In this document: piece by piece, positions 1 through 35,982 of the stretch
Numbering within the stretch: the stretch's first letter is position 1
How the letters are laid out: each line of letters opens with the position of its first letter
DNA from: a virus
Reading direction: 5' to 3' (one strand)
Length of the DNA: 35,982 nt
IMG/VR virus record: IMGVR_UViG_3300036834_000060
Location: 1-35,982 of that record
Translations under genes and position numbers: made by a program
Notes under the pieces: generated by a model
What the model saw: only the letters and a program-made list of their open reading frames with translations
Database searches by the model: none
What the model was told of the DNA's origin: nothing

Positions 1-39
1 TGGAACTACAACGGAGCAGCGGCACTCTGCTTGCTGTAA
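1..39 (+). CDS. C-terminal end of an upstream gene (partial)
   Basis: The first 13 codons of frame 1 are open and end in TAA at 37-39, giving a short tail WNYNGAAALCLL. It lies 52 bases before the capsid gene and on the same strand, so it is probably the end of another head gene. Structural cement or scaffold genes often sit here, but the fragment is too short to assign. It could also be a chance open frame. Confidence 0.45.
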   Translation, partial: WNYNGAAALCLL

Positions 40-91
40 ATCAACCTGAAAGGCCGGGGTCATCTCTGGCCCAAACCTATAGGAGTAAATC

Positions 92-1114
92 ATGGCTTCA
101 ATTGCCCCGGCATTTGTTCAGGTTCATCCGTCTTATATGATGCCTGATACTTTGATGCCTTATTCACAAGCGTCTGGTGCTTTCGAGTTGCTTGCCTCTG
201 GTGCCCCGCTCGTGAGACTGGCTGATGGTGATCTTTACGCTTACATCAAGCGTGTTGATCTTCGTACGCGAATGGCTGCCGGTCAGTCTGCTTATAATCA
301 GTTGCCCGGTGTTAACTTCGCGCTGTCACAAATCAGTGCTCCGACCTACCTTCTACGCGTCCGTGCCGAATACGATCATCATGACACAGCGGCAATGGCA
401 CGATGGGGTCTTTCTATTGTTGATGCCCACAGACTAGGGATGAGGCAAGCTACATTCCAGCTTATGCGGAATGCTCTGCTCTTTGGTTTCAATCCTGCCA
501 ATGGTGAAGGGTTGGTCAATGCGAGCGGCGCGACCGCTATCTCCCTCCCGGCAGATAGTGCTGGCAACACGACCGTGGTCACCTATGACAATGGTCAGAT
601 GGCATTTTTCCTGATTTCTCAGGTCAGTGCTATTAAAACAAGAACTAATCAGCTTGGCATTGGCCGGAAGTTTGTGGTCGTTGGTCCACAGCGAACTCTT
701 GGTGCAATGGAATACCAGAATATTGTTCAGCTCACCAGCTATCAGCGTGTTGGTGCTGGTTCGACTAGCACAGCCGGTGTGATCAAAGATGTTCTGGAAA
801 TGAATGATGATGAGATTATTTGGGCTTATGACGACACACTCATAGGCAAAGGCTCTGGCGGCAATGATGCCATTCTCATTGTTATGCCGGAAGTTGAACA
901 GCCTAAGGGAGCTCGTATCAATACCAATGAATTTGCAAAGCTGACTCCTTCTATGGAAGCTTGCACGCTTCAGCTTTGTGACATGGCTGCGCCAAAGGAA
1001 ATTCCAGTTCCGTTGGCCGGTGGTGCGCTCGACGTTTTGGCCGAAATGCGAACAACTTCTGGATGGGCAGTCCGTCCTGAGGCAGTTACAATCGTTACGA
1101 TGCAGTATCAGTAA
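92..1114 (+). CDS. Major capsid protein (DUF2184-like)
   Basis: A 340-residue protein that would form the icosahedral head shell. The start is fixed by AGGAG at 81-85, six bases before ATG. The sequence has the feel of the DUF2184 major capsid family: an N-terminal region with a run ending in DLYAYIKRVDLRTRM, a central block RQATFQLMRNALLFGFNPANGEG split here only by its length, and a C-terminal beta-rich part ending WAVRPEAVTIVTMQYQ. Length is typical for the family. It precedes neck, sheath and tube genes, which is the expected order for a contractile-tail phage whose terminase and portal lie upstream. Family membership is by pattern only, but the capsid role is well supported by context. 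Confidence 0.8.
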   Translation: MASIAPAFVQVHPSYMMPDTLMPYSQASGAFELLASGAPLVRLADGDLYAYIKRVDLRTRMAAGQSAYNQLPGVNFALSQISAPTYLLRVRAEYDHHDTAAMARWGLSIVDAHRLGMRQATFQLMRNALLFGFNPANGEGLVNASGATAISLPADSAGNTTVVTYDNGQMAFFLISQVSAIKTRTNQLGIGRKFVVVGPQRTLGAMEYQNIVQLTSYQRVGAGSTSTAGVIKDVLEMNDDEIIWAYDDTLIGKGSGGNDAILIVMPEVEQPKGARINTNEFAKLTPSMEACTLQLCDMAAPKEIPVPLAGGALDVLAEMRTTSGWAVRPEAVTIVTMQYQ

Positions 1115-1189
1115 TCTGCATCTTCCATCGTGCGAGTCCTCCCATCCTGCCCCCGGGAGCTCGATAAGATGTAGGTGCAGCTCTGCGTC

Positions 1190-1207
1190 AGCACGAATTA
1201 ACGTGCT
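1190..1207 (+). other. Weak hairpin in the capsid/TIG intergenic gap
   Basis: The 152-base gap after the capsid gene contains a 6-bp perfect stem (AGCACG / CGTGCT) with loop AATTAA. It lacks a following T-run, so a terminator or attenuator role is only possible. Nothing else recognisable was seen in the gap. Confidence 0.22.
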
Positions 1208-1266
1208 TCAAACTGTAGGGACGACTGTAAGCGTCCGGCGCAGACTACTTTAGAAGGATAATTCAA

Positions 1267-1851
1267 ATGCCGCAGATAGTCACAACCGCCGATGTAGGAA
1301 CCGTACTTACTTCGGATGGAATTTTGACCAATGTCAAATTAACCAAGGTTCCAACAGCAGAGGGATATGGTGAAAATATTACACTATCTGATACGTTTGA
1401 AGGATTTGAAAATGAGTTACTCCATATCGGTCCATCAACATCATATATAACAGTTGATCATATGCTGTTGACCAATACTGTTATTCCATTTCATAATTTA
1501 ACTGTCAAAAGTATGCCTCTTGGTTGTGAAATTGAAGTAGACTTTACTGATATTGCATCGTTAACCCCGGTTTTATCTTCAATCACCCCGGATACGGCTG
1601 TTTCTGGAGATCCAGATTTTGTGCTGTCTTGTGTAGGAACTAACTTTAGGTCAAGTTCTATAATCATATTTGGTAATGAAGATGAACCAACGACGTTTGT
1701 ATCAGATACAGAAGTTACAACTGGTGTGAGACCATCATTGTTTGCTCCAGCCGTTGTTCCTGTGAAGATACGGACTCCAGGATTGGCAGATACGGATCCT
1801 GTTGATTTTACATTTACGGAACCAGTCGCGGAAGGACAAGAAAATGCCTGA
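1267..1851 (+). CDS. Head protein with IPT/TIG-like (Ig-fold) domain
   Basis: A 194-residue protein. Residues about 98-185 read as an IPT/TIG-type immunoglobulin fold: LTPVLSSITPDTAVSGDPDF, then a G-T-N-F segment, a strand ending IIFGNEDEPTTFVSD, and V-P-V-K-I-R-T-P-G near the end. Such domains commonly decorate phage capsids or fibres. The first half is beta-rich with no family I recognise. It directly follows the capsid gene and overlaps the next start by 8 bases, so a head decoration or completion role is the best inference. AGAAGGATA at 1251-1259 is a plausible ribosome site. Confidence 0.55.
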   Translation: MPQIVTTADVGTVLTSDGILTNVKLTKVPTAEGYGENITLSDTFEGFENELLHIGPSTSYITVDHMLLTNTVIPFHNLTVKSMPLGCEIEVDFTDIASLTPVLSSITPDTAVSGDPDFVLSCVGTNFRSSSIIIFGNEDEPTTFVSDTEVTTGVRPSLFAPAVVPVKIRTPGLADTDPVDFTFTEPVAEGQENA

Positions 1852-2380
1852 GCTCTACATCGGAAACATCTCAAAGCAGATATTCCAGTTCGCTTATCGT
1901 TCACCTGAACGCCCGGGAGTTATTGTTCAGACAATTCCAATTGGTGGGCAAATTCGTATTTCACCCAATGGTACGCATGTTGACTTGAGTACACCAGAAA
2001 TTGAGTCAATTATTAGTCAGCATGTCACTTATGGACTTGTTGAGATTGATGCAGTTGATACTAAACAAAGTCCGCATAGTGGACTTTGCTACTCAATTGG
2101 AAAGGCTATGACTCCCGAAAAGCTTCGACGAGCCATGCTCAAGAAAGAAGAAGCTCTTAAAGAGTTTGGTAAGAAAATGCGGCAAGAAGCTGCTCTTGCA
2201 GTGAATTCACAAATTGAAGAGCAGATTGGTGCTCCGTTGCGTAACTTAGAGATGAGCTTCCAGGAAGAGGAACCTCGGTCTGGGTATGCTGACGATCTAG
2301 ACCACCTCGCGGAAGGTGTGCGTATCACCCGGCAATCAGAGTCTGTTGCCTCAATTGAACAGGGTCGCCGTCGGCGATGA
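1844..2380 (+). CDS. Hypothetical head/neck protein
   Basis: 178 residues from ATG 1844; an upstream TTG at 1802 is open but lies inside the TIG gene, and GAAGGAC just before 1844 is the better ribosome site. The N-terminal half is beta-rich (YIGNISKQIFQFAYR, later HVDLSTPEIESIISQHVTYG). Residues about 85-125 form a charged, probably helical stretch with many K, E and A. The C-terminus is strongly basic (QGRRRR). The reading frame overlaps the TIG gene by 8 bases and the next gene by 4, so all are coupled. Position suggests a minor head or neck protein; I do not recognise the family. Confidence 0.6.
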   Translation: MPELYIGNISKQIFQFAYRSPERPGVIVQTIPIGGQIRISPNGTHVDLSTPEIESIISQHVTYGLVEIDAVDTKQSPHSGLCYSIGKAMTPEKLRRAMLKKEEALKEFGKKMRQEAALAVNSQIEEQIGAPLRNLEMSFQEEEPRSGYADDLDHLAEGVRITRQSESVASIEQGRRRR

Positions 2381-2904
2381 GTGATGTTACTGTAATTCCT
2401 AATCCTAGTGCTGTTTCTCCAGTAGGACTGCCCGCAGGAGGTCCAACTTTTGCCGGTTTTCAATGGTTTGTTGCTACTGTGATGGGTGTGCCTTCAGGGT
2501 CTATGCCTCCTGATGATTGGCTTCAAATTGCTTATGATGAATCTGTCAACCTAACTTATTGGGCTCTTGCAACAGTCCCTAGTCAACCGACTACTCCTTC
2601 TATCTATGCATTTGCAGTCTACAACCTTGGATGCGCTTTTCTATTAGAATTTGCGCAAGATGATCCTAGCGCCGAACCGCCAAGCACATTTTGGAATGAT
2701 TTACGGAATAAATTGGGTATTAACTCAAGTCAATTTGGTATGATTACGAGTGCGGCTGATCAAGGCACAGCAGAATCTATGTACATTCCTGAAGCAATTA
2801 AAGGTATGACACTGATGGATTTGCAACTAGCAAAGTCACCATGGGGTCGTAAATATCTCATGATTGCGGGTCAGTGGGGTTTCATCTGGGGTCTAACGAT
2901 ATGA
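2377..2904 (+). CDS. Putative head-tail connector protein
   Basis: 175 residues, starting at an ATGA overlap with the preceding gene. Features seen: a Pro/Gly-rich N-terminus, a mostly helical core with WLQIAYDESVNLTYWALATV, a hydrophobic segment AFAVYNLGCAFLLEF, and a C-terminus SPWGRKYLMIAGQWGF. Small helical proteins in this slot, between capsid and tail genes, are usually head-tail adaptors. This is inferred from position and composition, not from a recognised motif. Confidence 0.5.
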   Translation: MSDVTVIPNPSAVSPVGLPAGGPTFAGFQWFVATVMGVPSGSMPPDDWLQIAYDESVNLTYWALATVPSQPTTPSIYAFAVYNLGCAFLLEFAQDDPSAEPPSTFWNDLRNKLGINSSQFGMITSAADQGTAESMYIPEAIKGMTLMDLQLAKSPWGRKYLMIAGQWGFIWGLTI

Positions 2905-3419
2905 GGTTACACCTTGGATTTGAAGATCATGCTTATCATGCTCGATATGGGTTATCTTCACCGCTAACTCAAGCTGTAAAAAGACGAGCTCCTAAAGTGA
3001 TGACTCGTTCTCAACAGGCTTATGGAGAAGGTAAGACTACGGTTGAGGTTGCAAATGAATTAGAGTCTAAATACCATATTGTTGAGACATTTTGGGAGAT
3101 AGAACAAGATAAGTTTGTAGAAGTATTGGAAGATGCATATGCTGATGATATCGAAGAAGTTATGCAAATGGATCGAATTCCTAAGGCCGGTGGCATATCT
3201 GATAAGGAAACAGATAAAATTGAAGCAAGGTTTAGATATTCATTGTCTAACCAAAGGTTTGATGGTGTTATTAGTGGAGTTCCTACTTTAGCCGCACAAA
3301 GAGGTGTTTCACATCTACGACAACATCCATACGCTAAAAGAGGCCCACGGCCAAGTTTCATCGATACAGGAATGTATATGCGTAGCTTCAGAGCATGGGT
3401 GGAGGATGTAGAAGACTAA
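2901..3419 (+). CDS. Putative neck / tail completion protein
   Basis: 172 residues from ATG 2901, which overlaps the previous stop (ATGA). An upstream GTG at 2874 is also open but would overlap more. The C-terminal segment FIDTGMYMRSFRAWVEDV resembles the end of HK97 gp10-like tail completion and neck proteins, where a D-T-G-x-Y/L-x-x-S-F pattern is common. The middle is acidic and helical (FVEVLEDAYADDIEEVMQM). It sits between connector-like and fibre genes. The family assignment is tentative. Confidence 0.5.
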   Translation: MRLHLGFEDHAYHARYGLSSPLTQAVKRRAPKVMTRSQQAYGEGKTTVEVANELESKYHIVETFWEIEQDKFVEVLEDAYADDIEEVMQMDRIPKAGGISDKETDKIEARFRYSLSNQRFDGVISGVPTLAAQRGVSHLRQHPYAKRGPRPSFIDTGMYMRSFRAWVEDVED

Positions 3420-3429
3420 GGAGGACAAG

Positions 3430-3591
3430 ATGGTTGGTCAAATCCTGATGGTATTCGCCTTTGTGTTCGCAGTCATTGCAGCATTGTTCACTGTAAATTT
3501 GGCACGACCACCATTCGCAGTTCATTTTGGTTGGCTTGCGGTTGCATTCTGGATTCTATCTCTATTGTTAGGTGGATTCGGGGTAAAATAG
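3430..3591 (+). CDS. Small two-helix membrane protein
   Basis: A 53-residue open frame from ATG 3430 to TAG 3591, preceded by the strongest ribosome site in the area (AAGGAGGA at 3418-3425). It encodes two hydrophobic segments, about residues 4-24 (ILMVFAFVFAVIAALFTVNL) and 33-50 (HFGWLAVAFWILSLLLGG), joined by a short ARPP linker. The next gene starts one base after its stop. Two close transmembrane helices and small size are holin-like, but its place among head and fibre genes is unusual and no charged C-terminal tail is present. Function unknown; that it is a real gene is well supported. Confidence 0.7.
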   Translation: MVGQILMVFAFVFAVIAALFTVNLARPPFAVHFGWLAVAFWILSLLLGGFGVK

Positions 3592-3592
3592 A

Positions 3593-3874
3593 ATGGCTAA
3601 TTTGATTCTACCATATCCATTCCAGTTACCGCAGGATATTTATGCTAAGAATTTGCCACAGCCTCCAGTTCCTGTGCCTTCTCCTCCAGTACAGCCACCT
3701 GTAGTTGAGACTCCTCCTGTGGATACTACAGTATCAGTGAATAATGGTGGAATTTATTACGGTCCTACTCCTCCTCCTAATCCAAGTTACGGATGGCTCT
3801 GGACACAAGGTCAGGGTCGTATGTACATGTATATGGAACCTGGAATTTGGTCACAAGTAGCAACGAATTGGTAA
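3593..3874 (+). CDS. Proline-rich structural protein
   Basis: 93 residues. Residues about 20-45 are a Pro/Val-rich stretch (PPVPVPSPPVQPPVVETPPV), followed by a short folded C-terminus rich in Gly, Tyr and Trp (YGWLWTQGQGRMYMYMEPGI). Proline-rich linkers joined to small aromatic-rich domains are common in virion fibres and decoration proteins. It is packed between the small membrane protein and the collagen-like fibre, with gaps of 1 and 4 bases. No family recognised. Confidence 0.55.
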   Translation: MANLILPYPFQLPQDIYAKNLPQPPVPVPSPPVQPPVVETPPVDTTVSVNNGGIYYGPTPPPNPSYGWLWTQGQGRMYMYMEPGIWSQVATNW

Positions 3875-3878
3875 TCTG

Positions 3879-4805
3879 ATGTTTCAGCCCAGATTATCAT
3901 CACTTAATGCAGTAGATCCCAAAGCGGCGTGGAGTGACTTTACGCCAACCGGTCCATGGGCTGATGGAACGACTGTCGTTCGGAATTTAGATGGTGTTGG
4001 TTTTACTTATTCTGCTTCATTAAATGCTTTGACTGTTATCCCGAATAAATCTTTCAGTATTAAAGACGCGAATAGTAATATTATTCAAAATCTACCAGCC
4101 CCGTCTGCTGGTGGTGATGCCACTAATAAGACTTATGTAGATGGTCATGCAGGAACAGTAGGTCCTCCCGGCCCAGCGGGTCCTGCTGGTCCTGCTGGTC
4201 CTGCTGGAACTCCCGGTAATACTGTGCTCTATGGAGCTGGAGCTCCTGCCGCTGCTACCGGTGTTGATGGAAATTTTTATATTGACACTACAGCACATTT
4301 TATCTATGGTCCAAAGGCTTCTGGAGCATGGCCTGCTGGTACTTCGCTCATTGGTCCACAAGGTATTCAAGGCACTCAAGGCATTCAGGGTATTCAAGGA
4401 CCGCAGGGCAATGTCGGTCCTCAAGGACCTATAGGACCGACCGGCGCGGCTGGCAATACCGTGCTCTATGGAAGTGGTGCTCCTGCGGCGGGTACTGGTG
4501 TTGATGGCAACTTCTATATTGATACCACAGCGCATTTCATTTATGGTCCAAAAGCGTCTGGGGCATGGCCCGCTGGTACCTCGCTCATAGGACCGACAGG
4601 TGCTCAAGGTATTCAAGGTATTCAAGGACCGCAAGGTGCTCAAGGACCTCAGGGGCCTCAAGGTCCTGCCGGTGCTGGTTCCCCATCTACTACTCTACCA
4701 CTCATGGATGGCACAGCAGCGATTGGTGTTTCAACGTTCTACGCTCGTGATGATCATGTTCACCCTTCTGATACTAATTCTACTATTGATGCAGGAACCT
4801 ATTAA
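3879..4805 (+). CDS. Collagen-like fibre protein
   Basis: 308 residues. The N-terminal ~85 residues are probably an attachment domain ending SAGGDATNKTYVDG, a motif seen before repeats in many phage fibres. Three runs of G-x-y triplets follow (about residues 91-113, 161-190 and 239-267; for example GPPGPAGPAGPAGPAGTPG), which fold as a trimeric collagen helix. Between them lie two copies of a 47-residue module (4218-4358 and 4455-4595). The C-terminus ends IDAGTY, the same ending as the fibre at 23438-24187. The stop shares a base with the next start. Likely a trimeric fibre attached near the head or neck, given its position before the tail genes. Confidence 0.75.
   Translation: MFQPRLSSLNAVDPKAAWSDFTPTGPWADGTTVVRNLDGVGFTYSASLNALTVIPNKSFSIKDANSNIIQNLPAPSAGGDATNKTYVDGHAGTVGPPGPAGPAGPAGPAGTPGNTVLYGAGAPAAATGVDGNFYIDTTAHFIYGPKASGAWPAGTSLIGPQGIQGTQGIQGIQGPQGNVGPQGPIGPTGAAGNTVLYGSGAPAAGTGVDGNFYIDTTAHFIYGPKASGAWPAGTSLIGPTGAQGIQGIQGPQGAQGPQGPQGPAGAGSPSTTLPLMDGTAAIGVSTFYARDDHVHPSDTNSTIDAGTY
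4218..4595 (+). repeat. Duplicated 47-codon module in the collagen-like fibre
   Basis: Two copies of 141 bases, at 4218-4358 and 4455-4595, separated by collagen triplets. At the protein level only a few positions differ (AGAPAAATG versus SGAPAAGTG), while the DNA differs at many third positions. The core reads GNFYIDTTAHFIYGPKASG, a pattern common in phage fibres. Confidence 0.85.
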
Positions 4806-6115
4806 TGCCTTCTGCAGCAGAAGTATCTAATTCTTCTAAGCCTCCACTCGGTGCAGCACTTGCTGATGGTGTTCGAACTCTTTCTGCTGATCAGACTCTT
4901 AATTTCTCATTATATAAACGGTATGTGTTTCCTTTAGATGGTATGAATTATTGGATAAGAATTCCTTCTAGTCAAGGCACAGTCACGACTCCAGGTACTC
5001 AACTCATTCCGGGTCTAGCAACACAAACACATGATGGGGGGCAGGCTATCCAAGTTTCACCGGGAGGGATTGGTGCGACCGATATATCTGGTGGTACTAT
5101 TACTAATCCTTTGGATGCTGCTGATCAAGGTTTATCTACTGCTGAGCCCTTATTTGTGGATTTTACTGGTCCAGCTTATTCATACGAAAACGGGACGACC
5201 AGTGTTCTTAATCCTGGGGATAGCATAAACATCCCGGCTAATTGCACGACTGGCGCGTGGGTTTGTTCATCTTCTGACCATCATAAGTTCTCAGCTGTTC
5301 TGCAGAAATCAGTGTTTAGTGTTACGCTTCCGACTGATGTTGAAGTTAAAGGTTCTTTACATTATAGTTCAAAAATTGATCAGGAAGAGGATGCTACTGT
5401 TGATTCTAATACCATGATATTTACTTCACTTTCTGAGATTCAGCCATTTAATCAGGTTGGGCCAGAACATCTTTATATTTGTCATTATCATAACTTGACG
5501 TTTGCTTTTAGTAGTCGTGGACGATTATATGAACAGGCAGATCTGTATCATTATGTGGGAACAGCACTCAAAAGTAGGCATCAGACACAGATTATAGAGG
5601 ATGTTAATCAGTTTAATCCAACTCTGGTTGTGTCTAACTCGCTCCCGATTTGGCTCAATATGCCGAACTATGTTCCGCCATATCCAGGTTTTACCTGCCC
5701 TATTCCTCTTTATCCTTCTTACTTGGTGGATGACAATTTACCTCCTCCATTCGGTGCGATTCATATAGAGAAAACTGAGAGCTTAGAAATGGGCTCTTCT
5801 TATGGTCCACGAATGCAACAGGATCAGTTGTGTAAAGAAGTAGTCATAGTTCATCTTTATGGTGCAGATAATTTGACCGTAAACAATTTCTTAGGATTTG
5901 TTGAACAATATTCCTTAGATTGGATGACACTAGGACTATCTCATGTTCCTGCCATTAGGGATGAAAAATTAACACAATCTGAATTTAAGATTTTAGCTCA
6001 ACGTAAAATGATTGAATTTGAGATTAACTATCGACAAAAGGTTGTGAGAGACCAAGCTCGACAATTTATAGAACATGTCAAAGTTCAATTCACCCCGCAG
6101 TGGTTACAGAGTTAG
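4805..6115 (+). CDS. Virion protein: shared 95-residue module plus possible tail-terminator region
   Basis: 436 residues, start sharing one base with the previous stop (TAATG). Residues about 69-167 contain a module found again alone at 23133-23441 and at the N-terminus of the gene at 20427; its landmarks are PGLATQT, NPLDAADQGL and HHKFSAV. After residue ~180 the protein changes character. The last ~100 residues (NNFLGFVEQYSLDWMTLGLS, then a charged helix EFKILAQRKMIEFEINYRQ) look like a tail or neck completion protein, and the position just before the sheath gene fits a tail terminator. This second assignment is inference. The protein appears to be a fusion of an accessory module and a core tail function. 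Confidence 0.5.
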   Translation: MPSAAEVSNSSKPPLGAALADGVRTLSADQTLNFSLYKRYVFPLDGMNYWIRIPSSQGTVTTPGTQLIPGLATQTHDGGQAIQVSPGGIGATDISGGTITNPLDAADQGLSTAEPLFVDFTGPAYSYENGTTSVLNPGDSINIPANCTTGAWVCSSSDHHKFSAVLQKSVFSVTLPTDVEVKGSLHYSSKIDQEEDATVDSNTMIFTSLSEIQPFNQVGPEHLYICHYHNLTFAFSSRGRLYEQADLYHYVGTALKSRHQTQIIEDVNQFNPTLVVSNSLPIWLNMPNYVPPYPGFTCPIPLYPSYLVDDNLPPPFGAIHIEKTESLEMGSSYGPRMQQDQLCKEVVIVHLYGADNLTVNNFLGFVEQYSLDWMTLGLSHVPAIRDEKLTQSEFKILAQRKMIEFEINYRQKVVRDQARQFIEHVKVQFTPQWLQS

Positions 6116-6124
6116 GAGATCACA

Positions 6125-6421
6125 ATGCCACAGACAAATGTACTTCCTGATTGGAAAGCAACTTACCCGCATGATGCCCCGGTCCAGAAGCCGGGAGGTG
6201 TGACAGTCAGCACTGTATTGATTGCTACTGCTGTTCCTAATAAGCCGACCTATGTGGCTGGAACGATTCAGATGGTGACAATGGAGATGGCCACTGTCTC
6301 TGAAGAAATTCAACAAGACGAGATTGAACCTGGAACAGAACACGAGGATGATGAACCAGATCCTCCTGAGACTACTACGGTCACTAGGACGAGGACCAGA
6401 ACTACAACTCGTCATCGGTAA
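6125..6421 (+). CDS. Hypothetical protein with acidic/RT-rich tail
   Basis: 98 residues with a clear AGGAG ribosome site (6114-6118). The first 60 residues are mildly beta-like (TVSTVLIATAVPNKPTYVAG). The rest is low complexity: an acidic stretch EHEDDEPDPPE followed by an Arg/Thr-rich tail (RTRTRTTTRHR). It lies between the 436-residue protein and the sheath. No family recognised; a small virion protein or assembly factor is possible. Confidence 0.5.
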   Translation: MPQTNVLPDWKATYPHDAPVQKPGGVTVSTVLIATAVPNKPTYVAGTIQMVTMEMATVSEEIQQDEIEPGTEHEDDEPDPPETTTVTRTRTRTTTRHR

Positions 6422-6447
6422 TCACACACTCGTAAGGGAATGTAGCC

Positions 6448-7962
6448 ATGGCAGTCCAAACCCAATTTAGCACGGATCCTAATGCGATTGTCACGGTTCA
6501 TGTGTCAATCGTTGAAGCTCCAACTCCGATCAATTATCAGCGTTGTGGTGCATTCGTATCATTTGGCGCAACCCAATTGAAGCCAAATGATTCTACACTT
6601 CTAACACAACTAGCAGATCTTACTCCTCCTCCAACAGTGACTCAAGTATTGCAACCTCCTATGGCAATACAAACTACGACTTGGGCCGCAGGAACTGTGA
6701 CTTGCGTTCTAGTAAATCCAATTCCTGGACCTCCAGTTGTAGGTGATACATTCACACTTGTTCTTAGCGGGTTCACTCCTGCGGCATATAATGGCAGATT
6801 CCTAGTAACAGTCACAGCTGCGAATACATTCACATATCCATTAACAACCGGTCCCGGTGCTGTAACTGTCGAAGGTATCGCAACTTTTGGCACAGTCATT
6901 GAACTTCAGCAGATGGCGAATACCTATTTCGCACAGGGTAATGAAGTTGCTGTCTGGGTCCTTGAACTAGGATACCAAACCACTTTCGCTAATAGAGTGG
7001 CGGCATTCGATACGTGGTTGACGAATAATCCGTTGACTATCTATGGATTCTTAATGCCACGTGAATTTGGGGAAGACCCAAATATTCCCGATTGGCCGGG
7101 GTTCCCAACTCCGGTTCCCGGACCAACGACATGGATAGATCTTTTGAAGCGGTTCCAAAACCCAGAAGCAATGGAATATTTCTGGATTACGGTAACACCG
7201 GAGAATATGAACACATTGGGAGCGACATTCAAGGACGTGTTCCAATTGGTTGAGGCTCCTGTATTGACTGACCCAACAGTAGCAAATCTCAACGATCCTT
7301 ATGGGGAATTTACTCTGGCGGCAGTATTCTATAACGCTATCGTGTATCGTCCATCGAACACAAATCGGATCTCACCTATGGCATTCAAATATGTCTATGG
7401 TGTGACAGAATATCCACAAAGAGGCAATGGGCCGTTATTGACCTCCTTCAAGACCGCAAATACGAATTATATTTCAACTGGTGCGGAGGGTGGCATTTCA
7501 TTCACCATGGTTTATGAAGGTGTGACCCTTGATGGCCATGACTATTTCAACTGGTGGTATACGATTGATTGGGTCCAGATCGAAATAAACTTGAACCTGA
7601 GCAATGCAATTATCAATGGGTCAAATAACCCGTTGGCACCACTCTACTACAACCAAGATGGTATCAACTATCTTGAAGTGGTTCTGTATGGCACAATGCA
7701 GAGTGCTCAGACCTTCGGTATGGTTTTAGGTAAGATCGAAATGACCCAATTAGATGGTCCAGATCTCACCGCAGCAATCTACGGAGGTAGCTTCGCCGCT
7801 AAGTGCGATGTGAATGCAGTGCCATTCCTCAATTACACCTTGGCAAATCCAGGTGACTACAAGATTGGGGAGTATGATGGACTTTCGACCTTGTTCATCC
7901 CGGCTCGCGGCTTTATTCACATCCTTGTGAATGTGGTTGCATCTGACCTAATCTCAATCTAA
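6448..7962 (+). CDS. Contractile tail sheath protein (DUF3383-like)
   Basis: 504 residues. The sheath surrounds the tube and contracts to drive it into the host. The sequence resembles the DUF3383 phage sheath family: an N-terminal strand DPNAIVTVHVSIVEAPTPI, FYNAIVYRPSNTNRISPMAF in the middle and a beta-rich C-terminal domain ending with FIHILVNVVA. Residues about 65-150 look like an inserted beta-sandwich (GFTPAAYNGRFLVTVTAANT, then FTYPL), a feature I have seen in this family. The next gene, a tail-tube candidate, follows after 11 bases, the usual sheath-tube order. Start ATG 6448 has AAGGG upstream. Confidence 0.8.
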   Translation: MAVQTQFSTDPNAIVTVHVSIVEAPTPINYQRCGAFVSFGATQLKPNDSTLLTQLADLTPPPTVTQVLQPPMAIQTTTWAAGTVTCVLVNPIPGPPVVGDTFTLVLSGFTPAAYNGRFLVTVTAANTFTYPLTTGPGAVTVEGIATFGTVIELQQMANTYFAQGNEVAVWVLELGYQTTFANRVAAFDTWLTNNPLTIYGFLMPREFGEDPNIPDWPGFPTPVPGPTTWIDLLKRFQNPEAMEYFWITVTPENMNTLGATFKDVFQLVEAPVLTDPTVANLNDPYGEFTLAAVFYNAIVYRPSNTNRISPMAFKYVYGVTEYPQRGNGPLLTSFKTANTNYISTGAEGGISFTMVYEGVTLDGHDYFNWWYTIDWVQIEINLNLSNAIINGSNNPLAPLYYNQDGINYLEVVLYGTMQSAQTFGMVLGKIEMTQLDGPDLTAAIYGGSFAAKCDVNAVPFLNYTLANPGDYKIGEYDGLSTLFIPARGFIHILVNVVASDLISI

Positions 7963-7973
7963 AGGAGTAACCC

Positions 7974-8414
7974 ATGGCCTTTCAGTTCACACCTCCTGGA
8001 GTTCTGAATAGGCTCCGGGCTTCTGTAGTCTATACTGACCATCCAGAGCTCAACGTGACAAGCGGATTTCTTACAACAGAAGGAATTCGGTTGGCGTTGG
8101 AAGGAAACGCGGCGGACTTACTCCCGGCAATGGTCAGCTTGGTGAGTAGTCCTGCACCGTATCTAGCAGCATCTGTCACGTTGTCAATTGTGCGTAGTTC
8201 TTCATTGGCACAATTATATAAGCTTCAGATTGAAGATACGACTCTTCTGGGTCTAATGACCATTTACCCAGATACTGACGTTCTTACGCCATTTATTATC
8301 AACAATGTGGCGTTGGAAAGTGTCAGGGAAATGGCTATGGCGGGAATGGAAGCTGCCATGGTCGTGACGGCACGCGGCTACTACAATGTGAATACGGGGT
8401 TCTTTGGAACGTAA
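7974..8414 (+). CDS. Tail tube protein
   Basis: 146 residues, the expected size for a myovirus tube subunit. It is beta-rich, with YLAASVTLSIVRSSSLAQLY and a mid segment LKLQ-like alternation, and ends GYYNVNTGFFGT. It directly follows the sheath gene with AAAGGAG at the proper distance (7962-7968). Within DUF2184/DUF3383-type phages the gene after the sheath is the tube; assignment rests mainly on that order and size. Confidence 0.68.
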   Translation: MAFQFTPPGVLNRLRASVVYTDHPELNVTSGFLTTEGIRLALEGNAADLLPAMVSLVSSPAPYLAASVTLSIVRSSSLAQLYKLQIEDTTLLGLMTIYPDTDVLTPFIINNVALESVREMAMAGMEAAMVVTARGYYNVNTGFFGT

Positions 8415-8422
8415 AGTAAAAG

Positions 8423-8451
8423 TTGCAGTTCACGATACAACGTGGTAAAAT
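8423..8451 (+). promoter_or_regulatory. Sigma70-like promoter for the HPI-repeat gene
   Basis: TTGCAG at 8423-8428, a 17-base spacer and TAAAAT at 8446-8451. The spacing is ideal and the hexamers match the consensus at 4 and 5 of 6 positions. It starts 9 bases after the tube stop and 38 bases before the next start. A 6-bp inverted repeat (AACGTG 8439-8444 / CACGTT 8455-8460) overlaps the -10 region and could be an operator. Confidence 0.55.
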
Positions 8452-8488
8452 GTTCACGTTACTCAGCTATAACAAATAGGAGAAGCGA

Positions 8489-9091
8489 ATGCCGTTCGTA
8501 AAAGGCTATCTCGAGATTGTTGAAGGTCCAGGTGGTGGTCAACCTCCGGAAATCTGGCCGGGGCCGGGTTATCCAGCACATCCAATCGCTCCGGGTGGAG
8601 GTCCGGCTCATCCTATCGTAATTGTTCCACCTGACGCAGTTGCTCCGGGAGTGCCAGCACATCCGATCTACATTCCTATATATCCCGGTCATCCGATCGT
8701 CATTCCACCGGGCAGCCTTGGAGGTGGGAAGCCGGAGCATCCGATTGTTTTGCCGCCGCCTGAAGTCTGGCCGGGGCCGGGTCTTCCGACACATCCTATC
8801 GCTCCGGGTGGAGGTCCTCAGCATCCAATCGTTATCCCACCGGATGCAGTTTCTCCAGGAGTACCAAGTCATCCAATCGTAATTCCTCCTCCGCCACTTG
8901 GTATCTGGGGCGGTGCAAATCAGCCGTTCCCGACTCCACCGATCTTCCTGCCACCGGACACTCCGGATGAGGAAAGGAAGAAGCTGATTACTTGGCACAT
9001 TGGCTGGAGTGAATCTACTGGATGGGTCGTGGTCGGTACTCCAAATATCCCGGCACCAGCACCGTCTGCTGCGAGGACTGCTGCAAGGTAA
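8489..9091 (+). CDS. HPI-repeat, proline-rich virion protein
   Basis: 200 residues, with AGGAG at 8478-8482. Residues 20-133 are made of Pro/Gly-rich repeats punctuated by the tripeptide HPI (ten copies), in phrases such as YPAHPIAPGGGPAHPIVI. A block of about 44 residues is duplicated (8546-8677 and 8759-8887). The C-terminal ~55 residues differ: a charged link PDTPDEERKKLITWHIGWS and a small beta segment TGWVVVGTPNIPAP. Proteins of this kind occur in other phages as presumed virion proteins of unknown role. The gene is bracketed by its own promoter and a strong terminator, suggesting separate, probably high expression. A decoration or fibre-like role is a guess. Confidence 0.65.
   Translation: MPFVKGYLEIVEGPGGGQPPEIWPGPGYPAHPIAPGGGPAHPIVIVPPDAVAPGVPAHPIYIPIYPGHPIVIPPGSLGGGKPEHPIVLPPPEVWPGPGLPTHPIAPGGGPQHPIVIPPDAVSPGVPSHPIVIPPPPLGIWGGANQPFPTPPIFLPPDTPDEERKKLITWHIGWSESTGWVVVGTPNIPAPAPSAARTAAR
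8546..8887 (+). repeat. Tandem block duplication in the HPI-repeat gene
   Basis: Block 1 (8546-8677, 44 codons) and block 2 (8759-8887, 43 codons) encode nearly the same series: P-E-x-W-P-G-P-G, HPIAPGGGP, HPIVI, PPDAV, PGVP, HPI. Block 2 lacks one Val and has mostly synonymous or conservative changes. Confidence 0.85.
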
Positions 9092-9097
9092 GAAATC

Positions 9098-9129
9098 AAG
9101 GGTCTGCTGCCTTATGGCAGCAGACCCTT
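9098..9129 (+). terminator. Strong hairpin terminator after the HPI-repeat gene
   Basis: A perfect 14-bp stem (left arm 9098-9111, loop TTAT, right arm 9116-9129), GC-rich in its centre (GGGTCTGCTGCC). It begins 7 bases after the stop. The following sequence CTTACTAAG has few Ts, so termination may be partial, giving stepped expression between the tube/HPI genes and the tape-measure genes. Confidence 0.7.
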
Positions 9130-9154
9130 CTTACTAAGAAATCGGAGAAAAGTT

Positions 9155-9724
9155 ATGGCAGAAGCAAAACTGAACAGAAAATTGAATCTCGTAATGACTA
9201 TAGACACTGATGATGGGCCTATTCATATTCATTCAGTGCCAATTAGTCGTGAGGTTTTTGAAGATAATTTCCTTGCTATATCAAGAGCATTCACGGCTGT
9301 TTACACGAATGGTCTTGGACCAGTAACCGGGCCGCGCGTAGCGGCTCTTCTACTGAAACAAGAAGCTGAAACATTGGGTGTTTGGCCTCGTACACAGCAA
9401 TCTTTAATGGCAGAAATCTATCGACTGACAAATGTGGTTGCTCACGGAATAACAGGTTGGGAAACGATGCCTTTTGATGTTGCTAAGAAGCGCGGTGTTC
9501 TTGATGATGATGCAGCAGCAGAAGTGGAAAACTGCATCGTATATTTTACTTGTGCCTCGTCAATTCACCTGAAGGCGGAGTTGGCGGTGGCTACGGAAGG
9601 CTTGAGCACTCTTTGGAACGCGCAAACTACCTCATTAAATGTTACGGAGTATACTCGTTCTTTGCCGATATTGACGCAGGAAGAGACTACTGGCGAGAAT
9701 CAGAAAACGGCAGTGAATCAATAG
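9155..9724 (+). CDS. Tail assembly chaperone (short form)
   Basis: 189 residues, with GGAGA upstream of ATG 9155. Tail assembly chaperones bind the tape-measure protein while the tube polymerises; they usually lie between the tube and tape-measure genes and are followed by an overlapping frame, exactly as here. The N-terminal half (LVMTIDTDDGPIHIHSVPIS) is beta-like; the middle is helical (TQQSLMAEIYRLTNVVAHGI). The last ~70 codons overlap an open -1 frame that runs to the tape-measure start. Assignment is from size and architecture. Confidence 0.65.
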   Translation: MAEAKLNRKLNLVMTIDTDDGPIHIHSVPISREVFEDNFLAISRAFTAVYTNGLGPVTGPRVAALLLKQEAETLGVWPRTQQSLMAEIYRLTNVVAHGITGWETMPFDVAKKRGVLDDDAAAEVENCIVYFTCASSIHLKAELAVATEGLSTLWNAQTTSLNVTEYTRSLPILTQEETTGENQKTAVNQ

Positions 9725-9855
9725 TCCAGTCATGTTTTTCATGGCTGATGGATGAAGGGTTCAAAAACTTCTTCGATCAATTTGAAATGAGTTGGCCACA
9801 CGGCTCTCGGTTAGAGTGGCAACAGCGATATATGATCGCTTTGTGGAAGGCTTGA
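9511..9855 (+). CDS. Tail assembly chaperone -1 frame extension
   Basis: The -1 frame relative to the chaperone is open from 9511 to TGA 9853-9855. Its stop shares a base with the tape-measure ATG (TGATG), which argues that it is translated. Downstream of the chaperone stop it encodes a Trp/Phe-rich, acidic segment (SWLMDEGFKNFFDQFEMSWP, then RLEWQQRYMIALWKA). No start codon with a ribosome site was found, so a programmed -1 frameshift like that of lambda G/GT is likely. No classic heptamer was found; the nearest is GGAAAAC at 9526-9532, with an imperfect P-site match. The exact junction is unknown. Confidence 0.55.
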   Translation, partial: CSSRSGKLHRIFYLCLVNSPEGGVGGGYGRLEHSLERANYLIKCYGVYSFFADIDAGRDYWRESENGSESIVQSCFSWLMDEGFKNFFDQFEMSWPHGSRLEWQQRYMIALWKA

Positions 9856-12800
9856 TGGCAACTGTTCAAGTAACTATACCTCCAAGTTTTATAAGCTCTA
9901 TGCAGCAACTGATGCAGACAATGCAGCAGATGCAGAAGATTACGACACAATTTACTCAGTCTGCACAACAAATGCATATTCCTACTCAACAGGCTCATGC
10001 AGCACAGACTCAAGTAATGAGTCGGATGAATAAACTGCTTCAACTTTTTCGAAAGATTGAGGCAGTATTTGTGAAAGCCATTGACTCTATTATAAACGCA
10101 ATGGGGAGTATCGCTCAAACATTTCTAAGAGGGTTGGCTTTATCTGCTGAAATATTAAGCCCGATTGTTATGGCGGTCGGAGCAACTCTTTCTATTGCTC
10201 AATATACTTCTAGGTTTGCACGATGGATTTGGAATAAGATGGTCGATCTTGGTGACTCTATGCTACAAGATTGGCTTTTATCATCAGGCATGATGGCTAC
10301 TGTAGGTGGACTACGTTCATATCGAACTGCGTTCGGTATGCTACCAGACCAGCAGATTATAGCCCAAATGCCCAAGGCTCGTGGATATGCGGCATCACAA
10401 CAAGCTATCGCCTTAGGACTATTGGGAGTTAAGAATTTTAGAAATAGTGCGGATATGATGGTTCAGGCAACTTTGGCCGCAGCTAAATTTATGAAGAAAC
10501 AGCAGAAAGGTCAAGAACTAAAGATGGCTGAAGCTTCGGCTCTGACCTCACTTTTCAGCCCAAGAGATCTGCTTGCGCTTCGTGAAATAGATGAAAAAGA
10601 ATTAGAGGAGAGAGCCAAGTTATATGAAGCAAATAAAGCAAAACTAGAGATTTCTGAAGAGGCACGTCACGGATGGACGGACTTTTCTATTCAAACCAAA
10701 GTAATGTGGGCTAGGATTCAAACTGCTATTGCAGAAGGAATGGCTGATCCTCGTTCAAATTTCATGCAAGCGTTTGATCAGTTAAGTAAGAGTATGGTAA
10801 AATTCATAAAGGTTTTTATGGATACTCCAATTGTAGAAAAGATCTTTAATTGGTTGGCAAAACAGATCGATGCGTTTGCTAATAAATTGAGTGACGATGA
10901 AACTATTAATGAGTTTAAAAAAATTGTGAATACAATAGGTGAGATTATTAAGTTAATCTACCAAGCAACTACTATCCTCCTTGGATTTGGTGCTTCATTA
11001 AGAATGCGAGAAGGAAAACCTACTCTTCTCAGTCAAAGATATCCCGGTAGAGCACGGTTTATGGAGCATATAGGGATGCGAGGAGAGCCTCGTGGTCCAT
11101 TTGGAGTTATTCCAGGAGCTAAGTATGAAAGACCAGCCCATGCTCCAGCAGAAGTAATGCCCGCTCCCATTACTCGATATCCCGGCAGAGCAAGATTTGC
11201 TGAAAAGATTGGAGCACCTAAACCTTCTGCTGGAGTCATTCCAAGTGCTGCACCTTCAAAAGAACAGCATTATACTGGAGGAAATACTTCAGTTGCTATG
11301 GCGGCTATGGAAGATCAATTGCGTAAGGAAGGTGTACCAGAGGCAAATGTAAGATCAGCCGCTGCTTTGCTAGTTGGTCAGGCGCAGGCAGAAAGTAATC
11401 TTAATCCGAATTTATCGCATGATCAAGGCACCGGCTATGGAATCTATGGTGCGCGCCTTGGTCGTCGGACAGCGATGTTGAACTGGTTAAAAGAAAATAA
11501 GTATGAACCTAATAGTCTTGAAGGTCAGTCTAGATATATGGCGCATGAAGCGATGACTGGAAAAGGCTATGGCGCAACACGTGAAACATTAAGAAAAGCA
11601 ACACCAGAATCAATAGATAAAGACTCAGACGTGATAACTCGGAATTTTGAAAGTCCTGCTGTTAATAATTCACGATATCGAGCAGGTAGAGCCCGTGACG
11701 CATATCATGCTCCCGCTCCCGCTGCTAGTCGGCCATCTGGTGCAACAACACCATCTCCCGCTCCTACTACTAAAGGTGACTACATCAAACCTAGCGCTGA
11801 TGTAGCTAGGCGTCCTCTTGGACCTGGAGCTGATAGTTCTTCTCTAGCTGAACAGAGAAAGCGTATTGGTGAAGAATTAAAAGATCCTGAAACTAGACGA
11901 CTTTTAGCAGCATCTACAAATGCAGAGGTTGGTGGACAAGGATCGGAAGCAGAACATAGTTATATTGAGTCCGTAACTAATAGAGCTCTTTCTAGAAATA
12001 AGTCATTAAAAGAAACACTTCGTGATCCACATTACTACCCGGAAACAACAAAAAATAAATTGGATAATCGAGTCAGTGCATCAGACCAAGCACGCATTGA
12101 CGAACATACCGCTAAAGTCTTAGCTGGATCAAATGTTACGAACTATGGGACTGGCAACGAAAGCGGAAATGTTCGTTCTGGTGGTGCTCAGATAACAAGG
12201 GATTTTGGTCCTCGTCGGGAACGATTTATCCGTGAAAATGCTGATCTAAAGTGGGTCAATAAGCAACTTGCTAGAGATGGGAACCAACCTCTTCCAAAGG
12301 AGGCAGTAAAAGATCCTAACTCTGGTCAGATTTCAGTTCCGCAGAAAGAATCAGTTGTGCCGGGGGAAGAACGATTATCTACCGTTGGTAATTATCGACT
12401 TGCTGGTGACCAACGTCGTGCCGATCTTATAAAAGCTGGAGCAGCCGCATCTAAAAACCTTCCTCCCGGTTGGAAAGTTGAAGCCTATTCAGGTCAACGT
12501 GATGGTCCAAATGATGGTCCTCACAAACATTCCGGTGCAATCGATTTCCGTCTTATTCCTCCCGGTAAAACCTTTGAACAGATGAAAGGTGCTGACTATC
12601 AGTCTCCAGAAAATTTTGCGGTTTATGAAAAGTTTGCACAAGATACACATCTTTCCTTGCAGAAGATAAATCCAGAATTGGCACAGCAGCATCGATGGGG
12701 AGGTTATTTTTCTGGTCCAATTGGTGCCGGTGGAAAATATGGTGCGATGGACTTAATGCATCAGGATTTTGCCGGTGGTGATGCTCGTATGGCGGCTGGA

Positions 12801-13214
12801 CAATGGAAAACCGGATTACATCCAGCATGGCAGAGAGCATGGGGTGTTGGTGAACACAGTTCAGGTATTGCTGAAAGAGCTAAGAATGATGCTGAAAACG
12901 CTTCTCGTGTTAGTCCTTCTGTAGATAAATCCTCGGCTTGGCCGGAGCAAGGAACCAAACCTGTAGATTATGCTTCAAATGATAACCATCCTATTAATAA
13001 CATAAAGATTGATAATCGTTCTGATATGGATATTCATCAAGCTAAGACTCATTCAGATAATGATTCTGGTCAATCAGAAACTGCAGATCAATTGACTCCA
13101 CCTGATCATGCTGGTCATCACGATCCGAAAGGTACTGAAAGCACGCTACCACCCGTGACCGTTGAACCAGATGAAGGTTCAGGGACATCGCATAGTTCAG
13201 AAGAATCAGAATAA
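9855..13214 (+). CDS. Tape measure protein with three cell-wall hydrolase-like domains
   Basis: 1119 residues from ATG 9855 (an in-frame start at 9792 would overlap the chaperone extension). The N-terminus is Gln/Met-rich and helical (MQQLMQTMQQMQKI), followed by a hydrophobic stretch near residues 90-130 and long helices to ~370. Then come: a phage tail lysozyme-like domain, about 480-615, with likely catalytic Glu513 in AQAESNLNPN; a SleB-like hydrolase domain, about 670-780, with Glu691 in NAEVGGQGSEA and NRALSRN; and an M15 peptidase-like domain, about 855-975, with candidate zinc ligands His892 and Asp897 (KHSGAIDF) and His969 (MDLMHQDF). Two YPGRARF repeats separate helices from enzymes. 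The tail end is hydrophilic. It probably sets tail length and opens the cell wall during DNA entry. Confidence 0.75.
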   Translation: MATVQVTIPPSFISSMQQLMQTMQQMQKITTQFTQSAQQMHIPTQQAHAAQTQVMSRMNKLLQLFRKIEAVFVKAIDSIINAMGSIAQTFLRGLALSAEILSPIVMAVGATLSIAQYTSRFARWIWNKMVDLGDSMLQDWLLSSGMMATVGGLRSYRTAFGMLPDQQIIAQMPKARGYAASQQAIALGLLGVKNFRNSADMMVQATLAAAKFMKKQQKGQELKMAEASALTSLFSPRDLLALREIDEKELEERAKLYEANKAKLEISEEARHGWTDFSIQTKVMWARIQTAIAEGMADPRSNFMQAFDQLSKSMVKFIKVFMDTPIVEKIFNWLAKQIDAFANKLSDDETINEFKKIVNTIGEIIKLIYQATTILLGFGASLRMREGKPTLLSQRYPGRARFMEHIGMRGEPRGPFGVIPGAKYERPAHAPAEVMPAPITRYPGRARFAEKIGAPKPSAGVIPSAAPSKEQHYTGGNTSVAMAAMEDQLRKEGVPEANVRSAAALLVGQAQAESNLNPNLSHDQGTGYGIYGARLGRRTAMLNWLKENKYEPNSLEGQSRYMAHEAMTGKGYGATRETLRKATPESIDKDSDVITRNFESPAVNNSRYRAGRARDAYHAPAPAASRPSGATTPSPAPTTKGDYIKPSADVARRPLGPGADSSSLAEQRKRIGEELKDPETRRLLAASTNAEVGGQGSEAEHSYIESVTNRALSRNKSLKETLRDPHYYPETTKNKLDNRVSASDQARIDEHTAKVLAGSNVTNYGTGNESGNVRSGGAQITRDFGPRRERFIRENADLKWVNKQLARDGNQPLPKEAVKDPNSGQISVPQKESVVPGEERLSTVGNYRLAGDQRRADLIKAGAAASKNLPPGWKVEAYSGQRDGPNDGPHKHSGAIDFRLIPPGKTFEQMKGADYQSPENFAVYEKFAQDTHLSLQKINPELAQQHRWGGYFSGPIGAGGKYGAMDLMHQDFAGGDARMAAGQWKTGLHPAWQRAWGVGEHSSGIAERAKNDAENASRVSPSVDKSSAWPEQGTKPVDYASNDNHPINNIKIDNRSDMDIHQAKTHSDNDSGQSETADQLTPPDHAGHHDPKGTESTLPPVTVEPDEGSGTSHSSEESE

Positions 13215-14572
13215 TGAGATATTATAATATCAATGTAGCTGGAGCTCCATCAGATGTTTTCCCACCAAGATATGATGGAGGAGCACAGTGGGGAACGATA
13301 TTGAATGGGCAACATGATCCTAATGCACAACAAATAGAATTTCAAATTCAGGAATGGAATTCAACTACTCCTACTGAAAATAGTGTGCTGACAATTCATG
13401 GTGTGACTTGGGATCAAATCAAGGCTAGTAATTCTCTTGTCGGCAAAGTGATAACTGTATATGGAGGTATGTCACCCGGTCTGCCACTCGCTACATTTCA
13501 GTCACAACGTGATAAATTACTTCTGCAAGGAGTTATTCTTAAATGTTGGGGAAATTGGATTGGCACAGAAATGTCGATCGGTATGGCCTTCTTGCCAGCA
13601 GGTGCTCTTCAGGCTAGTTCCACTGGTACTTCTTCTCCAACTGCTGTTGGTGCTCCTTCTCCTGATGTTCCATCTATTGCTCAATATGATCGTACTGGCC
13701 CACGTTCGATAGATAGAAGATTTCGTAACCGGATGCAAGGAATACCGGGTCTGCCAACAACAAATGCGATAACAGATCTTAGTGGTAATATCATAAAGCT
13801 TGTTTCTAATTTTGATATTGGTCCTGCAACTTCTGTCGTTGGAGGTATGACAACATCATTCTTTGGTGGTGGTAATATTTCACCATTATCAGCACCAATA
13901 AACTTAATTCATAATATGATGCCGGGTACGGATTTGTCTGGTGCAATTCAAGATACACTATCAAAAGCTTTTCCTCAAGCTAACATCAATGTTCTTATCT
14001 CTCAAGGAATTAAGATGGGGTACCAAGATGCAGGCATGTATCAGTCTGTAGAACAATATGCTGATTATATTCAAAAACTTAGCCAATCTGCATTAGGATC
14101 TAAAGACTATCAGGGTGTTCAGTTAACTTCGTATAATAACACATTGACTGCTCTTGATTTTACCCAACCTGTTTCAAATGGTGAAATCAATTATTTAGAT
14201 CTAATAGGACAACCTACATGGCTGGATATTCAAACGATCAGTGTAAAAGTTGTTCTTAGAGGTGGATTGCATGTCGGAAGTTATGTGACATTACCACAGA
14301 CACTTGTTAATTTCGCCGGAGCGGACGCAATGCTTCCCGGTAATGCTCCAGATCAAAGAACTCATATTTCATTGCCTGGAGCTTATAAGGTGTATAAGAT
14401 TCTACATATAGGGGATTTTAGGAATCCTGATGGTGCAAGTTGGAGCACGAATTATGAATTATTAACGGGTGGCGCAACATCGTATGTGTCTCCACTTGAG
14501 GTTCCACAAGATCCTCTTCAAGGTCTGACACCACTGCAACAACAGTCAGTTAGAGGTGTGACTACTCCATAA
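13214..14572 (+). CDS. Putative baseplate hub / tail protein
   Basis: 452 residues, coupled by one-base overlaps to both flanking genes. The N-terminal ~135 residues form a beta-rich unit (QIEFQIQEWNSTTPTENSVL, then LVGKVITVYGGM and LQGVILKCWGNWIGTEMSIG). A Ser/Thr/Ala linker (about 137-155) follows. The middle is helical with Gly/Ile-rich patches, and the last ~120 residues are again beta-rich (TISVKVVLRGGLHVGSYVTL). The design of a short N-terminal beta domain and a C-terminal beta domain suits a hub or initiator protein at the tube tip. No named family recognised. Confidence 0.45.
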   Translation: MRYYNINVAGAPSDVFPPRYDGGAQWGTILNGQHDPNAQQIEFQIQEWNSTTPTENSVLTIHGVTWDQIKASNSLVGKVITVYGGMSPGLPLATFQSQRDKLLLQGVILKCWGNWIGTEMSIGMAFLPAGALQASSTGTSSPTAVGAPSPDVPSIAQYDRTGPRSIDRRFRNRMQGIPGLPTTNAITDLSGNIIKLVSNFDIGPATSVVGGMTTSFFGGGNISPLSAPINLIHNMMPGTDLSGAIQDTLSKAFPQANINVLISQGIKMGYQDAGMYQSVEQYADYIQKLSQSALGSKDYQGVQLTSYNNTLTALDFTQPVSNGEINYLDLIGQPTWLDIQTISVKVVLRGGLHVGSYVTLPQTLVNFAGADAMLPGNAPDQRTHISLPGAYKVYKILHIGDFRNPDGASWSTNYELLTGGATSYVSPLEVPQDPLQGLTPLQQQSVRGVTTP

Positions 14573-16401
14573 TGGCAAGAGCTCCTCAACTCACCGTTAA
14601 CGTCAATTCGCAACAATTCCAACAGTTTGCGAAGCAATTTGCTGCGTTTTCTGGGCAAATGAAACAATTAAACCAGCAATTTTCTCAGATTAATGCTACT
14701 CTTCAAAAGACTGCTTTGACTACTCGTGTAATAAATGCTACGTTACAAGGAACTATGAATATTGTTAAAGGAGTTGGTTCTGCTATTGGTAAGATTACAG
14801 GTCATTTTCTAAAATGGTCTGTCATTATCGGCGGAGTCACAACACTATTAGGAATGGGAGGTGGCCTATTTGGCATCGATAGATTAGCACAGTCGATCTT
14901 AACTAAACGAAGACAGGTGCTTGGTTTAGGTGGGAGCGCGAATTACGGACGGGTTCAGGCCAGTACCATCTATAATCAATCTTATCTTGATAACCCGATG
15001 GGCAGTCTACAGGCTGTTCAAAGAGGATTAGGAGGAAGTTCAGATGAGCTAAGAGGTCTTGCAGCAGCGGGTATCCCATTTGGGACCAAGATGTCTTCTG
15101 CTGAGGTCCTGGATAAAATCATTGATAAGACTATGGAGGTTGTGAAACGGGCAGCTCCAGGTACTGAATTAATGGTGACGAAAGCGTATGGTCTAGATAA
15201 GTTTCTTTCAGAATCTGATATAATGAGAATGGTGACCGAAGAAGGTCGCAAGGAAATTTTGGAAAAGCGTGAACTAATTAAAGCTCATGAAAAAGAACTT
15301 CAATTAAGCCCCAAGGCACAAAAAGGATGGGCAGATCTAGAACTGCAATTTCAAATTGCTAAAGCTTCTATGCAGACTATTTTTGGCGAAAAACTTCGTG
15401 ATCTTGCCAAGCCTTTAGGTAAGCTAAGCGAGGGATTTGCACATCTAATCAAGGTTTTAATGGATTCTCCTGCTGTTCAGAAAGTTATGAAAAGATTAGC
15501 TGATGGAATTGATTGGTTGTCAGATAAGTTAAAAGAGCTAACAGATGATGATATAGATAAATTTATTAAGAAGATACAGGAATGGTTGCCTACACTAGAA
15601 GAGTTTAAAAGTGCTTTGAAAGGTTTTATTGATGCTTTGACGACTGTTGTGTCTGTAATGAACACTTTATTCCCACAGAAAAATCCTTTAGCGAGTGCTA
15701 CTCAAGCTACAGGAGCCGGGGCAGTACATGATTGGTTGGGGACACATCTTACTCCTGCTGGGAAAAAACTACTTGGTTTTGATTCTGGCTTATCACAGAC
15801 TCAAGCTCCTACAACTCAACCTTCTACAACTCAAGCTCCTGAGGCTCCTCAAGCTCCTCAAGCTCCTACAACTCAACCTTCTGCAACTCCAGCTCCTCAA
15901 GCTCCTATAACCCAACCTTCTGCAACCCCACCTCCTCAAGCTCCAGCTACAGCGGCTTCACAGGTATCAGGTGGAGGGTTTGGTGCGGGTGCAACTCCAT
16001 TTCAAAGCTTTAGTGGATACCCCGGCAGATTTGGCGGTGGATACGTCAATTCAGGATATGGTGGCACTAATCTTGGAGGTGGGTTTGTCGGTGGTCCACA
16101 AGCACCATCAGCAACTCCTCCTCCCGGTGGAGGTAGTTTTATGAATATGATTGGTGGTCCACAAGCACCATCAGCAACTCCTCCTCCTCCTTCTGGCACT
16201 GCTAAAGGATTTATTCCTCCGGCACAGGGGGGAGGAGGTGGACTATCTGGCAGACTCCCAAGCGTTATGGGTTCGGATCCAGGTTTGAAACCTGGACCAC
16301 TATCTATGAATAATTGGCAAATGAATAGAACTGCAAGCCTCGTTGTTCGAAATGTACCCGGCTCTAATATCTTTATGAGTGCACAAGGAATGACAGGCTA
16401 A
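14572..16401 (+). CDS. Second tape-measure-like protein (paralogue)
   Basis: 609 residues. The N-terminus is Gln/Phe-rich (QQFQQFAKQFAAFSGQMKQL), followed by a hydrophobic segment about 80-105 (WSVIIGGVTTLLGMGGGLFG). Residues about 225-360 match the tape measure at 9855: both have a helix with E-L/K pairs ending S-x-x-A-x-x-GW-x-D, then MDSPAVQKVMKRLADGIDWL here versus MDTPIVEKIFNWLAKQIDAF there, then a D-D/E-x-I-x-x-F-x-K-K/I helix. It lacks hydrolase domains. The C-terminal third is a low-complexity linker of TQAP/PQAP units and Gly-rich stretches with a 35-bp exact repeat. It may act as a second ruler or tail-lumen protein. Confidence 0.6.
   Translation: MARAPQLTVNVNSQQFQQFAKQFAAFSGQMKQLNQQFSQINATLQKTALTTRVINATLQGTMNIVKGVGSAIGKITGHFLKWSVIIGGVTTLLGMGGGLFGIDRLAQSILTKRRQVLGLGGSANYGRVQASTIYNQSYLDNPMGSLQAVQRGLGGSSDELRGLAAAGIPFGTKMSSAEVLDKIIDKTMEVVKRAAPGTELMVTKAYGLDKFLSESDIMRMVTEEGRKEILEKRELIKAHEKELQLSPKAQKGWADLELQFQIAKASMQTIFGEKLRDLAKPLGKLSEGFAHLIKVLMDSPAVQKVMKRLADGIDWLSDKLKELTDDDIDKFIKKIQEWLPTLEEFKSALKGFIDALTTVVSVMNTLFPQKNPLASATQATGAGAVHDWLGTHLTPAGKKLLGFDSGLSQTQAPTTQPSTTQAPEAPQAPQAPTTQPSATPAPQAPITQPSATPPPQAPATAASQVSGGGFGAGATPFQSFSGYPGRFGGGYVNSGYGGTNLGGGFVGGPQAPSATPPPGGGSFMNMIGGPQAPSATPPPPSGTAKGFIPPAQGGGGGLSGRLPSVMGSDPGLKPGPLSMNNWQMNRTASLVVRNVPGSNIFMSAQGMTG
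16090..16187 (+). repeat. 35-bp exact direct repeat in a low-complexity linker
   Basis: Identical 35-base copies at 16090-16124 and 16153-16187, each encoding GGPQAPSATPP. The linker upstream (about 15800-15950) also repeats CAAGCTCCT-type units encoding QAP. Such repeats can expand or contract by slippage. Confidence 0.85.
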
Positions 16402-17189
16402 TGCCTCCTCCCAATACAGCAGTTCAGCTTGCATATCAAGTCTGCCCCATTATTCTGACCGGAGGAGCCGCATCTCAGGTTCCTAGCAGCATGATTGCGC
16501 TGCTGCAACTGTTTGCTGGATCTGGACAAAACTCTTTAGGATTACCGTTTGATATAGGTGATCTAGATGATGCATTTGGTGCATTCAACGTTTTACCGGG
16601 TGGGACGCTGGTAAGTCAACAAATAGGCAAGTATCCATTTGCTAATCAGTACACAGCCGCGAATGCTACGATTCAGGAACCATTAACTATTTCCGTTATT
16701 ATGGATTCCCCTATGAGGACCCCTCAGGCGTTTATCTATAAACAAGCGATTATGACGGCACTGAAAGGTACTTTAGAACGACACAATAATCTAGGTGGAA
16801 CTTATACAGTTATGACTCCAGCTTATATGTATACTGATCTTATATTGACTACATTCACAGATAGTTCGCGTGGCAATAACTCATTACCTCAAAATGCATG
16901 GCGTTTTGATTTTGAAAGACCATTAGTAGCTCTAGCTGATCTACAAGGTTCCCAGAACAATTTAATGAGTAAGATTACCAATGGCTTTCCTAGCAGTGGT
17001 GATTTATCAGGGGTCCAAGTTGGCACACTTGATGCACAGACATCACTTGCTCTTCGTCAGAATGCAAATACGGGTCTAGCAGGAGGCCTAACGTCGAATG
17101 TTCCAACTGTCGGTAATCTCGCACAGAATTATTTGAACTACCCGGTAATTCCAAGTGCTGGTGGATTTCCATTCAGTGGTATCTCATGA
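16401..17189 (+). CDS. Putative baseplate protein
   Basis: 262 residues, one-base overlap with the preceding stop. Features: a Gly/Ser-rich N-terminus, a central beta/alpha part with TIQEPLTISVIMDSPMRTPQ and MTALKGTLERHNNLGGTYTV, then TDSSRGNNSLPQNAWRFDFE, and a flexible C-terminus. The pattern of a strand TISVIMDSP followed by a helix and later W-R-F-D-F is like tail-tip proteins that carry a tube-like fold. It lies between the second tape-measure-like gene and the spike, so a hub or tube-initiator role is plausible. No firm family. Confidence 0.45.
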   Translation: MPPPNTAVQLAYQVCPIILTGGAASQVPSSMIALLQLFAGSGQNSLGLPFDIGDLDDAFGAFNVLPGGTLVSQQIGKYPFANQYTAANATIQEPLTISVIMDSPMRTPQAFIYKQAIMTALKGTLERHNNLGGTYTVMTPAYMYTDLILTTFTDSSRGNNSLPQNAWRFDFERPLVALADLQGSQNNLMSKITNGFPSSGDLSGVQVGTLDAQTSLALRQNANTGLAGGLTSNVPTVGNLAQNYLNYPVIPSAGGFPFSGIS

Positions 17190-17701
17190 GTACAATTATT
17201 CCATTTATCCCTTCGAATATTGTTACTCCAACATTCAAAGCGGCATTTGATGGAGATGACTATAAAGTGACGATTACTTGGAACATTTCTGCTCAACGAT
17301 ATTATGTGAATATTTATGCACAAGATGGAACATGGATCGTAACAGTGCCGTTGGTTCAAACACCTCCTTCTCGTGCTGTAGAAACCGTCTCTTATGATAT
17401 TCTGCGTCGTGTAATGACAGTAACACTTGTGAGTTCTCTTTATTTTCCTGTACCTATCGGTGCCAACTTAACGGTTCCAGGTACTATTGTAGATTATACA
17501 TTAGAAAATTTTGATCCTCCTGTATTAAACGGGAAACAAAGATCATTGCATATTGATGATCTTACTTTTTCTTTTCCACTAGCAGATGATCCAGGTCAAA
17601 TTCAGGTAATTGGTTCTGTTGCTCGATATATAGATATGGCAGAGGGTATTTTTCTATCTACGTTTATCTACCGTAATGGATCTTTCGAAATCACTCCGTA
17701 G
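17186..17701 (+). CDS. Putative baseplate protein, beta-rich
   Basis: 171 residues, ATGA overlap with the previous gene. Residues 15-110 are a run of beta strands: FDGDDYKVTITWNISAQRYY, NIYAQDGTWIVTVPLVQ and RRVMTVTLVSSLYFPVPIGA. This alternating pattern with a W-x-x-S/A-x-x-R/W-Y element is often seen in small baseplate proteins upstream of the gpV spike. No named family was recognised with confidence. Confidence 0.45.
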   Translation: MSTIIPFIPSNIVTPTFKAAFDGDDYKVTITWNISAQRYYVNIYAQDGTWIVTVPLVQTPPSRAVETVSYDILRRVMTVTLVSSLYFPVPIGANLTVPGTIVDYTLENFDPPVLNGKQRSLHIDDLTFSFPLADDPGQIQVIGSVARYIDMAEGIFLSTFIYRNGSFEITP

Positions 17702-17709
17702 GAGAATCC

Positions 17710-18582
17710 ATGGGCCGCTACGACTCACATAAACATCCTTTCCAGAATAATATGAATATTTGGTCCAAGAAGAGGACCAATTCTGTACAGGAAAACCAAT
17801 CAAAATCTGTCCCCTGTCACGTACAAAAGGTTGAAAAGGATTTTATCCACGTTGCATTTGAAACACAGAATGGAATCTTTACTCCTCCGGTAGTTAAGAT
17901 TCCACAATCTTGGTCTCAGTTTTCACGTGAACCAACTCAACAGAAAGATAAAGGGTATGCGGTACCCTCTGACTACTATCTGGGTGGTGTTACTGGTGAT
18001 TCTGGTGGTAATACTAATTTCTATCCTCGCGCTAACCTAACTGCACTATCGTTTAATGGTGTCAGTCATAAACAGAATCCTGATAGGGATTATGATCAGC
18101 ATACACATATGGGTGGACCTAATGGATGGGTTGTTGGTTCATTCAAACAGCAACAACAAGATCAACAGCAACAGAGCTCACAACAAGGAGCCGCAACCTC
18201 TGCAGCTTTGTTCGCACGTACGACTTCTACATTTAGAGCTAGGCAACAAGCGCTTCAAAGAGGACCTGTAGTTGGGACCCTAGACTCATCTTCATCAGCA
18301 GGTGGAGGTACTGGAAGTAGCGGCAGTAGCGGACAACAACAAGATGATGATAAGACACAATTTAGCTTTGACAAGAATAAAAAGGCTGTCGTTCAAAGTA
18401 AAGATGAAAATCATCAACTGCTTATAGATTCTGAGAATAAAAATGTTGGATTAACGTCTTCTCAAAACATATTCCATAACCCTGGAAACGGGAATGTTTA
18501 TCTGGGTGATAAAGATGGCAGTGGAATGGCGCGTGTTATGACAGAAAAAGGTCCAAGTAAAAACACTTATGCGAAGGTCTAA
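17710..18582 (+). CDS. Baseplate spike / assembly protein (gpV-like)
   Basis: 290 residues, with TAGGAG at 17699-17704. Residues about 32-130 look like the OB-fold of gpV/gp138-type spike proteins: CHVQKVEKDFIHVAFETQNG, VVKIPQSWSQF, then a VPSDYYLGGVTG loop and N-L-T-A-L-S-F. The Q-H-T-H-M-G-G segment (about 130) is typical of the OB-to-spike link. A Gln/Ser-rich linker follows (with three Q-rich runs), and the last ~75 residues form beta-helix-like repeats (AVVQSKDENHQLLIDSENKN, VYLGDKDGSG). The protein would form the membrane-piercing tip of the tail. Confidence 0.62.
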   Translation: MGRYDSHKHPFQNNMNIWSKKRTNSVQENQSKSVPCHVQKVEKDFIHVAFETQNGIFTPPVVKIPQSWSQFSREPTQQKDKGYAVPSDYYLGGVTGDSGGNTNFYPRANLTALSFNGVSHKQNPDRDYDQHTHMGGPNGWVVGSFKQQQQDQQQQSSQQGAATSAALFARTTSTFRARQQALQRGPVVGTLDSSSSAGGGTGSSGSSGQQQDDDKTQFSFDKNKKAVVQSKDENHQLLIDSENKNVGLTSSQNIFHNPGNGNVYLGDKDGSGMARVMTEKGPSKNTYAKV

Positions 18583-18987
18583 ATGAGAACCTATGGTCGT
18601 ACTCAAGACGTATTGTCCGGAAAGAAAACGTGGTGGATAGTCACAACCGATGTTAATGGATTTAATGATGGAGTCTTTTTAACAACACTGGCTCAGGTAT
18701 GCAAATTGAACTTGGGTGAGAGTCCGTTTTTTGCTAATTATGGTATTCCGGCACATCCTTCTGTGGTGACTCAGATATACCCAGATTTCTTTATGGTCAG
18801 AACTCAACAACAATTCGCTCCTTACTTTGCTTCGTTAATCATGACGCCTGCTCCCATACCACAAGGAGCAGCGGATAGTGATGATGGAAGGCCAGTTCCT
18901 GCATACAACATCCAGGTTCTTACAAACTATGGTTCCATAATCGGTATTCGTACTCGACCCGGCTATCCACTTAGTCAGCCAATCTGA
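18583..18987 (+). CDS. Baseplate wedge protein (gp25/W-like)
   Basis: 134 residues, starting immediately after the spike stop. It contains TTLAQVCKLNLGESPFFANY followed by GIP, close to the conserved L-x-x-x-x-x-G-E-x-x-x-x-x-x-x-G-I-P pattern of gp25/gpW-type wedge proteins. These proteins link the sheath and wedge in P2-like and T4-like baseplates. It sits between spike and J-like genes, the standard V-W-J order. Confidence 0.62.
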   Translation: MRTYGRTQDVLSGKKTWWIVTTDVNGFNDGVFLTTLAQVCKLNLGESPFFANYGIPAHPSVVTQIYPDFFMVRTQQQFAPYFASLIMTPAPIPQGAADSDDGRPVPAYNIQVLTNYGSIIGIRTRPGYPLSQPI

Positions 18988-18999
18988 ACGAGTTGTGAA

Positions 19000-20427
19000 A
19001 TGGCTATTCTTCCCCTTGTAATGACTCCTCAGGGCCTGCAACCAGCCTCTCCGGCTGATCTGCGTAATAGACTAATTACACTTGTCGCCGGATCTAATCC
19101 TGATTATACCGCCAACCTTCCAGGTTCATTGATTGAAGATGTCTCAAGCACAGACACCTATGCTCTTGTTGAAAGTGATAGTTTCTTAGTTGATCTAGTG
19201 AACTCTGTTACTCCATTTGCAGCTAATCCATATCTACTAAACCAACTCGGTATTCTTTATGGTGTAGATAAACAACCAATCACTAATACGTCTGTCTTTG
19301 TGGTTTTCACGGGCACCCCCGGTTATATCATTCCTCAAGGATTTGTTGTTTCTGATGGTACGTATCAATATGTGGCACAGACAGGATCAATCGTAGGATT
19401 AAATGGAAATACCCTCCCAGTTTACTGTCTAGCAGCTCAAGCAGGAGCTTGGCCGGTAGCTTTGAATACTGTCGTCGAAATGGCTACTTCCGTCCCGGCT
19501 AATGTTTCATTGACAGTTACAAATCCTGTCTCAGGTATTCCATCACAATCTGGTGAACCAATCAGTGTTTACCGGGAGCGTGTCTTTACGGCTGGTCTTG
19601 CTGCTTCTACAGGTATGTCTCGATATTTAAAGACACTTCTTTCAAATGTACCTGGAGTACAAAATCGTCTTGTTTCTGTGCAGGAGCAAGAAGATCTTTC
19701 AGCGTTTACCGTTATTGTAGGTGGTGGTGATCCATATCAAGTTGCGTATGCGATTTGGTCTGCGGACTTTTATACTCCAGGTCTAACCGGGGGTATTATT
19801 CGTGTTGCAGGTATTTCAAATACAAATCCTGTTGTAGTCACAACTGTAGATAATCATAATCTAGCTACGGGAGATATTGAAGTGGTTTCTGATAATATTG
19901 GTGTTTCACATATTAATGATAATGCATATTCAATTACTGTGACTAGTTTGAAAACATTTACAATTCCAGTAGATGGAACACCATATGGAACGTATCAGTC
20001 TGGAGGTATTGTAACACCGAATCCGATCAATGAACTTGTTACTGTCTCTGATTATCCTGATAGTTTTTCAATTCCGTTTGTTATTCCTCCACAAGAACTT
20101 GTGAATATTACTGTGACTTGGAGGACAGATTCTCCAAATTATGTTTCTTCTGCTGCTGTTGCTCAATATGCGACTCCTGCAATTATAGATTATATCAATA
20201 GCTTGCCAGCAGGCACGACTCCTATTAACTTGAATGTGTTAAATGAGGTATTTATAGATTCTCTGGTATCAATTATTTCTGGAGAATTAATTATCAGTAT
20301 CGATTGGACTATCTCTGTTAGTGGTGTAGGTGTCAATCCATCACCGGGAACGCAGGTTATTTTTGGTGATAGATACAGTTACTTTTATACGGATACTTCA
20401 CAAGTATCTGTGGTTCAGGGTGCCTGA
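19000..20427 (+). CDS. Baseplate J-like protein
   Basis: 475 residues, a wedge component of contractile-tail baseplates. Landmarks of the family are present: an N-terminal SPADLRNRLITLVAGSNPDY helix, VESDSFLVDLVNSVTPFAA, the LNQLGILYGVDKQP motif, then V-F-T-G-T-P-G-Y-I-I-P-Q-G and the core G-E-P-I-S-V-Y-R-E-R around residue 190. Residues about 265-345 look like an inserted beta domain (VVVTTVDNHNLATGDIEVVS) of the kind found in phage sheath and fibre proteins. Stop overlaps the next start. Confidence 0.78.
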   Translation: MAILPLVMTPQGLQPASPADLRNRLITLVAGSNPDYTANLPGSLIEDVSSTDTYALVESDSFLVDLVNSVTPFAANPYLLNQLGILYGVDKQPITNTSVFVVFTGTPGYIIPQGFVVSDGTYQYVAQTGSIVGLNGNTLPVYCLAAQAGAWPVALNTVVEMATSVPANVSLTVTNPVSGIPSQSGEPISVYRERVFTAGLAASTGMSRYLKTLLSNVPGVQNRLVSVQEQEDLSAFTVIVGGGDPYQVAYAIWSADFYTPGLTGGIIRVAGISNTNPVVVTTVDNHNLATGDIEVVSDNIGVSHINDNAYSITVTSLKTFTIPVDGTPYGTYQSGGIVTPNPINELVTVSDYPDSFSIPFVIPPQELVNITVTWRTDSPNYVSSAAVAQYATPAIIDYINSLPAGTTPINLNVLNEVFIDSLVSIISGELIISIDWTISVSGVGVNPSPGTQVIFGDRYSYFYTDTSQVSVVQGA

Positions 20428-21668
20428 TGTATATTCTTAAACCCGGTCTTGTAACTCAGATAGATGTTGGCGGACTCTCTGTATTAGTCGCTGATACTAA
20501 GATGGGTGATAAGGGTGGTCTTATTAGGAATCCTCTTTCGCCTAGTGATCAAGGATTAGATGTTTCTGAGTCACTTTGGGTTAATCTTTTAGGATCTGCG
20601 GTTACGGCGGCTGTTAACGGAACAGTCGAAATTGTACCCGGTCAAACATTTCTTTGCCCACCTAATGTGAATGTTTGGGTCACGGCTGTAAGCTCTGGTC
20701 ATAAGTTTACAGCATTCTTTTCTGCTAAGTATTCAGTCCCATTTCCTCCAACAACTGTTCCAGGTCAACCTGGAAGCGGAAGTGGAGCTAGTTTTGGAGG
20801 GTTTGTGGGTGGGAAACCTTTTCCACCTGATGGTGTGACTGGTCTTACTAATGTAATTCCTTCGTACTTATACCAAGAATATTCTGATGATGATGATTTA
20901 CAGGGATTTGTTGAAGCACAGAATGAATGCCAGCAGGATTATGTAGATACATTTAACGCTTTAAATCTTCCGATATATACAGGTCAACCTTCACTTGTTG
21001 CTGGCAAATTGTTAGATTGGGTTGGGACAGGTGTTTATGGAATGTCCCGTCCAGCTCTAACCTCTGGTCGACCATTAACTATGGGTCCGCTAAATACATG
21101 GGGTTGTGATTGGTTATTCCCAGAATGGGGCATGGCACCTCCAAATGTAGCAGTCAACTTTGGCCTGAATGAATTACAATTCCTAAGTGTTGGTGAGATT
21201 ATTATAACAGATGATGATCTATATCGTCGTATTTTGACTTGGCATCTGTATAAAGGTGACGGTAACTATTTTAGTGTTCCATTTATGAAACGTCGTATTT
21301 GGCGATTTTTATACGGTACGAATGGGACATCTCCAGAATCAGTTGATTGGTGGGAAAATGATAAATCCATTGGCGATATGGAACAAATTAGCGTCAGTAT
21401 TGGTGTAAATCAAAATATAACGATTCGGTTTATTCTGGGTAAGCGAACGGTTACAGGTGGGGCTCTACTCAATATGTTTGGGCCAAATGGATTTGGTCCA
21501 GCAATCGGTGTGTCACCTCCTGCCTATGCGCCTATTCCACTGAATGATTTAGATACCACTTATGCCCCTTATCCACCGCTTCCTTATATGTCCACATTCA
21601 AGGCAGCACTGGATTCTGGAGTCTTGGAAGTTCCGTACCAGTTTAACTTCACTTGTCACATTGGATAG
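20427..21668 (+). CDS. Tail protein I-like baseplate protein with N-terminal shared module
   Basis: 413 residues. Residues 6-98 are a copy of the module also at 4805 and 23133: PGLVTQ, NPLSPSDQGL and GHKFTAFF. After a Gly-rich linker, residues about 135-300 resemble gpI/DUF2612-type tail proteins: YQEYSDDDDLQGFVEAQNEC, LDWVGTGVYG, TDDDLYRRILTWHLYKGDG and FMKRRIWRFLYG. The gene follows J, as expected for gpI, which connects wedges to fibres. The module fused to its N-terminus is not a usual part of gpI. Confidence 0.6.
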   Translation: MYILKPGLVTQIDVGGLSVLVADTKMGDKGGLIRNPLSPSDQGLDVSESLWVNLLGSAVTAAVNGTVEIVPGQTFLCPPNVNVWVTAVSSGHKFTAFFSAKYSVPFPPTTVPGQPGSGSGASFGGFVGGKPFPPDGVTGLTNVIPSYLYQEYSDDDDLQGFVEAQNECQQDYVDTFNALNLPIYTGQPSLVAGKLLDWVGTGVYGMSRPALTSGRPLTMGPLNTWGCDWLFPEWGMAPPNVAVNFGLNELQFLSVGEIIITDDDLYRRILTWHLYKGDGNYFSVPFMKRRIWRFLYGTNGTSPESVDWWENDKSIGDMEQISVSIGVNQNITIRFILGKRTVTGGALLNMFGPNGFGPAIGVSPPAYAPIPLNDLDTTYAPYPPLPYMSTFKAALDSGVLEVPYQFNFTCHIG

Positions 21669-21677
21669 GGCGTCAAC

Positions 21678-23120
21678 ATGACAATACTTTGGAGCAATAA
21701 CGCCTCTACCACTGTATCGGGCAGCATTACGGCTGGAGGCACATCTGTTCAGCTTGCTGCTGGTACAGGAGCTTTATTCCCTAACCCAACTGGAGGTGAC
21801 TATTACGTTGCAACTTTCTATGATCAAGCAACAAAGACACAGAATGAAATCATTCATGTCACAGCAATGGCTGGTGATGTTGCGACCATTGTTCGTGCGC
21901 AAGAAGGAACAATTGCACAAGCTTGGAATGCAGGTGATATCTTTGCTAATCTTGTCACAGCAGGAACTCTGCGTGCCTTTGTTCAAGCAGGAACTGGACC
22001 TGCCAATACTTCATTAGTTTATGTTGGTACAGACGTTTCAACGACTCCGGGCACCATCATTTGCCCAACGAATCCTGTTCCGGCTAGTCTTGCAGTTGGT
22101 ATGATATTTGATATCAAAGTAGCTAATCTAAACCCCGGTCCAGTTCTATTGCAATTGAATGGTAATGCTGGAATTGCTGCTGTACGAACTGATGGTTCAG
22201 CAATGGTTGGCGGCAATATCGTCGCAGGTGAAAACTATCTATTCATGTATAACGGAGTTAACTTTACTTCAACAGTTCCACCTATCCCCGCTACGCCTCC
22301 GCAAACTGTTTTCTATGTCAGACCTGATGGAAATGATAATAACAGTGGGTTTGCGAATACTCCGACTGCTGCCTTTTTAACTATCTCAGGAGCAATGTAT
22401 CAAATCAAAACAAGATATATTTCTCAGAATGCAATTACGCTTCGTGTGGCAGATGGCTTGTATGTTGATGCTGTTTTTGATTCTACCAATTATATTGCCT
22501 CATGGAATATCATTGGAAACTCTGCCAATCCCGGCAATGTCACCATTGTTGCAACTGCCATTACTCAGGCTTCCTATCCACCACATGCATCTATTGCTCG
22601 TAGTTGTATCTCCTATTCAATGGCTAACATTACGATCAATGGGTTTACTTTCCAGTCATATTATGAAAACGCCGGAAGTAATGGTGGAGGTAATCTAACA
22701 ATCTATAATTGTGCTTTCACAGCACCAACATCTGGTAATGCTACTCCTATTACTTCCAACGTGTCAGGAAAATGTGGACTATACGGTAATTGTTCTTATA
22801 GTGGAGCAGTCGCGGCTATTTGTATCTTCTCTGCTTATGATGCTGGTTCAATGATTCTTGGTTATAATGATGCTATCTCAACCAACAATCTTGTCTTCAA
22901 TATCAATGGCACACCGACTATCACTAGTGCCACAGCTCTTGCGACAGGTGTAGGAAATATCATTGTTCACAATGCTGCTGTTTCTTTCACTGGTGGTATT
23001 CCAGCCTGTAGACAATTTATCGCTTCAGCAGCCGGGGGTATCTCATTCTCAACTGGTGTCACAACAGTCTTCCCGGGCACTCAACCTGGACTTGTGTCAT
23101 CTCCAGGTTGGACTAGTTAA
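21678..23120 (+). CDS. Tail fibre/spike with parallel beta-helix domain
   Basis: 480 residues, GATAGGG upstream. N-terminal residues 1-100 hold a small beta domain seen in fibres: TTVSGSITAGGTSVQLAAGT, then NEIIHVTAMAGDVATIVRAQ and EGT-A-x-x-W-x-x-G-D. Residues about 210-480 begin with FYVRPDGNDNNSGFANTPTA, the classic opening of right-handed beta-helix proteins of the pectin-lyase fold, followed by repeated N-I-T-I / N-I-I-V strands. Likely a receptor-binding or glycan-acting tail spike; no catalytic residues could be assigned. Confidence 0.65.
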   Translation: MTILWSNNASTTVSGSITAGGTSVQLAAGTGALFPNPTGGDYYVATFYDQATKTQNEIIHVTAMAGDVATIVRAQEGTIAQAWNAGDIFANLVTAGTLRAFVQAGTGPANTSLVYVGTDVSTTPGTIICPTNPVPASLAVGMIFDIKVANLNPGPVLLQLNGNAGIAAVRTDGSAMVGGNIVAGENYLFMYNGVNFTSTVPPIPATPPQTVFYVRPDGNDNNSGFANTPTAAFLTISGAMYQIKTRYISQNAITLRVADGLYVDAVFDSTNYIASWNIIGNSANPGNVTIVATAITQASYPPHASIARSCISYSMANITINGFTFQSYYENAGSNGGGNLTIYNCAFTAPTSGNATPITSNVSGKCGLYGNCSYSGAVAAICIFSAYDAGSMILGYNDAISTNNLVFNINGTPTITSATALATGVGNIIVHNAAVSFTGGIPACRQFIASAAGGISFSTGVTTVFPGTQPGLVSSPGWTS

Positions 23121-23132
23121 TGGAGAAATCAA

Positions 23133-23441
23133 ATGGCTTCAACTCCAGTTGTTGGGCTCGCAACGCAAACAGGAGCTACTGCCGGTATTCCAGTCAATGC
23201 TATCTCTGCCAATCAGACCGGCGGATATGTTGTTAATCCTCTGTTGGCAGCAGATCAGGGGCTTGCAGCCGCAGAAGTGTTGTTTGTGAATCAAGTTGGT
23301 AATGCTATAACTAACGCGAATGGGACGACCATAGCTCTACAGCCGGGTCAGTCATATACAGTTATTCCTCAAACGACGACTCCTGTTAGTGTCTGTTCTC
23401 TTAGTCCTAATCACAAATTCACAGCGGTTATGTGGCCATGA
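23133..23441 (+). CDS. Stand-alone copy of the shared virion module
   Basis: 102 residues, with GGAG at 23122-23125. Nearly the whole protein aligns with residues 69-167 of the 4805 protein and 6-98 of the 20427 protein: VGLATQT, VVNPLLAADQGLAAAEVLFV, NGTTIALQPGQS and NHKFTAV. It sits between two fibre genes and overlaps the next start (ATGA). It may be a small adaptor or decoration protein in the fibre base. I recognise no named family. Confidence 0.65.
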   Translation: MASTPVVGLATQTGATAGIPVNAISANQTGGYVVNPLLAADQGLAAAEVLFVNQVGNAITNANGTTIALQPGQSYTVIPQTTTPVSVCSLSPNHKFTAVMWP

Positions 23442-24187
23442 GTGATATATTACAGCCAGCCCCTGTAGAAACTATTCTGGGCTCTGGTGCGGGTGGGCCA
23501 CTCACGGCTCCTGGACCATGGATTCAATATACCGGATATCTACAATATGCTGGAGGAGTCGTAGTTGGTAGTCCTACAGGAGGGAATCAAGGTGCTGGAA
23601 CGATAAATGCTCCAGCGGTCTATGCCAATGGGTCCCAGATAATTCCTGCCAATTATGTCAATCTATCTGGCGGGACAATGACCGGTCCATTGATTTTGTC
23701 AGGCGACCCAACCAATCCGCTCGGTTCTACGACAAAACAATACTCAGATACAAAGGTTCCACTGGCAGGTGGAACAATGACTGGTCCGCTAATTCAAGCA
23801 GCAGACCCTGTGAATAATCTTGGCACTGCAACGAAACAGTATGTCGATAATAAGGCGGCTCTTTATCTTCCACTTATCGGTGGGACACTGACAGGATTTC
23901 TTACTTTATCAGCAGATCCGACTAATCTACTTCATTCGGCAACAAAGCAATATGTCGATAATCATATCAGTGGAGCAGTTGCGAATTATTTGCCTCTTGC
24001 CGGTGGAACGTTGACCGGTGCATTGACGTTAGCTGCTGATCCTACAACGGCTCTTGGAGCCGCAACGAAAGAATATGTGGATGGTCGTACAACAGGATTT
24101 ACCATACCAGATGCACCTTCTGATGGATCTACGTATGGTCGGAATAATGCTGCATGGACCAATGTCATTGATGCGGGGACTTACTGA
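23438..24187 (+). CDS. Repeat-containing tail fibre protein
   Basis: 249 residues from ATG 23438, which overlaps the previous stop; a GTG two codons earlier is also possible. Four repeats of about 36 residues make up the centre: LAGGTMTGPL, A-D-P-T-x-x-L-G and ATKQYVDN. This is the common phage fibre repeat that forms a trimeric shaft. The C-terminus TNVIDAGTY matches the end of the collagen-like fibre at 3879-4805. The stop shares a base with the next fibre gene. Confidence 0.75.
   Translation: MSDILQPAPVETILGSGAGGPLTAPGPWIQYTGYLQYAGGVVVGSPTGGNQGAGTINAPAVYANGSQIIPANYVNLSGGTMTGPLILSGDPTNPLGSTTKQYSDTKVPLAGGTMTGPLIQAADPVNNLGTATKQYVDNKAALYLPLIGGTLTGFLTLSADPTNLLHSATKQYVDNHISGAVANYLPLAGGTLTGALTLAADPTTALGAATKEYVDGRTTGFTIPDAPSDGSTYGRNNAAWTNVIDAGTY
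23654..24102 (+). repeat. Four fibre-shaft repeats
   Basis: Four imperfect units of roughly 105-120 bases, each encoding GGTMTGPL or GGTLTGxL, then ADPxxxLG and TKQY. Limits are approximate and were read from the protein sequence. Confidence 0.75.
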
Positions 24188-25554
24188 TGGCCAACGTCAT
24201 TAAATTACTACGCTCAATCACAGCCGGTAGTCGCCCATCAGGTAAGACATATGGTGAACCATATGTCAATATATCGGATGGCCAATTAGGGGTCTTTGAT
24301 TCTAGTAACGCAGCTCGTGATTTGATTGGTGTTCCATTCTTTTCTGCGAATGCGAATTACAATGCTGGCCGACCAGTCAATTATCAAGGCCAAGAATATG
24401 TGGCATTGGTAAATGTGGCAGCGGGTGCTTGGAATCCAGCACAATGGACTCTGGTGGCAACTCAAAACTATATTGCCAGTCATACGAATTGGGATGCATT
24501 GGCTTATATGAACATGGCCATCAATCCTAGGATGGATATAAGTCAAGAACGTGGGAATTATAATGATACTGGCGGTATTCTATCAATGACGAGCGGCACA
24601 CAGAGATATGTTCTTGATGGATACCAAGCTTATTTTAAGAATGCCTCGGCAACAGTGAGTGTGGCTCAAATGTCATTAGTTACGTTTGGAGTACCTTATC
24701 AGAATTTTTCAAATTCTCTGTATTTGTATACGGGAAATGGGTTTACGACACTGGCGAATGGTGATTGTAGCTCAGTTTTTGTTATGGTCGAAGGTTATCG
24801 GATGGCTCGGTTAAATTGGGGAACAGTCGCCGCTCAACCATTGACTTATGCCTTTGCGCTGTATGCTGGTGGTGCTGGAACCTTTTTTATTCGATTCATG
24901 AACGCTACTACAAATCGTACCTATTATCAAGAACTGGTGTCTCCCGGTCTAGGCTGGCATTTCTATACCGGTACAATTCCTGGTGATACAGCAGGCACAT
25001 GGAACAGAGACACTGGTGTCGGTTTGTATTTTCAGATCTTTTTCTGTGGAAAAGATGCAACAGCCGCAGTCCTAAACACTTGGGGAACAGTGACACCGAT
25101 ACAGACACCAAATAATGGAAATCTATTGGCTGCGGCTGCAACGAATATTTGTCTCACTGGAATCTATCTTGGTGCCGGAACTTTGACAATACCTGAGGCT
25201 GCCTTACCCAATCTGATGCGTCCAAGTGGTGATGAACTACCAATCTGTCAACGCTATAGTGAAAGTGGAGGAGGACCAGTGAACCTTATTTCTGGTCTTA
25301 GTAATCTTCACATTGTTCAATCAATCTACTATGTTCCATATACCGTTACCAAGCGAATAAATCCCCCTAGTATCGCATATAGAGGACAATGGCTATATTA
25401 TTCTGCTGGAAACCCCACGCTATTTACTCCATTGAATGCGAGTGGTTCTATCAATGGTATGAGTTTTTATCGATCAGACTTTACAGACTGGGAAGGATGG
25501 TGCCCTCATACGGGAACTCCTCCCGGAACTTGGTTCGCAGATTCGAGGCTATGA
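24187..25554 (+). CDS. Distal tail fibre / receptor-binding protein
   Basis: 455 residues, one-base overlap with the preceding fibre. The N-terminal VIKLLRSITAGSRPSGKTYG, then EPYVNISDGQLGVFD, is a common fibre attachment motif. Residues 50-90 read like a small carbohydrate-binding domain (YNAGRPVNYQGQEYVALVNV). The remaining ~350 residues are beta-rich and unlike fibre shafts, with aromatic-rich strands (LGWHFYTGTIPGDTAGTWNR), consistent with a receptor-binding head. The exact receptor cannot be told from sequence. Confidence 0.6.
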   Translation: MANVIKLLRSITAGSRPSGKTYGEPYVNISDGQLGVFDSSNAARDLIGVPFFSANANYNAGRPVNYQGQEYVALVNVAAGAWNPAQWTLVATQNYIASHTNWDALAYMNMAINPRMDISQERGNYNDTGGILSMTSGTQRYVLDGYQAYFKNASATVSVAQMSLVTFGVPYQNFSNSLYLYTGNGFTTLANGDCSSVFVMVEGYRMARLNWGTVAAQPLTYAFALYAGGAGTFFIRFMNATTNRTYYQELVSPGLGWHFYTGTIPGDTAGTWNRDTGVGLYFQIFFCGKDATAAVLNTWGTVTPIQTPNNGNLLAAAATNICLTGIYLGAGTLTIPEAALPNLMRPSGDELPICQRYSESGGGPVNLISGLSNLHIVQSIYYVPYTVTKRINPPSIAYRGQWLYYSAGNPTLFTPLNASGSINGMSFYRSDFTDWEGWCPHTGTPPGTWFADSRL

Positions 25555-25772
25555 CCATGACAAAGATGTACTATGAGTTTTTGTCTCCTACAGGCGATGT
25601 AGAATCTAATATCATCAAGCTTATAGATACTGACGAAAAAGGTATAGAAACATTTATCCACAATACTGGTGATCCTAGTAACCGGGTGTGGCAAGAATAT
25701 CAGGACTGGTTAGAAGCAGGGAACACTGTCATTCCAGCTACTCCAAACACCGGGAGTAATCAAGATGAGTGA
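25551..25772 (+). CDS. Small fibre-assembly-like protein
   Basis: 73 residues from ATG 25551, overlapping the previous stop; ATG 25557 is an alternative. The longer open frame upstream lies inside the fibre gene. WQEYQDWLEAGNTVIPA near the C-terminus is like the W-x-x-Y-x-x-W-L-x-x-G-N-x-P motif found in small phage fibre-assembly and XkdW-like proteins. Its place after the fibre genes fits that role. Confidence 0.55.
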   Translation: MTMTKMYYEFLSPTGDVESNIIKLIDTDEKGIETFIHNTGDPSNRVWQEYQDWLEAGNTVIPATPNTGSNQDE

Positions 25773-26037
25773 ATTTACGATTGTACTGGAATATATGACA
25801 AGGGTAAAGCTTCCAACTTCTGATACATTCATTCCAGGAAATAGGTCTGGTGATGTAATCGAAGCGGACAATATCGATGGTGCATGGGAATTAGCACGAA
25901 AGAAATATTATATTGATAATCCGGAAATAGATATACAGATTGTAGATATCGTACCTGGGAATGTAGAAGTTGTGACGCCTGAACCAAAACAACCAGAACA
26001 ACCAGAGCAAGCTGTTTCCGAAGATGTAAAGGACTGA
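25765..26037 (+). CDS. Hypothetical protein
   Basis: 90 residues, overlapping the preceding gene by 8 bases. The first 65 residues look folded (FTIVLEYMTRVKLPTSDTFI, then ELARKKYYIDNPEIDIQIVD), and the C-terminus is an acidic, Pro/Gln/Glu-rich tail (PKQPEQPEQAVSEDVKD). It directly precedes the endolysin by 4 bases. No family recognised. Confidence 0.5.
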   Translation: MSEFTIVLEYMTRVKLPTSDTFIPGNRSGDVIEADNIDGAWELARKKYYIDNPEIDIQIVDIVPGNVEVVTPEPKQPEQPEQAVSEDVKD

Positions 26038-26041
26038 AAAT

Positions 26042-26965
26042 ATGAAGATAGTCATATCATCCGGTCATGGTCTTCATATTCGCGGTGCCAGTGGCTATCT
26101 TGATGAGGTGGATGAAGCTAGAAAGGTTGTAGAAAAACTTGCTGAAAACTTACGTAGCATCAATGTAGATGTCACAACATTTCATGACGATACGTCGACT
26201 ACGCAGGATAAGAACCTAAAAACAATTGTAGATTTTCATAATTCACAAACACGTGACCTAGACGTATCAGTGCATTTCAACGCTTATAAGACCACGAGTA
26301 ATCCAATGGGGACGGAGGTTCTATATGTCACACAAGGGGACCTCGCGTCGGAAATTGCGCAAGCGATCTCGAAAGCGGGAGGGTTGCTTAACCGGGGTCC
26401 TAAGAAGCGCTCTGATCTTTATTTTCTCAATAATACCAATGAACCAGCCATCCTAATTGAAGTCTGCTTTGTTGATAGTTCTGCTGATGCAAATTTGTAT
26501 CGAGCGCATTTTCGAGCAATTTGTGCATCCATCGCAAATGTGGCTAGACCTACTGACCCAAATATCCAGGTCGATAATCCGGCACCTATACCGGGGAATC
26601 AGAAAGATATCACGGCGTCTGTATTTGGTGGTAAAGACGATTATAATACTTCTGCTTATGATCCTAACAAAGTTCTTAATGATACAGATCTGTATGTTGC
26701 GTTGCCAGATAAGTTTACTGAGGAGAGGCCTCAGGTCAAAGTATATAACCGGGAGACGGTAGCTTCGGCAGTAGCAGAGATCTTGGACGTAGGGCCGTGG
26801 AATACGGATGATCCATATTGGAGTAAAGGAACACGGCCACAGGCAGAATCCGGAACTGATATGTCAGGCCGCACAACGAATAACGCCGGGATAGATTTAT
26901 CCCCGGCACTCGCCAAGAAGCTTGGCATTGATGGAATGGGTACAGTGGACTGGGAATTCGTATGA
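26042..26965 (+). CDS. Endolysin: N-acetylmuramoyl-L-alanine amidase with C-terminal RlpA-like region
   Basis: 307 residues. Residues 1-170 match the Amidase_3 family, a zinc enzyme cutting the glycan-peptide link in peptidoglycan. Candidate zinc and catalytic residues are His9 (SSGHG), Glu22 or Glu25 (GYLDEVDEAR), His78 (VSVHFNAY) and Glu140 (ILIEVCFVD). A linker near 180 leads to a second domain, about 193-307, with ASVFGGKDDYNTSAYDP, LPDKFTEERPQVKVYN, VGPWNTDDPYW and AGIDLSPALAKKLGID, a pattern of double-psi beta-barrel (RlpA-like) proteins. No signal peptide is seen, so release would need a holin. The short gene after it may be coupled (ATGA). Confidence 0.8.
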   Translation: MKIVISSGHGLHIRGASGYLDEVDEARKVVEKLAENLRSINVDVTTFHDDTSTTQDKNLKTIVDFHNSQTRDLDVSVHFNAYKTTSNPMGTEVLYVTQGDLASEIAQAISKAGGLLNRGPKKRSDLYFLNNTNEPAILIEVCFVDSSADANLYRAHFRAICASIANVARPTDPNIQVDNPAPIPGNQKDITASVFGGKDDYNTSAYDPNKVLNDTDLYVALPDKFTEERPQVKVYNRETVASAVAEILDVGPWNTDDPYWSKGTRPQAESGTDMSGRTTNNAGIDLSPALAKKLGIDGMGTVDWEFV

Positions 26966-27168
26966 TTTTATTTTTGCTATTGATCCAGCTTACCGGGCCG
27001 GACGATCAGCGAATAGATCTCAATCCGGCAGATGTGGTCACTACGCGGATTCCGCGTGGTGACGAACATTTTGCCAAGGGAATAAAGTGTCTTATCCATA
27101 CTGTCGATGGAAAATTCATTGTCGTAAAAGAAGACTGCGCAACTGTTCGGCAACAGTTGGAAAAGTGA
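26962..27168 (+). CDS. Small FlbD-like hypothetical protein
   Basis: 68 residues, ATGA overlap with the endolysin. It starts with a short hydrophobic run (MILFLLLIQLTG), too short for a normal membrane helix. The rest, RIDLNPADVVTTR, a loop, then CLIHTVDGKFIVVKEDC, has the layout of FlbD-like small proteins (L-T x-N-G ... L-N-x-D-x-I ... V-x-L-x-x-G-x-K-Y-x-V-x-E). That likeness is structural pattern only. It is the last plus-strand gene and ends 3 bases from a minus-strand gene. Confidence 0.5.
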   Translation: MILFLLLIQLTGPDDQRIDLNPADVVTTRIPRGDEHFAKGIKCLIHTVDGKFIVVKEDCATVRQQLEK

Positions 27169-27171
27169 ATT

Positions 27172-27348
27172 TTATCTTACTTTCTTATCATAGCCAAACC
27201 GAGCTAGCTTCTTAATCTTAGGTGACTGAACATGCTGTTGCTTGCCTGATGGATTAGGAGTGCTGGGATTGACCCAAGGCTTTTTGTTCACCCAGAGTTG
27301 GTTAATGACACGCGAATGCATCGGAGCTAGTTGAAGAGGACTTGCCAT
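27172..27348 (-). CDS. Small basic protein, leftmost minus-strand gene
   Basis: 58 residues from ATG at 27348 down to TAA at 27172-27174. A consensus ribosome site (GGAGG) lies 7 bases upstream on the minus strand. The product is basic (SPKIKKLARFGYDKKVR at the C-terminus) and has a WVNKKPWVNPSTPNPSGKQQ middle. No family recognised. The 187-base gap to the next minus-strand gene (27349-27535) holds no gene or clear promoter that I could find. Confidence 0.6.
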   Translation of the reverse strand: MASPLQLAPMHSRVINQLWVNKKPWVNPSTPNPSGKQQHVQSPKIKKLARFGYDKKVR

Positions 27349-27535
27349 CGTATGCCTCCATTCTTTCTAAGTTTGCCGGTGTAAAGCCAAATTGCCCTTT
27401 GGACCTAAAATTCAAAGCCCCACAAATGGCCCGTGGTGCGTTATTTTTAGGGTAGCTGTAGGGTAGTAACCCCCCATGGTTCTGCCGCTGTACGGGCCTT
27501 GTAAATTTACCAATAAAAACAATAGGTTAACCATA

Positions 27536-28003
27536 TCAGTTAGTTCTAGTTACCGGGTAGAAATCCACAAACCTCCCCATGCTCAATCCACCCGGCAATA
27601 CCTCAAATTTATCAAGATGCGCTACTCCTTTCTCTCTGATAATCTTGGCTTGGCAATCGTACTTTTCGCCTGTTTTAAATTCGATATGCACAACGACCAT
27701 TTCAATTCTATCGGGATGATGCATGGGTCTAGTCGTAACTCCTTCAATGTATTCTGGCAGATAAGTGACCCATGCCTCTGCCGAGTAAATAACCATGTCT
27801 GGTTCAGATCTTTTAACTAATTCTTTGATACCTTCACTTAGCATTTCTTTATGTAGATCATTACGAAATTCTGCAATAAACGCTGAGCGCCTGTTATCTT
27901 TCACAAAGACAATCATGGGGTGAACAACATTCTGTTGATTGAACACATGCTCCATCAGCATAAGTTCTTGATCAACAAACTCGCGTGGTGTTAGCTCAGC
28001 CAT
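27536..28003 (-). CDS. Hypothetical early protein
   Basis: 155 residues from ATG 28003; a TTG at 28018 is open but lies further inside the next gene upstream. It overlaps the end of the HTH-like gene by 13 bases. It has a beta-rich core with alternating strands (HPMIVFVKDNRRSAFIAEFR, EMVVVHIEFKTGEKYDCQAK) and a helix (MLSEGIKELVKRSEPD). It may be cytosolic. I do not recognise it. An open frame on the opposite strand (27476-27820) is a shadow. Confidence 0.55.
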   Translation of the reverse strand: MAELTPREFVDQELMLMEHVFNQQNVVHPMIVFVKDNRRSAFIAEFRNDLHKEMLSEGIKELVKRSEPDMVIYSAEAWVTYLPEYIEGVTTRPMHHPDRIEMVVVHIEFKTGEKYDCQAKIIREKGVAHLDKFEVLPGGLSMGRFVDFYPVTRTN

Positions 28004-28209
28004 CCCAACTGTCGCCAATGGTTATACAGTAGACACGCGCCCTGCCCAGTCATACCAACAAGAGGCCCTATATCCCGCCACTGAAGTTTTTCTTCATCTC
28101 TTAGTCTTGCGATTTTTAACAGTCTGTCAGGGTTCCTCGGCTGGCCGTGTGGGTATCTAGTCACACGGCTTTTCTTTTTGGGTGGAGGTAGTTCTGCTAC
28201 ATCACTCAT
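27991..28209 (-). CDS. Small HTH-like protein
   Basis: 72 residues. The N-terminus is basic (PPPKKKSRVTRYPHGQPRNP); residues about 28-66 look like a helix-turn-helix: LLKIARLRDEEKLQWRDIGP, then LVGMTGQGACLLYNHW. A DNA-binding regulator is likely. AAGGA lies upstream on the minus strand, and the promoter at 28245-28273 reads into it. The promoter-proximal inverted repeat could be its own operator, which is inference. Confidence 0.55.
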   Translation of the reverse strand: MSDVAELPPPKKKSRVTRYPHGQPRNPDRLLKIARLRDEEKLQWRDIGPLVGMTGQGACLLYNHWRQLGWLS

Positions 28210-28218
28210 TGCTGCACA

Positions 28219-28236
28219 AATCCTTTACATAGGATT
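28219..28236 (-). promoter_or_regulatory. Inverted repeat downstream of the minus-strand promoter
   Basis: AATCCT (28219-28224) and AGGATT (28231-28236) form a perfect 6-bp inverted repeat with a 6-base spacer. It lies just downstream of the expected transcription start, where an operator would act, but also overlaps the ribosome site region of the HTH-like gene. Confidence 0.35.
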
Positions 28237-28244
28237 AACTATAC

Positions 28245-28273
28245 ATTATAACGGTTTACACAGCGGATTACAA
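28245..28273 (-). promoter_or_regulatory. Sigma70-like promoter, minus strand
   Basis: On the minus strand, TTGTAA (28273-28268), a 17-base spacer and a perfect TATAAT (28250-28245). It lies in the 88-base gap between the helicase gene and the HTH-like gene and would drive 28209 leftwards. This is the best promoter match in the window. Confidence 0.65.
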
Positions 28274-28297
28274 GGTATCACAATGAATGCTGATCTT

Positions 28298-29770
28298 TTA
28301 TATAAGCCACTCTTTAAATGTATCACCTTGCAGGGTGGACGCCATATTGATCTTCCTTCGAAGAACCTGAATTAATCTTTCATCAATAGTGCCTTTGGCA
28401 CGTAGATCTATATATGTGACATACTTGGTTTGACCTATCCGGTGTGCTCGGTCTTCTGACTGTTGCCGATCCTCATTATCAAATGAGTTTGCATAATAGA
28501 TCACTAGGTTGCAAGCGGTCCATGTATTCCCGAACTTGCCGACACTTTGATTACTCACAATAAACCTACACTTATCATCATTTTGTATTCGACTTCTAGC
28601 TATCAATCTTTCTTCTTGGCGAGTTTCACCCCAATAGCAAACCGTGCTGTCTTCACCGAACTCCTCTAATAATCGCTTTGCGATTTTGCGAAGAGCCTGA
28701 GGATATGGTGCCCAAATAATCGCCTTGCCAGCATGTTCATGCAAGATTTCAACCACTGCTTCTGTTCTATTTTCTGGAATATCATGGAGTACCCCATCCT
28801 CCTGACGGACATGACCACACAGAATATGTTGCATTTTTCCTAATTGATCAAGCTTCATACTAGCTGTCGCAAAGACATTATCAGCAAGTTGTGTGGTCGC
28901 TATATCTCTCATCTGATTGTAAGCTCGTTCTTGTTCCTTTGTTAGATCAACATCCCAGAACTTATAAATCTTGGGCAATAGGTCCAAGACTTCATCTTTG
29001 GTGACCCGATAGCTGGCCGCCATGATGAGCTTATTCAATTCATCTACATTACGAAATCCTACAACAACATGAGTATCCTTTAGCCTCTTGCCTTGTACCC
29101 GAAGCTTTGCCGGAGTGAAGTTTACCTTCTCCATTATGGCATAGCGATTCTTAAATCCCCAGAAGGAACGCTGCTTCAGTATCCGCCAATCAAGGAAATT
29201 ATATTGAGTGAAAAGGTCTAAGGGACTTTCTGGTGCTACCAGTCCTGATAAAATTCTGCGTGATACAAATCCATTAGAGATGTTAAGAATAAATTTCGTC
29301 CTTTCCGCTGATTCATGAGCAATGGTCGTGGATTCATCAACACAGCCGATAACTCTACGACCGTTAATGAATTTAGCTAAATACAGACGTGCAGGTCCTT
29401 TTCGATTAAGTGCTTCAATATTCATGCACAGGAATCGTGGACCATTGACACGTAGCAAACGATCTAATGTTCTTTGCTGAGTTAAATTACCGCCACTAAT
29501 CCATGGGGCGATATGAATTTTGCTTTTCCAATCTTCAGGAACCCATTTATCTAATTCCCCCGGCTCATCCTTAGTACCAATCCAATTCATATAGCAGCCT
29601 TTAGGAGCCAATACTACAAGATCATCTACTGACCCAAGTCCCACCCGACCCAACCAATCTTCGATAACAGGTCGTGATTTCCCGGTGCCTTGTTCCATGA
29701 TCAAGGCGTAGTTATCATTTTTCTGTAACAGCCCGAAGGCTGTTACTTGATGTTCGTATGGCTGGTCCAT
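28298..29770 (-). CDS. SNF2-type DNA helicase / translocase
   Basis: 490 residues. Motor motifs seen: Q-motif-like YEHQVTAF near residue 5-12; Walker A EQGTGKS at 26-32; LVVLAPKGCYMNW (motif Ia); motif II as VDES rather than DEAH; ILSGLVAPESPLDLFTQYNF (motif III region, usually S-G-T-P); and a C-terminal lobe with IIWAPYPQALRKI, SVGKFGNTWTACNLVIYYAN and QQSEDRAHRIGQ (motif VI). This is the SNF2 superfamily 2 design common in phage replication modules. Ribosome site AGAGG precedes ATG 29770. It lies 9 bases downstream of the small gene at 29780. Confidence 0.8.
   Translation of the reverse strand: MDQPYEHQVTAFGLLQKNDNYALIMEQGTGKSRPVIEDWLGRVGLGSVDDLVVLAPKGCYMNWIGTKDEPGELDKWVPEDWKSKIHIAPWISGGNLTQQRTLDRLLRVNGPRFLCMNIEALNRKGPARLYLAKFINGRRVIGCVDESTTIAHESAERTKFILNISNGFVSRRILSGLVAPESPLDLFTQYNFLDWRILKQRSFWGFKNRYAIMEKVNFTPAKLRVQGKRLKDTHVVVGFRNVDELNKLIMAASYRVTKDEVLDLLPKIYKFWDVDLTKEQERAYNQMRDIATTQLADNVFATASMKLDQLGKMQHILCGHVRQEDGVLHDIPENRTEAVVEILHEHAGKAIIWAPYPQALRKIAKRLLEEFGEDSTVCYWGETRQEERLIARSRIQNDDKCRFIVSNQSVGKFGNTWTACNLVIYYANSFDNEDRQQSEDRAHRIGQTKYVTYIDLRAKGTIDERLIQVLRRKINMASTLQGDTFKEWLI
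29725..29746 (-). other. Stable UUCG-loop hairpin near the helicase start
   Basis: In the minus-strand transcript a 9-bp stem (GTAACAGCC / GGCTGTTAC) closes a C(UUCG)G tetraloop, about 25 bases after the start codon. Such loops are exceptionally stable and could slow ribosomes or affect initiation. It also lies within codons for QVTAFGLLQ, so its origin may be coincidental. Confidence 0.4.
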
Positions 29771-29779
29771 TTAGACCTC

Positions 29780-29953
29780 TTACTCTTCTTCCTCTTCCTC
29801 TAACTTTTCCACGATACGCCGAAACGTTTCTGTCACTGATTTACTACCACTGACGTGACCATAAAGATCACGCCCTAAGCGTTTTGCTTTCTTCAAGTCC
29901 ATATGTTTCAGTAGGATCTTGGTAATTTGGTCAACAGTCTTCTGATTAGTCAC
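29780..29953 (-). CDS. Small acidic-tailed protein
   Basis: 57 residues from GTG 29953 to TAA 29780-29782; the GTG is preceded by a G-rich site (GGGGG about 6 bases upstream). It is mostly helical and charged: TVDQITKILLKHMDLKKAKR, then GRDLYGHVSGSKSVTETFRR and a run of six Glu at the end. It sits just upstream of the helicase in the same direction, suggesting co-expression. Function unknown. A tiny 16-codon frame upstream is not convincing. Confidence 0.55.
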   Translation of the reverse strand: MTNQKTVDQITKILLKHMDLKKAKRLGRDLYGHVSGSKSVTETFRRIVEKLEEEEEE

Positions 29954-30045
29954 TATGCCCCCATTTCATTTAAGCGGAGCGGGAAACCATCACACACGCG
30001 CATCGCGTGAGCCTAGACAGTTTTACGCACGAGGCAACCACTCCT

Positions 30046-30057
30046 ACCCGGCCGGGT
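30046..30057. other. 12-bp perfect palindrome
   Basis: ACCCGGCCGGGT lies 4 bases beyond the stop of the 30061-30402 gene, in a gap of about 107 bases. It is too short and lacks the T-run needed for a terminator; a protein-binding or restriction site is possible. Confidence 0.4.
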
Positions 30058-30060
30058 TCA

Positions 30061-30402
30061 CTATGCTCGCTTTTTCTTCTTAGTTGGATGTTCTGCAGCC
30101 CGCTTTTCTTGTTCTCGTGCATTCCATTTACGGGCGAATACTAGTTCCTCATCAACATTAATGCTACGATCTTTAACCCACTGCCGTTTATGACCAGTAG
30201 CATGAGCAATGGCCATGACGGTAGCATTTTGTGGCCTTTTCGTATCCCCGTGAAATAGGTTTTTGGGTGTCGATTTATGAAGACTAGCTAATTCTGCTAA
30301 AATTTCTAGTCTCTTATCTAGTCCTGCATCCTTAACCATAGTGCGGAGCTCGTCTACCACCGGGTCTTTATCGGTAAACCGATATGTGCGAAGCAAGGCC
30401 AT
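30061..30402 (-). CDS. HTH-like DNA-binding protein
   Basis: 113 residues, start sharing one base with the upstream stop (TAATG on the minus strand). Residues about 30-75 form a likely helix-turn-helix: EILAELASLHKSTPKNLFHG and TVMAIAHATGHKRQWV. The C-terminus is basic (PTKKKKRA). A phage regulator or nucleoid-type protein is plausible. Confidence 0.5.
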   Translation of the reverse strand: MALLRTYRFTDKDPVVDELRTMVKDAGLDKRLEILAELASLHKSTPKNLFHGDTKRPQNATVMAIAHATGHKRQWVKDRSINVDEELVFARKWNAREQEKRAAEHPTKKKKRA

Positions 30403-30833
30403 TATTCAGTTTCCTCCGCCATGTCGAGCTTCTTAAGGCCCTTGTTCAGAATGCGGTAGCCTTCGGCAGATTGTGACACTAGCCCCTCTTGTTTCAAGCC
30501 CCACATCAAGCCATTGTAGGTTGAAGCTTTATATCCAGCTTCCACCAATGCAGCCTTGAGGTCTTTGGCCATGGCTCGCTTGTGTGCGGCCAGATAAAAG
30601 AGTACAGCCGCCTTGCTGCCCATTCGCCCATGTGTATCCCTTCTCACACCTATGGGGTGAGGTGCTGGAAGTGCGAGCGGTTGCTGCGATGCTGGAAGTG
30701 CAGCAGGTTCTAGCTCCTGCCGCTTTGTGCCGGTAGCATGAATATCTACGGCGATATTGCGCTCCACCACATAAGCTAGGAGCTCTTTAGCATCGAGCTT
30801 GAATGCAAACGTAAACGACTTAATGGGCATCAT
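30402..30833 (-). CDS. Winged-helix-like protein
   Basis: 143 residues. Two adjacent ATG codons are possible starts (30833 and 30830); the second sits 6 bases after GGAG, the better spacing. Residues 40-60 are a Pro/Ala linker. Residues about 68-138 look like a winged helix: GRMGSKAAVLFYLAAHKRAM, LKAALVEAGYKASTYNGLMW and GLKQEGLVSQSAEGYRIL. It is read from the promoter at 30864-30892. A transcription regulator is likely. Confidence 0.55.
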   Translation of the reverse strand: MMPIKSFTFAFKLDAKELLAYVVERNIAVDIHATGTKRQELEPAALPASQQPLALPAPHPIGVRRDTHGRMGSKAAVLFYLAAHKRAMAKDLKAALVEAGYKASTYNGLMWGLKQEGLVSQSAEGYRILNKGLKKLDMAEETE

Positions 30834-30863
30834 TTCTCCTTTGAACCCTGTTGCCGGTAAAGT

Positions 30864-30892
30864 ATTTTACACAATTGTTTGCTGGAATGCAA
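30864..30892 (-). promoter_or_regulatory. Sigma70-like promoter, minus strand
   Basis: On the minus strand, TTGCAT (30892-30887), 17-base spacer, TAAAAT (30869-30864). It lies 31 bases before the start of the winged-helix gene. Its hexamers closely match the plus-strand promoter at 8423-8451 (TTGCAG, TAAAAT). Confidence 0.6.
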
Positions 30893-30906
30893 CTATGACT
30901 TTACAG

Positions 30907-31338
30907 TTACTCCCAGAATCTATCTTTTAGAGTCAGGACATTTGCAATCTCTTCATAGTTCCAACCGCTAGGTCCACCTGACCATTTCTTAGCGAATGTG
31001 CCACATAATCCATTCTCTTCTAATGCGATTGCTTGATCACCACGCATGAGCCAGAGTTCATCTACACCATTAAATTTTTGAGCTATGGGAATACGACGCA
31101 CGGCTATCCAAACGTTGCCACCATACCGGCAGCGACGCTCAAGCCACGCAGGTTGAAATTCTTGGAACTGTACGCTAAATTTTAGAGTTCGCTTAAACTC
31201 GACCCAACCCTGACAGCCGGTTGGAGTGCAGAACTCAGAGTCTGGAACGCCGCTGGCAGTCCCGGAAGTCTCAATGCTGGACCATTGCCACGCTCTGAAT
31301 TGATAACGAAATAGTGTTCTAAGGCCGCCATCTTTCAT
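30907..31338 (-). CDS. PD-(D/E)XK nuclease (VRR-NUC-like)
   Basis: 143 residues, overlapping the upstream exonuclease by 4 bases. The nuclease core is visible: GVPDSEF with Asp33, then WVEFKRT with Glu47 and Lys49, followed by VQFQEFQPAWLERRCRYGGN and VWIAVRR. This D ... E-x-K set with a Q-x-x-x-Q/F helix is typical of VRR-NUC and related phage nucleases, which cut branched or replicated DNA. It probably acts in replication or recombination. Confidence 0.65.
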   Translation of the reverse strand: MKDGGLRTLFRYQFRAWQWSSIETSGTASGVPDSEFCTPTGCQGWVEFKRTLKFSVQFQEFQPAWLERRCRYGGNVWIAVRRIPIAQKFNGVDELWLMRGDQAIALEENGLCGTFAKKWSGGPSGWNYEEIANVLTLKDRFWE

Positions 31339-32039
31339 GACTGCAAGATTGAGTCCAAAGTAAATTTCAAATCTGCATCAAGATTTGATTGTCCACGTAG
31401 CCACGCCAGATACTCCCTTGGAACTTGCGCAAAGGGAGTCCCCTTATGCTTCCCAAATGAAATGATATCAAGCTTCACTGGACCAGACATCTGGACTAGC
31501 TCTGCTGGTGTATGGAGGTTCAGCATCTTTAGCAGAATGCCGGTTGTCGTAGCAACATCATATAGAGCTTGATGAGGGGCTCTAGTTTTGACGGTCGGTG
31601 CGATCGACAAGTCTGGATCAACCTGTAGCCAATATCGTAGGACTTGGTTGGAATAGCCGGGAGCTTGCGGCCAAATTCTTTTTGCACATCTATAGGTGCA
31701 GATCCAATGATTGGTAATGAGCTCTGGTAAAAACTTAGAATCAAATTCAGAATTGTGAGCGACAAGAAGCGTATCTGGTGTCGCTATCTCTGATAACTTT
31801 CCAACAGCATCAGATCTTACAATAGCGAAAGGTGGTTTCAAACGTGATGATTGAATATGATGTGATGCCTGCGCCTTTGGACTTATAGGGCCATCGTATT
31901 GAATATAAGTTTCATAAGCAGATGTCGGCTTCCACTTCTCATCTATATTTTCAACGATCATCCATGCGAGCTCAAGAATTGTAGCACCTTGACTCGGTTC
32001 TAGGTCTGAAGTTTCTGTATCTAATACGATCAGCTTCAT
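31335..32039 (-). CDS. DnaQ-like 3'-5' exonuclease with DUF3820-like C-terminus
   Basis: 234 residues. The DEDDh exonuclease residues are in place: Asp7 and Glu9 (VLDTETSDL), Asp100 (AHNSEFDSKFL), His156 and Asp161 (PHQALYDVATT). The last ~35 residues (SFGKHKGTPFAQVPREYLAW) match the short DUF3820-type domain often joined to phage exonucleases. It lies just downstream of a terminator and is probably read from beyond it by read-through or an unseen promoter. A repair or proofreading role is likely, in addition to the polymerase's own exonuclease. Confidence 0.75.
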   Translation of the reverse strand: MKLIVLDTETSDLEPSQGATILELAWMIVENIDEKWKPTSAYETYIQYDGPISPKAQASHHIQSSRLKPPFAIVRSDAVGKLSEIATPDTLLVAHNSEFDSKFLPELITNHWICTYRCAKRIWPQAPGYSNQVLRYWLQVDPDLSIAPTVKTRAPHQALYDVATTTGILLKMLNLHTPAELVQMSGPVKLDIISFGKHKGTPFAQVPREYLAWLRGQSNLDADLKFTLDSILQS

Positions 32040-32054
32040 GGCTGCGGCCTAAAA

Positions 32055-32090
32055 AGAACCTCGTTAACTTTACCCAGTTAACGAGGTTCT
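32055..32090 (-). terminator. Rho-independent terminator, minus strand
   Basis: A perfect 15-bp stem (32055-32069 with 32076-32090) and a 6-base loop. On the minus strand the stem is followed by TTTTT, the classic layout. It ends the gene at 32099-32584 and separates it from the exonuclease gene. Confidence 0.85.
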
Positions 32091-32098
32091 GTGAAGAT

Positions 32099-32584
32099 TT
32101 AAGCTGCGGTAGCAGCGGGCTTCTCTTCCTTGGCCTTTGTCTTCTTTTCCTTGGGCGGCTCTGGCTCCGGAATTGGCACAACAGTTGGGCCGATATTGAT
32201 CAGTTTACGATTAGGATCAGTGTCCCACCGCAGATCGGCATACACCTGTCCCACCGTGCGCTTCCACGGCTCGCCAGCCATCTTGTCGATGTACTGCTTG
32301 ACCGTCATACCGGTCACATACTGGTCGAATCGCTCACCAGATGCACGAATCTTGGCTTTTGGTCTGAGGACCGTGATGAGATGGGCCTCATCAAACTTGG
32401 CAAGACGCGGTCTGGAAACACCGGTCTTTGACTTAGTCTTCTTCTTTTCACCCTCAGCTTCATCCTTGCCGTTGCCAGCCGTCTCAGCGGCCGCAGGCTG
32501 AGCAGCCGTTGGTGCAGCATGAACCACAGTGGGTTTCTGAACCGTGCCAGTAGCGGGCTGATTGGGATTCGTAGGGGTAGCCAT
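32099..32584 (-). CDS. Basic hypothetical protein with disordered ends
   Basis: 161 residues from ATG 32584, chosen because AAGGAGG lies 8 bases upstream; a longer frame starting at 32686 runs through the promoter region. Residues 1-65 are Ala/Pro/Lys-rich and probably disordered, and the last ~25 are Pro/Lys/Glu-rich (EPEPPKEKKTKAKEEKPAAT). The folded core (ITVLRPKAKIRASGERFDQY, VKQYIDKMAGEPWKRTVGQV) looks DNA- or protein-binding. It stands as its own unit with a terminator. No family recognised; high expression is suggested by the ribosome site. Confidence 0.6.
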   Translation of the reverse strand: MATPTNPNQPATGTVQKPTVVHAAPTAAQPAAAETAGNGKDEAEGEKKKTKSKTGVSRPRLAKFDEAHLITVLRPKAKIRASGERFDQYVTGMTVKQYIDKMAGEPWKRTVGQVYADLRWDTDPNRKLINIGPTVVPIPEPEPPKEKKTKAKEEKPAATAA

Positions 32585-32618
32585 ATCAATCCTCCTTTTG
32601 TTTTTAAACCGCATTGTC

Positions 32619-32647
32619 TGCTTAACATATGCTGGGACGAAATGCAA
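32619..32647 (-). promoter_or_regulatory. Possible promoter, minus strand
   Basis: On the minus strand TTGCAT (32647-32642), a 17-base spacer and TAAGCA (32624-32619) preceded by TG, an extended -10 pattern. A-tracts upstream (about 32655-32680) could be an UP element. The -10 match is poor, so this is weaker than the other promoters; the shared TTGCAT is the main support. Confidence 0.35.
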
Positions 32648-32694
32648 CCCCTGATGGAAAAAATGTTTTTTCTTTTTTAAAGTCATTTATGAAA

Positions 32695-34698
32695 TTATTT
32701 TTTCAATTCCCCCCATGATTTGCCAAGTTTAATATCTGTGAGCATTGGAATAGTAATAGATGGCACAGCATTCTCCATGATCTCAGCGCACATCCTAGCA
32801 TGTCTTGGATCCGCAAGGCTAAATCCTAATTCGTCATGAATTTGTAATAGTATCCTATGTCCAGCATTATGAATAAGAACCATCGCCTTTTTGATCTGTC
32901 GTGCCGCGTCACCCTGTATCTTCCGGTTAAACGCTTTGTGAGTGAATGATCGCCGCAGCTTGTGCCGGAACCATGGATGCTGTTCATCTTCAGTGCGCTG
33001 CATAGCTTCTTCATGAGGACATGAATATGTGTTTATCACTTTGTCCGGGTACATTTCCTGATATCGTTTCACTGCACTAAAGTCACGGAAATCTACTGGT
33101 TCGTATAGATTAAAGTGACTACGAGCCCCATCAATCAACTCTATATATCCTTCACGAGCCGCCATCCACTGATATTCATTGTAAGCTTGACGAACAAACG
33201 GCAGTCTCTCATTATATTGATTTAAAACAGCCTCCGCTTCAGTTTCATCCATGCCAGTCATCAAGGCAAACTTCTTCACTCCGGCTCCATAACTGACTGC
33301 GAAATTGACATCTTTGGCTCGTCTTCGTGGCAAACGAGTGATTGATGCAACATAGTCATGGAAATCAGTATTGGGGTCATTACGATACATATCGGCGGCT
33401 TGTTTCGCACCCCTCGCCCGTAACTTTTCAGCGACGTAAACGATGAGCCGATATTCTTGCTGTCGATAATCAATGCTGCACCATTCCTCACCGTCCTCAG
33501 GTTCAAAGCAAGATCGAATGATCGGAGCCCACTCATCATCCCGGCTAGGCATTTGTTGAAGAGGGGGATCAGAATAGGCAAAACGATGACTACGTGCTCC
33601 ACCGCTTTCACTTCTAAACTGATGGACTGTAGGATAGACACGACCCTTATGAGCATATTCACAGATATAACCGAGTAGAAACTTTTCCGCCAATTCCGTA
33701 TCATGTTTGATTTTATGTATCCGCCGGGGGAATTCTTCCGTATAACCGGCCATTACCTCTTTACTAAAACTTGGATTTCCTAATGCAGTTTTAAAGACCT
33801 GAATACCACGTTTTCTAAATTGCTCCATAAGCCAATCGGTCTTGCGTATTTCTTTAATTGTTACTCGATCACCAGTTTCCCTGCTTAATTCATCAAGTCT
33901 GACTTGACAGCTATTTAGGATTGTTTCTGCTGTTCTCTTAGCTCTATCTACATTTACCTTCACACCACGTTGTTTCATTTCTAAAGTGATAGGCAGTAGA
34001 TCACGCTCGGTTTGATACGCCTCATCCAAATACTCTGCGGTCAACAGTGGCCGCAGCTTTTGAGCTAGACCCAATGTGCCAACTGAATCTTGCTCACCAT
34101 ACGGCCCGACAAATCTGGCAGGCATTCGCCATAGATTTGCTTTGCCGGTGGCTGAGTAAGCCACTCCGGCCAAGTCCAATAAACTTTCATCTTTACCGGG
34201 AAGTCCTTGCCATTTGCAGAGATCATCTAGACTAAATGAAAATAGATTTTCATTTATCATAGACGCCATGGCCGCGACGTCATCTAACAGTTTGGGTGGC
34301 TTCACACCAAACTGAGCTTGAATCCATCCCCAATCATATTGAAAACTGTGGAACACGAATCGTGTTTGATCTTGCTTGACAAGACACTTGAGCCAGTCTT
34401 GAACAATGCTGAAATCAAAGCATTTTGTTTCGGGATGACGTAACGGAATATAGATTGACTGATCTCGCCATGCAGCAGATATCCCACAGATATAGCCGGT
34501 GTTGAGATTAGTCCGCTCGTATTGGTAAAATCCAGGACCTCGCTCCTTGGCGAGCAGAGTGTCTTTAGTCTCAATATCAAGGGCAATTTCATTCTCCCGG
34601 CTAAGGTCCGGGAGCTCTGAAGGAGGTTCCCAATCACTATCAGGCACGAATAGAGGGAGTTGATCTGGACTCGGTTTGCCCTTGCTAACAACGCGCAT
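32695..34698 (-). CDS. Family A DNA polymerase with 3'-5' exonuclease
   Basis: 667 residues. Exonuclease motifs: IALDIETKDT (Exo I), FVFHSFQYDWGW (Exo II) and YGEQDSVGTL (Exo III). Polymerase motifs: SIDYRQQEYRL (motif A), RRRAKDVNFAVSYGAG (motif B, with Phe after K-x-x-N) and LLQIHDELGF (motif C). Length and layout match phage PolI-type replicative enzymes without a 5' nuclease. Ribosome site AAAGG lies before ATG 34698. The 133-base gap upstream is structured and may tune its expression. Confidence 0.88.
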   Translation of the reverse strand: MRVVSKGKPSPDQLPLFVPDSDWEPPSELPDLSRENEIALDIETKDTLLAKERGPGFYQYERTNLNTGYICGISAAWRDQSIYIPLRHPETKCFDFSIVQDWLKCLVKQDQTRFVFHSFQYDWGWIQAQFGVKPPKLLDDVAAMASMINENLFSFSLDDLCKWQGLPGKDESLLDLAGVAYSATGKANLWRMPARFVGPYGEQDSVGTLGLAQKLRPLLTAEYLDEAYQTERDLLPITLEMKQRGVKVNVDRAKRTAETILNSCQVRLDELSRETGDRVTIKEIRKTDWLMEQFRKRGIQVFKTALGNPSFSKEVMAGYTEEFPRRIHKIKHDTELAEKFLLGYICEYAHKGRVYPTVHQFRSESGGARSHRFAYSDPPLQQMPSRDDEWAPIIRSCFEPEDGEEWCSIDYRQQEYRLIVYVAEKLRARGAKQAADMYRNDPNTDFHDYVASITRLPRRRAKDVNFAVSYGAGVKKFALMTGMDETEAEAVLNQYNERLPFVRQAYNEYQWMAAREGYIELIDGARSHFNLYEPVDFRDFSAVKRYQEMYPDKVINTYSCPHEEAMQRTEDEQHPWFRHKLRRSFTHKAFNRKIQGDAARQIKKAMVLIHNAGHRILLQIHDELGFSLADPRHARMCAEIMENAVPSITIPMLTDIKLGKSWGELKK

Positions 34699-34756
34699 TT
34701 GCCTACCTTTTTAGATGCCTCACCAAGCCCTAAAAACCTATCGCCCATGCGCCGGA

Positions 34757-34791
34757 CCGGGGTGCCTGCTACCATGGCAAGGGTACCCCGG
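34757..34791 (-). other. Long-armed hairpin in the polymerase leader
   Basis: CCGGGGT (34757-34763) and ACCCCGG (34785-34791) form a 7-bp GC-rich inverted repeat around a 21-base loop. It lies about 60 bases before the polymerase start in the 133-base gap. No T-run follows; a leader structure or processing site is possible. Confidence 0.35.
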
Positions 34792-34803
34792 AACACGCGC
34801 CAG

Positions 34804-34823
34804 CGGGCCTTAAAAACGGCCCG
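34804..34823 (-). other. Hairpin just after the DUF3631 gene
   Basis: CGGGCC (34804-34809) and GGCCCG (34818-34823) form a 6-bp GC stem whose 8-base loop holds a run of five Ts on the minus strand. It starts 8 bases beyond the DUF3631 stop. The T-run is in the loop and not after it, so a terminator call is weak. Confidence 0.3.
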
Positions 34824-34831
34824 AACCTAGG

Positions 34832-35971
34832 TCATTTGACCCCCTTCTTTGGCTTTTTTGTAACAGATGTAACACTTGCAACGCGCGGCGCAGGCACGCC
34901 CAATCCACCTGGAGTGAGATACCTTCGCCACATGTTTTCGAAGTCACCGCGAACGTAACATCTGGTGACCTTTCTATCGTATAAAGTTTCCGGCCACCGT
35001 TGAAGCTTGTTCCTAATTTGAAACTCACTAAGAATGTGGGCCAACTTGTTCGTGGTCAATTGCTGGTCAGTCCAATCAGCAATGCCATTATCCAAGTTAA
35101 CCAACTTCGTTACCAGTACATGACCTGGAAGTACAGTAGCTTCCGCTGCATCGAACACTGTACGGATATCGTGCAGTAGCGCCAGTTTCACATTGGGGAA
35201 GCTATGCTCCTTTGTGAACTTAACTGCCGCCTCACGCGCAATATCACCCCGGCTTAATGAATCGGCAATTGCCAGCAGCACTCTCCAGTTATCAGCCGCC
35301 CGCCCTTTGAGCGGTATGTCGGGGTCATGGTTTAAATTCACCTTGGCCGCCCATTCCTCAACCTTCATGCCAATGCTGGCCGCTTCTTCCAACCGGTTGA
35401 ACCTCGGCTTGGTATCAGAACGGTGGATGTGTATAATCAGAGAGCGTGACAAGAGGGTAGGTGGCAATGTGCCGATACCAGCCATCGCAAGAGGGCCATA
35501 TACCGGAAAGAACACGGTTTCGCCCAGAATTACACGGGGAACCTGTCCACCTGCCATGTGACCAGCATTAAAGATAGCTCGCAGTTGCCGGTCGATTTTC
35601 ACGTTATCAACCTCGTCAAGCAACAATGCATGGTCAGTAGCTATCCGAAAGATAGACGCTGGTGTGGGGTCAATCAAGTATTTGGGTTTCCACACAATAC
35701 CCCTTATCACCTTGAGGATTGTGCTTTTCCCGCTTTCTTCCACCGGGCTCAATACCGCCAACCGGGGTGATATATCGAACTTGTTGAAGACATGCGTGTG
35801 GAGGGTCCACAGCGTAGCCCCGACAAGGTGGTGCGGTTCAGCCTCAACGTGTTGGCTGATGATATCGTAAACAAGGTCAAAGACATTTGTCTTTTCCTCA
35901 ATAGCTTTGTTTGTCATAGTTGCCCCTAATTGTGGCGTTGCAAGTGTTACATCTGTTACAGGGTACATCAT
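34832..35971 (-). CDS. DUF3631-like ATPase (primase/helicase type)
   Basis: 379 residues if it starts at ATG 35971; the frame has no stop before the window edge, so it could be longer, and ATG 35917 (AGGGG 7 bases upstream) would give 361. Motor motifs: SPVEESGKSTILKVIRG (Walker A), LLLDEVDN (Walker B) and TLPPTLLSRSLIIHI (the L-P-x-x-L-x-x-R pattern of DUF3631, a sensor-like element). Proteins of this family accompany phage and plasmid primases. The gene carries the same 25-bp sequence in opposite orientation near each end, coding for VTDVT and SVTSVT. It is probably co-expressed with the polymerase gene. Confidence 0.7.
   Translation of the reverse strand: MMYPVTDVTLATPQLGATMTNKAIEEKTNVFDLVYDIISQHVEAEPHHLVGATLWTLHTHVFNKFDISPRLAVLSPVEESGKSTILKVIRGIVWKPKYLIDPTPASIFRIATDHALLLDEVDNVKIDRQLRAIFNAGHMAGGQVPRVILGETVFFPVYGPLAMAGIGTLPPTLLSRSLIIHIHRSDTKPRFNRLEEAASIGMKVEEWAAKVNLNHDPDIPLKGRAADNWRVLLAIADSLSRGDIAREAAVKFTKEHSFPNVKLALLHDIRTVFDAAEATVLPGHVLVTKLVNLDNGIADWTDQQLTTNKLAHILSEFQIRNKLQRWPETLYDRKVTRCYVRGDFENMWRRYLTPGGLGVPAPRVASVTSVTKKPKKGVK
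34859..34883. repeat. 25-bp inverted repeat, copy near the DUF3631 stop
   Basis: Exactly complementary to 35936-35960 (25 of 25). Inside is a direct repeat of TGTAACA spaced by two bases (9-base period). It lies in codons for ASVTSVT. Confidence 0.9.
35936..35960. repeat. 25-bp inverted repeat, copy near the DUF3631 start
   Basis: The partner of 34859-34883, containing TGTTACA twice spaced by two bases. It lies 18 bases upstream of ATG 35917, or within codons for VTDVTLAT if the gene starts at 35971. Confidence 0.9.
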
Positions 35972-35982
35972 TGTAGCCTTGT

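Follow-up and report, generated by a model that had tools for sequence, protein, structure and literature searches.

A tape-measure-like phage protein with lysozyme, SleB-like and M15-like domains in a single chain

Motif 3 of the mycobacteriophage TM4 tape measure is a peptidoglycan hydrolase which aids the infection of stationary cells; TM4 has one hydrolase motif, while Barnyard has two motifs (PMC1796659). The tape measure of the staphylococcal siphovirus phage SA2 carries an SLT and an M23 domain (PMC6787349). The protein described here is comparable to both. Like the TM4 protein, it has a (predicted) hydrolase inside a protein of the tape measure kind, although the TM4 motif is of another family. 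Like the SA2 protein, it unites predicted cutters of glycan and of peptide in a single chain, but SA2 is a Gram-positive siphovirus and its tape measure has two such domains of other families (SLT, M23). A lysozyme of the same fold is found in another tail protein, the tail-tip morphogenesis protein gp13 of phi29 (3csq), which differs in having two domains and no ruler part. gp13 also carries an M23-type peptidase.

By gene position, the closest described counterparts are the tape measures of Klebsiella phage vB_Kpn_Chronis (MN013086 gp14) and Pantoea phage PdC23 (NC_071008 gp15), which occupy the same place in a related contractile-tail cluster. These proteins are 655 and 546 aa long and have at most one recognised hydrolase domain, the Chronis one being a C-terminal Pfam SLT transglycosylase domain (E=1.8e-17). 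Each of the two phages has one tape measure gene, whereas the window (the whole stretch of DNA analysed here, a virus record of 35,982 bases that is a single metagenomic contig) has two paralogs around a hub gene. The relevant features are as follows.

6448..7962, + strand, tail sheath (phrog_205, E=3e-17; 36% identity to Klebsiella phage Chronis over 97%)
9855..13214, + strand, tape-measure-like protein of 1119 aa, its C-terminal part carrying three hydrolase-like domains (single open frame; homology and synteny with tape measures)
9855..11054, + strand, its ruler region at the N-terminus, residues 1-400, hydrophobic around residues 80-120 (41-43% identity to contigs L003 and L210; homologous to the PdC23 tape measure)
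11268..11714, + strand, its tail-lysozyme domain, residues 472-620, Glu513 codon 11391-11393 (Pfam PF18013, gp13 profile match, fold)
11844..12254, + strand, its SleB-like domain, residues 664-800, Glu691 codon 11925-11927, Asn709-Arg710 (fold match to 4fet, Glu691 invariance, profile-profile comparison)
12366..12884, + strand, its M15-like zinc peptidase domain (predicted), residues 838-1010, His890 12522-12524, Asp897 12543-12545, Asp966 12750-12752, His969 12759-12761 (ligands, weak Pfam, VanX, fold)
13214..14572, + strand, homolog of baseplate hub proteins, flanked by the two tape-measure-like genes (phrog_196 baseplate hub, E=1e-16; PdC23 gp18 and Chronis gp17 are homologs)
14572..16401, + strand, second tape-measure-like paralog of 609 aa, no hydrolase found (homology to the first; Chronis tape measure, E=2e-12; L003 and L210 have the same gene order)
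19000..20427, + strand, baseplate J-like protein (PF04865 above cut-off)

The sheath shares about 36% identity with those of Klebsiella and Yersinia myoviruses. The window also encodes a capsid protein, a tube protein, a family A DNA polymerase and an Amidase_3 protein. The presence of capsid, sheath, tube, hub and baseplate J genes identifies the virus as a contractile-tailed phage. The Amidase_3 protein is encoded by a separate gene (26042-26965, E=8.7e-26) and is a candidate endolysin, in which case the phage would carry a fourth type of wall-cutting enzyme. The protein encoded at 24187-25554, near the tail fibre genes, has a possible carbohydrate-binding module (CBM_5_12, score below cut-off).

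The reading frame of the three-domain protein is unbroken from the ATG at 9855 to the stop codon at 13214, and GGAAGG lies immediately 5' of the ATG. Residues 239-323 gave a match to HsdM_N that stays under the cut-off of that family (E=0.00025) and was rejected as a chance match of helical sequence. The linker preceding the lysozyme domain (residues 394-450, about 11034-11204) contains two copies of a short motif, RYPGRARFxExIG; one clear copy of a motif of this type is present in L210 (RYPGRQRFHEKIG).

The lysozyme is the most readily recognised of the three domains. Residues 501-618 match Phage_lysozyme2 (PF18013) with E=2.9e-14 and 53.9 bits, above the curated cut-off of 28.2. A profile built from 27 lysozyme relatives matches phi29 gp13, a protein of solved structure, with E=3e-5 and places Glu513, invariant in all 27 sequences, on Glu45, the catalytic residue of gp13. 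The predicted fold matches the gp13 structure 3csq with Z 14.7 over 140 residues (rmsd 2.7). Residues 472-620 are thus classified, from sequence and modelled fold, as a tail lysozyme of the phi29 gp13 type. An earlier note on this DNA had proposed a tail lysozyme-like domain here, with the putative catalytic Glu513 correctly placed.

The SleB-like domain has escaped Pfam. None of its 15 relatives matches Hydrolase_2/SleB (PF07486) at E<=1 and the window domain has no match at E<=10, so sequence libraries alone would reject a SleB identity. A UPF0154 match in the same Pfam search was discarded as a chance match of helical sequence. The domain profile gave only chance matches against PDB sequences, and tblastn of the domain against phage records gave nothing above chance. 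The structural comparison points the other way. The domain folded alone (a moderate model, pLDDT 69, pTM 0.71) clearly matches only the SleB catalytic domains of Bacillus, with Z 10.1 and 9.8, the next unrelated entry having Z 2.1. In a 541-residue model of all three domains, which is confident in this region, the match to 4fet_A reaches Z 12.1 (rmsd 2.6 over 115 residues, 10% identity). Foldseek returned weak E-values (0.3 to 1) with probabilities of 0.91-1.0. Glu691, Asn709 and Arg710 are invariant in 15 out of 15 sequences, down to 26% identity. A profile-profile comparison with Hydrolase_2 proteins gathered by their motif gave a weak match (P=0.003, score 24.2, the controls, whether shuffled, reversed or from other domains, scoring 8.3-15.4), and its alignment sets Glu691 on the Glu of the SleB motif AEARGE and Asn709-Arg710 on the NR motif. 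The domain therefore shares with SleB of Bacillus anthracis and B. cereus (4fet, 4f55) the predicted fold, the putative catalytic Glu and the NR motif that follows it, but differs in its setting (a phage tail rather than a spore), in its 10% identity and in the lack of a Pfam match. Judging by model and alignment, residues 664-800 very likely fold like a distant SleB, with the putative catalytic position conserved; the SleB assignment made from the letters alone, including the choice of Glu691, stood on fold and Glu position while failing in Pfam.

Pfam M15 models do not match the window's third domain either, although Peptidase_M15_4 gives a weak match in 12 of 24 relatives (best E=0.0045). 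The zinc-ligand pattern of M15 enzymes is present: H-x6-D followed by a further His, with an acidic residue three positions before the last His. His890, Asp897, Asp966 and His969, which make up this pattern, are invariant in the 24 relatives, down to 23% identity. The M15-like profile aligns with VanX at SSHSRGSAIDL. In the three-domain model this domain bears a modest, tentative fold resemblance to LysECD7 (8q2g), an endolysin of the M15 class, with Z 6.4 over 108 residues and rmsd 3.9; LysECD7 is a free lysin, whereas the window domain is a module of a predicted tail protein. Residues 838-1010 are accordingly described as M15-like, a predicted zinc peptidase. With the full ligand set, weak Pfam matches in half of the relatives and a moderate fold match, the proposed M15 identity is upheld. 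Two of the residues originally named, Asp897 and His969, were right, while His892 proved unconserved, His890 being the residue at the HxxxxxxD spacing, and Asp966 of the D-x-x-H element had been missed.

All three domain assignments in one chain have thus survived, the lysozyme by Pfam and fold, the SleB-like domain by fold and the position of its Glu, and the M15-like domain by its ligands. A failure of two or more regions, which the earlier note had set as grounds for giving up its reading, did not occur. It could be argued that no more than one or two of the domains work as enzymes and that the others, the SleB-like one above all, are peptidoglycan-binding or structural modules which have kept the fold. 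The divergence of the SleB-like family beyond Pfam recognition and its low identity to SleB are in line with this. However, modules that only bind would be expected to lose their catalytic residues, and the invariance of Glu513, Glu691 and all four M15 positions, as placed by the alignments, speaks against it; we regard a binding-only role as unlikely.

The three domains also occur apart. Among the viral-contig relatives, the lysozyme, the M15-like and the SleB-like domain are each found alone, as well as in the following combinations.

L055, L075: lysozyme and M15
L018, L021: M15, lysozyme and a peptidoglycan-binding domain
L003, L044, L210: SleB-like and M15
L039, L046: SleB-like and Pfam M15_4
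L041:2985-6356: SleB-like, then CHAP, in one tape-measure-sized protein
L005:3540-6044: SleB-like, M15 and M23 (M23 E=3.6e-12) in a tail-region protein without a recognised ruler part

Lysozyme, SleB-like and M15-like domains together were found only in the window among these relatives, part of which were run through Pfam, so that further third domains may have escaped notice. A P0001 peptide-pattern search found no relatives in bacterial genomes. Since the trio is known from a single metagenomic contig, with no other contig found to carry all three domains, the join might be an assembly chimera or a dead-end recombinant. We consider this highly improbable, as the frame is unbroken, the joints are Pro/Ala-rich linkers, no domain has an outlying GC3 and the SleB-like and M15-like pair recurs with the same neighbours in L003 and L210.

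L003 and L210, the two closest relatives, have the ruler, SleB-like and M15-like parts and the same downstream genes, and they lack the lysozyme. In the window, the lysozyme sits in a Pro/Ala-rich linker that joins the ruler to the SleB-like domain and both ends of which align with the L003 and L210 proteins. Related lysozyme domains from other sources, set in tail proteins that are otherwise different, mostly share 45 to 60% identity with it. As the closest relatives are without it, the lysozyme seems to have been added as a further module in the window lineage, which is the simplest reading of these three sequences; it is possible that it was instead lost in the L003 and L210 lineages. GC3 is low across the whole reading frame (0.17 to 0.34), the lysozyme part being no exception, so the putative gain need not be recent.

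The earlier note had called this protein the tape measure. Homology and gene order support the tape-measure kinship, but the protein is not the only candidate. The paralog at 14572-16401, which has a Pro/Gly/Thr-rich linker, shares 28% identity with residues 197-378 of the three-domain protein (E=5e-20). It lies one gene downstream, with the hub homolog in between, and the same holds for L003 and L210. The homologous central region links the PdC23 tape measure to the three-domain protein and the Chronis tape measure to the paralog. The presence of the paralog therefore makes the identity of the length-setting protein uncertain. The 609-aa protein might be the true ruler, and the three-domain protein a lysin, either injected or placed at the tail tip, that arose when a tape measure was duplicated. 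By eye, the C-terminal end of the paralog (RNVPGSNIFMSAQGMTG) looks like those of the tape measures of Chronis and PdC23 (NNTGGNAVVTSAQLGAR), the paralog adjoins the same downstream genes as they do, and the hub homolog separates the two genes. On the other hand, residues 217-375 of the three-domain protein are homologous to the PdC23 protein that is annotated as tail length tape measure (E=6e-13), its N-terminus of about 400 residues is ruler-like, and its gene follows the tube gene and the chaperone-like phrog_11810 gene, syntenic with the single Chronis tape measure. We hold the injected-lysin alternative to be a serious one, slightly less probable than not.

Overall, we interpret the 9855-13214 product as an internal tail protein of the tape measure kind whose three C-terminal wall-degrading modules would be delivered on infection and open the murein locally. 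We put the probability of this reading at roughly 0.8, on the basis of the sequence, the domains, the predicted folds, the conserved catalytic residues and the domain shuffling. The contracting tail would carry the protein through the outer envelope of a presumably Gram-negative host, so that the C-terminal enzymes reach the periplasm together with the tube. There the lysozyme and its SleB-like neighbour would act on the glycan strands, the M15-like domain would break a peptide bond within the stem peptide, and the resulting local hole in the murein would let the tube and the DNA pass. Phage lysozymes and SleB-type transglycosylases attack the same glycan bond by different chemistry, while M15 enzymes cut peptide bonds. 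The lysozyme and the SleB-like domain thus probably cut the same bond, and of the idea that three classes of enzyme attack both glycan and peptide what remains is three enzyme families acting on two classes of bond. Two predicted glycan cutters and one predicted peptide cutter would together loosen both strands and cross-links locally.

Going further, and quite tentatively, we speculate that in this phage group the tape measure has split into two paralogs sharing one tail. The 14572-16401 protein would rule length and the 9855-13214 protein would be delivered as a chain of enzymes, gathering modules that cut the wall, in this case a lysozyme, a lytic transglycosylase and an M15 peptidase acting together at one hole. 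We find this rather doubtful as a whole.

The analysis confirmed the three-domain tape-measure-like protein as real, a rare and richly armed version of a known arrangement. Three tail hydrolases had been thought unusual, which is true insofar as this trio was met only in the window among the relatives compared; tape measures with two hydrolases are already published. No paper on tape measures with three hydrolase domains was found in the openly accessible part of the literature. Several phage tail proteins contain the remote SleB-like family, which Pfam-based scans would miss. Whether a phage gets through the wall depends on its tail hydrolases, and published examples normally have one such domain or a pair. 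Together with relatives that have two of the same domains, the three-domain chain offers a natural series in which to study why several lysins are stacked in one phage protein.
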